A DNA stretch of 37,065 bases. Source: Gemmatimonadota bacterium. GTDB taxonomy: Bacteria > Gemmatimonadota > Gemmatimonadetes > Longimicrobiales > Gaopeijiaceae. The position numbers were made by a program, and so were the translations under genes. A model generated the notes under the pieces. That model made no database searches. It was not told where the DNA came from and saw only the letters and a program-made list of their open reading frames with translations. The stretch spans positions 1 to 37,065 of the forward strand of contig JAJDXM010000039.1 of NCBI GenBank assembly GCA_022823225.1, in the 5' to 3' direction. Below are positions 1 to 37,065 of this stretch, in pieces; the stretch's first letter is position 1; each line of letters starts with the position of its first letter.

Positions 1-47
1 TACTTCACTATGCACGTTCCTGAGGCCCTGCTCTGCGTTGCTCCTCG

Positions 48-70
48 GGCGAATAGCGCCGCTATGCGCC
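48..70. repeat. near-perfect palindrome downstream of the SDR gene
   Basis: Two 11-base arms (48-58 and 60-70) pair at 10 of 11 positions around one central base. The site lies about 70 bases past the stop of the minus-strand dehydrogenase gene. It could be a protein-binding site or part of a transcript end, but there is no T-tract. I see no gene in bases 1-138. Confidence 0.4.
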
Positions 71-138
71 CGTCGTCGCGCCTTGCCAGCCCGGCGCCTC
101 GCCGCCCTCGGTGCTACGCGGAGATTATCCACGGACTG

Positions 139-978
139 CTACGGCAGGCCCACTGCGGAGGCGCTCCACTCCCAAAGCCTCTTCCAGGCTTCCTGGTCGT
201 GGGCGGCGGCCGACGGCGTCGATCGCGCGCTCTTGCTGAAGTAGGCCCCGTTCAAGTCCTCGTCCGGGTGCCCGACCGCGAGCCTGGCCAGGATCGGGCC
301 ACCATGATCGGCATTGCGCCCGAAGACGCGTCCGAAGGCGCCGCTCCCCGGCATTCCACCCATATAGTCGCGAAGCAGCCCAGTGTCGTAGACACCGGGA
401 TGGAGCGCGACGGCCTCCACACTCGTCCCCGCGGTCCGCCGGGCGAGTTCGAGCGTGAAGAGAACGTTGGCGAGCTTGCTCTGCTGGTAGGCGTGGGTCC
501 GCTTGTACTGCCGCCGCTCGAAGTTCGGGTCGGCGAAGTCGAACGGAGGGCCCCGGTGCGCGTCCGACGAAACGGTGACGACGCGGCAGGGGCGGGGTGC
601 CGCGAGAAGGCGGGGCAGCAGGAGGTTGGTGAGCAGGAAGTGGCCCAGGTGGTTGACGGCGAGCTGCAATTCGTAGCCGTCAGGGGTCAGCATGCGCCGT
701 TTGGGGAGGATGGCGGCGTTGTTCAGGAGCGCGCCGATGGGCGTTCGGAGCTCGATGATTCGGCGGGCGGCATCGCGCACGGAACCAGGGGATGCGAGGT
801 CGCAGGCGATCAGGCGGTGTTCGTGGGGCGGCGGGAGCGGTGAGAGTGCGGCGAGCGCCTCCCGGCCGCGCACCTCGTCGCGACAGAGGAGGACGAGGGA
901 GTGGCCCGCGCCGGCAAGCTGTCTGGCGGCGGCGAGTCCGATGCCGCGGTTGGCGCCGGTGATGAGGACGGTCTTCAC
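139..978 (-). CDS. short-chain dehydrogenase/reductase (SDR), retinol-dehydrogenase-like
   Basis: This 279-residue classical SDR is expected to be a cytoplasmic NAD(P)-dependent oxidoreductase acting on an alcohol or carbonyl substrate that cannot be named from sequence. Visible motifs are the Rossmann TGANRGIG near residue 7, NNAAIL in the middle, a catalytic Ser in VTVSSDA and the YQQSK active-site Tyr/Lys. The C-terminal half resembles the retinol dehydrogenase/WW-oxidoreductase subgroup. The start is GTG and overlaps the nurA stop by four bases (GTGA), so it is probably translated as the last gene of the herA-sbcD-sbcC-nurA operon. A metabolic enzyme in a DNA repair operon is odd and may simply be a passenger. 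Confidence 0.85.
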   Translation of the reverse strand: MKTVLITGANRGIGLAAARQLAGAGHSLVLLCRDEVRGREALAALSPLPPPHEHRLIACDLASPGSVRDAARRIIELRTPIGALLNNAAILPKRRMLTPDGYELQLAVNHLGHFLLTNLLLPRLLAAPRPCRVVTVSSDAHRGPPFDFADPNFERRQYKRTHAYQQSKLANVLFTLELARRTAGTSVEAVALHPGVYDTGLLRDYMGGMPGSGAFGRVFGRNADHGGPILARLAVGHPDEDLNGAYFSKSARSTPSAAAHDQEAWKRLWEWSASAVGLP

Positions 979-1940
979 GGGGGGGAATCGCTTGTGTGAA
1001 AGTCGAAAATGGCGCGCTGCAGCGCCCGGTAAACCATCCCGGGGTCGCCGAGGCGGTGCCGCAGCTCGCGCTCGAGCCCGGCGATCGGATACAGGTTCTG
1101 GGGTGCGCGGTCATCCTTGTGCGGCTCGGAGGCGAATCCGGGAAGAGCGGCGGCGGTCGCGTCCGCAATCCTCCTCACCCTGTCCAGGCCGCTCTCTGTC
1201 CACGCCTCGCAGCGCACGATCCCGGCCCAGGGGTGCCCCTCCGCCTCGGTGAGCCGCATGTACCAGGAAAAGCGGGTCCACGTCGTCTGAATCAGGAAGA
1301 CGGGGGTGCGCTGGCCGGGGCCCAGGCTGGCGACCACTCCGCGAGGGCCCGCGGGAAGGTATTGGACGCGGTGGCTCTTCACGTAGCCGATTGCACCGGC
1401 GATCCGTTGCCGGCCCCGCAAGGGTCCGTCCAGCACGACCAGGGAATCGGGGTCGGGGGCCGGCGCCCCCACCGCGGCAACCTCAACCTCCAGCTGGCCC
1501 ATCCGCTCCTGCAGACCGTTCATCAGCTGCTGAACGTCGTCCTCGGCAACGGGGCTGGCACGGAAGGTACCCGAGCGGGTGACCAGATCCTGTATGCCGG
1601 CCAGACCGAAGAACCCCCGGCCAACCTTCAGTGACCGGATCACCGCCTTCCGCTCGCAACTGACCACTCCCGCCGCGTACGACGCGCAGATCCCCGGACG
1701 GGCGTCTCCATCCTCGCCGGTTATCCACACCCTCGCCTCGACGCGGCGAACGCCGTCGACGAAGTCCACACGGGCAGGCACCCACGCCCCCGGGCGGGGA
1801 TCGAGTGGGCGCCACTCGCCATCCGGCACCTCCGATCCTGCGTCGACCTGGGCCGCCGGAGCCTCCTCCGGGTCGCCCTCAACCGCCGTGCCGTATTCTG
1901 GTGACCAGCCTTCGATCGCGAGTCCCTGTACGCGGCGCAT
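975..1940 (-). CDS. nurA: NurA-family nuclease (HerA partner)
   Basis: NurA nucleases have an RNase H-like fold, form a dimer on a HerA hexamer and degrade DNA 5' strands during end resection. This 321-residue protein shows the expected elements: an acidic FVDG motif (Asp62) opening the first strand, a second LVVLDGPL motif (Asp171), GYVKSH shortly after, and a C-terminal YPIAGLERELRHRLGD helix like the conserved NurA end. The ATG at 1940 shares one base with the sbcC stop (TGATG). The frame stays open far upstream through sbcC, but that part is a shadow. Family assignment rests on these motifs and on herA, sbcD and sbcC in the same operon; overall NurA similarity is usually low, so a profile search would be the formal test. 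Confidence 0.8.
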   Translation of the reverse strand: MRRVQGLAIEGWSPEYGTAVEGDPEEAPAAQVDAGSEVPDGEWRPLDPRPGAWVPARVDFVDGVRRVEARVWITGEDGDARPGICASYAAGVVSCERKAVIRSLKVGRGFFGLAGIQDLVTRSGTFRASPVAEDDVQQLMNGLQERMGQLEVEVAAVGAPAPDPDSLVVLDGPLRGRQRIAGAIGYVKSHRVQYLPAGPRGVVASLGPGQRTPVFLIQTTWTRFSWYMRLTEAEGHPWAGIVRCEAWTESGLDRVRRIADATAAALPGFASEPHKDDRAPQNLYPIAGLERELRHRLGDPGMVYRALQRAIFDFHTSDSPP

Positions 1941-4345
1941 CAGATCTCCACCCGTTCCACCGATGAGGAATTCCCGACCTTCTTCACCCGGTACTGCACC
2001 GGTATGCGGTTCGCCAGCTCCGAGACGTGCGTGACCAGCCCGACCATCCGTTCGGTACCCAGCTGGTCGATGCTGGCGGCAACGACATCGAGCGTCTCGG
2101 GGTCGAGCGCGCCGAATCCCTCGTCGAGGAAGAGCGCCTCCAACCGGGCGCCACCACTCGACGCCAGACCGGCCACCTGCTCCGCCAGCGAGAGCGCGAG
2201 CGCCAGCGAGGCGAGGAAGGTCTCGCCGCCCGAGAGCGTCCGTGCCGAGCGCCGCTCGTCGGCGTTGTGGTGGTCGATGACGAGGAATTCGTTGCGGGGG
2301 TCCAGGTCCAGCGAGTAGTGCCCGCTGGAGAGTTCCTTCAGCCTGGCCGACCCTCCGGCCACCAGCCACTCCAGGATTCGGTTCTGCATCCAGCGGCCAA
2401 AACCGGTTGCACTCAAGTGACTGCCCAATGTCTTGGCAACAAATGACTTGTGACGTCTTTGTTCGAGCGACTCCTCGACTTCTTCCCTTGCTTCGGCCTG
2501 CTCCCTCAGGAGCCGCAGACTGGTCCTCGCCTCTCCCAGCGCCTCGGCGCACAGGGTGGCCGGATCGTCCCCCGGGGCCGGATCGAGGCCGCGCGAACGG
2601 CAGAGATCGCCCAGCCTGGACCGTATGCCCGCTTCCTCGGTTGCGGCGGCGTCGCGTTCGTTGGCCGCGGCCTCCCGGGCTGCGCTCTGCTCGCCCGCAC
2701 TTTGTTCGGCCCACGAACAAAGTGTCCGCCACGACGCGGAGAGATCATTGTGCTCGAAGCTCGGTGGCCCGAGTTCGGCGACCTTATCGCGCCGGTCGCG
2801 GAAATCGTCCCATGCGCTGCGCCGCCGCACTTCAAGGGATTCCAGCGCTTCGCGTGCGAGCCGATGGTCCCTCCGGGCGCCGGTCTCGGCCTGGCGCGCC
2901 CGCTGCAACGCCGCGTCGGCCTCGCCGATCGCGACGAGTTGCGCGGCGGTCTCCTCGGGCGAAGGGACCCCTTCGAGCGATTTGCGCAGATCGACGACTG
3001 ACTTTGTTCGCTCGTCGAACAAAGTCCTCAGCTTGCCGTGCCTGAGGGACTGGTGTTCCCGTTCCGCACGGGCACGCCGGAAGGCCGATTCCGCGTCCCG
3101 CCTGGCGGCGTCCGCCTCTTCGAGTCCCCGCGGGGCTCCGCGGTCCGGCAACCTGCCGACCTCCTGAAGGCACACGGGACACTCCTCGCCTTCCCTGAGA
3201 TGCCGGGCGATGTCGGCCGCGCCGTGCTCAAGGCGAAGCGCCTCAAACGACTCGCTCGCCGCTGCCAGATCACGGCTGGCCGCATCCTCCACATCGCGGG
3301 CGGCCGCGACCGCCGCTTCCGCCCGCTCCAACTTTGTGGTCAGCTCGGCCAGCTCCGTCTCCAGATCGGCCAGCGACTCCCGCCGCTGCCGGACCGCCAC
3401 CAGCCGGGACCTTTCGGGAAGCGCGTCGCGCGCGTCACTGGCAGCTTCGCGTGCGGCTACGGCCTGTTCGAGGGACTCGGTCGCAACTCGCCGGGCCCGC
3501 TCCGCACGCCCCAACTCCTCGGCTAGCACCCCCACCCCTTTGGGGGGCCGAACCTCACCGAGCAGCTCCAGGAGGCGTTTCGCCGCAGCCAGCCTGGCTT
3601 GCGCTTCCCTTGCCGCCTCCGCCAACTCCGTGAGCCGGGGGACCGCCTCCCGGATCCTCTCACGAAGCGCCCGCAGCGCGGAGACCCGCGCCTCCGCCCC
3701 TGCGATCGCCTCCGCCGTCGCGCCGCCCAGGTCCGTTTCCAGCCGCTGCAGCAGCGTCCCGGCAACGCTCTCCTGCTCCCGATGGAGCTGGTTCGCCCGC
3801 TGGCGGAGCCGTTCGTACAAGCCCAGGCCCAGCAGCCGCACAAGCAGCTCCTGGCGCTGACGCGGCTTGGCCCGCAGGAAGGTCGCGAAATCGCCCTGCG
3901 GCAGCACCACGCACTTGGTGAAGTGGTCGAGGCCGAGGCCGATGACATCGTTCTCAACCTGCGCGGTGACCTCATCCGCGGTTCGCGCCAGCGTGCGGGA
4001 CGCGCCGCCGTTCGCCCGCTCCTCCAGTGCGGCCTCCTTCGTCGAACCGCCGCCGGAAGGGCTGCGGCGAACCACCCGAACCGCGGTGTACTCCTTCCCG
4101 CCCACCTCGAAGTCGAGCCGCACCCTTCCCTGCACCATCCCCTGGCTGACCACGGGCGCGACCAGGTTGCGGTTGTCGTAGCGCGGCACCGATCCGTAGA
4201 GCGCGAAGACCATCGCGTCGATCAGGCTGGACTTCCCCGACCCGGTGGCTCCCGTCAAGACGAACAGGTCCGTGTCCTCGAAGCTCACCAGGGTGCGCTC
4301 GCGGAACGATGTGAAGCCGTCGAGTTCGAGCCTAAGCGGGCGCAT
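1940..4345 (-). CDS. sbcC: SbcC/Rad50-type SMC ATPase
   Basis: This is the ATPase subunit of the Mre11-Rad50 (SbcCD) complex, which tethers and processes DNA ends and hairpins. It has 801 residues, within the Rad50 range and shorter than E. coli SbcC. Seen in order: Walker A GATGSGKS (32-39), a long charged coiled coil, a zinc hook CPVC (Cys389, Cys392), a second coiled-coil arm, the ABC signature LSGGE (704-708) and Walker B LFLDEGFGALD (Asp741, Glu742). The ATG at 4345 is chosen because GGAGGA lies five bases upstream and the protein then begins with the typical MRPLRLELDGF. It overlaps the end of sbcD by 14 bases. Two palindromes (2698-2724, 3000-3026) lie in the second coiled-coil arm and are read in different frames. 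Confidence 0.93.
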   Translation of the reverse strand: MRPLRLELDGFTSFRERTLVSFEDTDLFVLTGATGSGKSSLIDAMVFALYGSVPRYDNRNLVAPVVSQGMVQGRVRLDFEVGGKEYTAVRVVRRSPSGGGSTKEAALEERANGGASRTLARTADEVTAQVENDVIGLGLDHFTKCVVLPQGDFATFLRAKPRQRQELLVRLLGLGLYERLRQRANQLHREQESVAGTLLQRLETDLGGATAEAIAGAEARVSALRALRERIREAVPRLTELAEAAREAQARLAAAKRLLELLGEVRPPKGVGVLAEELGRAERARRVATESLEQAVAAREAASDARDALPERSRLVAVRQRRESLADLETELAELTTKLERAEAAVAAARDVEDAASRDLAAASESFEALRLEHGAADIARHLREGEECPVCLQEVGRLPDRGAPRGLEEADAARRDAESAFRRARAEREHQSLRHGKLRTLFDERTKSVVDLRKSLEGVPSPEETAAQLVAIGEADAALQRARQAETGARRDHRLAREALESLEVRRRSAWDDFRDRRDKVAELGPPSFEHNDLSASWRTLCSWAEQSAGEQSAAREAAANERDAAATEEAGIRSRLGDLCRSRGLDPAPGDDPATLCAEALGEARTSLRLLREQAEAREEVEESLEQRRHKSFVAKTLGSHLSATGFGRWMQNRILEWLVAGGSARLKELSSGHYSLDLDPRNEFLVIDHHNADERRSARTLSGGETFLASLALALSLAEQVAGLASSGGARLEALFLDEGFGALDPETLDVVAASIDQLGTERMVGLVTHVSELANRIPVQYRVKKVGNSSSVERVEI
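2698..2724. repeat. palindrome copy 1, inside sbcC
   Basis: Perfect 11-base arms CACTTTGTTCG (2698-2708) and CGAACAAAGTG (2714-2724) surround a 5-base loop, GCCCA. It shares 10-base arms and loop length with the copies at 3000 and 5227. Within sbcC it is read as TLCSWAEQSA. It is AT-rich compared with the surrounding gene. Confidence 0.85.
3000..3026. repeat. palindrome copy 2, inside sbcC
   Basis: Perfect 11-base arms GACTTTGTTCG (3000-3010) and CGAACAAAGTC (3016-3026) surround a 5-base loop, CTCGT. The arm core equals that of copies 1 and 3 while the loop differs. Here the gene reads it in another frame, giving TLFDERTKS, so protein-level conservation cannot explain the match. Confidence 0.85.
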
Positions 4346-5567
4346 GGGCTTCCTCCGCTGCGCTCGCCCGCTCGTCGGCGGGCACATCCAGGTCGTGCAG
4401 CGGCCCCCGTTCCCCGCCGGGCGCGTAGTGCTCCTCCAGGAGCTCGTCAAAGAGTTCCGCCAAATCGTCGTCCTCGACCTCGCGCTCCTTCAGGTACCTG
4501 CGGAAGAGTGCGCCCGGATCGCCGCGCAGGGTGGCGGGGTCGACTGAATCGGGTTTGGCGTCGTCGCTCGCGGGGCCCTCGACGATGACGTCCACGGCGT
4601 GTGGGAACATCTCGCGCACGCTCTCGGCCAGCCCGGGCGACGGACGCTCCTCCACGATGACGCGCAGGTAGTCGTCGCCGGTTGTCCCGGCCAGGGCCGA
4701 GATTTCGTGAGCGCGGCCCCTGACCGTGCGCAGCGCGCGACCGGCCGAGATCGGAGCGCGCCGAACGCGGGCCGGCGTTCCCGCCTCCGCGTCGACGATC
4801 AGGACGCAGTGCTCGTCGTGGGTCTCGCCGAAGTCCATCGCGAAGGGCGAGCCTGCGTACCAGATCGGACACCTTCCCCCGATCCGCTGAGGCTTGTGGA
4901 TGTGCCCGAGGGCCACATAGTGGGCCGATTCCGGGAAGATGTCCGCCGGGACGTAGTAGTCGAAGATGTGGGCGCGGCGCTCACCGCCGCCCGTCGCCGC
5001 GCCCACCACCGTCAGGTGGGCCACCGCGAGGTTGACCGTGTCTGCCGAGAACTCCTCGCACAGCGCCCCCGCGATCCGCCGGCACCTGTCGGAGTATTCC
5101 TTCTGGTGATCGTCGGGGTCGCTGCCCATGAGCGCCTCCGCCTTGACGATCCCCCGCTTGGACTGGAAGGGAAAGAGAGCGATGCACGCGGTCTCGCCGG
5201 ATTCCGTGGTGTGGCGCATAACTCCACCTTTGTTCGGTGCGCGAACAAAGGCCGCGGTGGTGATGTTGGCCAGCCTCAGCAGCGGACCGAGGGCGTCCAG
5301 CCGCCGCGGGTGGTCGTGGTTGCCGGCAATGACGACCACCTGAGCGCCGGTGCTTGCCAGCCGCAGCAGTGCGTTGTAGACGATTTCCTCCGATTCCGGG
5401 CTCGGGACCGCACGGTCGAACTGGTCGCCGGCAACCAGCACGAGGTCCACCGCCTCCTCTTCGGCTATGGCGACGATCTCTTCGAGGGCAGCGCGGTGTT
5501 CGTCGGCCCTGCTGCGGCCCCGGAGCGTCCTGCCGACGTGCCAATCGGCGGTGTGGAGGACCTTCAC
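4332..5567 (-). CDS. sbcD: SbcD/Mre11-type exonuclease
   Basis: This is the metallophosphoesterase nuclease subunit of the SbcCD (Mre11-Rad50) complex, 411 residues, normal for the family. The five phosphoesterase motifs are all visible: ADWHVG (Asp8, His10), AGDQFD (Asp48), AGNHDH (Asn83, His84), AHLT and GHIHKPQ. The C-terminal part (about 290-411) is the capping and Rad50-binding region, ending in an acidic stretch. The start is GTG and overlaps the herA stop by four bases (GTGA); the end overlaps sbcC by 14 bases. These overlaps argue for translational coupling. A palindrome at 5227-5251 falls between motifs III and IV and encodes AFVRAPNKGG. Confidence 0.94.
   Translation of the reverse strand: MKVLHTADWHVGRTLRGRSRADEHRAALEEIVAIAEEEAVDLVLVAGDQFDRAVPSPESEEIVYNALLRLASTGAQVVVIAGNHDHPRRLDALGPLLRLANITTAAFVRAPNKGGVMRHTTESGETACIALFPFQSKRGIVKAEALMGSDPDDHQKEYSDRCRRIAGALCEEFSADTVNLAVAHLTVVGAATGGGERRAHIFDYYVPADIFPESAHYVALGHIHKPQRIGGRCPIWYAGSPFAMDFGETHDEHCVLIVDAEAGTPARVRRAPISAGRALRTVRGRAHEISALAGTTGDDYLRVIVEERPSPGLAESVREMFPHAVDVIVEGPASDDAKPDSVDPATLRGDPGALFRRYLKEREVEDDDLAELFDELLEEHYAPGGERGPLHDLDVPADERASAAEEAHAPA
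4351..4356 (-). promoter_or_regulatory. ribosome binding site of sbcC
   Basis: GGAGGA on the minus strand lies five bases before the ATG at 4345. It decides this start over in-frame codons further upstream, which would only add sequence read out of frame from sbcD. Confidence 0.7.
5227..5251. repeat. palindrome copy 3, inside sbcD
   Basis: Perfect 10-base arms CCTTTGTTCG (5227-5236) and CGAACAAAGG (5242-5251) surround a 5-base loop, GTGCG. The geometry is the same as in copies 1 and 2 in sbcC, but the gene reads it in the third possible frame. Confidence 0.85.
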
Positions 5568-7273
5568 TCCCCTTCCAGCCCGGCGAAGGGATCGCCGCCG
5601 CCTTCCTCCCCCTCCCCGCCCCCCGGCCCCCCCGCCTCATCCGGCCGCGTCGCCCACGCCGGAAACGGAAACTCGAGCACGAGAGGCACCGGGAGTTCCG
5701 GCTGCGACAGGATCATGGTGCCGGGCTTGGAGATCGTCGCGCGCTGCCGGTGCGCCGGCGGCAGGAAGGCGTATTCGGGCCGCCCCGCTTCGGCGATGTC
5801 GAGCCGCCCCACCACCCGCAGCGAAGAGTTCGCGATGATCCGCCGCTCCACCTCGCTCGCCGTCTGCTGCGCGCCGATCAGGATGACGCCGAGCGAGCGC
5901 CCCCGTTCGGCGATGTCGAGGAGGATCTCCTTGATCGGGCTGCGGCCCTCGCGCGGCGCGTACTTGTTCAGCTCGTCCAGCACGACAAAGAGCAGCGGTT
6001 TCCTCGACCCGGTCTCCTCCTTCTGCCGAAAGGTCCTCCGGAGCACTACCCCCACCACGAACCGCTGCGCCCGGCGCGACAGCTTTGCGATATCCACAAC
6101 CGCCACCTGCTCCTGAAACTGCAGCCTGTGCTTCGCCGGGTTGGGCACGTCGGCGCGCACCAGGTGCTCGGCGTCCTTGCGAGCCGCGTACAGCCGCCGC
6201 ACGAACGCGTTGATCGTGCCGCCGCCAATGGCGCGGCCCGCCCAGTCCTGCTGGGTTTCGGGATCCTCCACGCGGTCGCGGATCGCGTCGATCAGCTGCT
6301 CGAAGGTGCGGCAGGTGTCGCTCCCGATCCGCACCCCCCCGTCGTCCAGCGGCCTGGCCTCCCGGCGCAGCCGCGCGGTCACGTTGTGGACCACGATCGT
6401 GTACTGCTGGCGCTCGTCGTCCGCATCCGCGAAGAGGAACGGCAGGAGCTCGTCCCTGCAGAACTCGTCCAGCGTCCAGAAGAAGGAGGTCACGCCCTCG
6501 GCGCGGCTGCCGGTGCGCGGCGCGGCCGAGGCGTCCCCGCGGCGCGGAGGCGCCCACAGCTCGACGCTCCGAAAGGCCTGGGCAGGGAGCCCCAGCGCCG
6601 CGTAGCGATCCCGCTGCTCGCCGTCCAGGTTGCGGTTGTCCCGGTCCAGGAAGAGCAGATCCTCGCCCTTTACATTGAAGATCAGCGCCCGTGTGTTGTG
6701 CGCGCCGCGGCCGAGCCGTCCCGACGTGAAGATGCTGTGCAGAAGGAAGATGGCGTAGCTCGTCTTCGTGGCCACCCCCGAAATGCCGCTGATGTTTACG
6801 TGGGCGCCCCGCGTGCCGTCCAGGAATTCCATGTTTGCGTGCACGATCTCGCCGTCGCGCGACAGCCCGACCGGAATCCTGTGCTTCATCCCGTCGAAGA
6901 AGAGGGCCTGGTCGCGGGCGTCGCCCCTGGCCCTGTGAACGGCGTCGCCGGGCACGGGAGCGACGTAGATCTCCGGCTCGAAGCGCGTGGCCAGCACCCT
7001 GGCGGCCTCGGTGACCTGCGCGGGCAGCACGCCGGCCTCGATCAGGAACACGTCACTGTCGAACCGGGCTCCCTCGTGCCGGGCACGCAGATCCGCCACC
7101 ATCCCGTAGATCCTCACGGGCCCGTCGCTGCCCGGAAGCCTCCGCTCCAGGACCAGCACGTCGTCGAGCTGGAGGAAGCATCCCTCCCGGACCGCCACCC
7201 AGAATTCGAGCGGCGTGGCAGGGTCGGTGCCGATCACCCGGCCGATGTGGGAGGACGCTGGCTGTTCGTTCAT
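5564..7273 (-). CDS. herA: HerA-type hexameric DNA translocase/helicase
   Basis: HerA is an FtsK/HerA-superfamily ATPase that forms hexameric rings, moves along double-stranded DNA and activates NurA. The protein has 569 residues. An N-terminal HAS-like beta domain (about 1-120) precedes Walker A GISGVATKTS (163-172), Walker B LLFVVLDELNKYAP (427-440) and the motor C-terminus with IGAQQTASEV and conserved arginines. The tail (about 548-569) is Gly/Glu-rich low complexity. I chose the ATG at 7273; the frame stays open 183 bases further but runs into the divergent nfuA gene. No clear Shine-Dalgarno sequence precedes it. It is the first gene of the five-gene operon and its stop overlaps sbcD by four bases. 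Standalone defence HerA proteins pair with other nucleases; here the full resection set favours a repair role. Confidence 0.88.
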   Translation of the reverse strand: MNEQPASSHIGRVIGTDPATPLEFWVAVREGCFLQLDDVLVLERRLPGSDGPVRIYGMVADLRARHEGARFDSDVFLIEAGVLPAQVTEAARVLATRFEPEIYVAPVPGDAVHRARGDARDQALFFDGMKHRIPVGLSRDGEIVHANMEFLDGTRGAHVNISGISGVATKTSYAIFLLHSIFTSGRLGRGAHNTRALIFNVKGEDLLFLDRDNRNLDGEQRDRYAALGLPAQAFRSVELWAPPRRGDASAAPRTGSRAEGVTSFFWTLDEFCRDELLPFLFADADDERQQYTIVVHNVTARLRREARPLDDGGVRIGSDTCRTFEQLIDAIRDRVEDPETQQDWAGRAIGGGTINAFVRRLYAARKDAEHLVRADVPNPAKHRLQFQEQVAVVDIAKLSRRAQRFVVGVVLRRTFRQKEETGSRKPLLFVVLDELNKYAPREGRSPIKEILLDIAERGRSLGVILIGAQQTASEVERRIIANSSLRVVGRLDIAEAGRPEYAFLPPAHRQRATISKPGTMILSQPELPVPLVLEFPFPAWATRPDEAGGPGGGEGEEGGGDPFAGLEGE

Positions 7274-7326
7274 GGGAGAGGTGTAAGGTAACGCCGCGAG
7301 GGGGGCGCGCACCCGCATTCCCCGTG

Positions 7327-7356
7327 TAGACACGCCACCCGCAGTCGGCGCATATT
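7327..7356 (+). promoter_or_regulatory. candidate sigma70-type promoter of nfuA
   Basis: TAGACA (7327-7332) and CATATT (7351-7356) are separated by 18 bases within the 127-base divergent region between herA and nfuA, about 45 bases before the nfuA start. Each hexamer matches the consensus only partly. I could not define a matching promoter for herA on the other strand. Confidence 0.3.
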
Positions 7357-7400
7357 TGAAGTACAACGGCCTGACGCCACAAGCCAACCCGAGAGAACCG

Positions 7401-7991
7401 ATGAAACTCAACTTTACCGATAGGGCCCGCGACATGGTCGTGTCGTTCATGGACATGGACGAGGACGGGCTGCAGGCGCTCAGGGTCGCCGTGGACGGCA
7501 GCCCCTTCGCGCCCCGCTACGAGCTGACCCTGGTGGAGACCGAAGCCCGCGCGGCCAGCGACGTGGAGGTCAACGCAGGCTCCTTTACCGTTCTGGTCGA
7601 CGAATCAAGCGTCGAGCGGCTCGATGGCGCCACGGTGGACTATGTCGAGACGATCCAGGAGAGCGGCTTCCAGATCGTCCCCGATCCGGACGCGGTGAAG
7701 GCGGCGATGGAGGCGGCCGGTCCCGCCGGCGCGCTCGCCGACCGGGTGCGTCACGTCCTGGATACGGAGATCAACCCGGCGGTGGCGTCGCACGGCGGCG
7801 CGATCAACCTGGTGGACGTGCAGGGCACCGAGATCTTCATCGAGATGACGGGCGGGTGCCAGGGGTGCGCGATGTCGCGCATGACGCTGCGCCAGGGCGT
7901 GGAGCGCATGGTGTCGCAGTCGGTGCCCGAGGTGACCGCGATCCACGACGTGACCGACCACGACAGCGGAGACAACCCGTACTTCGCCTGA
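7401..7991 (+). CDS. nfuA: NfuA-like Fe-S cluster carrier
   Basis: This 196-residue protein probably carries and delivers iron-sulfur clusters to client enzymes. The N-terminal 95 residues resemble the A-type (HesB/IscA) fold without its cysteines, as in E. coli NfuA. The C-terminal NifU domain (about 112-180) has the cluster-binding GGCQGCAMS motif (Cys153, Cys156). The ATG at 7401 is preceded by a GAGAGA sequence at suitable distance; a longer in-frame start at 7356 would add an unconserved leader. It is divergent from herA and followed 64 bases later by pyrC. Confidence 0.9.
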   Translation: MKLNFTDRARDMVVSFMDMDEDGLQALRVAVDGSPFAPRYELTLVETEARAASDVEVNAGSFTVLVDESSVERLDGATVDYVETIQESGFQIVPDPDAVKAAMEAAGPAGALADRVRHVLDTEINPAVASHGGAINLVDVQGTEIFIEMTGGCQGCAMSRMTLRQGVERMVSQSVPEVTAIHDVTDHDSGDNPYFA

Positions 7992-8055
7992 CGCGGCTCA
8001 CCGTGGCGGCGAGGGCGCGCCCGACTGAGCGGCACCACAGTACCAGCGAGGCCCG

Positions 8056-9414
8056 GTGCCGCACCGCACACTGATCCGGGGCGCGACCGTCGTACTGCCG
8101 GGCGAACTCGCGCGCACCGGCGTATTGATCGAAGGCGGGCGCATCGCCGCGGTCGGCGCGCCGCCGCATTCCCGCGCCGACGAAGTTGTCGACGCGGACG
8201 GCCTCCACCTCCTCCCCGGCGTGATCGACGACCAGGTCCACTTCCGCGACCCCGGCCTCACCCACAAGGAGGATCTCCACACGGGGAGCCGGGCATGCGC
8301 GGCCGGAGGCGTCACTTCGTTCCTGGAAATGCCGAACACGGTGCCGCAGACGGTTACGGTTGGCGCGCTCACCGAAAAGCTCGCGCGCGCAGCACGGCGC
8401 TGCGTGGTCAACTACGGCTTCTACATCGGCGCCACGGCCGGGAACCTCGCCGAACTGAAGCGCGCCGGGCGCACCCCCGGCCTGTCCACCCCCGGGATCA
8501 AGATCTTCATCGGGTCGAGTACGGGGGACATGCTGGTCGACGACCAGGAGCGGCTCGAAGAGATCTTCGCCGAGACGACCCTGCCGATCACCGCACACTG
8601 CGAGGACGAGGCCACGGTGCGCGCCAACCGCGCCCGCCTCAAGGCCGAGGGCCCGCTCACCGTGCACGACCACTCCCGCGTGCGCGATCACCGCGCCGCC
8701 GTGACCGCCACGCTGCGCGCCATCGATCTCGCGGTGCGTCACCGGCACCGCTTTCACGTCCTGCATGTCTCGACCGCCGACGAGGTGGAGATCCTCGCCG
8801 CGCACCGCGACTTCGTCACGGCGGAGGCGTGCCCCCACCACCTCTTCCTCGACACCTCCGACTACGCCCGCCTCGGCACCCTCGCGCAGATGAACCCTTC
8901 GCTCAAGACGGCGGCCGACCGGGCCGCGCTGTGGCGGGGTCTCATTGACGGCGCGATCCAGATCGTCGCCACCGACCACGCGCCGCACACGCTCGAGGAG
9001 AAGGAGGCCGCCTACCCCGCGTCCCCCTCCGGCGTCCCCGCCGTGCAGGTCGTGCTCCCGCTGATGCTCAACGAGGTGAACCGGGGACGGTGCTCGCTCG
9101 GCGATATCGCCTGCTGGATGAGCGACGGCCCCGCGCGGATCTGGGACATCGTCGGCAAGGGCCGCATCGAGGAGGGCCGGGACGCCGATCTGGTGCTGGT
9201 GGACATGTCGCTCGTCCGCGAAGTCCGGAACGGGGAGCAGCTCACGAAGTGCGGCTGGAGTCCCTGGCACGGCACGACGCTCCAGGGGTGGCCGGTGCGC
9301 ACGTGGGTGGGGGGGCGGACGGTGTTCGCGAACGGACGGGTGGAAACCGAGCCCGTCGGCCGCGAAATCACCTTCGATCACGGGCGCGGGGGGTATTGGG
9401 CGACCCAAACGTAA
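8056..9414 (+). CDS. pyrC: dihydroorotase
   Basis: Dihydroorotase catalyses reversible cyclisation of carbamoyl aspartate to dihydroorotate, the third step of pyrimidine synthesis, in the cytoplasm. The 452-residue protein has the amidohydrolase layout: [16 protein letters not shown] at 52-67, [35 protein letters not shown] and a C-terminal ATDHAPHT metal/substrate motif. The usual HxH is QxH (Gln60, His62), which I recall as normal for the Bacteroidetes-type dihydroorotase branch (DDQVHFREPG), so this is not a defect. The start is GTG with GCGAGG upstream. It precedes gpmI with the start region of that gene lying just past the pyrC stop. Confidence 0.93.
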
Positions 9415-9422
9415 AGTCGAGC

Positions 9423-9456
9423 TTACATTCTGTCATGTCTGATTTACATTCTACAC
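9423..9456. repeat. AT-rich motif copy A (21-base-spaced TTACATTCT pair)
   Basis: TTACATTCT occurs at 9423-9431 and again at 9444-9452, 21 bases apart. The first continues to TTACATTCTGTCA, a 13-base match to the reverse complement of the copy at 17680-17708. The gpmI start codon (9435) lies inside the element, which also encodes the first residues of that protein. Confidence 0.6.
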
Positions 9457-11072
9457 AAAGCCGCCGAGGCGACACCGCCCCGACCGTCCTCGTCATCTGC
9501 GACGGCTGGGGCGCCGGGGCCACCGACCCGGCCGGGATTGAGCGACAGGGCAACGCCGTCGCGATGGCCCGCACCCCGGTGCGCGACCGCCTGATCGCCG
9601 ACTGTCCCGCCAGCCTGCTCACCACCTCCGGCGAGGCCGTGGGACTGCCGGCCGGCCTGATGGGGAACTCGGAGGTCGGACACCTGAACCTCGGCGCCGG
9701 CCGGATCGTGCACCAGGACCTCACTCGCATTAACATCGCGATCCGCGACGGGTCGTTCTTCGAACTTCCCGAACTCACCGGGCTCGCAGCCGCGCTGAAG
9801 CGGACGGAGGGCAGCCTGCACCTTCTCGGCCTCTGCACCGACGCCGGCGTGCACAGCGACATCCATCACCTCATGGCGCTGCTCGACTGGGCGGACTCGG
9901 CCGGGCTCACCACCCGCATCCACGTCATGACCGACGGCCGGGACGCGTCGCCGACGGCGGGGCTTTCCTGGGTCCGCCGGCTGGAGGAGCGTGTATCGCG
10001 CAGTGAGAGCGCCGGAATCGCCACCGTGTCGGGACGGTACTTCGCCATGGACCGCGACAAGCGGTGGACGCGCACCGAACGCGCCTACCGCACGATCGCC
10101 GCAGGTGCCGGACCTGCGGTGGCCCGGGCGTCGGAGTACGTCGCGCGATGCTACGCGGACGGCACGACGGACGAGTTCATTGCGCCGGCTGTGGTTGGCG
10201 GCCCCGGGGCCGGCGCGACCCGGGGCATCCAGCCCGGCGACGGCATCCTCTTCTTCAACTACCGGGCCGACCGGGCACGCCAGCTCACCGCCGCGCTCAC
10301 CGACGACGACTTCCCCCACTTCAGCCGCGCCCGCGGCGCCTTCCCGACCTTCGTCGCGATGACCCGCTACGAGGACGACTTCCGCCATCCCGTCCTCTTT
10401 CCGCCGCGCTCGCTGGACCAGGTGCTCGGCCAGGTCCTTGCCGCGGCCGGGCGCACGCAGCTCCGCATGGCGGAGACCGAGAAGTACGCCCACGTCACCT
10501 ACTTCTTCAACGGGGGCATCGAGGAGCCCTTCGCGGGGGAGGAGCGCCACCTGGTGCCGTCGGCCGACGTGGCCACCTACGACCTCAAGCCCGAGATGAG
10601 CGCCCTGGAGCTCACCGACGCCCTCGTCGCCCGCATCGCCGAGGGGCGGCACGACTTCGTCCTGGTCAACTACGCCAACCCGGACATGGTGGGCCACACG
10701 GGCGACATTCCGGCCACGGTTGCCGCGGTGGAGACCGTCGACGCCTGTGTCGGCCGGCTCCTGGAGGCGCTCGCACACGCTGGCGGAACCGCCCTGATCA
10801 CCGCCGATCACGGCAACGCGGAGCAGATGCTGGACGAAGAAGGCAGGCCGCACACCGCGCACACCACCAACCCCGTCCGCCTGATCCTGGTGCGGCCGGA
10901 GGGCGGGGGCGCACTCCGCGACGGCATCCTTGCCGATGTCGCGCCGACCGTCCTCGACCTGATGGGCCTCGAACAGCCGCCGGAGATGACGGGCCGGAGC
11001 TTGCTGGCCGCACCCGCCGGTGATAGTGTGGGCGTTCCGCGCGCCAGACCCCGAAACCGGACTCGCCCTTGA
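9435..11072 (+). CDS. gpmI: 2,3-bisphosphoglycerate-independent phosphoglycerate mutase
   Basis: This enzyme interconverts 3- and 2-phosphoglycerate in glycolysis/gluconeogenesis and uses two divalent metal ions. At 545 residues it is slightly longer than the usual 510. Seen motifs are VLVICDGWG near the N-terminus, the nucleophile loop LMGNSEVGHLNLGAGR with its catalytic Ser, DGRDASP, RYFAMDRDKRW, and the C-terminal metal motifs NPDMVGHTG and TADHGNAEQM. The last 20 residues form a basic, Pro/Arg-rich extension. The ATG at 9435 sits inside the AT-rich motif and has no visible Shine-Dalgarno sequence; an in-frame TTG upstream lies within pyrC, so the exact start is uncertain. Its stop overlaps the next gene by four bases. 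Confidence 0.94.
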   Translation: MSDLHSTQSRRGDTAPTVLVICDGWGAGATDPAGIERQGNAVAMARTPVRDRLIADCPASLLTTSGEAVGLPAGLMGNSEVGHLNLGAGRIVHQDLTRINIAIRDGSFFELPELTGLAAALKRTEGSLHLLGLCTDAGVHSDIHHLMALLDWADSAGLTTRIHVMTDGRDASPTAGLSWVRRLEERVSRSESAGIATVSGRYFAMDRDKRWTRTERAYRTIAAGAGPAVARASEYVARCYADGTTDEFIAPAVVGGPGAGATRGIQPGDGILFFNYRADRARQLTAALTDDDFPHFSRARGAFPTFVAMTRYEDDFRHPVLFPPRSLDQVLGQVLAAAGRTQLRMAETEKYAHVTYFFNGGIEEPFAGEERHLVPSADVATYDLKPEMSALELTDALVARIAEGRHDFVLVNYANPDMVGHTGDIPATVAAVETVDACVGRLLEALAHAGGTALITADHGNAEQMLDEEGRPHTAHTTNPVRLILVRPEGGGALRDGILADVAPTVLDLMGLEQPPEMTGRSLLAAPAGDSVGVPRARPRNRTRP

Positions 11073-11629
11073 GCGACCTCTACACCCGCATCGTGGACCG
11101 AATGACCGGCGGCCTGGGCCGTTTCATCTCGTGGATGGTGATGCTGATGGTCGTCATCAGCGCCTTCAATGCGATCGCGCGCTACGTCGGCAAATGGATC
11201 GGAATCAATCTCAGCTCCAACCTCTACCTTGAGCTGCAGTGGTACCTCTTCTCGCTGATCTTCCTCCTCGGGGCCGCGTATGCGCTGAAGGAGAACGCCC
11301 ACGTGCGGGTCGACGTGATCTACGGCCGGCTTCGGGCTCGGTCGCGCGCGCTCATCAACGTGATCGGCTCGGTGCTGATGCTGATCCCCTTCTGCCTCTT
11401 CGTGCTGTGGGTGTCCTGGCCGTCGATCCGCAACTCCTGGGTGATTCGGGAAGGGTCTCCCGATCCCAGCGGGCTGCCACGCTATCCGATAAAGGCGGTG
11501 ATCATCGTTGCATTCGTGCTGCTGCTGGCGCAGGGCGTGGCTGAACTGATCAAGGCGGTCAGGGTGCTGAGGGCCGGTGAGCACGAAGGCGCCCAGGCCG
11601 ATGAAGCGCACGCCGGGATCAGGCTCTGA
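11069..11629 (+). CDS. dctQ: TRAP transporter small permease subunit (DctQ)
   Basis: This is the small four-helix membrane subunit of a tripartite ATP-independent periplasmic transporter. The 186-residue protein has four hydrophobic segments and the motif ELQWYLFSLIFLLGAAY followed by KENAHVRVDVIYGRL, typical of the group annotated as mannitol/chloroaromatic or 2-oxoacid (TakP-like) TRAP systems. The start is TTG, overlapping the gpmI stop (TTGA), and the stop shares one base with the dctM start. No binding protein follows on this strand; the matching DctP is probably the convergent gene at 14293-15489. Confidence 0.88.
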   Translation: MSDLYTRIVDRMTGGLGRFISWMVMLMVVISAFNAIARYVGKWIGINLSSNLYLELQWYLFSLIFLLGAAYALKENAHVRVDVIYGRLRARSRALINVIGSVLMLIPFCLFVLWVSWPSIRNSWVIREGSPDPSGLPRYPIKAVIIVAFVLLLAQGVAELIKAVRVLRAGEHEGAQADEAHAGIRL

Positions 11630-12948
11630 TGGAAGGCATCCTCGCTCCGCTGATGTTCGTGGTGGTCTTCGCCATCATCTTCAGCGGCTATCCGGTCGCA
11701 TTCGCCCTTGGCGGCGCCTCGCTCCTCTTCGCCTTCATCGGCGTCGAGCTGGGGATCTTCGACTGGAACCTGCTCTACGCCATGCCGGAGCGGATCTTCG
11801 GGGTGATGTCGAACCAGGTGCTGCTGGCGGTGCCGTTCTTCATCTTCATGGGGCTGGTGCTGGAGAAGGCGAAGCTCGCGGAGGACCTGCTCACGACGAT
11901 CGGGACGCTCTTCGGGCACATGCGCGGCGGGCTGGCGCTGGGGGTGGTGGTCGTGGGGGCGATGCTCGCCGCGGCGACCGGCGTGGTGGGCGCGTCGGTG
12001 GTCGCGATGGGTAGCATCTCACTTCCCGTCATGCTGCGTTACAAGTACTCGGCGCGGCTCTCGTCCGGAGTCATCCTGGCCTCGGGTACGCTGGGGCAGA
12101 TCATCCCGCCGAGCATCGTGCTGGTGGTGCTGGCGGACCAGCTCGGCATCTCCGTGGGCGACCTCTTCATCGGGGGACTCGTTCCCGGCCTCACGCTGGC
12201 GACGATGTACGGGATCTACGTGATGGGGGTGGCCGCGGTGAAGCCCGAGGCCGCGCCGGCGCTCCCGCCCGAGATGACCGACATTCCCGCCCGGGAGCTG
12301 CTCAGGCGCGTGGTCGTCGTGCTGCTGCCGCCGCTGGCGCTGATCCTGATCGTGCTGGGGTCGATCTTCGCCGGGGTCGCGACGCCCACCGAGGCGGGCG
12401 CCATCGGCTCGGTCGGCGCGATCGGACTCGCCTGGGCGCGGGGCCGCATGTCGTGGAACGTGGTGCGGCAGGCCTGCGTGGGCACCACCAAGCTGACCAC
12501 CATGGTGATGTTCCTGCTGATCGGATCGACCGCCTTCGCGCTCGTCTTCCGCGGCCTCTACGGGGACATCTGGATCGAGGAGCTCCTGACCGGCCTGCCC
12601 GGCGGAAGGATCGGCCTCCTCCTCGTCGCCAACCTGACGATCTTCATCCTCGGATTCTTCCTCGACTTCTTCGAGATCGCCTTCATCATCATTCCGCTGC
12701 TGGTCCCCGCGGCGCAGGTCCTGGGGATCGACCTGGTCTGGTTCGGCGTCATGATCGGGATGAACCTGCAGACCTCGTTCCTGACGCCCCCCTTCGGCTT
12801 CGCGCTCTTCTACCTGAGGGGCGTGGCCCCGCCGGAGGTGAAGACGACCGACCTCTACAGGGCGGTGATCCCCTTCATTGTCATCCAGCTGATCGGGCTG
12901 CTTCTGATCATCCAGTGGCCCGCGCTGGTGACGGGGCTGGTGCGGTAG
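11629..12948 (+). CDS. dctM: TRAP transporter large permease subunit (DctM)
   Basis: The large subunit forms the substrate/Na+ translocation path of the TRAP transporter. The 439-residue protein has about 11-12 predicted membrane helices, with the conserved features SGYPVAFALGG near the N-terminus, GVVGASVVAMGSISLPVML in the first half, LGQIIPPSIVLV, a TPTEAGAIG loop and the C-terminal NLQTSFLTPPFGFALFYLRG. It directly follows dctQ (TGATG overlap). The next gene is convergent, 34 bases downstream, and no convincing terminator is seen between them. Confidence 0.93.
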   Translation: MEGILAPLMFVVVFAIIFSGYPVAFALGGASLLFAFIGVELGIFDWNLLYAMPERIFGVMSNQVLLAVPFFIFMGLVLEKAKLAEDLLTTIGTLFGHMRGGLALGVVVVGAMLAAATGVVGASVVAMGSISLPVMLRYKYSARLSSGVILASGTLGQIIPPSIVLVVLADQLGISVGDLFIGGLVPGLTLATMYGIYVMGVAAVKPEAAPALPPEMTDIPARELLRRVVVVLLPPLALILIVLGSIFAGVATPTEAGAIGSVGAIGLAWARGRMSWNVVRQACVGTTKLTTMVMFLLIGSTAFALVFRGLYGDIWIEELLTGLPGGRIGLLLVANLTIFILGFFLDFFEIAFIIIPLLVPAAQVLGIDLVWFGVMIGMNLQTSFLTPPFGFALFYLRGVAPPEVKTTDLYRAVIPFIVIQLIGLLLIIQWPALVTGLVR

Positions 12949-12982
12949 GGGGCCCGACCGGCCAGGGTTAGCCCGCGGCGAC

Positions 12983-14149
12983 CTACAGGCCCGCCGCATC
13001 CTCCAGTCCCTGCTCCGGACTCAGACTCGGCAGGAAGTCGCCCACCGGAAGGCACAACACCCCCCTCCGCACGAGCCGAAGCTCTCCCCTGTACAGGAGA
13101 ATCCGGCGTGCCTCCGGGTACTCGCCTCCGAAGGCGGCCAGCCCGCGGAGGTCGGCGGGACGTACGCGGGCCGAGTTCATGACGTCGAAGGCCCACAACC
13201 CCGGTGTCCCGTAGAGCACGAAGTCCACCTCGGCACCCCCGCGCGTGCGCCAGTAGTGGAGTCTCGCGTCGCTTCCCGAGCAGGCCAGCCAACCGCGCAG
13301 ATGCTGGGCGACGAGACCCTCCAGGGCGGCTCCGTCCATCTCGGCGGGCCGGTCGAGAGGACCGGCGGGACGCAAGCTCCGAAAGACCCCGCAGTCGAAG
13401 TAGAAGAACCTGGGGTGTGACACCAGGCGACGCTTGGCGCGTCGGGTGAAGACGGGCAGCCGGAAGGCGAGCAACAGGTCTTCGAGCAGTTCCAGATAGC
13501 CCGCGACGGTGCTGCGGCTCGTCTCGCATTCGCGAGCCACCTCGCTGACGTTGAGGGTCGCCGCGTGCGAGAAGGCCACCGCCTCGAGGAACCGGGAGAA
13601 GCTGCCGACATCGCGGGCCAACCCCTCTGCCCGGACTTCCTGCTCGACGTAGAGCGCTGCATAGGCGGCCAGCGCGGACTTCGGATCGTCGGAGTCCACC
13701 ACGGTGGGGACGGTGCCAAGGCGAAGGCTCGCACCCAGCTCGAAACGGCTGCCCAGTTCGCCCGCCATGAAGGGGTGCATGGTGTGCAGAGCGGCCCGCC
13801 CCGCGAGCAGGTTCACGCCCCCGCGACGGAGCTTGCGCGCGCTGGAGCCGGTGAGGACGAATCGATGCCCGCGGCCGGACTGCATGAGGCTGTGAACGAC
13901 GTTGAGAAGCTCGGGAACCCGCTGGACTTCGTCGATGACCACGTGACTGCCCGCTGGAGCACCGCGCACCCGTTCGGCCAGTCGCTCCGGGCGGGCGGAC
14001 AGTCTCCGATACTCTTCCGATTCCAGCAGGTCCACCACGAGCGCACCGGGGAGCATCGAGCGCACCCAGGTGGTCTTCCCCGTCCCTCTGGGGCCGAAGA
14101 GGAAGAAGCTTCCTTGTGGAAGCGTGAGAAATCGCGGCAGAGTCGTCAT
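12983..14149 (-). CDS. AAA ATPase with DUF4143 domain
   Basis: This 388-residue protein belongs to the AAA_14/DUF4143 family of predicted ATPases common in archaea and environmental bacteria; the cellular role is not known. Walker A FGPRGTGKTT lies at about 18-27, Walker B VVIDEVQRVPELL at 71-83, and a sensor-like FVLTGSSARKL follows. A winged-helix-like region (LNVSEVARECETSRSTVAGYL is split by normal helix turns) precedes the C-terminal DUF4143 part containing HYWRTRGGAEVDFVLYG, which resembles a PD-(D/E)XK-like core. I chose the ATG at 14149; an in-frame TTG at 14161 would add four residues. Neither has a Shine-Dalgarno sequence, and the region just upstream carries an inverted repeat and a consensus TTGACA box. 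It lies alone between two halves of a TRAP system. Confidence 0.85.
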   Translation of the reverse strand: MTTLPRFLTLPQGSFFLFGPRGTGKTTWVRSMLPGALVVDLLESEEYRRLSARPERLAERVRGAPAGSHVVIDEVQRVPELLNVVHSLMQSGRGHRFVLTGSSARKLRRGGVNLLAGRAALHTMHPFMAGELGSRFELGASLRLGTVPTVVDSDDPKSALAAYAALYVEQEVRAEGLARDVGSFSRFLEAVAFSHAATLNVSEVARECETSRSTVAGYLELLEDLLLAFRLPVFTRRAKRRLVSHPRFFYFDCGVFRSLRPAGPLDRPAEMDGAALEGLVAQHLRGWLACSGSDARLHYWRTRGGAEVDFVLYGTPGLWAFDVMNSARVRPADLRGLAAFGGEYPEARRILLYRGELRLVRRGVLCLPVGDFLPSLSPEQGLEDAAGL

Positions 14150-14168
14150 AATGACAGGCAAAATGACG
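14144..14168. promoter_or_regulatory. inverted repeat over the start of the ATPase gene
   Basis: CGTCAT (14144-14149) and ATGACG (14163-14168) form an inverted repeat covering the ATG and the alternative TTG of the ATPase gene. A second pair, TGACAG (14152-14157) and CTGTCA (14183-14188), brackets the region. These could be operator half-sites, possibly for self-repression. Confidence 0.35.
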
Positions 14169-14177
14169 AAAGTGCCG

Positions 14178-14192
14178 TTATTCTGTCAACTC
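14178..14192 (-). promoter_or_regulatory. motif copy C with a perfect TTGACA -35 box
   Basis: On the minus strand this reads GAGTTGACAGAATAA. The 13-base core GAGTTGACAGAAT is shared with the copy at 17680-17708. TTGACA (14184-14189) is 35 bases before the ATPase ATG, in the right orientation for a -35 box; 17 bases on is TCATTT, a poor -10. If used, the transcript would be almost leaderless. Confidence 0.4.
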
Positions 14193-14217
14193 AGGAAGGC
14201 CAACGGTGCTCAGGCGC

Positions 14218-14271
14218 GCTGTCCTCGTGTCCGCGGCTGTCCTCGTGCCCGCGGCTGTCCCACGCCCGCCG
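14218..14271. repeat. 18-base tandem repeat, three units
   Basis: Units 14218-14235 and 14236-14253 differ by one base (GCTGTCCTCGTGYCCGCG); the third unit (14254-14271) is more diverged. The array fills the gap between the ATPase start and the DctP stop and probably does not code. Confidence 0.65.
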
Positions 14272-14292
14272 CAGTCGTTGTGCCGGCCGTCC

Positions 14293-15489
14293 CTACAGCG
14301 CGAAAGCGAACCCCGCGTACCTCAGCTCGGCCGTGCCGAACCAGCGATACGACGCCTCCTTGAAGCTGCGCCAGTGGTCGTAGACCTGGCGGTACTGGGC
14401 GTCGGCGGCGGCGTTCTCCTCCAGGATCTCGCCGATCGTGGTGCGCGCGGCGTCCATGATCTCGTCCGAGAAGGGGCGCAGCTGGGTGCCGCCCGCGACG
14501 AGGCGCTCCAGGGCGGCCGGGTTCTTCTCGTCGTATCTGACGAGCATGCGCCGCGCGGACACCTGTGCGGCCACCTCCAGGACGGCCTTGTAGTCCGCGG
14601 ACAGGCTGTCCCACTCGGCCCGGTTGACCTGGAAGGACGCGGAAGCCGACGGCTCCCACCAGCCCGGGTAGTAGTAGTAGTCGGCTGCCTGGTGGAGGCC
14701 CAACCTCTCGTCGTCGTAGGGTCCCACCCACTCGGTGGCGTCGATGGCGCCCCGCTCCAGGGCCTGGTAGATCTCGCCCCCGGCAAGGACCTGCACGGTC
14801 ACTCCCATCCGGTCCATGACGTCGCCGCCCAGCCCGGGGATCCGCATCTTGAGGCCGCGCAGGTCCTCCGGCGAGTTGACCTCCCGGCGGAACCACCCGC
14901 CCATCTGCGCGCCGGTGTTCCCGCCCGGGAACGTGATGATGCCGAAGTCGGCGAAGACGCCGCGGACCACGTCGAGTCCGCCGCCCTCGTTGAGCCACGC
15001 GTCCTGCTGGCGGGCGGTCATCCCGAACGGGACCCCGGCGTCGAAGGCCAGCGCCTGGTTCTTGCCCGTGTAGTAGTAGCTCGTGCTGTGCCCGCACTGC
15101 ACGGTGCCCTGCTGGACGGCGTCCATGACCTGGAGTCCCGGAACCAGTTCGCCCGCCGGGTAGGCGCGGATCTCGAAGCGGCCCCCGGTCAGCGCGGCGG
15201 TGATCTCGCCTATCATCTCGGAGGACCCGTAGATGGTGTCGAGGCTGCGGGGGAAGCTCGATGCACAGCGCCACCGGATGCGCTGGCCGGTCTGGACTGC
15301 CGGGGCGCCCTCGAGGTCTCCGCCACCCTCGCCGGAGTCGCTGCCGCATGCGGCCACGAGGCCGGCGCCGGCCGCGCCGGCCGCTGCGTGCGTGAGGAAG
15401 CTGCGGCGGTTGAGGGGGTCGGGTGTCGGTGCCGACGGTGAGTCGGCGGTCGTGGCCGGAGAAGATTCCTTTGCGCTCTTCTTGCTCAT
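14293..15489 (-). CDS. dctP: TRAP transporter substrate-binding lipoprotein (DctP, TakP-like)
   Basis: This is the extracytoplasmic solute receptor of a TRAP transporter. The 398-residue protein has an unusually long polar leader before a Tat signal: [17 protein letters not shown] (27-43), then a lipobox VAAC (Cys48), followed by a Ser/Gly/Glu-rich linker. The mature part shows [20 protein letters not shown] and a [28 protein letters not shown] region typical of the mannitol/chloroaromatic or TakP-like receptors that bind 2-oxoacids or lactate. DctQM of the same subtype lie on the opposite strand at 11069-12948, separated by the ATPase gene, so the three subunits have probably been split by rearrangement. 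The exact ligand is unknown. Confidence 0.9.
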   Translation of the reverse strand: [398 protein letters not shown]

Positions 15490-15526
15490 TGGGTGGCTTC
15501 CAGGGAGTTGGGGGGTCTGCCCGTGG

Positions 15527-15542
15527 CGGCCCGCTCGGGCCG
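15527..15542. other. GC-rich stem-loop upstream of dctP
   Basis: CGGCCCG (15527-15533) and CGGGCCG (15536-15542) pair perfectly around two bases. It lies in the 117-base gap between the AKR-like gene and dctP and could sit in the dctP leader. There is no T-tract, so I do not call it a terminator. Confidence 0.35.
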
Positions 15543-15606
15543 GAACCGGTTACGGTGTAGAGTAGCACGGGAGGGGAGGCGGGGCGAGTCCCAGCATTCC
15601 GTGGCT

Positions 15607-16542
15607 TCAGAAGTCCTGCACGAACTCCCGCATGCGCCGCTTCGTCGCCTCGTCGGGCAGGCGCCCGAAGCCGGCCCCGACGTTGTCCTCCATGTGCTCG
15701 GGGTTCGTCGTCTCGGTGAGCACGCACGTGACGGCGGGGTGCGCGAGGATGTACTTGAGCGAAAACTGCGCCCAGGTCGCGCAGTCGAATTCGGGCGCCC
15801 AATCGGGCAGCGTCCGTCCGCTCACGCGTCCGAAGTAGCTCCCGTTCATGAACGGACGGTTGATCAGAACGGCCATCCCGAGGTCCTGCGCGAGCGGAAG
15901 GAGCCGGTCCTCCGCACCCGGTTCCATCACCGAGTAGTTGATCTGCACGAAGTCGAGGGGCTCCGACCTCATCACCGCCTCGAAATCGTCGTGCTGGCGG
16001 TTGTTCGACACGGTGACGCCGATGTAGCGCGCCTCGCCCGAGTCCTTCCAGCGGAGCACGTTGGGCCAGTGCGCGTCCAGATCGCGGAGGCTCTCGACCT
16101 GGAGCAGGTCCAGCGTGCGGCGCCCGGCGAGCATCTGGTTCTGGCGCATCTGTTCCTCGCCCGCCGCCGCCCCGTTCGTGTTGATCTTCATGGTGACGAA
16201 GAGGCGGTCGCGGAACTCGGGCGCGGTGAGGACCGAGCTGAACTCGGCGTCGATCTCCGGCGTGCGCGGCGAGGTGTCGACGACGCGGCCCCCGTGCTCG
16301 AGCAGGACCCGGATCACGGCCGCGAGGGGTTCGGTGCCCGCGGTGGGGATCTCGAGCACGGGCTTGGAGGAGCCGAGGCCGACGATGGGCAGGGTCTCGG
16401 CCGTGCCGGGGATGGGCCGGGTGGGGAGCTGCGACGGTGCCGGCCTGCTCCCCGGAAACCCGCGGGCGGCGGTCAGGAGGGTGCCGAGGCCCGCGAGCCA
16501 CCCGAGGAAGTCGCGGCGGGTCGTGTCGGCTGAATTCGTCAT
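15607..16542 (-). CDS. Tat-exported aldo/keto reductase-like protein, catalytic tetrad degraded
   Basis: The 311-residue protein has a twin-arginine signal TTRRDFLGWLAGLGTLLTA (7-25) and an AKR-type barrel. AKR enzymes use Asp, Tyr, Lys and His. Here the Asp (VVDTSP, Asp89) and Lys (VTMKIN, Lys119) are visible. The Tyr expected just after the Asp is missing (SPRTPEID), and the usual QVH is QVE (Glu150). It may therefore be catalytically altered or non-enzymatic. The YIGVTVSN and VQINYSVMEPGAEDRLLP segments are typical for the family. The ATG at 16542 is preceded by GGGAGA five bases upstream and overlaps the FG-GAP gene stop by four bases (ATGA), which suggests coupled expression of two exported proteins. 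Confidence 0.85.
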   Translation of the reverse strand: MTNSADTTRRDFLGWLAGLGTLLTAARGFPGSRPAPSQLPTRPIPGTAETLPIVGLGSSKPVLEIPTAGTEPLAAVIRVLLEHGGRVVDTSPRTPEIDAEFSSVLTAPEFRDRLFVTMKINTNGAAAGEEQMRQNQMLAGRRTLDLLQVESLRDLDAHWPNVLRWKDSGEARYIGVTVSNNRQHDDFEAVMRSEPLDFVQINYSVMEPGAEDRLLPLAQDLGMAVLINRPFMNGSYFGRVSGRTLPDWAPEFDCATWAQFSLKYILAHPAVTCVLTETTNPEHMEDNVGAGFGRLPDEATKRRMREFVQDF

Positions 16543-17654
16543 GATGGTCTCCCTGCCGGCTTTCGGGGTGTCGGCATGGGGCCGTCGGAGTTGGGCCCGT
16601 TCGCAAACACCCCGTTCGGAGCACCCGAGTTCGCCGTGACTATCTCGGGGAACCCGTCCCCGTTGAGGTCGCCGACCGCCACCCCGTAGGTTGCGCAGTC
16701 GCCGCACCCGAAGCGGTGCTCTTCAAAGGCCGTAACTCCGTTGCCCCGGTTGAAATACACCGCGTTCCGCCCCCCCACGTTGGCGACGACGATATCCGGA
16801 TCCCCGTCGAGATCCAGGTCCGCCAGACGGACCGCGTAGCTCCGGTCGTCGTCGCGCCCGAAGGGCAGACTGCGCTCGAAACCGCCCGCCCCGTCACCGA
16901 AGTACACCGCGTTCGCCTCGCCTATGTTCGCCGTCACGATGTCCAGACGGCCGTCGCCATCCACGTCGCCCACGGCCACTCCGCGCGTCTCGTCGCCCCC
17001 GGTTCCGTAGCCGGTGCGCCGCGCGAAGCTGCCCGCGTCGTTCCAGTGGACCGCATTCGCCCCGCCGTCCCGGTTGGCGAGCACGAGGTCGAGGTCCCCG
17101 TCGGCGTCGAGGTCCGCGGCGGCGACATCGATCGTGGAGTCATCACCAGTCCCGAACGGCACCCCTTCGCGAAAGGCGCCCGCCCCGTCCCCGTGGAAGA
17201 TGAAGTTCTGACGGCCGCGATTGACCACGAGGATGTCGGTGTGTCCGTCGCCGTTCAGGTCGGCCAGCGTCAGGCTGCGCGTGGAGCTTGGAGTGCCGAA
17301 GGTCCCACCGGCCTCAAACCGGCCGCTGCCGTCATTGAGGAAGACCAGGCTGCGGGTCCGGTCATTCCCCACGGCGATATCCAGGGCTCCGTCACCATCG
17401 AAATCGGCGAGCGGGACCGCATAGCTGCCGGCCTGTTCGTCCCCGAGCCGGCGCGCGAGGGTGAAGCCGGCCCGCCCGTCGTTGAGGTAGACCCGGTTCT
17501 GTCCGGGCCAGTGACGGCCGTTGGCGACGACCGCGTCCAGGTCTCCGTCGCCGTCCAGGTCGCCCAGGCTGACGGATGCGGTCAGTTCGCTGCCGGAACC
17601 GAGGGACCTGACTGGGCGGAAGGTTCGCTCCTGCTGTGCCGCCAGGGGGGCCAT
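16539..17654 (-). CDS. FG-GAP/VCBS repeat protein, predicted exported
   Basis: The 371-residue protein is built from seven repeats of the integrin-like FG-GAP type, each with a calcium-loop motif such as DLDGDGDLD, DFDGDGALD, DLNGDGHTD, DLDADGDLD, DVDGDGRLD, DLDLDGDPD or DLNGDGFPE followed by a short strand ending in AVYF or similar. It likely folds as a seven-bladed propeller outside the cytoplasm; ligand unknown. The only standard start is ATG 17654 (MAPLAAQQERTF), which gives no signal peptide, yet the in-frame codons just upstream (YILSTLVHISIPA) read like the core of one and PLAAQ looks like a cleavage site. That upstream part coincides with an AT-rich repeat, so the original N-terminus may have been altered, or a rare start is used. 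The gene overlaps the AKR-like gene. Confidence 0.82.
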   Translation of the reverse strand: MAPLAAQQERTFRPVRSLGSGSELTASVSLGDLDGDGDLDAVVANGRHWPGQNRVYLNDGRAGFTLARRLGDEQAGSYAVPLADFDGDGALDIAVGNDRTRSLVFLNDGSGRFEAGGTFGTPSSTRSLTLADLNGDGHTDILVVNRGRQNFIFHGDGAGAFREGVPFGTGDDSTIDVAAADLDADGDLDLVLANRDGGANAVHWNDAGSFARRTGYGTGGDETRGVAVGDVDGDGRLDIVTANIGEANAVYFGDGAGGFERSLPFGRDDDRSYAVRLADLDLDGDPDIVVANVGGRNAVYFNRGNGVTAFEEHRFGCGDCATYGVAVGDLNGDGFPEIVTANSGAPNGVFANGPNSDGPMPTPRKPAGRPS

Positions 17655-17679
17655 GGCTGGGATAGAAATGTGAACCAGA

Positions 17680-17708
17680 GTTGACAGAATGTAAAGTGTA
17701 GTTGACAG
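17680..17708. repeat. AT-rich motif copy B (21-base-spaced GTTGACAG pair)
   Basis: GTTGACAG occurs at 17680-17687 and 17701-17708, exactly 21 bases apart, with AATGTAAAGTGTA between. The reverse complement contains TTACATTCTGTCAACTC, matching copy A (13 bases) and copy C (13 bases). It lies in the 92-base gap between the serine hydrolase stop and the FG-GAP start. Its TTGACA boxes point away from the FG-GAP gene. Confidence 0.65.
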
Positions 17709-17746
17709 TGCCAGGCCGTGAGACCAACGTCTGGGGTCCGCCACCC

Positions 17747-19279
17747 CTACCAGCTCCAACCCGGATCCACCGCCTTCACCGCCAGCCCCAGCGCCTCGAA
17801 CTCGCGGTCCCTCCGGTCCGGCGCGTGAGCGGCGGGCGAGCGGTGGCTCTGCACGACGATGACGAGTTCCCGCGACGGAACGATGTAGGTGCGCTGATCC
17901 CCCGCCCCGGCCGCGTTGTAGGCGTCGGGTGGCAGCGTGGGAATCCTGCTCCCCTTCCCCGATTCGTCCGCGGGGTTGAGCCAGAAGAGCCCTCCGTAGA
18001 CCGGAGGATCCCATGCCGGCGCCGGCGACTGCACGAAGTCCACGAATTCCTCCGTGAGGAGCCGCTCGCCGTTCCACATGCCGCGCTGCAGGTAGAGAAG
18101 ACCGAGGCGAGCCCAGTTGCGGGCGGTCCCGTAGTTGTAGCCGGTGAGCAGGAAGTTGCCGTACGCGTCGGTCTCCATGACGAAGCGGCGGATCCCGATC
18201 TTGTCGAAGAGCGCCCGCTGCGGCCACGACAGGTACTCCTCGCCCAACGCGTTCTCGACCGTTTGCCTGACGATGTAGCCGAGCGTCCAGGGATCCGAAT
18301 TGCGGTAGCGGCCGACGGTGTTCGGCGGAAACTCGGATTCGCGGCTGATCGAAAACCTGAACACGTCGATCGGGGCTTCATATCCGAGCCAATGGTCCCG
18401 CTGGCCGGCGATGAATGACCGGGCCATCTGTTCAGGGGTGGCCCCCGAGTTGGTGAAGCGCAGGCCACTGGACATGCGGAGCAGATCGGCGATCCGGATC
18501 GCGGCGCGGGGATCGCCCTGCGAGTTCTGCCACTCGGGCACGGGCGCGGGTTGCCATAGCTCAAGGTGGCCCATCTGGGTGAGGCGCCCGACCAGCGTCG
18601 CGGTCATGCTCTTTCCCATCGACCAGCTCTCGAGCTGCATGTCGCGGTGCGCGCCCGAGGCGTACTTCTCCGCAACGATGCGCCCGCGGTGGACCACGAC
18701 GAACGCGGCACGGTTGTCGTCCGCCCTGCCGAGCATCACGTCGGCGGCTTCGGCGAGCAGCTCGGCGTTCACATCCTCCGGGAGCGGCTCGCCGGGGAGC
18801 AGGTCGCCCATGGGCCAGGGGGTCGTGGCCGCGTCGGGCAGTGTGCTGGCGACCTGGCGGGGCGTGAAGAAGACGTTGTCGGCGTGGGGCGGAAGGATGA
18901 CGCACCCCTGGTCGCCGAAGTGCCTGGCCCGTCCCCTTGCGCCGCCTGTCGATACAGCGACGATGCGGCGCTGGTCGTCGATGTCGAAGGCAAGCCGTCC
19001 GCCCTCGTAGTCGCTGACGTCCCGCTCGGTGAGGAGGACGCTGCTGTACAGGGCTTCTTCACGGTCCCGCTCCGAGACCCAGATCGCGGAGCAATAGCGT
19101 TTGGCGGAGCCGTTGAGGCTGAATTCGACGGGGGGCTGGACGGTGTTTGCAGCATCGGAGGCGACGACCGCTGTTTCGCCCCGGCTCGCCCGGGTCGCGG
19201 ACGGGTCGTCCGGCGGGGCGCACGCGGAGGCCAGGAAAGCGAGAAACAGGGGGGCGCTGATCGACGGTGTGGACCTCAA
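17747..19279 (-). CDS. serine hydrolase lipoprotein, class C beta-lactamase/PBP fold
   Basis: This 510-residue exported protein belongs to the serine beta-lactamase-like superfamily (esterases, DD-peptidases). The active-site SMGK (Ser220, Lys223) and the YRN triad (Tyr325-Asn327) are present. The N-terminus is a lipoprotein signal ending in the lipobox LASAC (Cys20), followed by a disordered linker and an extra domain (about 50-165) before the catalytic core. The start is TTG at 19279, chosen because AGGAGG lies six bases upstream and because it gives a compact signal peptide; longer frames add unlikely sequence. The substrate cannot be inferred. It is followed after 92 bases by the FG-GAP gene. 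Confidence 0.85.
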   Translation of the reverse strand: MRSTPSISAPLFLAFLASACAPPDDPSATRASRGETAVVASDAANTVQPPVEFSLNGSAKRYCSAIWVSERDREEALYSSVLLTERDVSDYEGGRLAFDIDDQRRIVAVSTGGARGRARHFGDQGCVILPPHADNVFFTPRQVASTLPDAATTPWPMGDLLPGEPLPEDVNAELLAEAADVMLGRADDNRAAFVVVHRGRIVAEKYASGAHRDMQLESWSMGKSMTATLVGRLTQMGHLELWQPAPVPEWQNSQGDPRAAIRIADLLRMSSGLRFTNSGATPEQMARSFIAGQRDHWLGYEAPIDVFRFSISRESEFPPNTVGRYRNSDPWTLGYIVRQTVENALGEEYLSWPQRALFDKIGIRRFVMETDAYGNFLLTGYNYGTARNWARLGLLYLQRGMWNGERLLTEEFVDFVQSPAPAWDPPVYGGLFWLNPADESGKGSRIPTLPPDAYNAAGAGDQRTYIVPSRELVIVVQSHRSPAAHAPDRRDREFEALGLAVKAVDPGWSW

Positions 19280-19285
19280 GAGCGA

Positions 19286-19291
19286 CCTCCT
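19286..19291 (-). promoter_or_regulatory. ribosome binding site fixing a TTG start
   Basis: AGGAGG on the minus strand lies six bases before TTG 19279 and supports this rare start for the serine hydrolase lipoprotein. Confidence 0.65.
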
Positions 19292-19386
19292 CTCGCGGTT
19301 GGCTCGGATCCCGTGGTGTGAACAGAATGCCGGGCCGGATGTGGTATCGCAACGTTGTCGCGGCACATCGAAGCGCATGGGCTCGC

Positions 19387-19764
19387 CTACACGTCGGCCG
19401 GCGACGCGTCGGCACGCCGAAACAGCCACGCCGACCAGATAAACAGCGCAACGAAGAACGCGTTCGACAGCACGATCTCCAGCGGTCCGCTCCAGGGGCG
19501 GCCCAGCCCGCCGAAGAGCGCGATCGCGGCGACAATGGCCTGCCCGCCCGCCATCGCGACCAACGTGCGCGCCATCCCGCGCGGTTGACGGCGCGCGACA
19601 AGGGTGCCGACGCCGCCAATGGCAACCACACCGAAGTACATCACGTTGACTGGGTCGCCATCCGCCCCGATGAGCCCGACGCTCATGCTGACCCAGATCA
19701 GGAGGAAGGAAGCCCCGGCGGCGAGGGCCAGGGCGAATCGGTAGGCGCGGCCTTTCGCGTTCAC
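19387..19764 (-). CDS. small membrane protein of unknown function
   Basis: A 125-residue protein with about four hydrophobic segments (roughly 9-32, 38-57, 66-86 and 92-115) and short charged ends, so an inner membrane protein. I do not recognise the family. The start is GTG (MNAKGRAYRF), with no strong Shine-Dalgarno sequence. It lies between the MscS gene (101 bases upstream in its direction) and the serine hydrolase gene (107 bases downstream). Consistent hydrophobic periodicity favours a real gene over a chance frame. Confidence 0.6.
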   Translation of the reverse strand: MNAKGRAYRFALALAAGASFLLIWVSMSVGLIGADGDPVNVMYFGVVAIGGVGTLVARRQPRGMARTLVAMAGGQAIVAAIALFGGLGRPWSGPLEIVLSNAFFVALFIWSAWLFRRADASPADV

Positions 19765-19865
19765 AAGGGAATCAATGGAAGAAAACGCGCGGTGGTCTCC
19801 GCCGGCGCATTGCCCTCGCAGCCACCGGCCAGAACCGGCACGGCGAGCAGGACGCGCCTCCCCAC

Positions 19866-21026
19866 CTACTCACCACCCGGCAACAGCTGCGGTGCCTCGC
19901 CGTGCCTGATGTACAGCTCCCGCTTCGGGTAGGGGATCTCCACTCCTTCGCGCGCGAATGCCTGCAGGGAGATTCCGGTGATCTCGTCCGCGATCCTCCG
20001 CCGGTTTCGCGCCTCCAGGATCCACACGCGAAGCTGCAGGTTCACCTCCGACGGGCCGAACCCCCGCACGATCACGATCGGGGTCGGGTCCGGCTTGACG
20101 CCTTCCACCTCGAGCGCGGCCTGGATCAGGAGCAGCTTCGCGCGCTCGATGTCCGACTCGTACGCCACCGAGAACGGGATGCGGAGGCGGATATCGTCGC
20201 CCGACATCGTGTAGTTGATGATGTCGCGCTGCATGATCTCGTTGTTCGGCACGACCACCACCAGGTTGTCCGGATTTCGGATCTTGGTGGCACGGATCCC
20301 GATCTCGATCACGTCCCCCCAGGTCCCGGTCTCGTTGGGGGCGTTCCAGAGTTCGATCCGGTCGCCCACCTGGAAGGGGCGGTCCATGATCAGCAGCACG
20401 CCGGCGATCAGGTTCGACAGGGTATCCTTGGCGGCGAGCGACAGGGCCAGTCCGACGACGCCGGCACCCGCCAGCAGCGGCGCGATCTGCAAGCCGAGAT
20501 GACCCATAGCAAGCAGCACACCGACGCCAATCACCATGACGCGCACAAACCGGTTGACCATCGGGAGCGCCGTCTCGTCCAGCGCGGTGTCCGAGCGAGC
20601 CATGATCCTGCCCTCGAACACCCTGAGCAGCTGCCCCACGAAGTTGCTCACGGGGATGAAGATCAGGACTATCCATACGCCCCAAACCCACTGGTGGGGC
20701 TGGGTCTCGTAGGCTTGCCAGCCGTCTTCCGGCGTTACCGCACCGAGCACCGGGACCCACTGTCTCACAAGCAGCCAGACCGCCCACGCCACCACTGTCA
20801 GCCGAATGGCCTTGCGCAGGGACCGCACGAACTGGTCGTCGAGGTCGGTCGCGGTACGCGTGGCCAGCCTCTTCTCCACCCTGCGCAAAACCCACCCGGC
20901 GACCAGGTAGATGAGCCCCGCAACCACGATGGCTCCCAGGCTCGGCAGGAGGCGGGGGCCGACGTAGGCGACCACATCGCCCCACCAATCTTCCAGCCTG
21001 CTCAGGTCGAATCCAAGGAATTCCAT
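19866..21026 (-). CDS. MscS-family mechanosensitive channel
   Basis: Small-conductance mechanosensitive channels release solutes during osmotic downshock. The 386-residue protein has several N-terminal membrane helices, then the pore-lining helix and beta domain: GAGVVGLALSLAAKDTL (about 188-204), LIMDRPFQVGDRIEL, GTWGDVIEIGIRATKIR and VVPNNEIMQRDIINYT. The C-terminal alpha/beta domain ends with VEIPYPKRELYIRHG. The ATG at 21026 is preferred over an in-frame TTG two codons earlier because GGGAGG lies eight bases before the ATG. It follows the CoA-transferase gene in the same direction by 39 bases only in reverse order, so it is upstream of that gene's operon end and probably transcribed after it. 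Confidence 0.9.
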   Translation of the reverse strand: MEFLGFDLSRLEDWWGDVVAYVGPRLLPSLGAIVVAGLIYLVAGWVLRRVEKRLATRTATDLDDQFVRSLRKAIRLTVVAWAVWLLVRQWVPVLGAVTPEDGWQAYETQPHQWVWGVWIVLIFIPVSNFVGQLLRVFEGRIMARSDTALDETALPMVNRFVRVMVIGVGVLLAMGHLGLQIAPLLAGAGVVGLALSLAAKDTLSNLIAGVLLIMDRPFQVGDRIELWNAPNETGTWGDVIEIGIRATKIRNPDNLVVVVPNNEIMQRDIINYTMSGDDIRLRIPFSVAYESDIERAKLLLIQAALEVEGVKPDPTPIVIVRGFGPSEVNLQLRVWILEARNRRRIADEITGISLQAFAREGVEIPYPKRELYIRHGEAPQLLPGGE

Positions 21027-21034
21027 CTGCAAAT

Positions 21035-21040
21035 CCTCCC
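21035..21040 (-). promoter_or_regulatory. ribosome binding site of the MscS gene
   Basis: GGGAGG on the minus strand, eight bases from ATG 21026 but only two from the alternative TTG 21032, decides the start. Confidence 0.6.
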
Positions 21041-21057
21041 GTCAGCGGAGCGGGATG

Positions 21058-22296
21058 TCAACCGCGCACGGCCCCTTCCCGTCTCAACTCCGCGATCTCG
21101 TCGCCGCCGAAACCGTACTCCTCCAGCACCTCGCAGGTGTGCTCACCGTGTTCCGGCGCCCCGCGCTCCACCCGGGGCGGTGTCTCCGACATCTTCACCG
21201 GCGCACCCAGCGTCTCGACGGACTCGCCGCCCTGGGGCACCGACACCACCATCTCGCGGGCGAGCGTCTGCGGGTGGCGGAGCGCATCGATCATGCTGGA
21301 GACCGGCCCGGCCGGCACGTTGGCCTCCTCGAGGCGTCGCAGCCAGCTCTCGGCGGTCGCGCTTCGGAGCCGCCGCGACAGAATCGTGCGCAGTTCCTCC
21401 AGGTTGGCCATGCGCGCGGCGTTGGTCGCGAAGCGCGGGTCGTTCGCCAGCTCGCCGAGCCCCAGCACCTCCAGCAGGCGCAGCCAGTTCACCTGGTTCC
21501 AGCCCCCGGCGGTGATCCAGCCATCCGCCGTCGGGAGCGCCTCGTAGGGGGCAGCCAAGGGATGCGCGGAGCCAAGGGGACCGGGCGACTCTCCGGTCGC
21601 CAGCGCGACCGCCGACTGCCAGAAGGTCTGAATGAGCCCCGCTTCGTAGAGGGATGTATCGACGCGCTGTCCCTTGCCCGTGGACTGACGTGCGTACAGG
21701 GCGGCGACCACGCCCATCGCGCCGAGAATACCGGCGGTGATGTCGGTCAGCGGCGGACCGCACTTGACGGGAGGCCGGCCGGGGCCCTCGCCGGTTACGC
21801 TGAGCAGCCCCGTCATGCCCTGGGCGATGAGGTCGAAGCCGCGCTGGCCCGCCAGAGGTCCCGTGCGCCCGAAGCCGGTGATCTGGCAATAGACCAGGCC
21901 CGGATTCGCCTCTCGGAGGCTTTCGTACCCGAGCGCGAATTCCTCCATGACGCCCTTGCGGAAGTTCTCGATGACCACGTCGCAGCGTTCGAGCATCCGC
22001 CTGGCAACTCCGCGCCCCCCTTCCGTCTTGAGGTCGACCACGGCGCCGCGCTTGTTGCGGTTCATCATCACGAACGCGGCGGCGCTGCCGCCAGCCTCCG
22101 GCGGCGCGAACGCGCGGGTCGGGTCGCCGGCGTCGGGGGGCTCGACCTTGACCACGTCGGCGCCCATGTCCGCCAGCATCCGGCCGCAAACGGGCCCGGC
22201 CATGACGTGGGCGAGTTCGATCACGCGGATGCCGCCAAGCGCACCGGGCTGCGGGCCAGCGCCCGTCACACTCTGCGACCCGCTTCGCCCGCCCAC
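21058..22296 (-). CDS. CaiB/BaiF family (type III) CoA-transferase
   Basis: Type III CoA-transferases move CoA between acyl groups, commonly activating a carboxylic acid with succinyl-CoA or another acyl-CoA as donor. The 412-residue protein shows the family pattern: IRVIELAHVMAGP near the N-terminus, LADMGADVVKVEPP, NRNKRGAVVDLK, DVVIENFRKG, ITGFGRTGP and the catalytic Asp in QRGFDLIAQGMTG (Asp155). The start is GTG, seven bases after the crotonase stop. It is the last gene of the operon dctP-dctQ-dctM-crotonase-CoA-transferase, so it probably activates the acid imported by that TRAP system. The substrate is not identifiable from sequence alone. Confidence 0.9.
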   Translation of the reverse strand: MGGRSGSQSVTGAGPQPGALGGIRVIELAHVMAGPVCGRMLADMGADVVKVEPPDAGDPTRAFAPPEAGGSAAAFVMMNRNKRGAVVDLKTEGGRGVARRMLERCDVVIENFRKGVMEEFALGYESLREANPGLVYCQITGFGRTGPLAGQRGFDLIAQGMTGLLSVTGEGPGRPPVKCGPPLTDITAGILGAMGVVAALYARQSTGKGQRVDTSLYEAGLIQTFWQSAVALATGESPGPLGSAHPLAAPYEALPTADGWITAGGWNQVNWLRLLEVLGLGELANDPRFATNAARMANLEELRTILSRRLRSATAESWLRRLEEANVPAGPVSSMIDALRHPQTLAREMVVSVPQGGESVETLGAPVKMSETPPRVERGAPEHGEHTCEVLEEYGFGGDEIAELRREGAVRG

Positions 22297-22302
22297 ACCG
22301 CC

Positions 22303-23154
22303 CTACTCCCCCCGGAAGCGCGGCTCGCGCTTCTCGAGAAACGCCTCCGTGCCCTCGCGGTAGTCCCGGGTCTGGAAAGCGTCGTACGCCTCGTCGCGCT
22401 CGGCATCGCTGAGCGGCCGTCCGCGCGCCATCCGCCGAACGAACTTCTTGTGCCACCGGTTCACCAGAGGTGCCCCCGAAGCGATCCCGCGCGCCACCCC
22501 CCACCCCGCCTCCGCCACCTCCCCATCCGGCACGATCCTGTTCACGATCCCCATCTCCCGGGCACGGCGCGCATCCACCAGGTCGCCCGTCAGGAGGATC
22601 TCCAGCACGGCCCCCGCACCCGCCGCGGCAAGGAGCGGCGCCATCTCCGCATGCGCCATGGTCGCGCCCAGACGACCCACCGGCGCCCCGAAACGGCTCG
22701 ACTCCCCGCACACGCGCACATCACAGCACGCCGCGATGATCAGCCCGCCTCCCACGCACAGCCCCCGCACCGCCGCGACGGTGGGATGCGGGCAATCGTA
22801 CACGCCCTCGATCCCGCGCCTCAACGCAGCCGCGTAGCGGGTCACCTGTCCGGGCGTGCTGCGATGCTTCGCGAACCCCGAGATGTCGGAACCGGTGGAG
22901 AACGCCCGGCCCCCCGCCCCCTCGACCAGCACGCACCGCACCGAGTCGTCGCCCGCCAACCCCTCGAAGATCTGCCCCAAGGTCTCCCACCCCTCCAGGT
23001 CGAGCACGTTCATCCTTTCAGGGTGGTCGAGCGTCACGGTGACGATTCCGCCGTCACGGCTCATGCGGACGCGGGGGGGCTGGCGGCCGGGAGGCCCGTC
23101 CGGCGGCGGACCCGCGGTTGGCGGCCGTTCCCCGGCGTTCGGAGGCGCACTCAT
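22303..23154 (-). CDS. enoyl-CoA hydratase/isomerase (crotonase) family protein
   Basis: Crotonases hydrate, isomerise or cleave acyl-CoA thioesters through an oxyanion hole. The 283-residue protein has VTVTLDHPERMNVLD (about 38-52), the oxyanion segment RAFSTGSDISGF and the second segment VRGLCVGGGLIIAACCDVRV. The Pro/Gly-rich first 30 residues are an unusual extension; a second ATG at MSRDGG would remove it, but the four-base overlap with dctM (ATGA) supports the longer start. It sits between TRAP permease and CoA-transferase genes, which points to catabolism of an activated acid. Hydratase versus other crotonase chemistry cannot be decided. Confidence 0.88.
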   Translation of the reverse strand: MSAPPNAGERPPTAGPPPDGPPGRQPPRVRMSRDGGIVTVTLDHPERMNVLDLEGWETLGQIFEGLAGDDSVRCVLVEGAGGRAFSTGSDISGFAKHRSTPGQVTRYAAALRRGIEGVYDCPHPTVAAVRGLCVGGGLIIAACCDVRVCGESSRFGAPVGRLGATMAHAEMAPLLAAAGAGAVLEILLTGDLVDARRAREMGIVNRIVPDGEVAEAGWGVARGIASGAPLVNRWHKKFVRRMARGRPLSDAERDEAYDAFQTRDYREGTEAFLEKREPRFRGE

Positions 23155-24428
23155 CGGTAGAAGATTTCCACGAGCAGAAGCGAAAAGGTGGGCACGTACG
23201 TTACGAGAAGCAGAATGGCCAGCAGCACCGCGATGAACCAGAGGTTCGACTTCGTCACCTGCCAGATGTCGGCTTTGGCGACCGAGCAGGCGGTCACCAG
23301 CACCGAGGCGACCGGTGGCGTCTGCTGCCCGATCCCCAGGTTCAGCGTCACGATCAGGCCGAAGTGAATCGGATCGATGCCCATCGCCTGCACCAGCGGC
23401 ATCACGATCGGGACGACGAGGATGATCGCCGCGGCCGAGTGCAGGAAGAGTCCGATCGCGAGGAGGAAGAGGTTCAACAGCGCCAGGATCGCGAGCTTCG
23501 AATCGGTGAGCCCGGTGATCGCCGCGGCGACCTGCTGCGGCATCCGCGACTCGGTCAGGAAGTCCCCGAGGAGCGCGGACGCGGCCACCAGCAGCATCAC
23601 CACGGCGGTCTGGTGTCCGGCCTCCACCAGCGCCTCCCGCAGGCCCTTGAGGTCCAGTTCCCTGTACACGAGGCCGCCGATCACCAGCGCCGCGACCACC
23701 GCCAGCCCGGCACCCTCGGTGGCGGTCACCCAGCCGCCGAAGATACCGCCGAGAATGATCAGCGGGAGGAGCAGCGACCAGCCCGCCTCGCGGAAGGTCC
23801 GCCAGACGCGCCGGAGCTGGAACGCCTCCTCGACGGGGAGCTTCGCGCGCCGCGCCCACAGGTACGCCGCGAACATCATGAGCACGCCGCCGACCACGCC
23901 CGGGATAATCCCCGCCACGAAGAGCTCCACGATCGAGCTGCCCGACATGACGCCGTAGAGAATCATCGGGATCGACGGGGGAATGATCACGGCCAGCGTC
24001 GCCGAAGACGATGTGACGGCCGCCGCGAAGTTGTTCGAATAGCCACGCTTCTTCATCGCGGGAATCAGGATCGAGCCCAGCGCCGCGACGTCCGCCACCG
24101 CGCTGCCCGAGATCTCCGCGAAGAACATCGACGCCGAGATCGACACCATCGCGAGCCCGCCGCGGATGAAGCCGAAGACCGCCGACGCGAAGGCCACGAG
24201 CCGCCGCGAGATGTCCGACCGGTTCATGATCGCGCCCGCCAGGATGAACAGCGGGATCGCGATCAGGGGGAACCTGGAAGCCCCCGAGAACATCAGGATG
24301 CCCACGTTGGGGAGCGACTCGGCGCCTCCCGCGATCAGGATCGCGACGATCGTCATCAAGCCGAGCGCAACCGCGATCGGGACGTTGACGAGAACGAGGA
24401 GAAGGAGGACGATCAGCGCGAGGATCAT
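23151..24428 (-). CDS. dctM: TRAP transporter large permease subunit (DctM), second system
   Basis: Large membrane subunit of the second TRAP transporter, 425 residues with about 11-12 helices. It begins MILALIVLLLLVLVNVPIAV and shows FPLIAIPLFILAGAIMN, MFFAEISGSAVADVAALGS, a IIPPSIPMILYG loop, TEGAGLAVV and LNLGIGQQTPPVASVL, all typical for DctM of the C4-dicarboxylate type. The ATG overlaps the dctQ stop by four bases and the end overlaps the crotonase start by four, so the genes are translationally coupled. Confidence 0.94.
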   Translation of the reverse strand: MILALIVLLLLVLVNVPIAVALGLMTIVAILIAGGAESLPNVGILMFSGASRFPLIAIPLFILAGAIMNRSDISRRLVAFASAVFGFIRGGLAMVSISASMFFAEISGSAVADVAALGSILIPAMKKRGYSNNFAAAVTSSSATLAVIIPPSIPMILYGVMSGSSIVELFVAGIIPGVVGGVLMMFAAYLWARRAKLPVEEAFQLRRVWRTFREAGWSLLLPLIILGGIFGGWVTATEGAGLAVVAALVIGGLVYRELDLKGLREALVEAGHQTAVVMLLVAASALLGDFLTESRMPQQVAAAITGLTDSKLAILALLNLFLLAIGLFLHSAAAIILVVPIVMPLVQAMGIDPIHFGLIVTLNLGIGQQTPPVASVLVTACSVAKADIWQVTKSNLWFIAVLLAILLLVTYVPTFSLLLVEIFYR

Positions 24429-24955
24429 GGGTCTGCGCCCCCACCGGGCGTGCGGAGAGCATCGGGGAGGCTGAGGAGCTGGGCGGCGATGAAGAGGAGC
24501 GCCCCGACCGGGATGACCGACTGCGCAAGGGCGGTGGGGACGCTTGGCAGACTGATCAGCGTGGCCCCCGAGAGCGCTCCCTGGACCCGCCATCCCGCCC
24601 ACGCGAGGACCAGAAAGAAGCCGATCACGGCGGCCTCCGCGGCGAGCACGGCACAGGTGCGCGCTGCCCCGCGAAGTCGTTCCACGACCATCGGGACGCC
24701 GATATGGCCCCGCTTGAGCGCCACCAGCGCAGCTCCGTAATAGGTCAGCCAGGCCAGGAGGATCGACGCGACCTCGTCATACCAGACAAGGGCGTTGCCC
24801 GCCTTGCGGAACCCGACGCCGAGCACCACGACCAGGGCCAGCGCGGCCACCAGCACAGCCACGATCGCCTCCATCGAGGCCTGGAAGATGCGCCGCGCGC
24901 CACCCAGGCGGTCGCGGGCCAACGCGTCGCCTCCCCGTCCGGCCGCGGCGCCCAC
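24425..24955 (-). CDS. dctQ: TRAP transporter small permease subunit (DctQ), second system
   Basis: Small four-helix subunit of the second TRAP transporter, 176 residues, with the family pattern WYDEVASILLAWLTYYGAAL followed by KRGHIGVPMVVE. The start is GTG, two bases after the stop of the binding-protein gene, and the stop overlaps dctM. The first 20 residues are Gly/Arg-rich and could be shorter if MEAIVAVLV is the true start. Confidence 0.88.
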   Translation of the reverse strand: MGAAAGRGGDALARDRLGGARRIFQASMEAIVAVLVAALALVVVLGVGFRKAGNALVWYDEVASILLAWLTYYGAALVALKRGHIGVPMVVERLRGAARTCAVLAAEAAVIGFFLVLAWAGWRVQGALSGATLISLPSVPTALAQSVIPVGALLFIAAQLLSLPDALRTPGGGADP

Positions 24956-24957
24956 CG

Positions 24958-25980
24958 TTACGGCTGGAGCAGACTCAGAACCCGGTCGATCAGCTCCCGT
25001 CCACCCGGCACCTCGGTGGCAAACTCGTCATAGACCTGCTGGCTTTGCTGCCGGAACGCGGACTTGTTCGCCCAATTGATCGCGATGTCGCTGTCGGCAA
25101 GCTCCACCAGGAGCTCCCGGTCCAGCCGCCTGGCCTCCTGGTGCACGAACGACTGCAATGCACGCGCCTCCTCTTCGACCACCGTCCGCACCTCCTCGGG
25201 GAGCTCCACCCAGTGCTCCGCGGAGACCGTCACATAGGCGGGCGTGTAGACGTGCTCCGTGATCGAGAGGTACTCCTGCACTTCGTTCAGGTTGGAGGCG
25301 CGAATCTGAGCCAGCGGGTTCTCCTGCCCGTCGACAGTGCCGGTCTCCAGCGCTACGAGGACATCCGAGAAGGCCATCGGGACCGGGTTGGCGCCGAATT
25401 GCCGGAAGAGCTTGACGCGCCAGGTGCCCCGCGGGGTCCTCAGCTTGACGCCGTCCAGGTCGGTCGGGACGCGAATCGGCCGGAGGTTGTTGGTGACCTG
25501 GCGGTAGCCGTTCTCCCAGAGGGCGAGAATGCGGTAGCCCTGCTCCTCCGCCAGCGGCGCCAGCGTGGGCCACACGATCTCCTCCTCGATCCTGACCATG
25601 TGGCGGCGGTCGCTGACGATATAGGGCATTTCGAAGAGCCCGAACTCCGGGATCCGCGAGGACATGATCGACGACGGCAGGGCCATCTCGACCGTTCCGA
25701 GCTTCAGTTTCTGCAGCAGGTCCTCGTCTCCGCCGAGTTGGCTCGACCCGTAGACCACGACCTCGGCCCTGCCTTCCAGCCGCGCATTGACCCGCGACGC
25801 AAACTCTTCGGCCGAGAGCGCGAAGAGCGACCCCGGCGCACCGACGTGGCCGAATCTGAGTTGCAGGACAGCGTCCGGGTCCGGGGCGGCGCATCCGGCC
25901 GCGGCCAGCAGGAGACAAACTGCCGGCCGACCCCACCCCTTCCACACCCTTCGGTGAATCCCTGCCCGCAGTGCCCGCAT
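24958..25980 (-). CDS. dctP: TRAP transporter substrate-binding lipoprotein (DctP), second system
   Basis: Solute receptor of the second TRAP transporter, 340 residues. The N-terminus is a lipoprotein signal (VCLLLAAAGC, Cys30). The mature protein has FGHVGAPGSLFALSAEEFA, ELGTV-type loop LKLGTVEMALPS, the arginine motif KLRTPRGTWRVKLFRQFGANPVPM split over strands, and VDGQENPLAQI, all typical of the DctP/SiaP superfamily that binds carboxylates through a conserved Arg. AGGAGA six bases before ATG 25980 supports the start. It heads the operon dctPQM-crotonase-CoA-transferase and is divergent from the YdiJ-like gene. Confidence 0.92.
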   Translation of the reverse strand: MRALRAGIHRRVWKGWGRPAVCLLLAAAGCAAPDPDAVLQLRFGHVGAPGSLFALSAEEFASRVNARLEGRAEVVVYGSSQLGGDEDLLQKLKLGTVEMALPSSIMSSRIPEFGLFEMPYIVSDRRHMVRIEEEIVWPTLAPLAEEQGYRILALWENGYRQVTNNLRPIRVPTDLDGVKLRTPRGTWRVKLFRQFGANPVPMAFSDVLVALETGTVDGQENPLAQIRASNLNEVQEYLSITEHVYTPAYVTVSAEHWVELPEEVRTVVEEEARALQSFVHQEARRLDRELLVELADSDIAINWANKSAFRQQSQQVYDEFATEVPGGRELIDRVLSLLQP

Positions 25981-25995
25981 TCTCGATCTCCTGGC

Positions 25996-26024
25996 TGGAC
26001 AATGTTGTCGTGTCTGAACATAGT
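25996..26024 (+). promoter_or_regulatory. promoter and operator candidate for the YdiJ-like gene
   Basis: TGGACA (25996-26001) and CATAGT (26019-26024) are 17 bases apart, a fair sigma70 promoter ending 14 bases before ATG 26039, so the leader would be very short. An imperfect palindrome GACAA-TG-TTGTC (25998-26009) overlaps the -35 box and could bind a regulator shared with the divergent TRAP operon. The whole divergent gap is 58 bases. Confidence 0.4.
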
Positions 26025-26038
26025 CGGCACTTTGCGAA

Positions 26039-29000
26039 ATGTCTCCCGTTGCTCGTGGATCCGGCCGGACCGGCGGGCGCCGCGGCGCCGTCGGGCATTC
26101 CCGATTGGCCGCGCGGCTACGCGCCGATGTCGAGGGCGCGGTGCGCTTCGACGCCCTCACACGTGGCCTATATGCCAATGACGCCTCGATTTACCAGATC
26201 GCCCCCCTGGGCGTGGTGCTCCCGCGCAGCCTGGACGATGTGGAAGCCGCCATGGCGATCGCGCGCGACGAGGGGGTGCCCCTGCTCCCCCGTGGCGCCG
26301 GGACCTCCCAGTGCGGGCAGACCGTGGGTCGCGCGCTGGTCATCGACGCTTCGCGGCACCTGAACCGGGTGCTCGAGGTCGACCGCACCGAGCGGACGGC
26401 GTGGGTGGAATCCGGGCTGGTGCTCGATCACCTGAATCGCCGCCTCGCGCCGACCGGGCTCTTCTTCCCCGTGGACGTGGCGACGGCAAGCCGTGCGACG
26501 CTGGGAGGAATGGCGGGCAACAACAGCGGAGGCGCACGGTCGATTCGCTACGGGATCATGGCGGACAACGTGATCGCGATCGAGGCGGCGCTGGCGGATG
26601 GACGGGTGATGCGGTTCGGGGACGGCGGCGTGGGGGCGGCGGACGCGGCCGCGCTGGAGACGGCGGACGCGGCTCCCGGGGACGACCTGGTGCGGAGGAT
26701 TCTCGGGATCGCGGAGCGCGAGGCCGCGGAACTGGAGGCGCGGGTGCCGAAGGTCCTTCGGCATGTGGCCGGCTACAACCTGCACCGGCTTCTGCGGCCG
26801 GATTCCTCCATGGCCGAGCTGCTTGTCGGCTCCGAAGGCACCCTCGCGTTCTTTCGGCGCCTCAAGCTCAAGCTGTCACGGAGGCCGGCACGCAAGGTTC
26901 TCGGGGTCTGCTGTTTCCCGTCGCTGCTGGACGCGCTGGACTCGGTGCAGCACATCGTGACTCTGCAGCCCCACGCGGTCGAGCTGATGGACGACTCGAT
27001 GACGCGCCTGGCGCGCGGCTATCCGGACTTTCGCATCACGGTCGAGACGATGATCCCCGAGGGCGCCCACACGGTGCTGCTGGTGGAGTTCGCGGGAGAA
27101 GACGACGCCGCGCTTGCGCGCAAGCTGTCCCGGTTGGAGGAGGTGGTGGGAGAGACGGGGCCGGGTGGGACGGACGGGGGAGCGCCGGGGCCGGGCCGAG
27201 GCGCTCGGAGCGCGGCGGCACCGGGAAGCCGCCAGGTGGTGCGCGCCGAGGACCCGGCCGCGCAGGCGGCGATCTGGGCCGTGCGAAGGGCGGCGCTGAG
27301 CGTCGTGATGTCCATGAAGGGCGAGCGCAAGCCGGTCTCGATCGTGGAGGACTGCGCCGTGCCGCTCCCCGCGCTGGCCGAGTTCGGAGCGGCGGTCGAG
27401 GAGATCTTCGCGCGGCATGGCACGAGCGCGACCTGGTACGCGCACGCGTCGGTCGGGTGCCTGCACGTGCGCCCCTCGCTCAACCTGAAGGACCCGGCGG
27501 ACATCGCCACCTTCCGGGGCATCGCCGAGGAGGTGCTCCGCGAGGCCGTGCGGCTGGGCGGGTCGTGGTCGGGCGAGCACGGCGACGGAATCCTGCGCTC
27601 CGAGTTCATCGAGCCCCTGCTGGGCAGGCGGCTGGCCCGCGCCTTCGGGGAGGTGAAAGACGCCTTCGACCCCGGCGGCACGATGAACCCGGGGAAGATC
27701 GTGGCGGCGCCCCGAATGGACGACCGCAAGCTGTTCCGCTACGCGCCGCGCTACAGGGCGACGCCGCTCCCGGTCGCGATGGACTGGTCGGAGCGGGGCG
27801 GGTTCGCGCGGGCCGTGGAGGCGTGCAACAACAACGGCGCCTGCCGCAAGATGGACCCGGACGTCATGTGCCCGTCCTACCGCGTGACCCGCGAGGAGGC
27901 CGACACGACCCGGGGCCGCGCCAACGTGCTCCGCCTGGCGCTGACCGGACAGCTGGGGCGGGAGGGGCTCCTGGGGGACGAGGTCGCGGACGTCCTCGAC
28001 CTCTGCGTCGGCTGCAAGGCCTGCAAGCGCGAGTGCCCGGCGGGCGTGGACATGGCCGCGATGAAGGCCGAAGTTCTCCACTACCGGAACCGGCAGCGCG
28101 GCGCACCCATGCGGGAACGGCTCCTTGCCTCGCTGCCCAGGGTCGCGCCGGCCGCGAGCCGGGCCGGCCGCCTGCTCAACCTTCGCAACAGGAGCCGTGT
28201 GCTGGCGTGGCTGGGCGAGCGCGCATTGGGGATCGCCGCGGCGCGGGAGCTGCCCGAGTGGGCTCCGGATCCGTTTCGCGACGAGGAATTGGCAGAGGTG
28301 GGGGATAGGACAGATTCATGGAATAATCTGTCAACACAAGCAGTCGATGGACTTGGGAGGGCTGCCGTAGGTCGTCCGATCGTTCTGTTTGTTGACACAT
28401 TCACTAGGTATTTTGACACATCCGTGCCGCGCGCTGCTGTCGACGTCCTGCGCCGACTCAGCCTCCACCCCATCGCCCCCCGCCCCCTCCCCACCCACGG
28501 ACGACCGCTCTGCTGCGGCCGCACCTACATCAGCGCGGGACTCCTTGACCACGCCCGCGCCGAGCTGCAGCGCACCATCGCCGTTCTCGCCCCCCTCGCC
28601 CGGCAGGGGCTTCACATCGTCGGCCTCGAGCCCTCATGCCTCCTGACCCTGCGCGACGAAGCCCTCACCCTCTGCCCCGGCGAAGATGCTCGCGCGCTCG
28701 CCAGCCAGGCCTTCCTCATCGACGAGTTTCTGGCAGCACGCGGGCAGCGACCCGGCCGGATCCAGGGCCCCGCCCCCACCACCCACATCCACGGCCACTG
28801 CCACCAGAAGGCCGCCGGCACCGCCACTGCGACCGCCGAGGCCCTGCTTTCCCTCACCGGTTCTCCTGCAACGCACATCGAGTCGACCTGCTGCGGAATG
28901 GCCGGATCCTTCGGCTACACCGCCACGCACCTGCGCACATCCCGGGCGATGGGCGAACTCGGCCTGTTCCCCGCGCTGCGCGCCGCCGCCCCGGGCGAAA

Positions 29001-29131
29001 CCGTCATCGCGAACGGGTTCAGCTGCCGTGCCCAGATCCGGGCCGGGACGGGGCGGCGGGCACATCACCTCGTGGAGGTCCTGGCCCAGCTGATCCCCCA
29101 TCGGGTCGTCCACCGCCCCCCGACGGCATAG
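26039..29131 (+). CDS. ydiJ: FAD-linked oxidase with Fe-S and CCG domains (YdiJ-like 2-hydroxyacid dehydrogenase)
   Basis: This 1030-residue three-part protein matches the layout of E. coli YdiJ, a D-2-hydroxyglutarate dehydrogenase; related proteins oxidise D-lactate or glycolate. FAD-binding motifs are LLPRGAGTSQCGQ (about 82-94), GGMAGNNSGGARSIRYG (about 156-172) and GEHGDGILRSEF (about 513). Then CNNNGACRK (about 595) and CVGCKACKRECPAG (about 656-669) ligate Fe-S clusters. The C-terminal CCG domain has CCGRTYISAG, HCHQKAAG and TCCGMAGSFGY. A Gly/Ala-rich insert (about 375-400) is low complexity. Between the Fe-S and CCG domains (28305-28421) codons become abruptly AT-rich while the protein stays in frame and conserved (FVDTFTRYFD). 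It is divergent from the TRAP/CoA-transferase operon and may oxidise the hydroxyacid handled there. Confidence 0.9.
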   Translation: MSPVARGSGRTGGRRGAVGHSRLAARLRADVEGAVRFDALTRGLYANDASIYQIAPLGVVLPRSLDDVEAAMAIARDEGVPLLPRGAGTSQCGQTVGRALVIDASRHLNRVLEVDRTERTAWVESGLVLDHLNRRLAPTGLFFPVDVATASRATLGGMAGNNSGGARSIRYGIMADNVIAIEAALADGRVMRFGDGGVGAADAAALETADAAPGDDLVRRILGIAEREAAELEARVPKVLRHVAGYNLHRLLRPDSSMAELLVGSEGTLAFFRRLKLKLSRRPARKVLGVCCFPSLLDALDSVQHIVTLQPHAVELMDDSMTRLARGYPDFRITVETMIPEGAHTVLLVEFAGEDDAALARKLSRLEEVVGETGPGGTDGGAPGPGRGARSAAAPGSRQVVRAEDPAAQAAIWAVRRAALSVVMSMKGERKPVSIVEDCAVPLPALAEFGAAVEEIFARHGTSATWYAHASVGCLHVRPSLNLKDPADIATFRGIAEEVLREAVRLGGSWSGEHGDGILRSEFIEPLLGRRLARAFGEVKDAFDPGGTMNPGKIVAAPRMDDRKLFRYAPRYRATPLPVAMDWSERGGFARAVEACNNNGACRKMDPDVMCPSYRVTREEADTTRGRANVLRLALTGQLGREGLLGDEVADVLDLCVGCKACKRECPAGVDMAAMKAEVLHYRNRQRGAPMRERLLASLPRVAPAASRAGRLLNLRNRSRVLAWLGERALGIAAARELPEWAPDPFRDEELAEVGDRTDSWNNLSTQAVDGLGRAAVGRPIVLFVDTFTRYFDTSVPRAAVDVLRRLSLHPIAPRPLPTHGRPLCCGRTYISAGLLDHARAELQRTIAVLAPLARQGLHIVGLEPSCLLTLRDEALTLCPGEDARALASQAFLIDEFLAARGQRPGRIQGPAPTTHIHGHCHQKAAGTATATAEALLSLTGSPATHIESTCCGMAGSFGYTATHLRTSRAMGELGLFPALRAAAPGETVIANGFSCRAQIRAGTGRRAHHLVEVLAQLIPHRVVHRPPTA
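28309..28332. repeat. palindrome D1 inside the YdiJ-like gene
   Basis: GACAGATT (28309-28316) and AATCTGTC (28325-28332) are perfect 8-base arms around eight bases. The right arm continues as TCTGTCAAC, the core of the motif family at 9.4, 14.2 and 17.7 kb. It falls in the linker between the Fe-S and CCG domains. Confidence 0.55.
28392..28421. repeat. direct repeat D2 inside the YdiJ-like gene
   Basis: TTGACACAT occurs at 28392-28400 and 28413-28421, again 21 bases apart. It encodes the conserved FVDTFTRYFDTS, but with AT-ending codons unlike the rest of the gene, where GC-ending synonyms are the rule. Confidence 0.5.
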
Positions 29132-29173
29132 ATTGCGAAACCCCTTCCACTCGTTGAATCGGAGGACTTCCCC

Positions 29174-31570
29174 GTGCGCTCTATCGAATCTCCCACAATC
29201 TCCTTCGCGCTTGCCGGCCACCGATCCCGGCTCCGCCGGAACTCCGGTGTCGCCGCAGTTCAGGCGATGGTCCTGGCGGGCGCGTTCGCTGCCCTCCCCT
29301 CTTCCACGACGGCTCAGGCCTTCGGTGGCGCCGTACTCATCGCGGACGGCCACATCCTGGTCGGCGAGGCCGCACACGAGCGCGAGCCGGGAAGCGTTTG
29401 GGTATTCGCGCAGGTTGACAATGAATGGACCCGCGTCGCCCGGCTGGGCGGTAGCGGGGCTCCCGGCACCGGCTTCGGCAAGGCGCTGGCGGAATCCGGC
29501 AACTTCGTCTTCGTGGCGACCGGCGCCCCGGGCAGCGGGGAGGAATATGCACCCGGAAGTGTCCTCCCCTACCGTCTCGATCGGACCGCGAGCCCGGTTC
29601 TCGAGCAGCTCCCCTGGGCAAGGGCCGTCACACACAACCCGGATTTCGGGAATGTCATGGCAGCTTCCGGCAACCTGCTACTGGTGAGCCGGGGCGGGTT
29701 GTCGGGCGGACTGGGGATGGAAGTGTACCGGATCGGAGAAGACGGTGACTGGTCGGACGGCGAAAGGTTCACGGTGCCCGAGTCGTTCACCCGGACGGGC
29801 ACGGCCGCGCTCGCGCTGGGGGAGGCTCTGGTGGTCGTCGGCGATCCCACGCAGAACGCCGTGCATCTCTTCGAGAAACAGTCCGGCGACGGCGGGTGGG
29901 GACCGGCCGGGACGCTCTCGCATCCGGAAGCCCCGTCTCAGTCCACATTTTTCGGTTTCTCCGTGGCCCTTTCGGGCAGCGAGGTGCTCGTGGGGCAGTT
30001 GCAGGAACCGGTCGTCCACCGCTACGCGAAGATGGACGGTGCGTGGCAGCCGGTCGGCACCCTCGAGCCGGAGAACGACGAGATGCGCCCGGGGTATGGC
30101 GCCTCTCTCGCGGTCGACGGCGAAACCCTGCTGGTGGGCGGCGCACAGCGGTTCTACGAGTATCGCCGCAGCGGGGACGGCTGGGAACGGACGGGTGCGT
30201 CGCCGCCGTACAGCGCGGACGGCGCGCCGGTCGCCAGGACGACGGGGCTGTACCTCGAGGACCAGGTTGCCGTCCTGGCCGACCCCTCCGCCGACTTCGG
30301 CCTCGGCGCGGTGACCGTGTTCTCCCGCGAATCGGGTGAGTGGCAGCATTCGGCCCGGCTGGTGGCCGACCACGAGCCGCTCCCCGCAATCTCCGGCGGC
30401 GAGGTCACCTGCGAGGACGGCGAGGCCGGTGGATACGACTGCAATGAGGTCGACCTGCTCGCTTTCGTTCCCTGGGAGGAGCTGGGTGCGGCCCGGGGCG
30501 CGCGCCTCAACGATGTATGGGGCTGGACCGACCCGGAGACCGGCCGAGAGTACGCGATCGTGTGTCACATGGACGGGACCTCGTTCGTGGACGTGACGGA
30601 TCCATACAACCCGCGCTATCTCGGCCACCTGCCCAAGACCGAGGGCAGCCGGGCCAATACCTGGCGCGACGCGAAGGTGTACCGGAACCACGCCTTCGTC
30701 GTGGCGGACGGCGCGGGCGAACACGGAATGCAGGTGTTCGACCTGACGCGGCTTCGCAGCGTCACCGAGCCGGAGGTCTTCGATGCCGACGCCCTCTATA
30801 CGGAGATCGCGTCATCCCACAACGTGGCGATCAACGAGGCGACGGGATTCGCGTACCTGGTGGGGTCGTCCGGGACGGAGTCCTGTGGCGGCGGATCCCA
30901 CATGGTCGACATCAACGATCCACTCAACCCGGTCTTCGCGGGCTGCTTCGCGCACCCCAACACCGGACGCGGGGGCACGGGCAATTCCCACGACACCCAG
31001 TGCGTGATCTACCGCGGGCCCGACGAGGACTACCGCGACCGCGAGATCTGCGTGAACTCGAACGAGACCGCGCTCTCGATCGCCGACGTGACCGACAAGG
31101 ACAACCCGGTCGCGGTCTCGTCCGCCGCCTACCCGGCGATCGCGTACGCGCACCAGGGCTGGCTCACCGAAGACCACCGCTACTTCTACTCCAACGACGA
31201 ACTGGACGAGGTGAGCGGCCTGGTCGAAGCCACGCGCACCCTGGTCTGGGACCTCCAGGACCTCGACGACCCCATTCTGATCACGGAGTACTACAGCGAC
31301 ACCCAGGCCACCGACCACAACCTCTACATCCGCGGCAACCGGCTCTACATGACCAACAACCGGGCTGGCCTGCGGGTGCTCGACATCAGCGACCCGGAAA
31401 ACCCCGTCGAGGTCGGGCACTTCGACACCACCCCGTGGAGCGACGACGCGGCGGGTTTCGACGGCACATGGAGCGTGTACCCGTTCTTCGACAGCGGGAC
31501 TGTCGTGATTTCGAGCCGCCGCGAGGGGCTGTTCATCGTGAAGCCGCGGGTGCGGCCGCTGATCGGGTAG
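29174..31570 (+). CDS. choice-of-anchor B family exported beta-propeller protein
   Basis: The 798-residue protein is predicted to be secreted or surface bound: an N-terminal basic stretch and hydrophobic segment (VAAVQAMVLAGAFAALP, about 26-42) precede a likely cleavage site near TAQA (about 50). Residues 50-390 contain FG-GAP/Kelch-like repeats (VLIADGHILVGE, LALGEALVVVGDP, LAVDGETLLVGG). Residues 400-798 match the choice-of-anchor B family, with LVIVD-type repeats such as SFVDVTDPYNPRYLG, HMVDINDPLNPVFAGC and VLDISDPENPVEVGHFDT. Function is unknown. GTG 29174 is chosen because GGAGGA lies seven bases upstream. Confidence 0.88.
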   Translation: MRSIESPTISFALAGHRSRLRRNSGVAAVQAMVLAGAFAALPSSTTAQAFGGAVLIADGHILVGEAAHEREPGSVWVFAQVDNEWTRVARLGGSGAPGTGFGKALAESGNFVFVATGAPGSGEEYAPGSVLPYRLDRTASPVLEQLPWARAVTHNPDFGNVMAASGNLLLVSRGGLSGGLGMEVYRIGEDGDWSDGERFTVPESFTRTGTAALALGEALVVVGDPTQNAVHLFEKQSGDGGWGPAGTLSHPEAPSQSTFFGFSVALSGSEVLVGQLQEPVVHRYAKMDGAWQPVGTLEPENDEMRPGYGASLAVDGETLLVGGAQRFYEYRRSGDGWERTGASPPYSADGAPVARTTGLYLEDQVAVLADPSADFGLGAVTVFSRESGEWQHSARLVADHEPLPAISGGEVTCEDGEAGGYDCNEVDLLAFVPWEELGAARGARLNDVWGWTDPETGREYAIVCHMDGTSFVDVTDPYNPRYLGHLPKTEGSRANTWRDAKVYRNHAFVVADGAGEHGMQVFDLTRLRSVTEPEVFDADALYTEIASSHNVAINEATGFAYLVGSSGTESCGGGSHMVDINDPLNPVFAGCFAHPNTGRGGTGNSHDTQCVIYRGPDEDYRDREICVNSNETALSIADVTDKDNPVAVSSAAYPAIAYAHQGWLTEDHRYFYSNDELDEVSGLVEATRTLVWDLQDLDDPILITEYYSDTQATDHNLYIRGNRLYMTNNRAGLRVLDISDPENPVEVGHFDTTPWSDDAAGFDGTWSVYPFFDSGTVVISSRREGLFIVKPRVRPLIG

Positions 31571-31583
31571 GGGGAGTTCCCCC
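31570..31583. terminator. weak stem-loop between convergent genes
   Basis: GGGGGA (31570-31575) and TCCCCC (31578-31583) pair around two bases in the 18-base gap between convergent genes. There is no T-tract, so termination is only plausible by position. Confidence 0.25.
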
Positions 31584-31588
31584 GCGCC

Positions 31589-32248
31589 CTACTCCGGTTG
31601 CGGCACGATCCGGATGTACGGCAGCGGCTCCTCCCACCCGTCCGGGTACTTCTCGCGGGCGGCCTCGTTCGACACCGCAGGCAGGATGATCACATCGTCG
31701 CCGTCCTGCCAGTCGGCAGGGGTCGCGACCTGCTCCTTCGCGGTCAGCTGGATGGAGTCCAGCAGCCGCACGATCTCGGCGAAGTTGCGCCCGGTGCTCA
31801 TCGGGTAGGTCAGGGTCGCCTTGATGCGCTTGTCCGGGCCGATCAGGAAGACGGAACGCGCGGTGGCGTTGTCCATCGGGGTCCGGCCTTCGCTGGTGTG
31901 ACCCGCGTCTGCGGGCAGCATGTCGTAGAGCTTGACCACCTTCAGCTCCGGGTCCCCGACGAGCGGGTAGTTGAGCGCGTGGCCCTGCGAAGCCTCGATG
32001 TCGGCGGACCAGGCGCGGTGATCGCTCACCCCGTCCACGCTGATTCCCAGCACCTTGCAGTTGCGCTTCTCGAATTCACCCCTCATTCCCGCCACCTTGC
32101 CGAGCTCGGTCGTGCACACCGGGGTAAAGTCCTTCGGGTGGGAGAACAGGATCGCCCAGCCGTCGCCGATCCAGTCGTGGAAGCGGATCGGGCCGTCGGT
32201 GGTCTCGGCGTCGAAGTCGGGAGCGATGTCGTTGATTCGGAGTGTCAT
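31589..32248 (-). CDS. 1-Cys peroxiredoxin (Prx6/AhpC-TSA family)
   Basis: Peroxiredoxins reduce hydrogen peroxide and organic peroxides with a cysteine. The 219-residue protein has the catalytic HPKDFTPVCTTELG (Cys45) and the long C-terminal domain of the Prx6 group (DDVIILPAVSNEAAREKYPDGW is within the last 40 residues in two parts). Length is normal for Prx6. The ATG at 32248 is preceded by GAGAGG six bases upstream and by a good promoter; an upstream in-frame start would lie within that promoter. It is convergent with the choice-of-anchor gene. Confidence 0.94.
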   Translation of the reverse strand: MTLRINDIAPDFDAETTDGPIRFHDWIGDGWAILFSHPKDFTPVCTTELGKVAGMRGEFEKRNCKVLGISVDGVSDHRAWSADIEASQGHALNYPLVGDPELKVVKLYDMLPADAGHTSEGRTPMDNATARSVFLIGPDKRIKATLTYPMSTGRNFAEIVRLLDSIQLTAKEQVATPADWQDGDDVIILPAVSNEAAREKYPDGWEEPLPYIRIVPQPE

Positions 32249-32306
32249 GGCGTGCCTCTCGGGAGTGGTTCCGGGCCGGATGTCGGAAGGAGTGAAACCC
32301 AGCGTC

Positions 32307-32335
32307 ATGATAGCGAAATACGTCGGGTGCGCCAA
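32307..32335 (-). promoter_or_regulatory. sigma70-type promoter of the peroxiredoxin gene
   Basis: On the minus strand TTGGCG (32330-32335) and TATCAT (32307-32312) are 17 bases apart. Transcription would begin near 32300, giving a leader of about 50 bases before ATG 32248. The 171-base gap to vapC holds nothing else I can identify. Confidence 0.5.
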
Positions 32336-32419
32336 CGCCGGGCGGGACGCGCGCCGGCTGCATGGCGGTGGGTCCCGAATTCGCCTGGGGCCGGCTATCC
32401 CCCCGGCGGTCCAGCCGGG

Positions 32420-32830
32420 CTAGCAGCTGCCTCCCGGCACCAACAGTTCCAGCCCCGTGTGCCGGGCGATCACCTCGAAGTCGCGGTTTCGCGCCAGGAG
32501 GGGACGCTGCACCTGGATGGCGGCAGCGGCGACCAGGCAATCGACAATCGATCGGATCGTGTAGCCGGCCCGGCGGCAGGTGCGGTGGATGAAGGCGGCG
32601 TGCTGGAAGTCTCCCGCCGAATCCGGGACGAGCACCCCGAAGCGGGACAGCAGCTGCGACAGCTTCAGGGCCTCGGGCTCGGTGCGACAGCCAGCGAGCA
32701 GTTCCATCACGGCGGCCGCAGGCGTTGCGATGGGACGGCCAGCCTGGATTTCGGCATCCAGGAACAGGTCGAATGAACTCTCCGTTCTGCGCAGATACTC
32801 AACCCAGACGGAGGTGTCGACGATCACCAC
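32420..32830 (-). CDS. vapC: PIN-domain ribonuclease toxin VapC
   Basis: VapC toxins are Mg-dependent RNases that cut tRNA or rRNA. The 136-residue protein has the four acidic PIN residues: [11 protein letters not shown] (Asp5), MELLAGC (Glu43), [11 protein letters not shown] (Asp97) and [10 protein letters not shown] (Asp117). All catalytic positions are intact, so it is likely active. The start is GTG, either 32830 (seven-base overlap with the antitoxin gene) or 32827 (four-base GTGA overlap). It follows vapB, the usual order. Confidence 0.92.
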
Positions 32831-33237
32831 ACGTCACCCGGGCTGCCCGCCCGCATCTCGTCGAGATCCCCATCCCAGCCAACGCCCCGCATGGCGAGCG
32901 CCTCCTCCTTGGTCATCGGCACGACCGCCTGCCGCCAGACCGCTTCCTTCACGGCGGCGGCCCAGTTGCGGAGACCGTAGCGCCTTCGCACCGCTTCCAG
33001 GTCACTCTCGCACAATCTCACCTCCAGGTCGACGAACCGCAGGCCGGCAGATTCGGGCGCGCGATACGCCGGGCGGGCCTCGCGCACCACAGCGGCCCCA
33101 CCGCGCAGCTCACGCTCCCGCGCGGCGCGCAGCGTTCGCCGGACCCACGCCGACACCGTAACGCGATTGCGCCTCGCGGCGTCCCGGATCTCGTCGAGTT
33201 CGGCCTCGGACAGCACCACCTGCAATCTCTTACTCAT
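32824..33237 (-). CDS. vapB: VapB-type antitoxin with two ribbon-helix-helix domains
   Basis: This 137-residue protein neutralises VapC and probably represses its own operon. Residues 1-42 ([28 protein letters not shown]) form one Arc/CopG-like ribbon-helix-helix. Residues about 66-130 ([44 protein letters not shown]) match a complete second VapB-type domain with its toxin-binding tail. Single-domain VapBs are 70-90 residues, so this is a fusion. The ATG at 33237 has no Shine-Dalgarno sequence, and a TATACT box with a palindrome lies just upstream, consistent with a leaderless transcript. Confidence 0.85.
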
Positions 33238-33243
33238 GGTATG

Positions 33244-33256
33244 AGTATAGTATACT
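33244..33256. promoter_or_regulatory. operator palindrome and -10 box of vapBC
   Basis: AGTATA-G-TATACT is a perfect palindrome seven bases before the vapB ATG. The TATACT on the minus strand is a near-consensus -10 box with 11 bases or fewer to the start codon. An antitoxin bound here would block transcription. A matching -35 box is not clear. Confidence 0.55.
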
Positions 33257-33266
33257 GATACACTTG

Positions 33267-36200
33267 CTACCGCCACTCCGCCGCCGCCGGCACTCCCCGG
33301 CTGAAGATCACCTGCAACCCCCCGGTCACGCCGGCAGTATCCCTGGCCGCTCCCGTTACGTCCCCGGCGAGTATGCTGCGCGCGATTTCATCTGCCCGGC
33401 GGGCATCGGCGCCACGCAGAATCCCCCGCAACCGGCCGCTCTCGGGATCACGGAGGATGGCCATGGGCCGGTCGGTCGTCTGGTCCATCGTCGTCGTTCC
33501 TTCGGGGCCGGACAGGGTGACGCTCTGCAAGGCGTCGGCCCACTCGTTCCGCACCGGAAGCGCGAAGAGGAAGGATCCCCCGTCGGCGTCGGCCAGTTCC
33601 TCCATGTCGAAGCTGAGAGAAAACAGTTCGTCGCCGCCTGCGGTTCGGCCGACCAGTTCGTAGTCGCCTGCGCCCCGTGGAACCCTGGGCGCAGCGTCTG
33701 CCACGAAGGACGGATCCAGGAACGGATCACCCTGTTCGTCGATGCCGCCCCAGAGGAGCAGGGTACGCCGGGGCGCGACCACTTGACCGTCGGCGAACGC
33801 CGCCGCACCGGCTTCGCGCGCCAGGCGATGGCTCAGCGCTCTTGCGAAACTGAAGTCGCTGATCCAGCGAGGGGGACCGCAGTAGGACATCACGTCTCGA
33901 ACATGCGGTGCCACCAGCGCGCCCCTGCCGCGGGCGTCGTACCCCCACACTCCGATCGACCCGTTCCCCTGCGGAAAGGCCCGGTCCGGACCGCCCGCGC
34001 CCCCGCACGGCGCATGGCGAAGACTCAGATTGTGTCCCAGTTCGTGCGCGATCACAAACGGCACCGCAACCGAGAAGCCGACCCGCCCTCCGAGGGACGC
34101 AACACCCGACTCGCCACCGACAACGCGCTCCGGCATGACGCCCATGTAGTACCCGCTTCCGCCCTCCAGATGCTGCAACAGAAGGGTCTCGCCGATCAGC
34201 GCAAACACACTGGTGGTTGAGGTCAGGACGGGTTCGTGAGCCTTCACGTCGAGATCGTGGACCGGGAGCATGGCGCGGATATCCCCCAGCATTTCATGTG
34301 TGTCGGGGTCCGCGGCCATGCCGTTGGCGATGTCTATGATCGACGAATCGGCGTCCTGCGCCCTCAGGAACGGTACGAACGTCACGTCCAGCACGGGCAC
34401 GGTCTCGACCTGCACCGATGCCCTGCCCGTCTCGGGAATCCGCTTTGTCACGCCGAGTGCGGGATCCAGCGTGCCATCCGGGTCCACCTCGATCACGAAC
34501 TCCAGTCCCGGCTGGATCACCGAACCGGGAATCGTGACGTTCGCCGACTTCGCGAGCGAGCCTTCAGCGTCCGCGAGTTCGGTGGGAATGGGAGTCGCGG
34601 AGCCCGGGATGTCCACCGCGTGGGTCTCGGCTCCGCCCTGGTAGAAGGTCGCCCGCACCGTGGGGATGCCCGCGCTCGTTGGGCCTGACGCCGTCACGAA
34701 AACCCGCAACAGCGCGTCCCTGCCCGCAACGAGCGGAACCGGGAACGCCGTGGACTGCACCGCCTGGGTCAGGTACGCCGACGACACGGTGCCCGTCCCG
34801 CAGGGCCGCACGCGCGCGAGATGCACGTCGGAGAGCCATTCCTGGAAGGCGGGATCGGTGGGCGCACACAGATCGGTGCCGGTCAGAAGAAGCTCGTCCA
34901 GCGCGGGGAGCGCGGTCAGGCCCGACGGCAGGGCGCCGGACAGCTCGGCGTTGTTGCCCAGATGGAGATGCGTCAGAGCGGCCATGTCGCCCAGCTCCGC
35001 CGGAACCGAACCCGTCAGTTGGTTCTCTCGGAGAGACAGCCGCTCCAACTGCATCAGTTTGCCGAGCTCGGGGGGGATCGATCCCCCAAGCAGGTTCCTG
35101 TCCAGATGCAGGAATGAGAGCCCGCTCAGGTCGCCCAGCTCGGTCGGGACCTGCCCGGCCAGATCATTCGACCCGAGATCCAGCGATGTCAGGCCGGTCA
35201 AGCCGCCCAGTTCCGGCGGAATCGGCCCCGTCAGCTGATTCCCGCCGATGTTCAGCCGCGTCAGGCTGGACAGATTGCCCAGCGCGGACGGGATCTCCCC
35301 TGTCAGCTCATTCCCTTCGAGGTCCAGGTCGGTCAGGCTGGACAGGTTGCCCAGTTCCGGGGGAATCGGACCTGCCAGGTCATTACCAGAGAGATACAGC
35401 CATGACAGGTTGGCGAGCCGACCCAGCTCGGGCGGAATCGGTCCCGTCAGGTCACTCCAACCGATGTACAGAAACGACAGGTTGGACAGGTTGCCCAACT
35501 CGGGCGGGATCGGCCCCGTCAGGCCATCGAAACCGAGGTAGAGCACCGACAGCCCGGACAGCTTGCCCAGCTCCGGGGGAATGGGCCCCGTCAGCAGGTT
35601 CCCAAGCATTTCCAGGCGCGTCAGGCCGGACAGGTTGCCCAACTCGGGCGGAATCGGTCCCGTCAACCGGTTGGAGACGATCCGCAGCGTCGACAGGTTG
35701 GACAGGTTGCCCAGCTCCAAAGGGATCGGCCCCGCCAGCCGGTTGTAGCTGATGCTCAGCGTTGACAGGTTCGACAGGTTGCCCAGCCGTGGGGGGATCG
35801 GCCCCGTGAGCGAGTTGGAGTCGAGGTCAAGGATGCGAAGCCGATGCAGGTCGCGGATTTCAGGAGGAATTGCCCCCGACAGGTTGTTCCTGTACAGATT
35901 CAGCTCGACGACTCGGCCATCGCTGTCGGTCGTCACGCCGTGCCATGCACCGAGGGGTTCGTCGGTCAGCCAATTGCTGGCGTTGGCCCAGTCGGCGCCG
36001 TCGGTCGCATCGAACAGGATCTCGAGGATCTCCCGGTCGGAGAGCGGCGAACACTGCGTGCCGGTACCCTCGTGAGATGAGATGTCTGCGAGCCAATCGC
36101 CGAATGCCTGGTCGGAGGGGACGCACAGGCCCGTGTCCCCGTACCGAAGCTCCTGAAGTGAGAGCCTGGAGAGTGACAGCGGCAGCGGACCGGTCAGGCC

Positions 36201-36794
36201 GGCGTTGCCGTCGACCCACAGCGATGTCAGGCTGGCAAGTTGTGCGAGCGATCCGGGGAGCCGTCCGGTCAGTCCATTGCCGGACAGGTCCAGCGCCGCC
36301 ACGCGGCCGAGCGAATCGGTGCTCACGCCGTGCCATGCGTCGAGACTGCCGTCACCAAGCCAGCCGTCGGAGCGGGTCCAGTCTGTACCGCCCGTACCTC
36401 CGTGCAGAGCCGTGAGGACCGCTCTGTCTTCCTCGTCGCAAGACGGCCCGTCGTAGACGTCGAACCGTCCCAGCCACTCCGCGAATGCCGCGGACCCGGA
36501 GATGCAAAGGCCTGCATTGTCGTCAAAATGAAAGAACTGAAGCCGTTGAAGGCGCAGAAAGTCAAGCGGTATCGATCCGGTGAACAGGTTCTGGTTGAGG
36601 CCCAGCCTTTTGAGGTTGCTCAGGTTGCCCAGTTCGGGCGGGATCGTTCCCGTCAGTTCGTTTCTGCGCAGTCGCAGGTCCTCCAGGCTGGAAAGGTCGC
36701 CCAGTTCCGGGGGAATCGACCCCGCCAGATCGTTGACGCCGAGAACCAGGGTCTTGAGGTTTCGCAACTCGCCCAATTCGGGAGGAACTGGCAT
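33267..36794 (-). CDS. LRR-metzincin protease fusion, probably N-terminally truncated
   Basis: The 1175-residue protein joins plant-type leucine-rich repeats (pattern [25 protein letters not shown]) to a zinc protease. A short LRR block (about 1-75) is followed by two cap-like modules with [12 protein letters not shown] and [12 protein letters not shown], then about 14 LRRs (about 285-640). A beta-rich region (about 660-790) leads to the protease: [11 protein letters not shown] (zinc His917, His921, His927; Glu918) and a Met-turn DVMSYCG (Met969), the metzincin signature. Such a protein should be secreted, but there is no signal peptide: translation begins inside an LRR ([10 protein letters not shown]) and a stop lies in frame a few codons upstream. 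ATG 36794 is used; TTG 36809 is the alternative. Neither has a ribosome site. The 5' end was probably lost at the AT-rich junction next to vsr. Confidence 0.85.
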
Positions 36795-36938
36795 ACGTCG
36801 GCCAAACAATACAGTAAACTACTGCTATACAACATCTTACGATACTACCACATCGTCTCGTGTATCACTTTGAATACGCAAATTTGAACCGGAACCCTCT
36901 GCATTGTACTGGAGGTTCCGGGACGCAACCCCAAGCGG
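36795..36938. other. AT-rich junction between the LRR gene and vsr
   Basis: Bases from about 36800 to 36890 are much richer in A+T than anything else nearby and contain no gene I can support. On the minus strand they separate the vsr stop from the truncated LRR gene. This looks like the edge of transferred DNA or a decayed spacer. Confidence 0.5.
36889..36921 (-). terminator. hairpin downstream of vsr
   Basis: CCGGAACC (36889-36896) and GGTTCCGG (36914-36921) are perfect 8-base arms with a 17-base loop, 18 bases past the vsr stop. Reading the minus strand, the stem is followed by TTCAAATTT, a weak T-rich tail. Confidence 0.45.
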
Positions 36939-37065
36939 TCAGCGGGGACCGAGAAACCGCCTGACGGCTTCGGCGACACGATCCAAGTCCTTCGTCTGGC
37001 ACTCCCATATGATGAGAACGCGCCAGCCCATTTCTTCCAAAGCCGCCTCGTTGCGCCTGTCTCGC
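36939..37065 (-). CDS. vsr: very short patch repair endonuclease Vsr, C-terminal fragment at window edge
   Basis: The last 41 codons of a gene enter from the right edge and end at TGA 36939-36941. The peptide begins RDRRNEAALEEMGWRVLIIW and continues ECQTKDLDRVAEAVRRF. This matches the C-terminal part of Vsr, which nicks T:G mismatches that arise from deaminated 5-methylcytosine, including the typical GWRVLxxWEC strand. Vsr genes normally accompany a DNA cytosine methyltransferase, which would be expected beyond the window. The active-site Asp and zinc ligands lie outside the visible part. Confidence 0.85.
   Translation of the reverse strand, partial: RDRRNEAALEEMGWRVLIIWECQTKDLDRVAEAVRRFLGPR

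Follow-up and report, generated by a model that had tools for sequence, protein, structure and literature searches.

A palindromic motif, CTTTGTTCG-N5-CGAACAAAG, occurs three times without a single mismatch inside the sbcC and sbcD genes of a 37,065-nucleotide stretch of Gemmatimonadota DNA (the window, at its full length), and its sequence and genomic distribution suggest that a repressor of the ROK family (NagC/Mlc-like), whose gene lies in a beta-glucan locus, probably uses it as an operator, the copies in sbcC and sbcD being putative intragenic operators.

Three perfect palindromes within sbcC and sbcD

The 23-letter palindrome is exact at 2700-2722, 3002-3024 and 5228-5250. With its outermost complementary bases, the first copy, A-CTTTGTTCG-GCCCA-CGAACAAAG-T (2699..2723), is located in sbcC, where it reads LCSWAEQ; the second, A-CTTTGTTCG-CTCGT-CGAACAAAG-T (3001..3025), is also in sbcC and reads TLFDERTKS; and the third, CTTTGTTCG-GTGCG-CGAACAAAG (5228..5250), reads FVRAPNK in sbcD. 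The sites are separated by 302 bp and 2.2 kb, all three lie mid-gene rather than at a promoter, and a lone half-site, CTTTGTTCG without a partner arm, is present in sbcC at 2457..2465 (+ strand). Both genes are on the - strand: sbcC (1940..4345) encodes the SMC-like ATPase of the SbcCD nuclease (Pfam AAA_23, 9e-20; SbcC_Walker_B, 3e-10) and sbcD (4332..5567) its calcineurin-like phosphoesterase (Metallophos, 2e-14; SbcD_C, 4e-5). An earlier note, made from the letters alone, had described 10-base arms, five-base loops of differing sequence and a different codon frame for each copy. Its arms and coordinates agree with the stems of 10-11 bp obtained once flanking complementary bases are added, the loops are indeed GCCCA, CTCGT and GTGCG, and the codon phases on the coding strand are 0, 1 and 2, respectively.

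The palindromes are real by the measure of shuffling, as none appeared in 100 dinucleotide-preserving shuffles even with 3 mismatches permitted. Moreover, when the synonymous codons of sbcC and sbcD were shuffled with the protein kept (n=300), the best site always carried at least 1 mismatch, whereas the native genes contain three sites without any. Among orthologues, palindrome 1 has 1 mismatch in G011 and 8 in G021, palindrome 2 is perfect in G021 and has 2 mismatches in G011, and palindrome 3 has 1 mismatch in G021 and 8-10 in the others, while the sbcCD genes of G007, G010, G013, G017 and G038 are devoid of the palindrome. Since in G021 the first sbcC site is gone and the sbcD site is eroded, no single sbcCD site appears to be indispensable.

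Genome-wide copies and their conservation in one clade

The 4.19-Mb genome (97 contigs) contains 9 exact copies of the palindrome compared with about 1e-5 expected, and 18 copies with at most 2 mismatches. At 0, 1, 2 and 3 mismatches the observed counts are 9, 4, 5 and 1 against expectations of 8e-6, 6e-4, 0.02 and 0.35, so that the sites form a sharp class and are not the tail of a random distribution. The comparison with chance expectation, which the earlier note had called for, came out in favor of the motif. A reversed-motif control gave 0 matches in the genome. The loop is always 5 bases long, and a search permitting loops of 2-12 bases returned the same nine sites.

Such abundance is a feature of one clade of five species of marine, Palauibacter-like Gemmatimonadota (G000, G005, G008, G012, G021), in which the number of sites has grown from 2 to 7-18 (at most 2 mismatches), mostly inside unrelated genes; most genomes of the genus have no sites or only the two of the glucan locus described below. 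The genes hosting intragenic sites (purH, kynureninase-like, sbcC, sbcD, methyltransferase, M20 peptidase, gamma-glutamyltranspeptidase and pheT) share no obvious function, and the sites are mostly remote from the start of the gene. Many occupy the same codons in 3-5 species, and some, such as the first sbcC site, turn over between species. Not one of the 18 arm columns varies in purH, the methyltransferase, the kynureninase-like gene, the second sbcC site or either glucan-locus operator, whereas in the same alignments the variable share is 21-66% of columns in the flanks and 1-5 of 5 in the loop. The unchanged arm codons support the proposal that the constraint acts on DNA or RNA rather than on the protein. 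The methyltransferase site came with amino-acid changes (ERAGEL to REANKV). The conservation reading is based on purH, the methyltransferase and sbcCD, the orthologues of which were collected by protein search, whether or not they bore the site; a synonymous-codon test over all near-sites is biased, the sites having been picked at no more than 2 mismatches. Trees were made with FastTree.

A beta-glucan locus encoding a ROK repressor carries the same palindrome

In this genus a beta-glucan locus (GH16, GH3, GH2-like and MFS genes) has the same palindrome on either side. Many relatives have kept the pair of sites around SusE/Big_2, ROK, GH16, MFS, GH3 and GH2-like genes, and in G000, G001, G006, G012, G021, G030 and others the ROK gene lies between the two. 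Here the copies are intergenic and precede two oppositely oriented gene blocks, and they stand before the genes of a sugar locus that itself encodes a ROK protein with a helix-turn-helix (HTH). The repressor gene of G000 (contig C61, 44302-45465) encodes a ROK-family winged-helix protein matching PF00480 at 3e-57, with a weak MarR_2 match below its curated cut-off; the ROK protein at locus L177 matches PF00480 at 8e-56, with MarR_2/HTH_24 near the cut-off. The proteins thus combine PF00480 with an N-terminal winged HTH, as expected of the family, and the recognition helix RSRST(I/A)SE is common to multi-site and two-site genomes. When compared with solved ROK repressors, the protein is homologous over both the HTH and the kinase-like domain (E 4e-38 to 6e-19).

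In other phyla, sites occur at GH2-like, Big_2, GH16, GH20 and MFS genes. A ROK repressor with an N-terminal winged HTH is the commonest neighbor, being within 8 kb of a site in about 21 of 106 short genome loci. A LacI-type regulator was considered, since a LacI gene is found about 750 bp from the site at one Ignavibacteriaceae locus (L192), and was rejected as no homologue was found at the other loci. An HTH pattern search at the loci gave 0 matches; the pattern, which missed L192 as well, was too strict.

Across 59 genomes, motif and ROK orthologue were both present in 18 and both absent from 39, with 1 genome having the motif only and 1 the ROK gene only (Fisher p 5e-13). The exceptions are G011, which has no ROK hit yet carries a single exact site within dnaE as well as two near-sites in sbcC, and G049, which has a ROK orthologue and lacks an exact site. 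It is because the palindrome flanks a glucan locus encoding a ROK gene, and because the two co-occur across genomes, that we read it as the operator of this repressor, and the regulator site listed among the possibilities in the earlier note is the one that gains support. Binding by ROK is further suggested by a half-site identical to that of an experimentally mapped ROK operator, that of RokB, though the spacing differs.

Proposed mechanism and alternative explanations

In the scheme we propose, the ancestral state would have been two operators, one before each of the two gene blocks of the glucan locus, at which the protein would repress the locus until relieved by a glucan-derived sugar. 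In G000, G005, G008, G012 and G021, further operators would have arisen by base substitution within unrelated genes and then been kept. The sbcC and sbcD copies being mid-gene, the term intragenic operator claims binding and not repression of a promoter. Most likely, putative repressor dimers would bind within the transcribed region and either slow transcription as a roadblock or join the sites into a loop, and sbcCD expression could thereby be tied to the sugar state. More broadly, and only tentatively, a local ROK sugar repressor may have become, in one clade, a DNA-binding system that works inside genes throughout the genome, with perfect or near-perfect operators built by substitution in unrelated genes, even at amino-acid cost, and kept either as a buffer for the repressor or to tie these genes, including those of the SbcCD repair nuclease and of purine and tryptophan metabolism, to the carbohydrate state.

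A different possibility, less likely but the strongest of the alternatives, is that the intragenic sites, those of sbcCD included, are bound by ROK without regulating their host genes and act as decoys, titrating the repressor and setting the induction threshold of the glucan locus. The unrelated functions of the host genes, the mostly distant gene starts and the turnover of some sites would all fit, and decoy function is one proposal made for intragenic sites (PMC10294691), but decoys need no fixed position, whereas many sites hold the same codons in 3-5 species. That the sites arose by chance and have no function, as reported for most intragenic PhoB sites of E. coli, found to be inert and unconserved (PMC10294691), is very unlikely considering the excess of exact copies, the lack of any build-up at 3 mismatches and the constancy of the arms while flanks and loops change.

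It is equally improbable that the motif is a chromosome-organizing site for an architectural protein (parS/matS-like) or a hairpin in its own gene on which SbcCD acts. The former would be compatible with the modest number of palindromes, scattered yet conserved, in functionally unrelated genes, but most genomes of the genus have none or only the glucan-locus pair, an ill fit for an essential segregation site. Feedback by SbcCD, a speculation of the earlier note, was rejected, as the motif does not go together with sbcCD: sbcCD orthologues elsewhere, such as the five named above, have no palindrome, and genus genomes in which no close sbcCD orthologue was found have the motif. A role as a hairpin in the mRNA, for its stability, for attenuation or as an RNase target, is more improbable still. 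A stem of 10-11 bp can form from each sbcCD copy (z about -2), but this is not evidence, because any DNA palindrome folds as RNA; on the coding strand, conserved near-sites show C-A, U-U and G-A mismatches and not consistently G-U, the glucan-locus copies are intergenic in operator-like fashion, and the window has no Rfam family match, and on these grounds the hairpin was rejected as the main reading. Least probable of all, and rejected, is a REP-like or other mobile palindrome inserting into genes, an option of the earlier note with which several dispersed copies of identical geometry within coding sequence would agree: alignments with the sbcC, sbcD and methyltransferase orthologues are gap-free, so that bases are replaced in register and no element was inserted (the purH site, in a length-variable linker, is uninformative), the copies have only the arms in common and not loops or flanks, and Y1_Tnp (PF01797), the REP transposase family, has no match in the genome while control genomes were positive.

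Comparison with known systems

Because they are weak and unconserved, the sites that bacterial regulators have within genes are usually dismissed as noise. Here, a countable set of strong symmetric intragenic sites is conserved across species at silent codon positions in one clade only. Since a candidate protein can be named and close relatives retain just two putatively ancestral sites, an intragenic-operator function becomes directly testable. The motif also predicts which operator is used by a lineage of ROK repressors at the beta-glucan loci of Gemmatimonadota, Ignavibacteria and neighbors. A literature search for the motif text gave only unrelated matches, judged by titles.

REP/BIME palindromes and Rickettsia palindromic elements are dispersed and in some cases lie within genes; the sites described here differ from them in that there is no insertion, the arms alone are conserved and no REP transposase was found. 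Closer in position are the intragenic PhoB sites of E. coli, likewise motifs within genes far from gene starts, although these are weaker and mostly unconserved (PMC10294691) and the arms here are perfect and conserved between species. Mlc/NagC, Lmo0178 and XylR, of solved structure (1z6r, 3bp8, 5f7p/5f7q, 4ija), are likewise repressors of sugar loci and homologous in sequence, and their operators are T-rich/A-rich inverted repeats, as described in PMC4856308 citing others; for these we found no report of a comparable set of copies inside unrelated genes. The closest match is Streptomyces RokB, which binds, by SPR, the inverted repeat TTTGTTC-N11-GAACAAA (PMC4856308). RokB belongs to the same family (ROK kinase-like domain and N-terminal HTH), and its site at PnovH in S. 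coelicolor has the identical half-site TTTGTTC/GAACAAA, with a spacing of N11 as opposed to N7 here, while its five genomic sites are imperfect, located at promoters and assigned to another proposed regulon (PMC4856308).

Results

Three palindromes of like geometry (two 9-base arms around a 5-base loop) lie in sbcC (exact at 2700–2722 and 3002–3024) and sbcD (exact at 5228–5250) and, as the earlier note had described, each occupies another codon frame (phases 0, 1 and 2). Stems reach 10–11 bp when adjacent complementary bases are counted in, and a shorter lone half-site is found at 2457 in sbcC. Shuffled sequences contained no copy, versus the three exact ones in the window. The window corresponds to contig C88 in a 4.19 Mb genome of 97 contigs (G000), and the genome-wide search that had been proposed returned nine exact palindromes; allowing loop lengths of 2–12 yielded the identical nine sites, indicating that the spacing is fixed at five. 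At 0, 1, 2 and 3 mismatches, 9, 4, 5 and 1 sites were counted, where base composition predicts 8e-6, 6e-4, 0.018 and 0.35, and the reversed pattern gave none at two mismatches and one at three. Since a random process would produce a steep rise with mismatches, unlike the observed counts, the sites make up a distinct class. Ten places per strand carry the 10-base half-site ACTTTGTTCG, and all 20 listed fall within full or near-full palindromes.

Six of the nine exact sites are intragenic: two in sbcC and one each in sbcD, purH, a kynureninase-like gene and a methyltransferase gene. The other three are a pair at a beta-glucan gene cluster and a site immediately upstream of a DUF5522/diphthamide-synthase-like gene. 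Near-sites were found in genes for an M20 peptidase, an FAD-binding dehydrogenase subunit, gamma-glutamyltranspeptidase, a GH3/beta-lactamase fusion, a MerR-TipAS regulator and others, and the site-bearing genes have no obvious function in common. A conserved near-palindrome is carried by a 1312-codon open frame (2–3937 of L321, from contig C42 of G000) with a GH3 N-terminal and a beta-lactamase-type domain. Separately, window positions 1–140 hold a dispersed repeat of ~140 bases (78–95% identity in many loci of the genus, including L312, L308, L199, L004 and L136), which looks like an intergenic repeat family distinct from the palindromes.

Across three to five species, none of the 18 arm columns varies at the sites in purH, the methyltransferase gene and the kynureninase-like gene or at either glucan-locus site, and the same holds for the second sbcC site in two species; 21–66% of the 58 flanking columns and 1–5 of the 5 loop columns are variable. 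Arm codons with an unchanged amino acid were identical in 140 of 141 cases, compared with 75% in the flanks, a measure that is inflated because sites had been picked at up to two mismatches. Invariant arms between variable loops and flanks support a constraint on the DNA; the earlier note had placed it on DNA or RNA and not on the protein. Individual sites turn over between species: in the relative G021, the counterpart of the first sbcC site has 8 mismatches and that of the sbcD site 1.

The earlier note had also considered a REP-like mobile palindrome, a view we reject. The orthologue comparison it called for revealed gap-free codon alignments at the sbcC, sbcD and methyltransferase sites within the genus, ruling out mobile insertion there; copies share the arms alone, with unlike loops and flanks; and the REP transposase family Y1_Tnp had no match in G000, with control genomes giving signals. 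This argument covers those three genes, and the purH site, located in a linker of variable length, may be inserted. In the methyltransferase gene, the site has no mismatch in four species from a single clade, and 14 same-genus orthologues have 7–12 mismatches in its columns, with a different peptide (DFVREANKV vs. DFVERAGEL).

The exact motif is present in 16 of 23 genomes of the genus. Among 12 motif-bearing genomes searched at up to two mismatches, many sites occur only in G000 (18), G005 (7), G008 (9), G012 (15) and G021 (17); G011 has three and the remaining six have two apiece. The purH tree groups G000, G005, G012 and G021, and the methyltransferase tree G000, G008, G012 and G021 (support 1.00 each); phylogenetically, the five are placed in one clade. 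In two-site genomes both sites usually share a contig at a distance of ~10–18 kb (61 kb in G022) and have loops that are mutual reverse complements, or nearly so. Where examined, the locus between them encodes a symporter, Big_2-type surface proteins, a ROK-family protein, GH16, an MFS sugar transporter and GH3, together with a GH2-like protein of 1,000–1,100 aa, in two oppositely oriented blocks with one palindrome before each. Glucan-locus sites of the five-species clade have a G-N3-C loop, prolonging the symmetry, and none of the exact intragenic G000 sites does; this may be a sign that true operators and intragenic sites are bound with unequal affinity.

A wider scan (84,980 species genomes, 257 Gb) located the motif in 106 stretches versus ~4 expected for 18 fixed bases at assumed equal base frequencies. 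These are mostly from Gemmatimonadota, and also from Ignavibacteria, Zixibacteria/GN15 and others, often intergenic and adjoining GH2-like, Big_2, GH16, GH20 or MFS genes. Related public records are Gemmatimonadota metagenome genomes, among them Candidatus Palauibacter, whose order has been recorded in marine samples, sponges and corals (PMC10469786). In one Ignavibacteriaceae stretch without a ROK gene, a LacI-family regulator (L192, 2774–3820) lies ~750 bp from the palindrome. Eight viral contigs (L280–L287) each bear an exact palindrome of variable loop sequence within a single large ORF, similar in length across the contigs and identified in one of them as terminase large subunit (L281, 9877–11460); these may be coding coincidences or operator-like phage sites.

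Discussion

The commonest gene family near the sites encodes a ROK protein that has a winged HTH at its N terminus and whose PDB homologues include Mlc, Lmo0178 and XylR. The motif and a ROK orthologue occur together in 18 of 59 relatives, and 39 have neither; G049 has the ROK gene only and G011 the motif only (Fisher p 5e-13). In the latter, no ROK orthologue was detected despite the motif; its sbcC sites are eroded and its single exact site is in dnaE. Its sbcCD genes cluster with their G000 and G021 counterparts (support 0.99) and its purH groups elsewhere, a disagreement that suggests lateral transfer of sbcCD along with its sites, leaving the dnaE site unexplained. The dnaE palindrome (L033, 1501–1523, from contig C58 of G011) reads FVRSPNKV, resembling the purH site of other species.

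From these sequence comparisons, the palindrome is best read as an operator that this ROK repressor is predicted to bind, and the three sbcC/sbcD copies as predicted intragenic operators, part of a clade-specific expansion. The recognition helix is nearly alike in two-site and multi-site genomes, implying expansion without an obvious shift of specificity. The intragenic sites may regulate each host gene by roadblock or looping, or may titrate the repressor. Chance binding is disfavoured because the intragenic sites are conserved, in contrast to intragenic PhoB sites, most of which are unconserved (PMC10294691). The Streptomyces RokB site determined by SPR, the inverted repeat TTTGTTC-11X-GAACAAA (PMC4856308), has a half-site identical to that of our palindrome, but its spacing is 11, whereas here it is seven.
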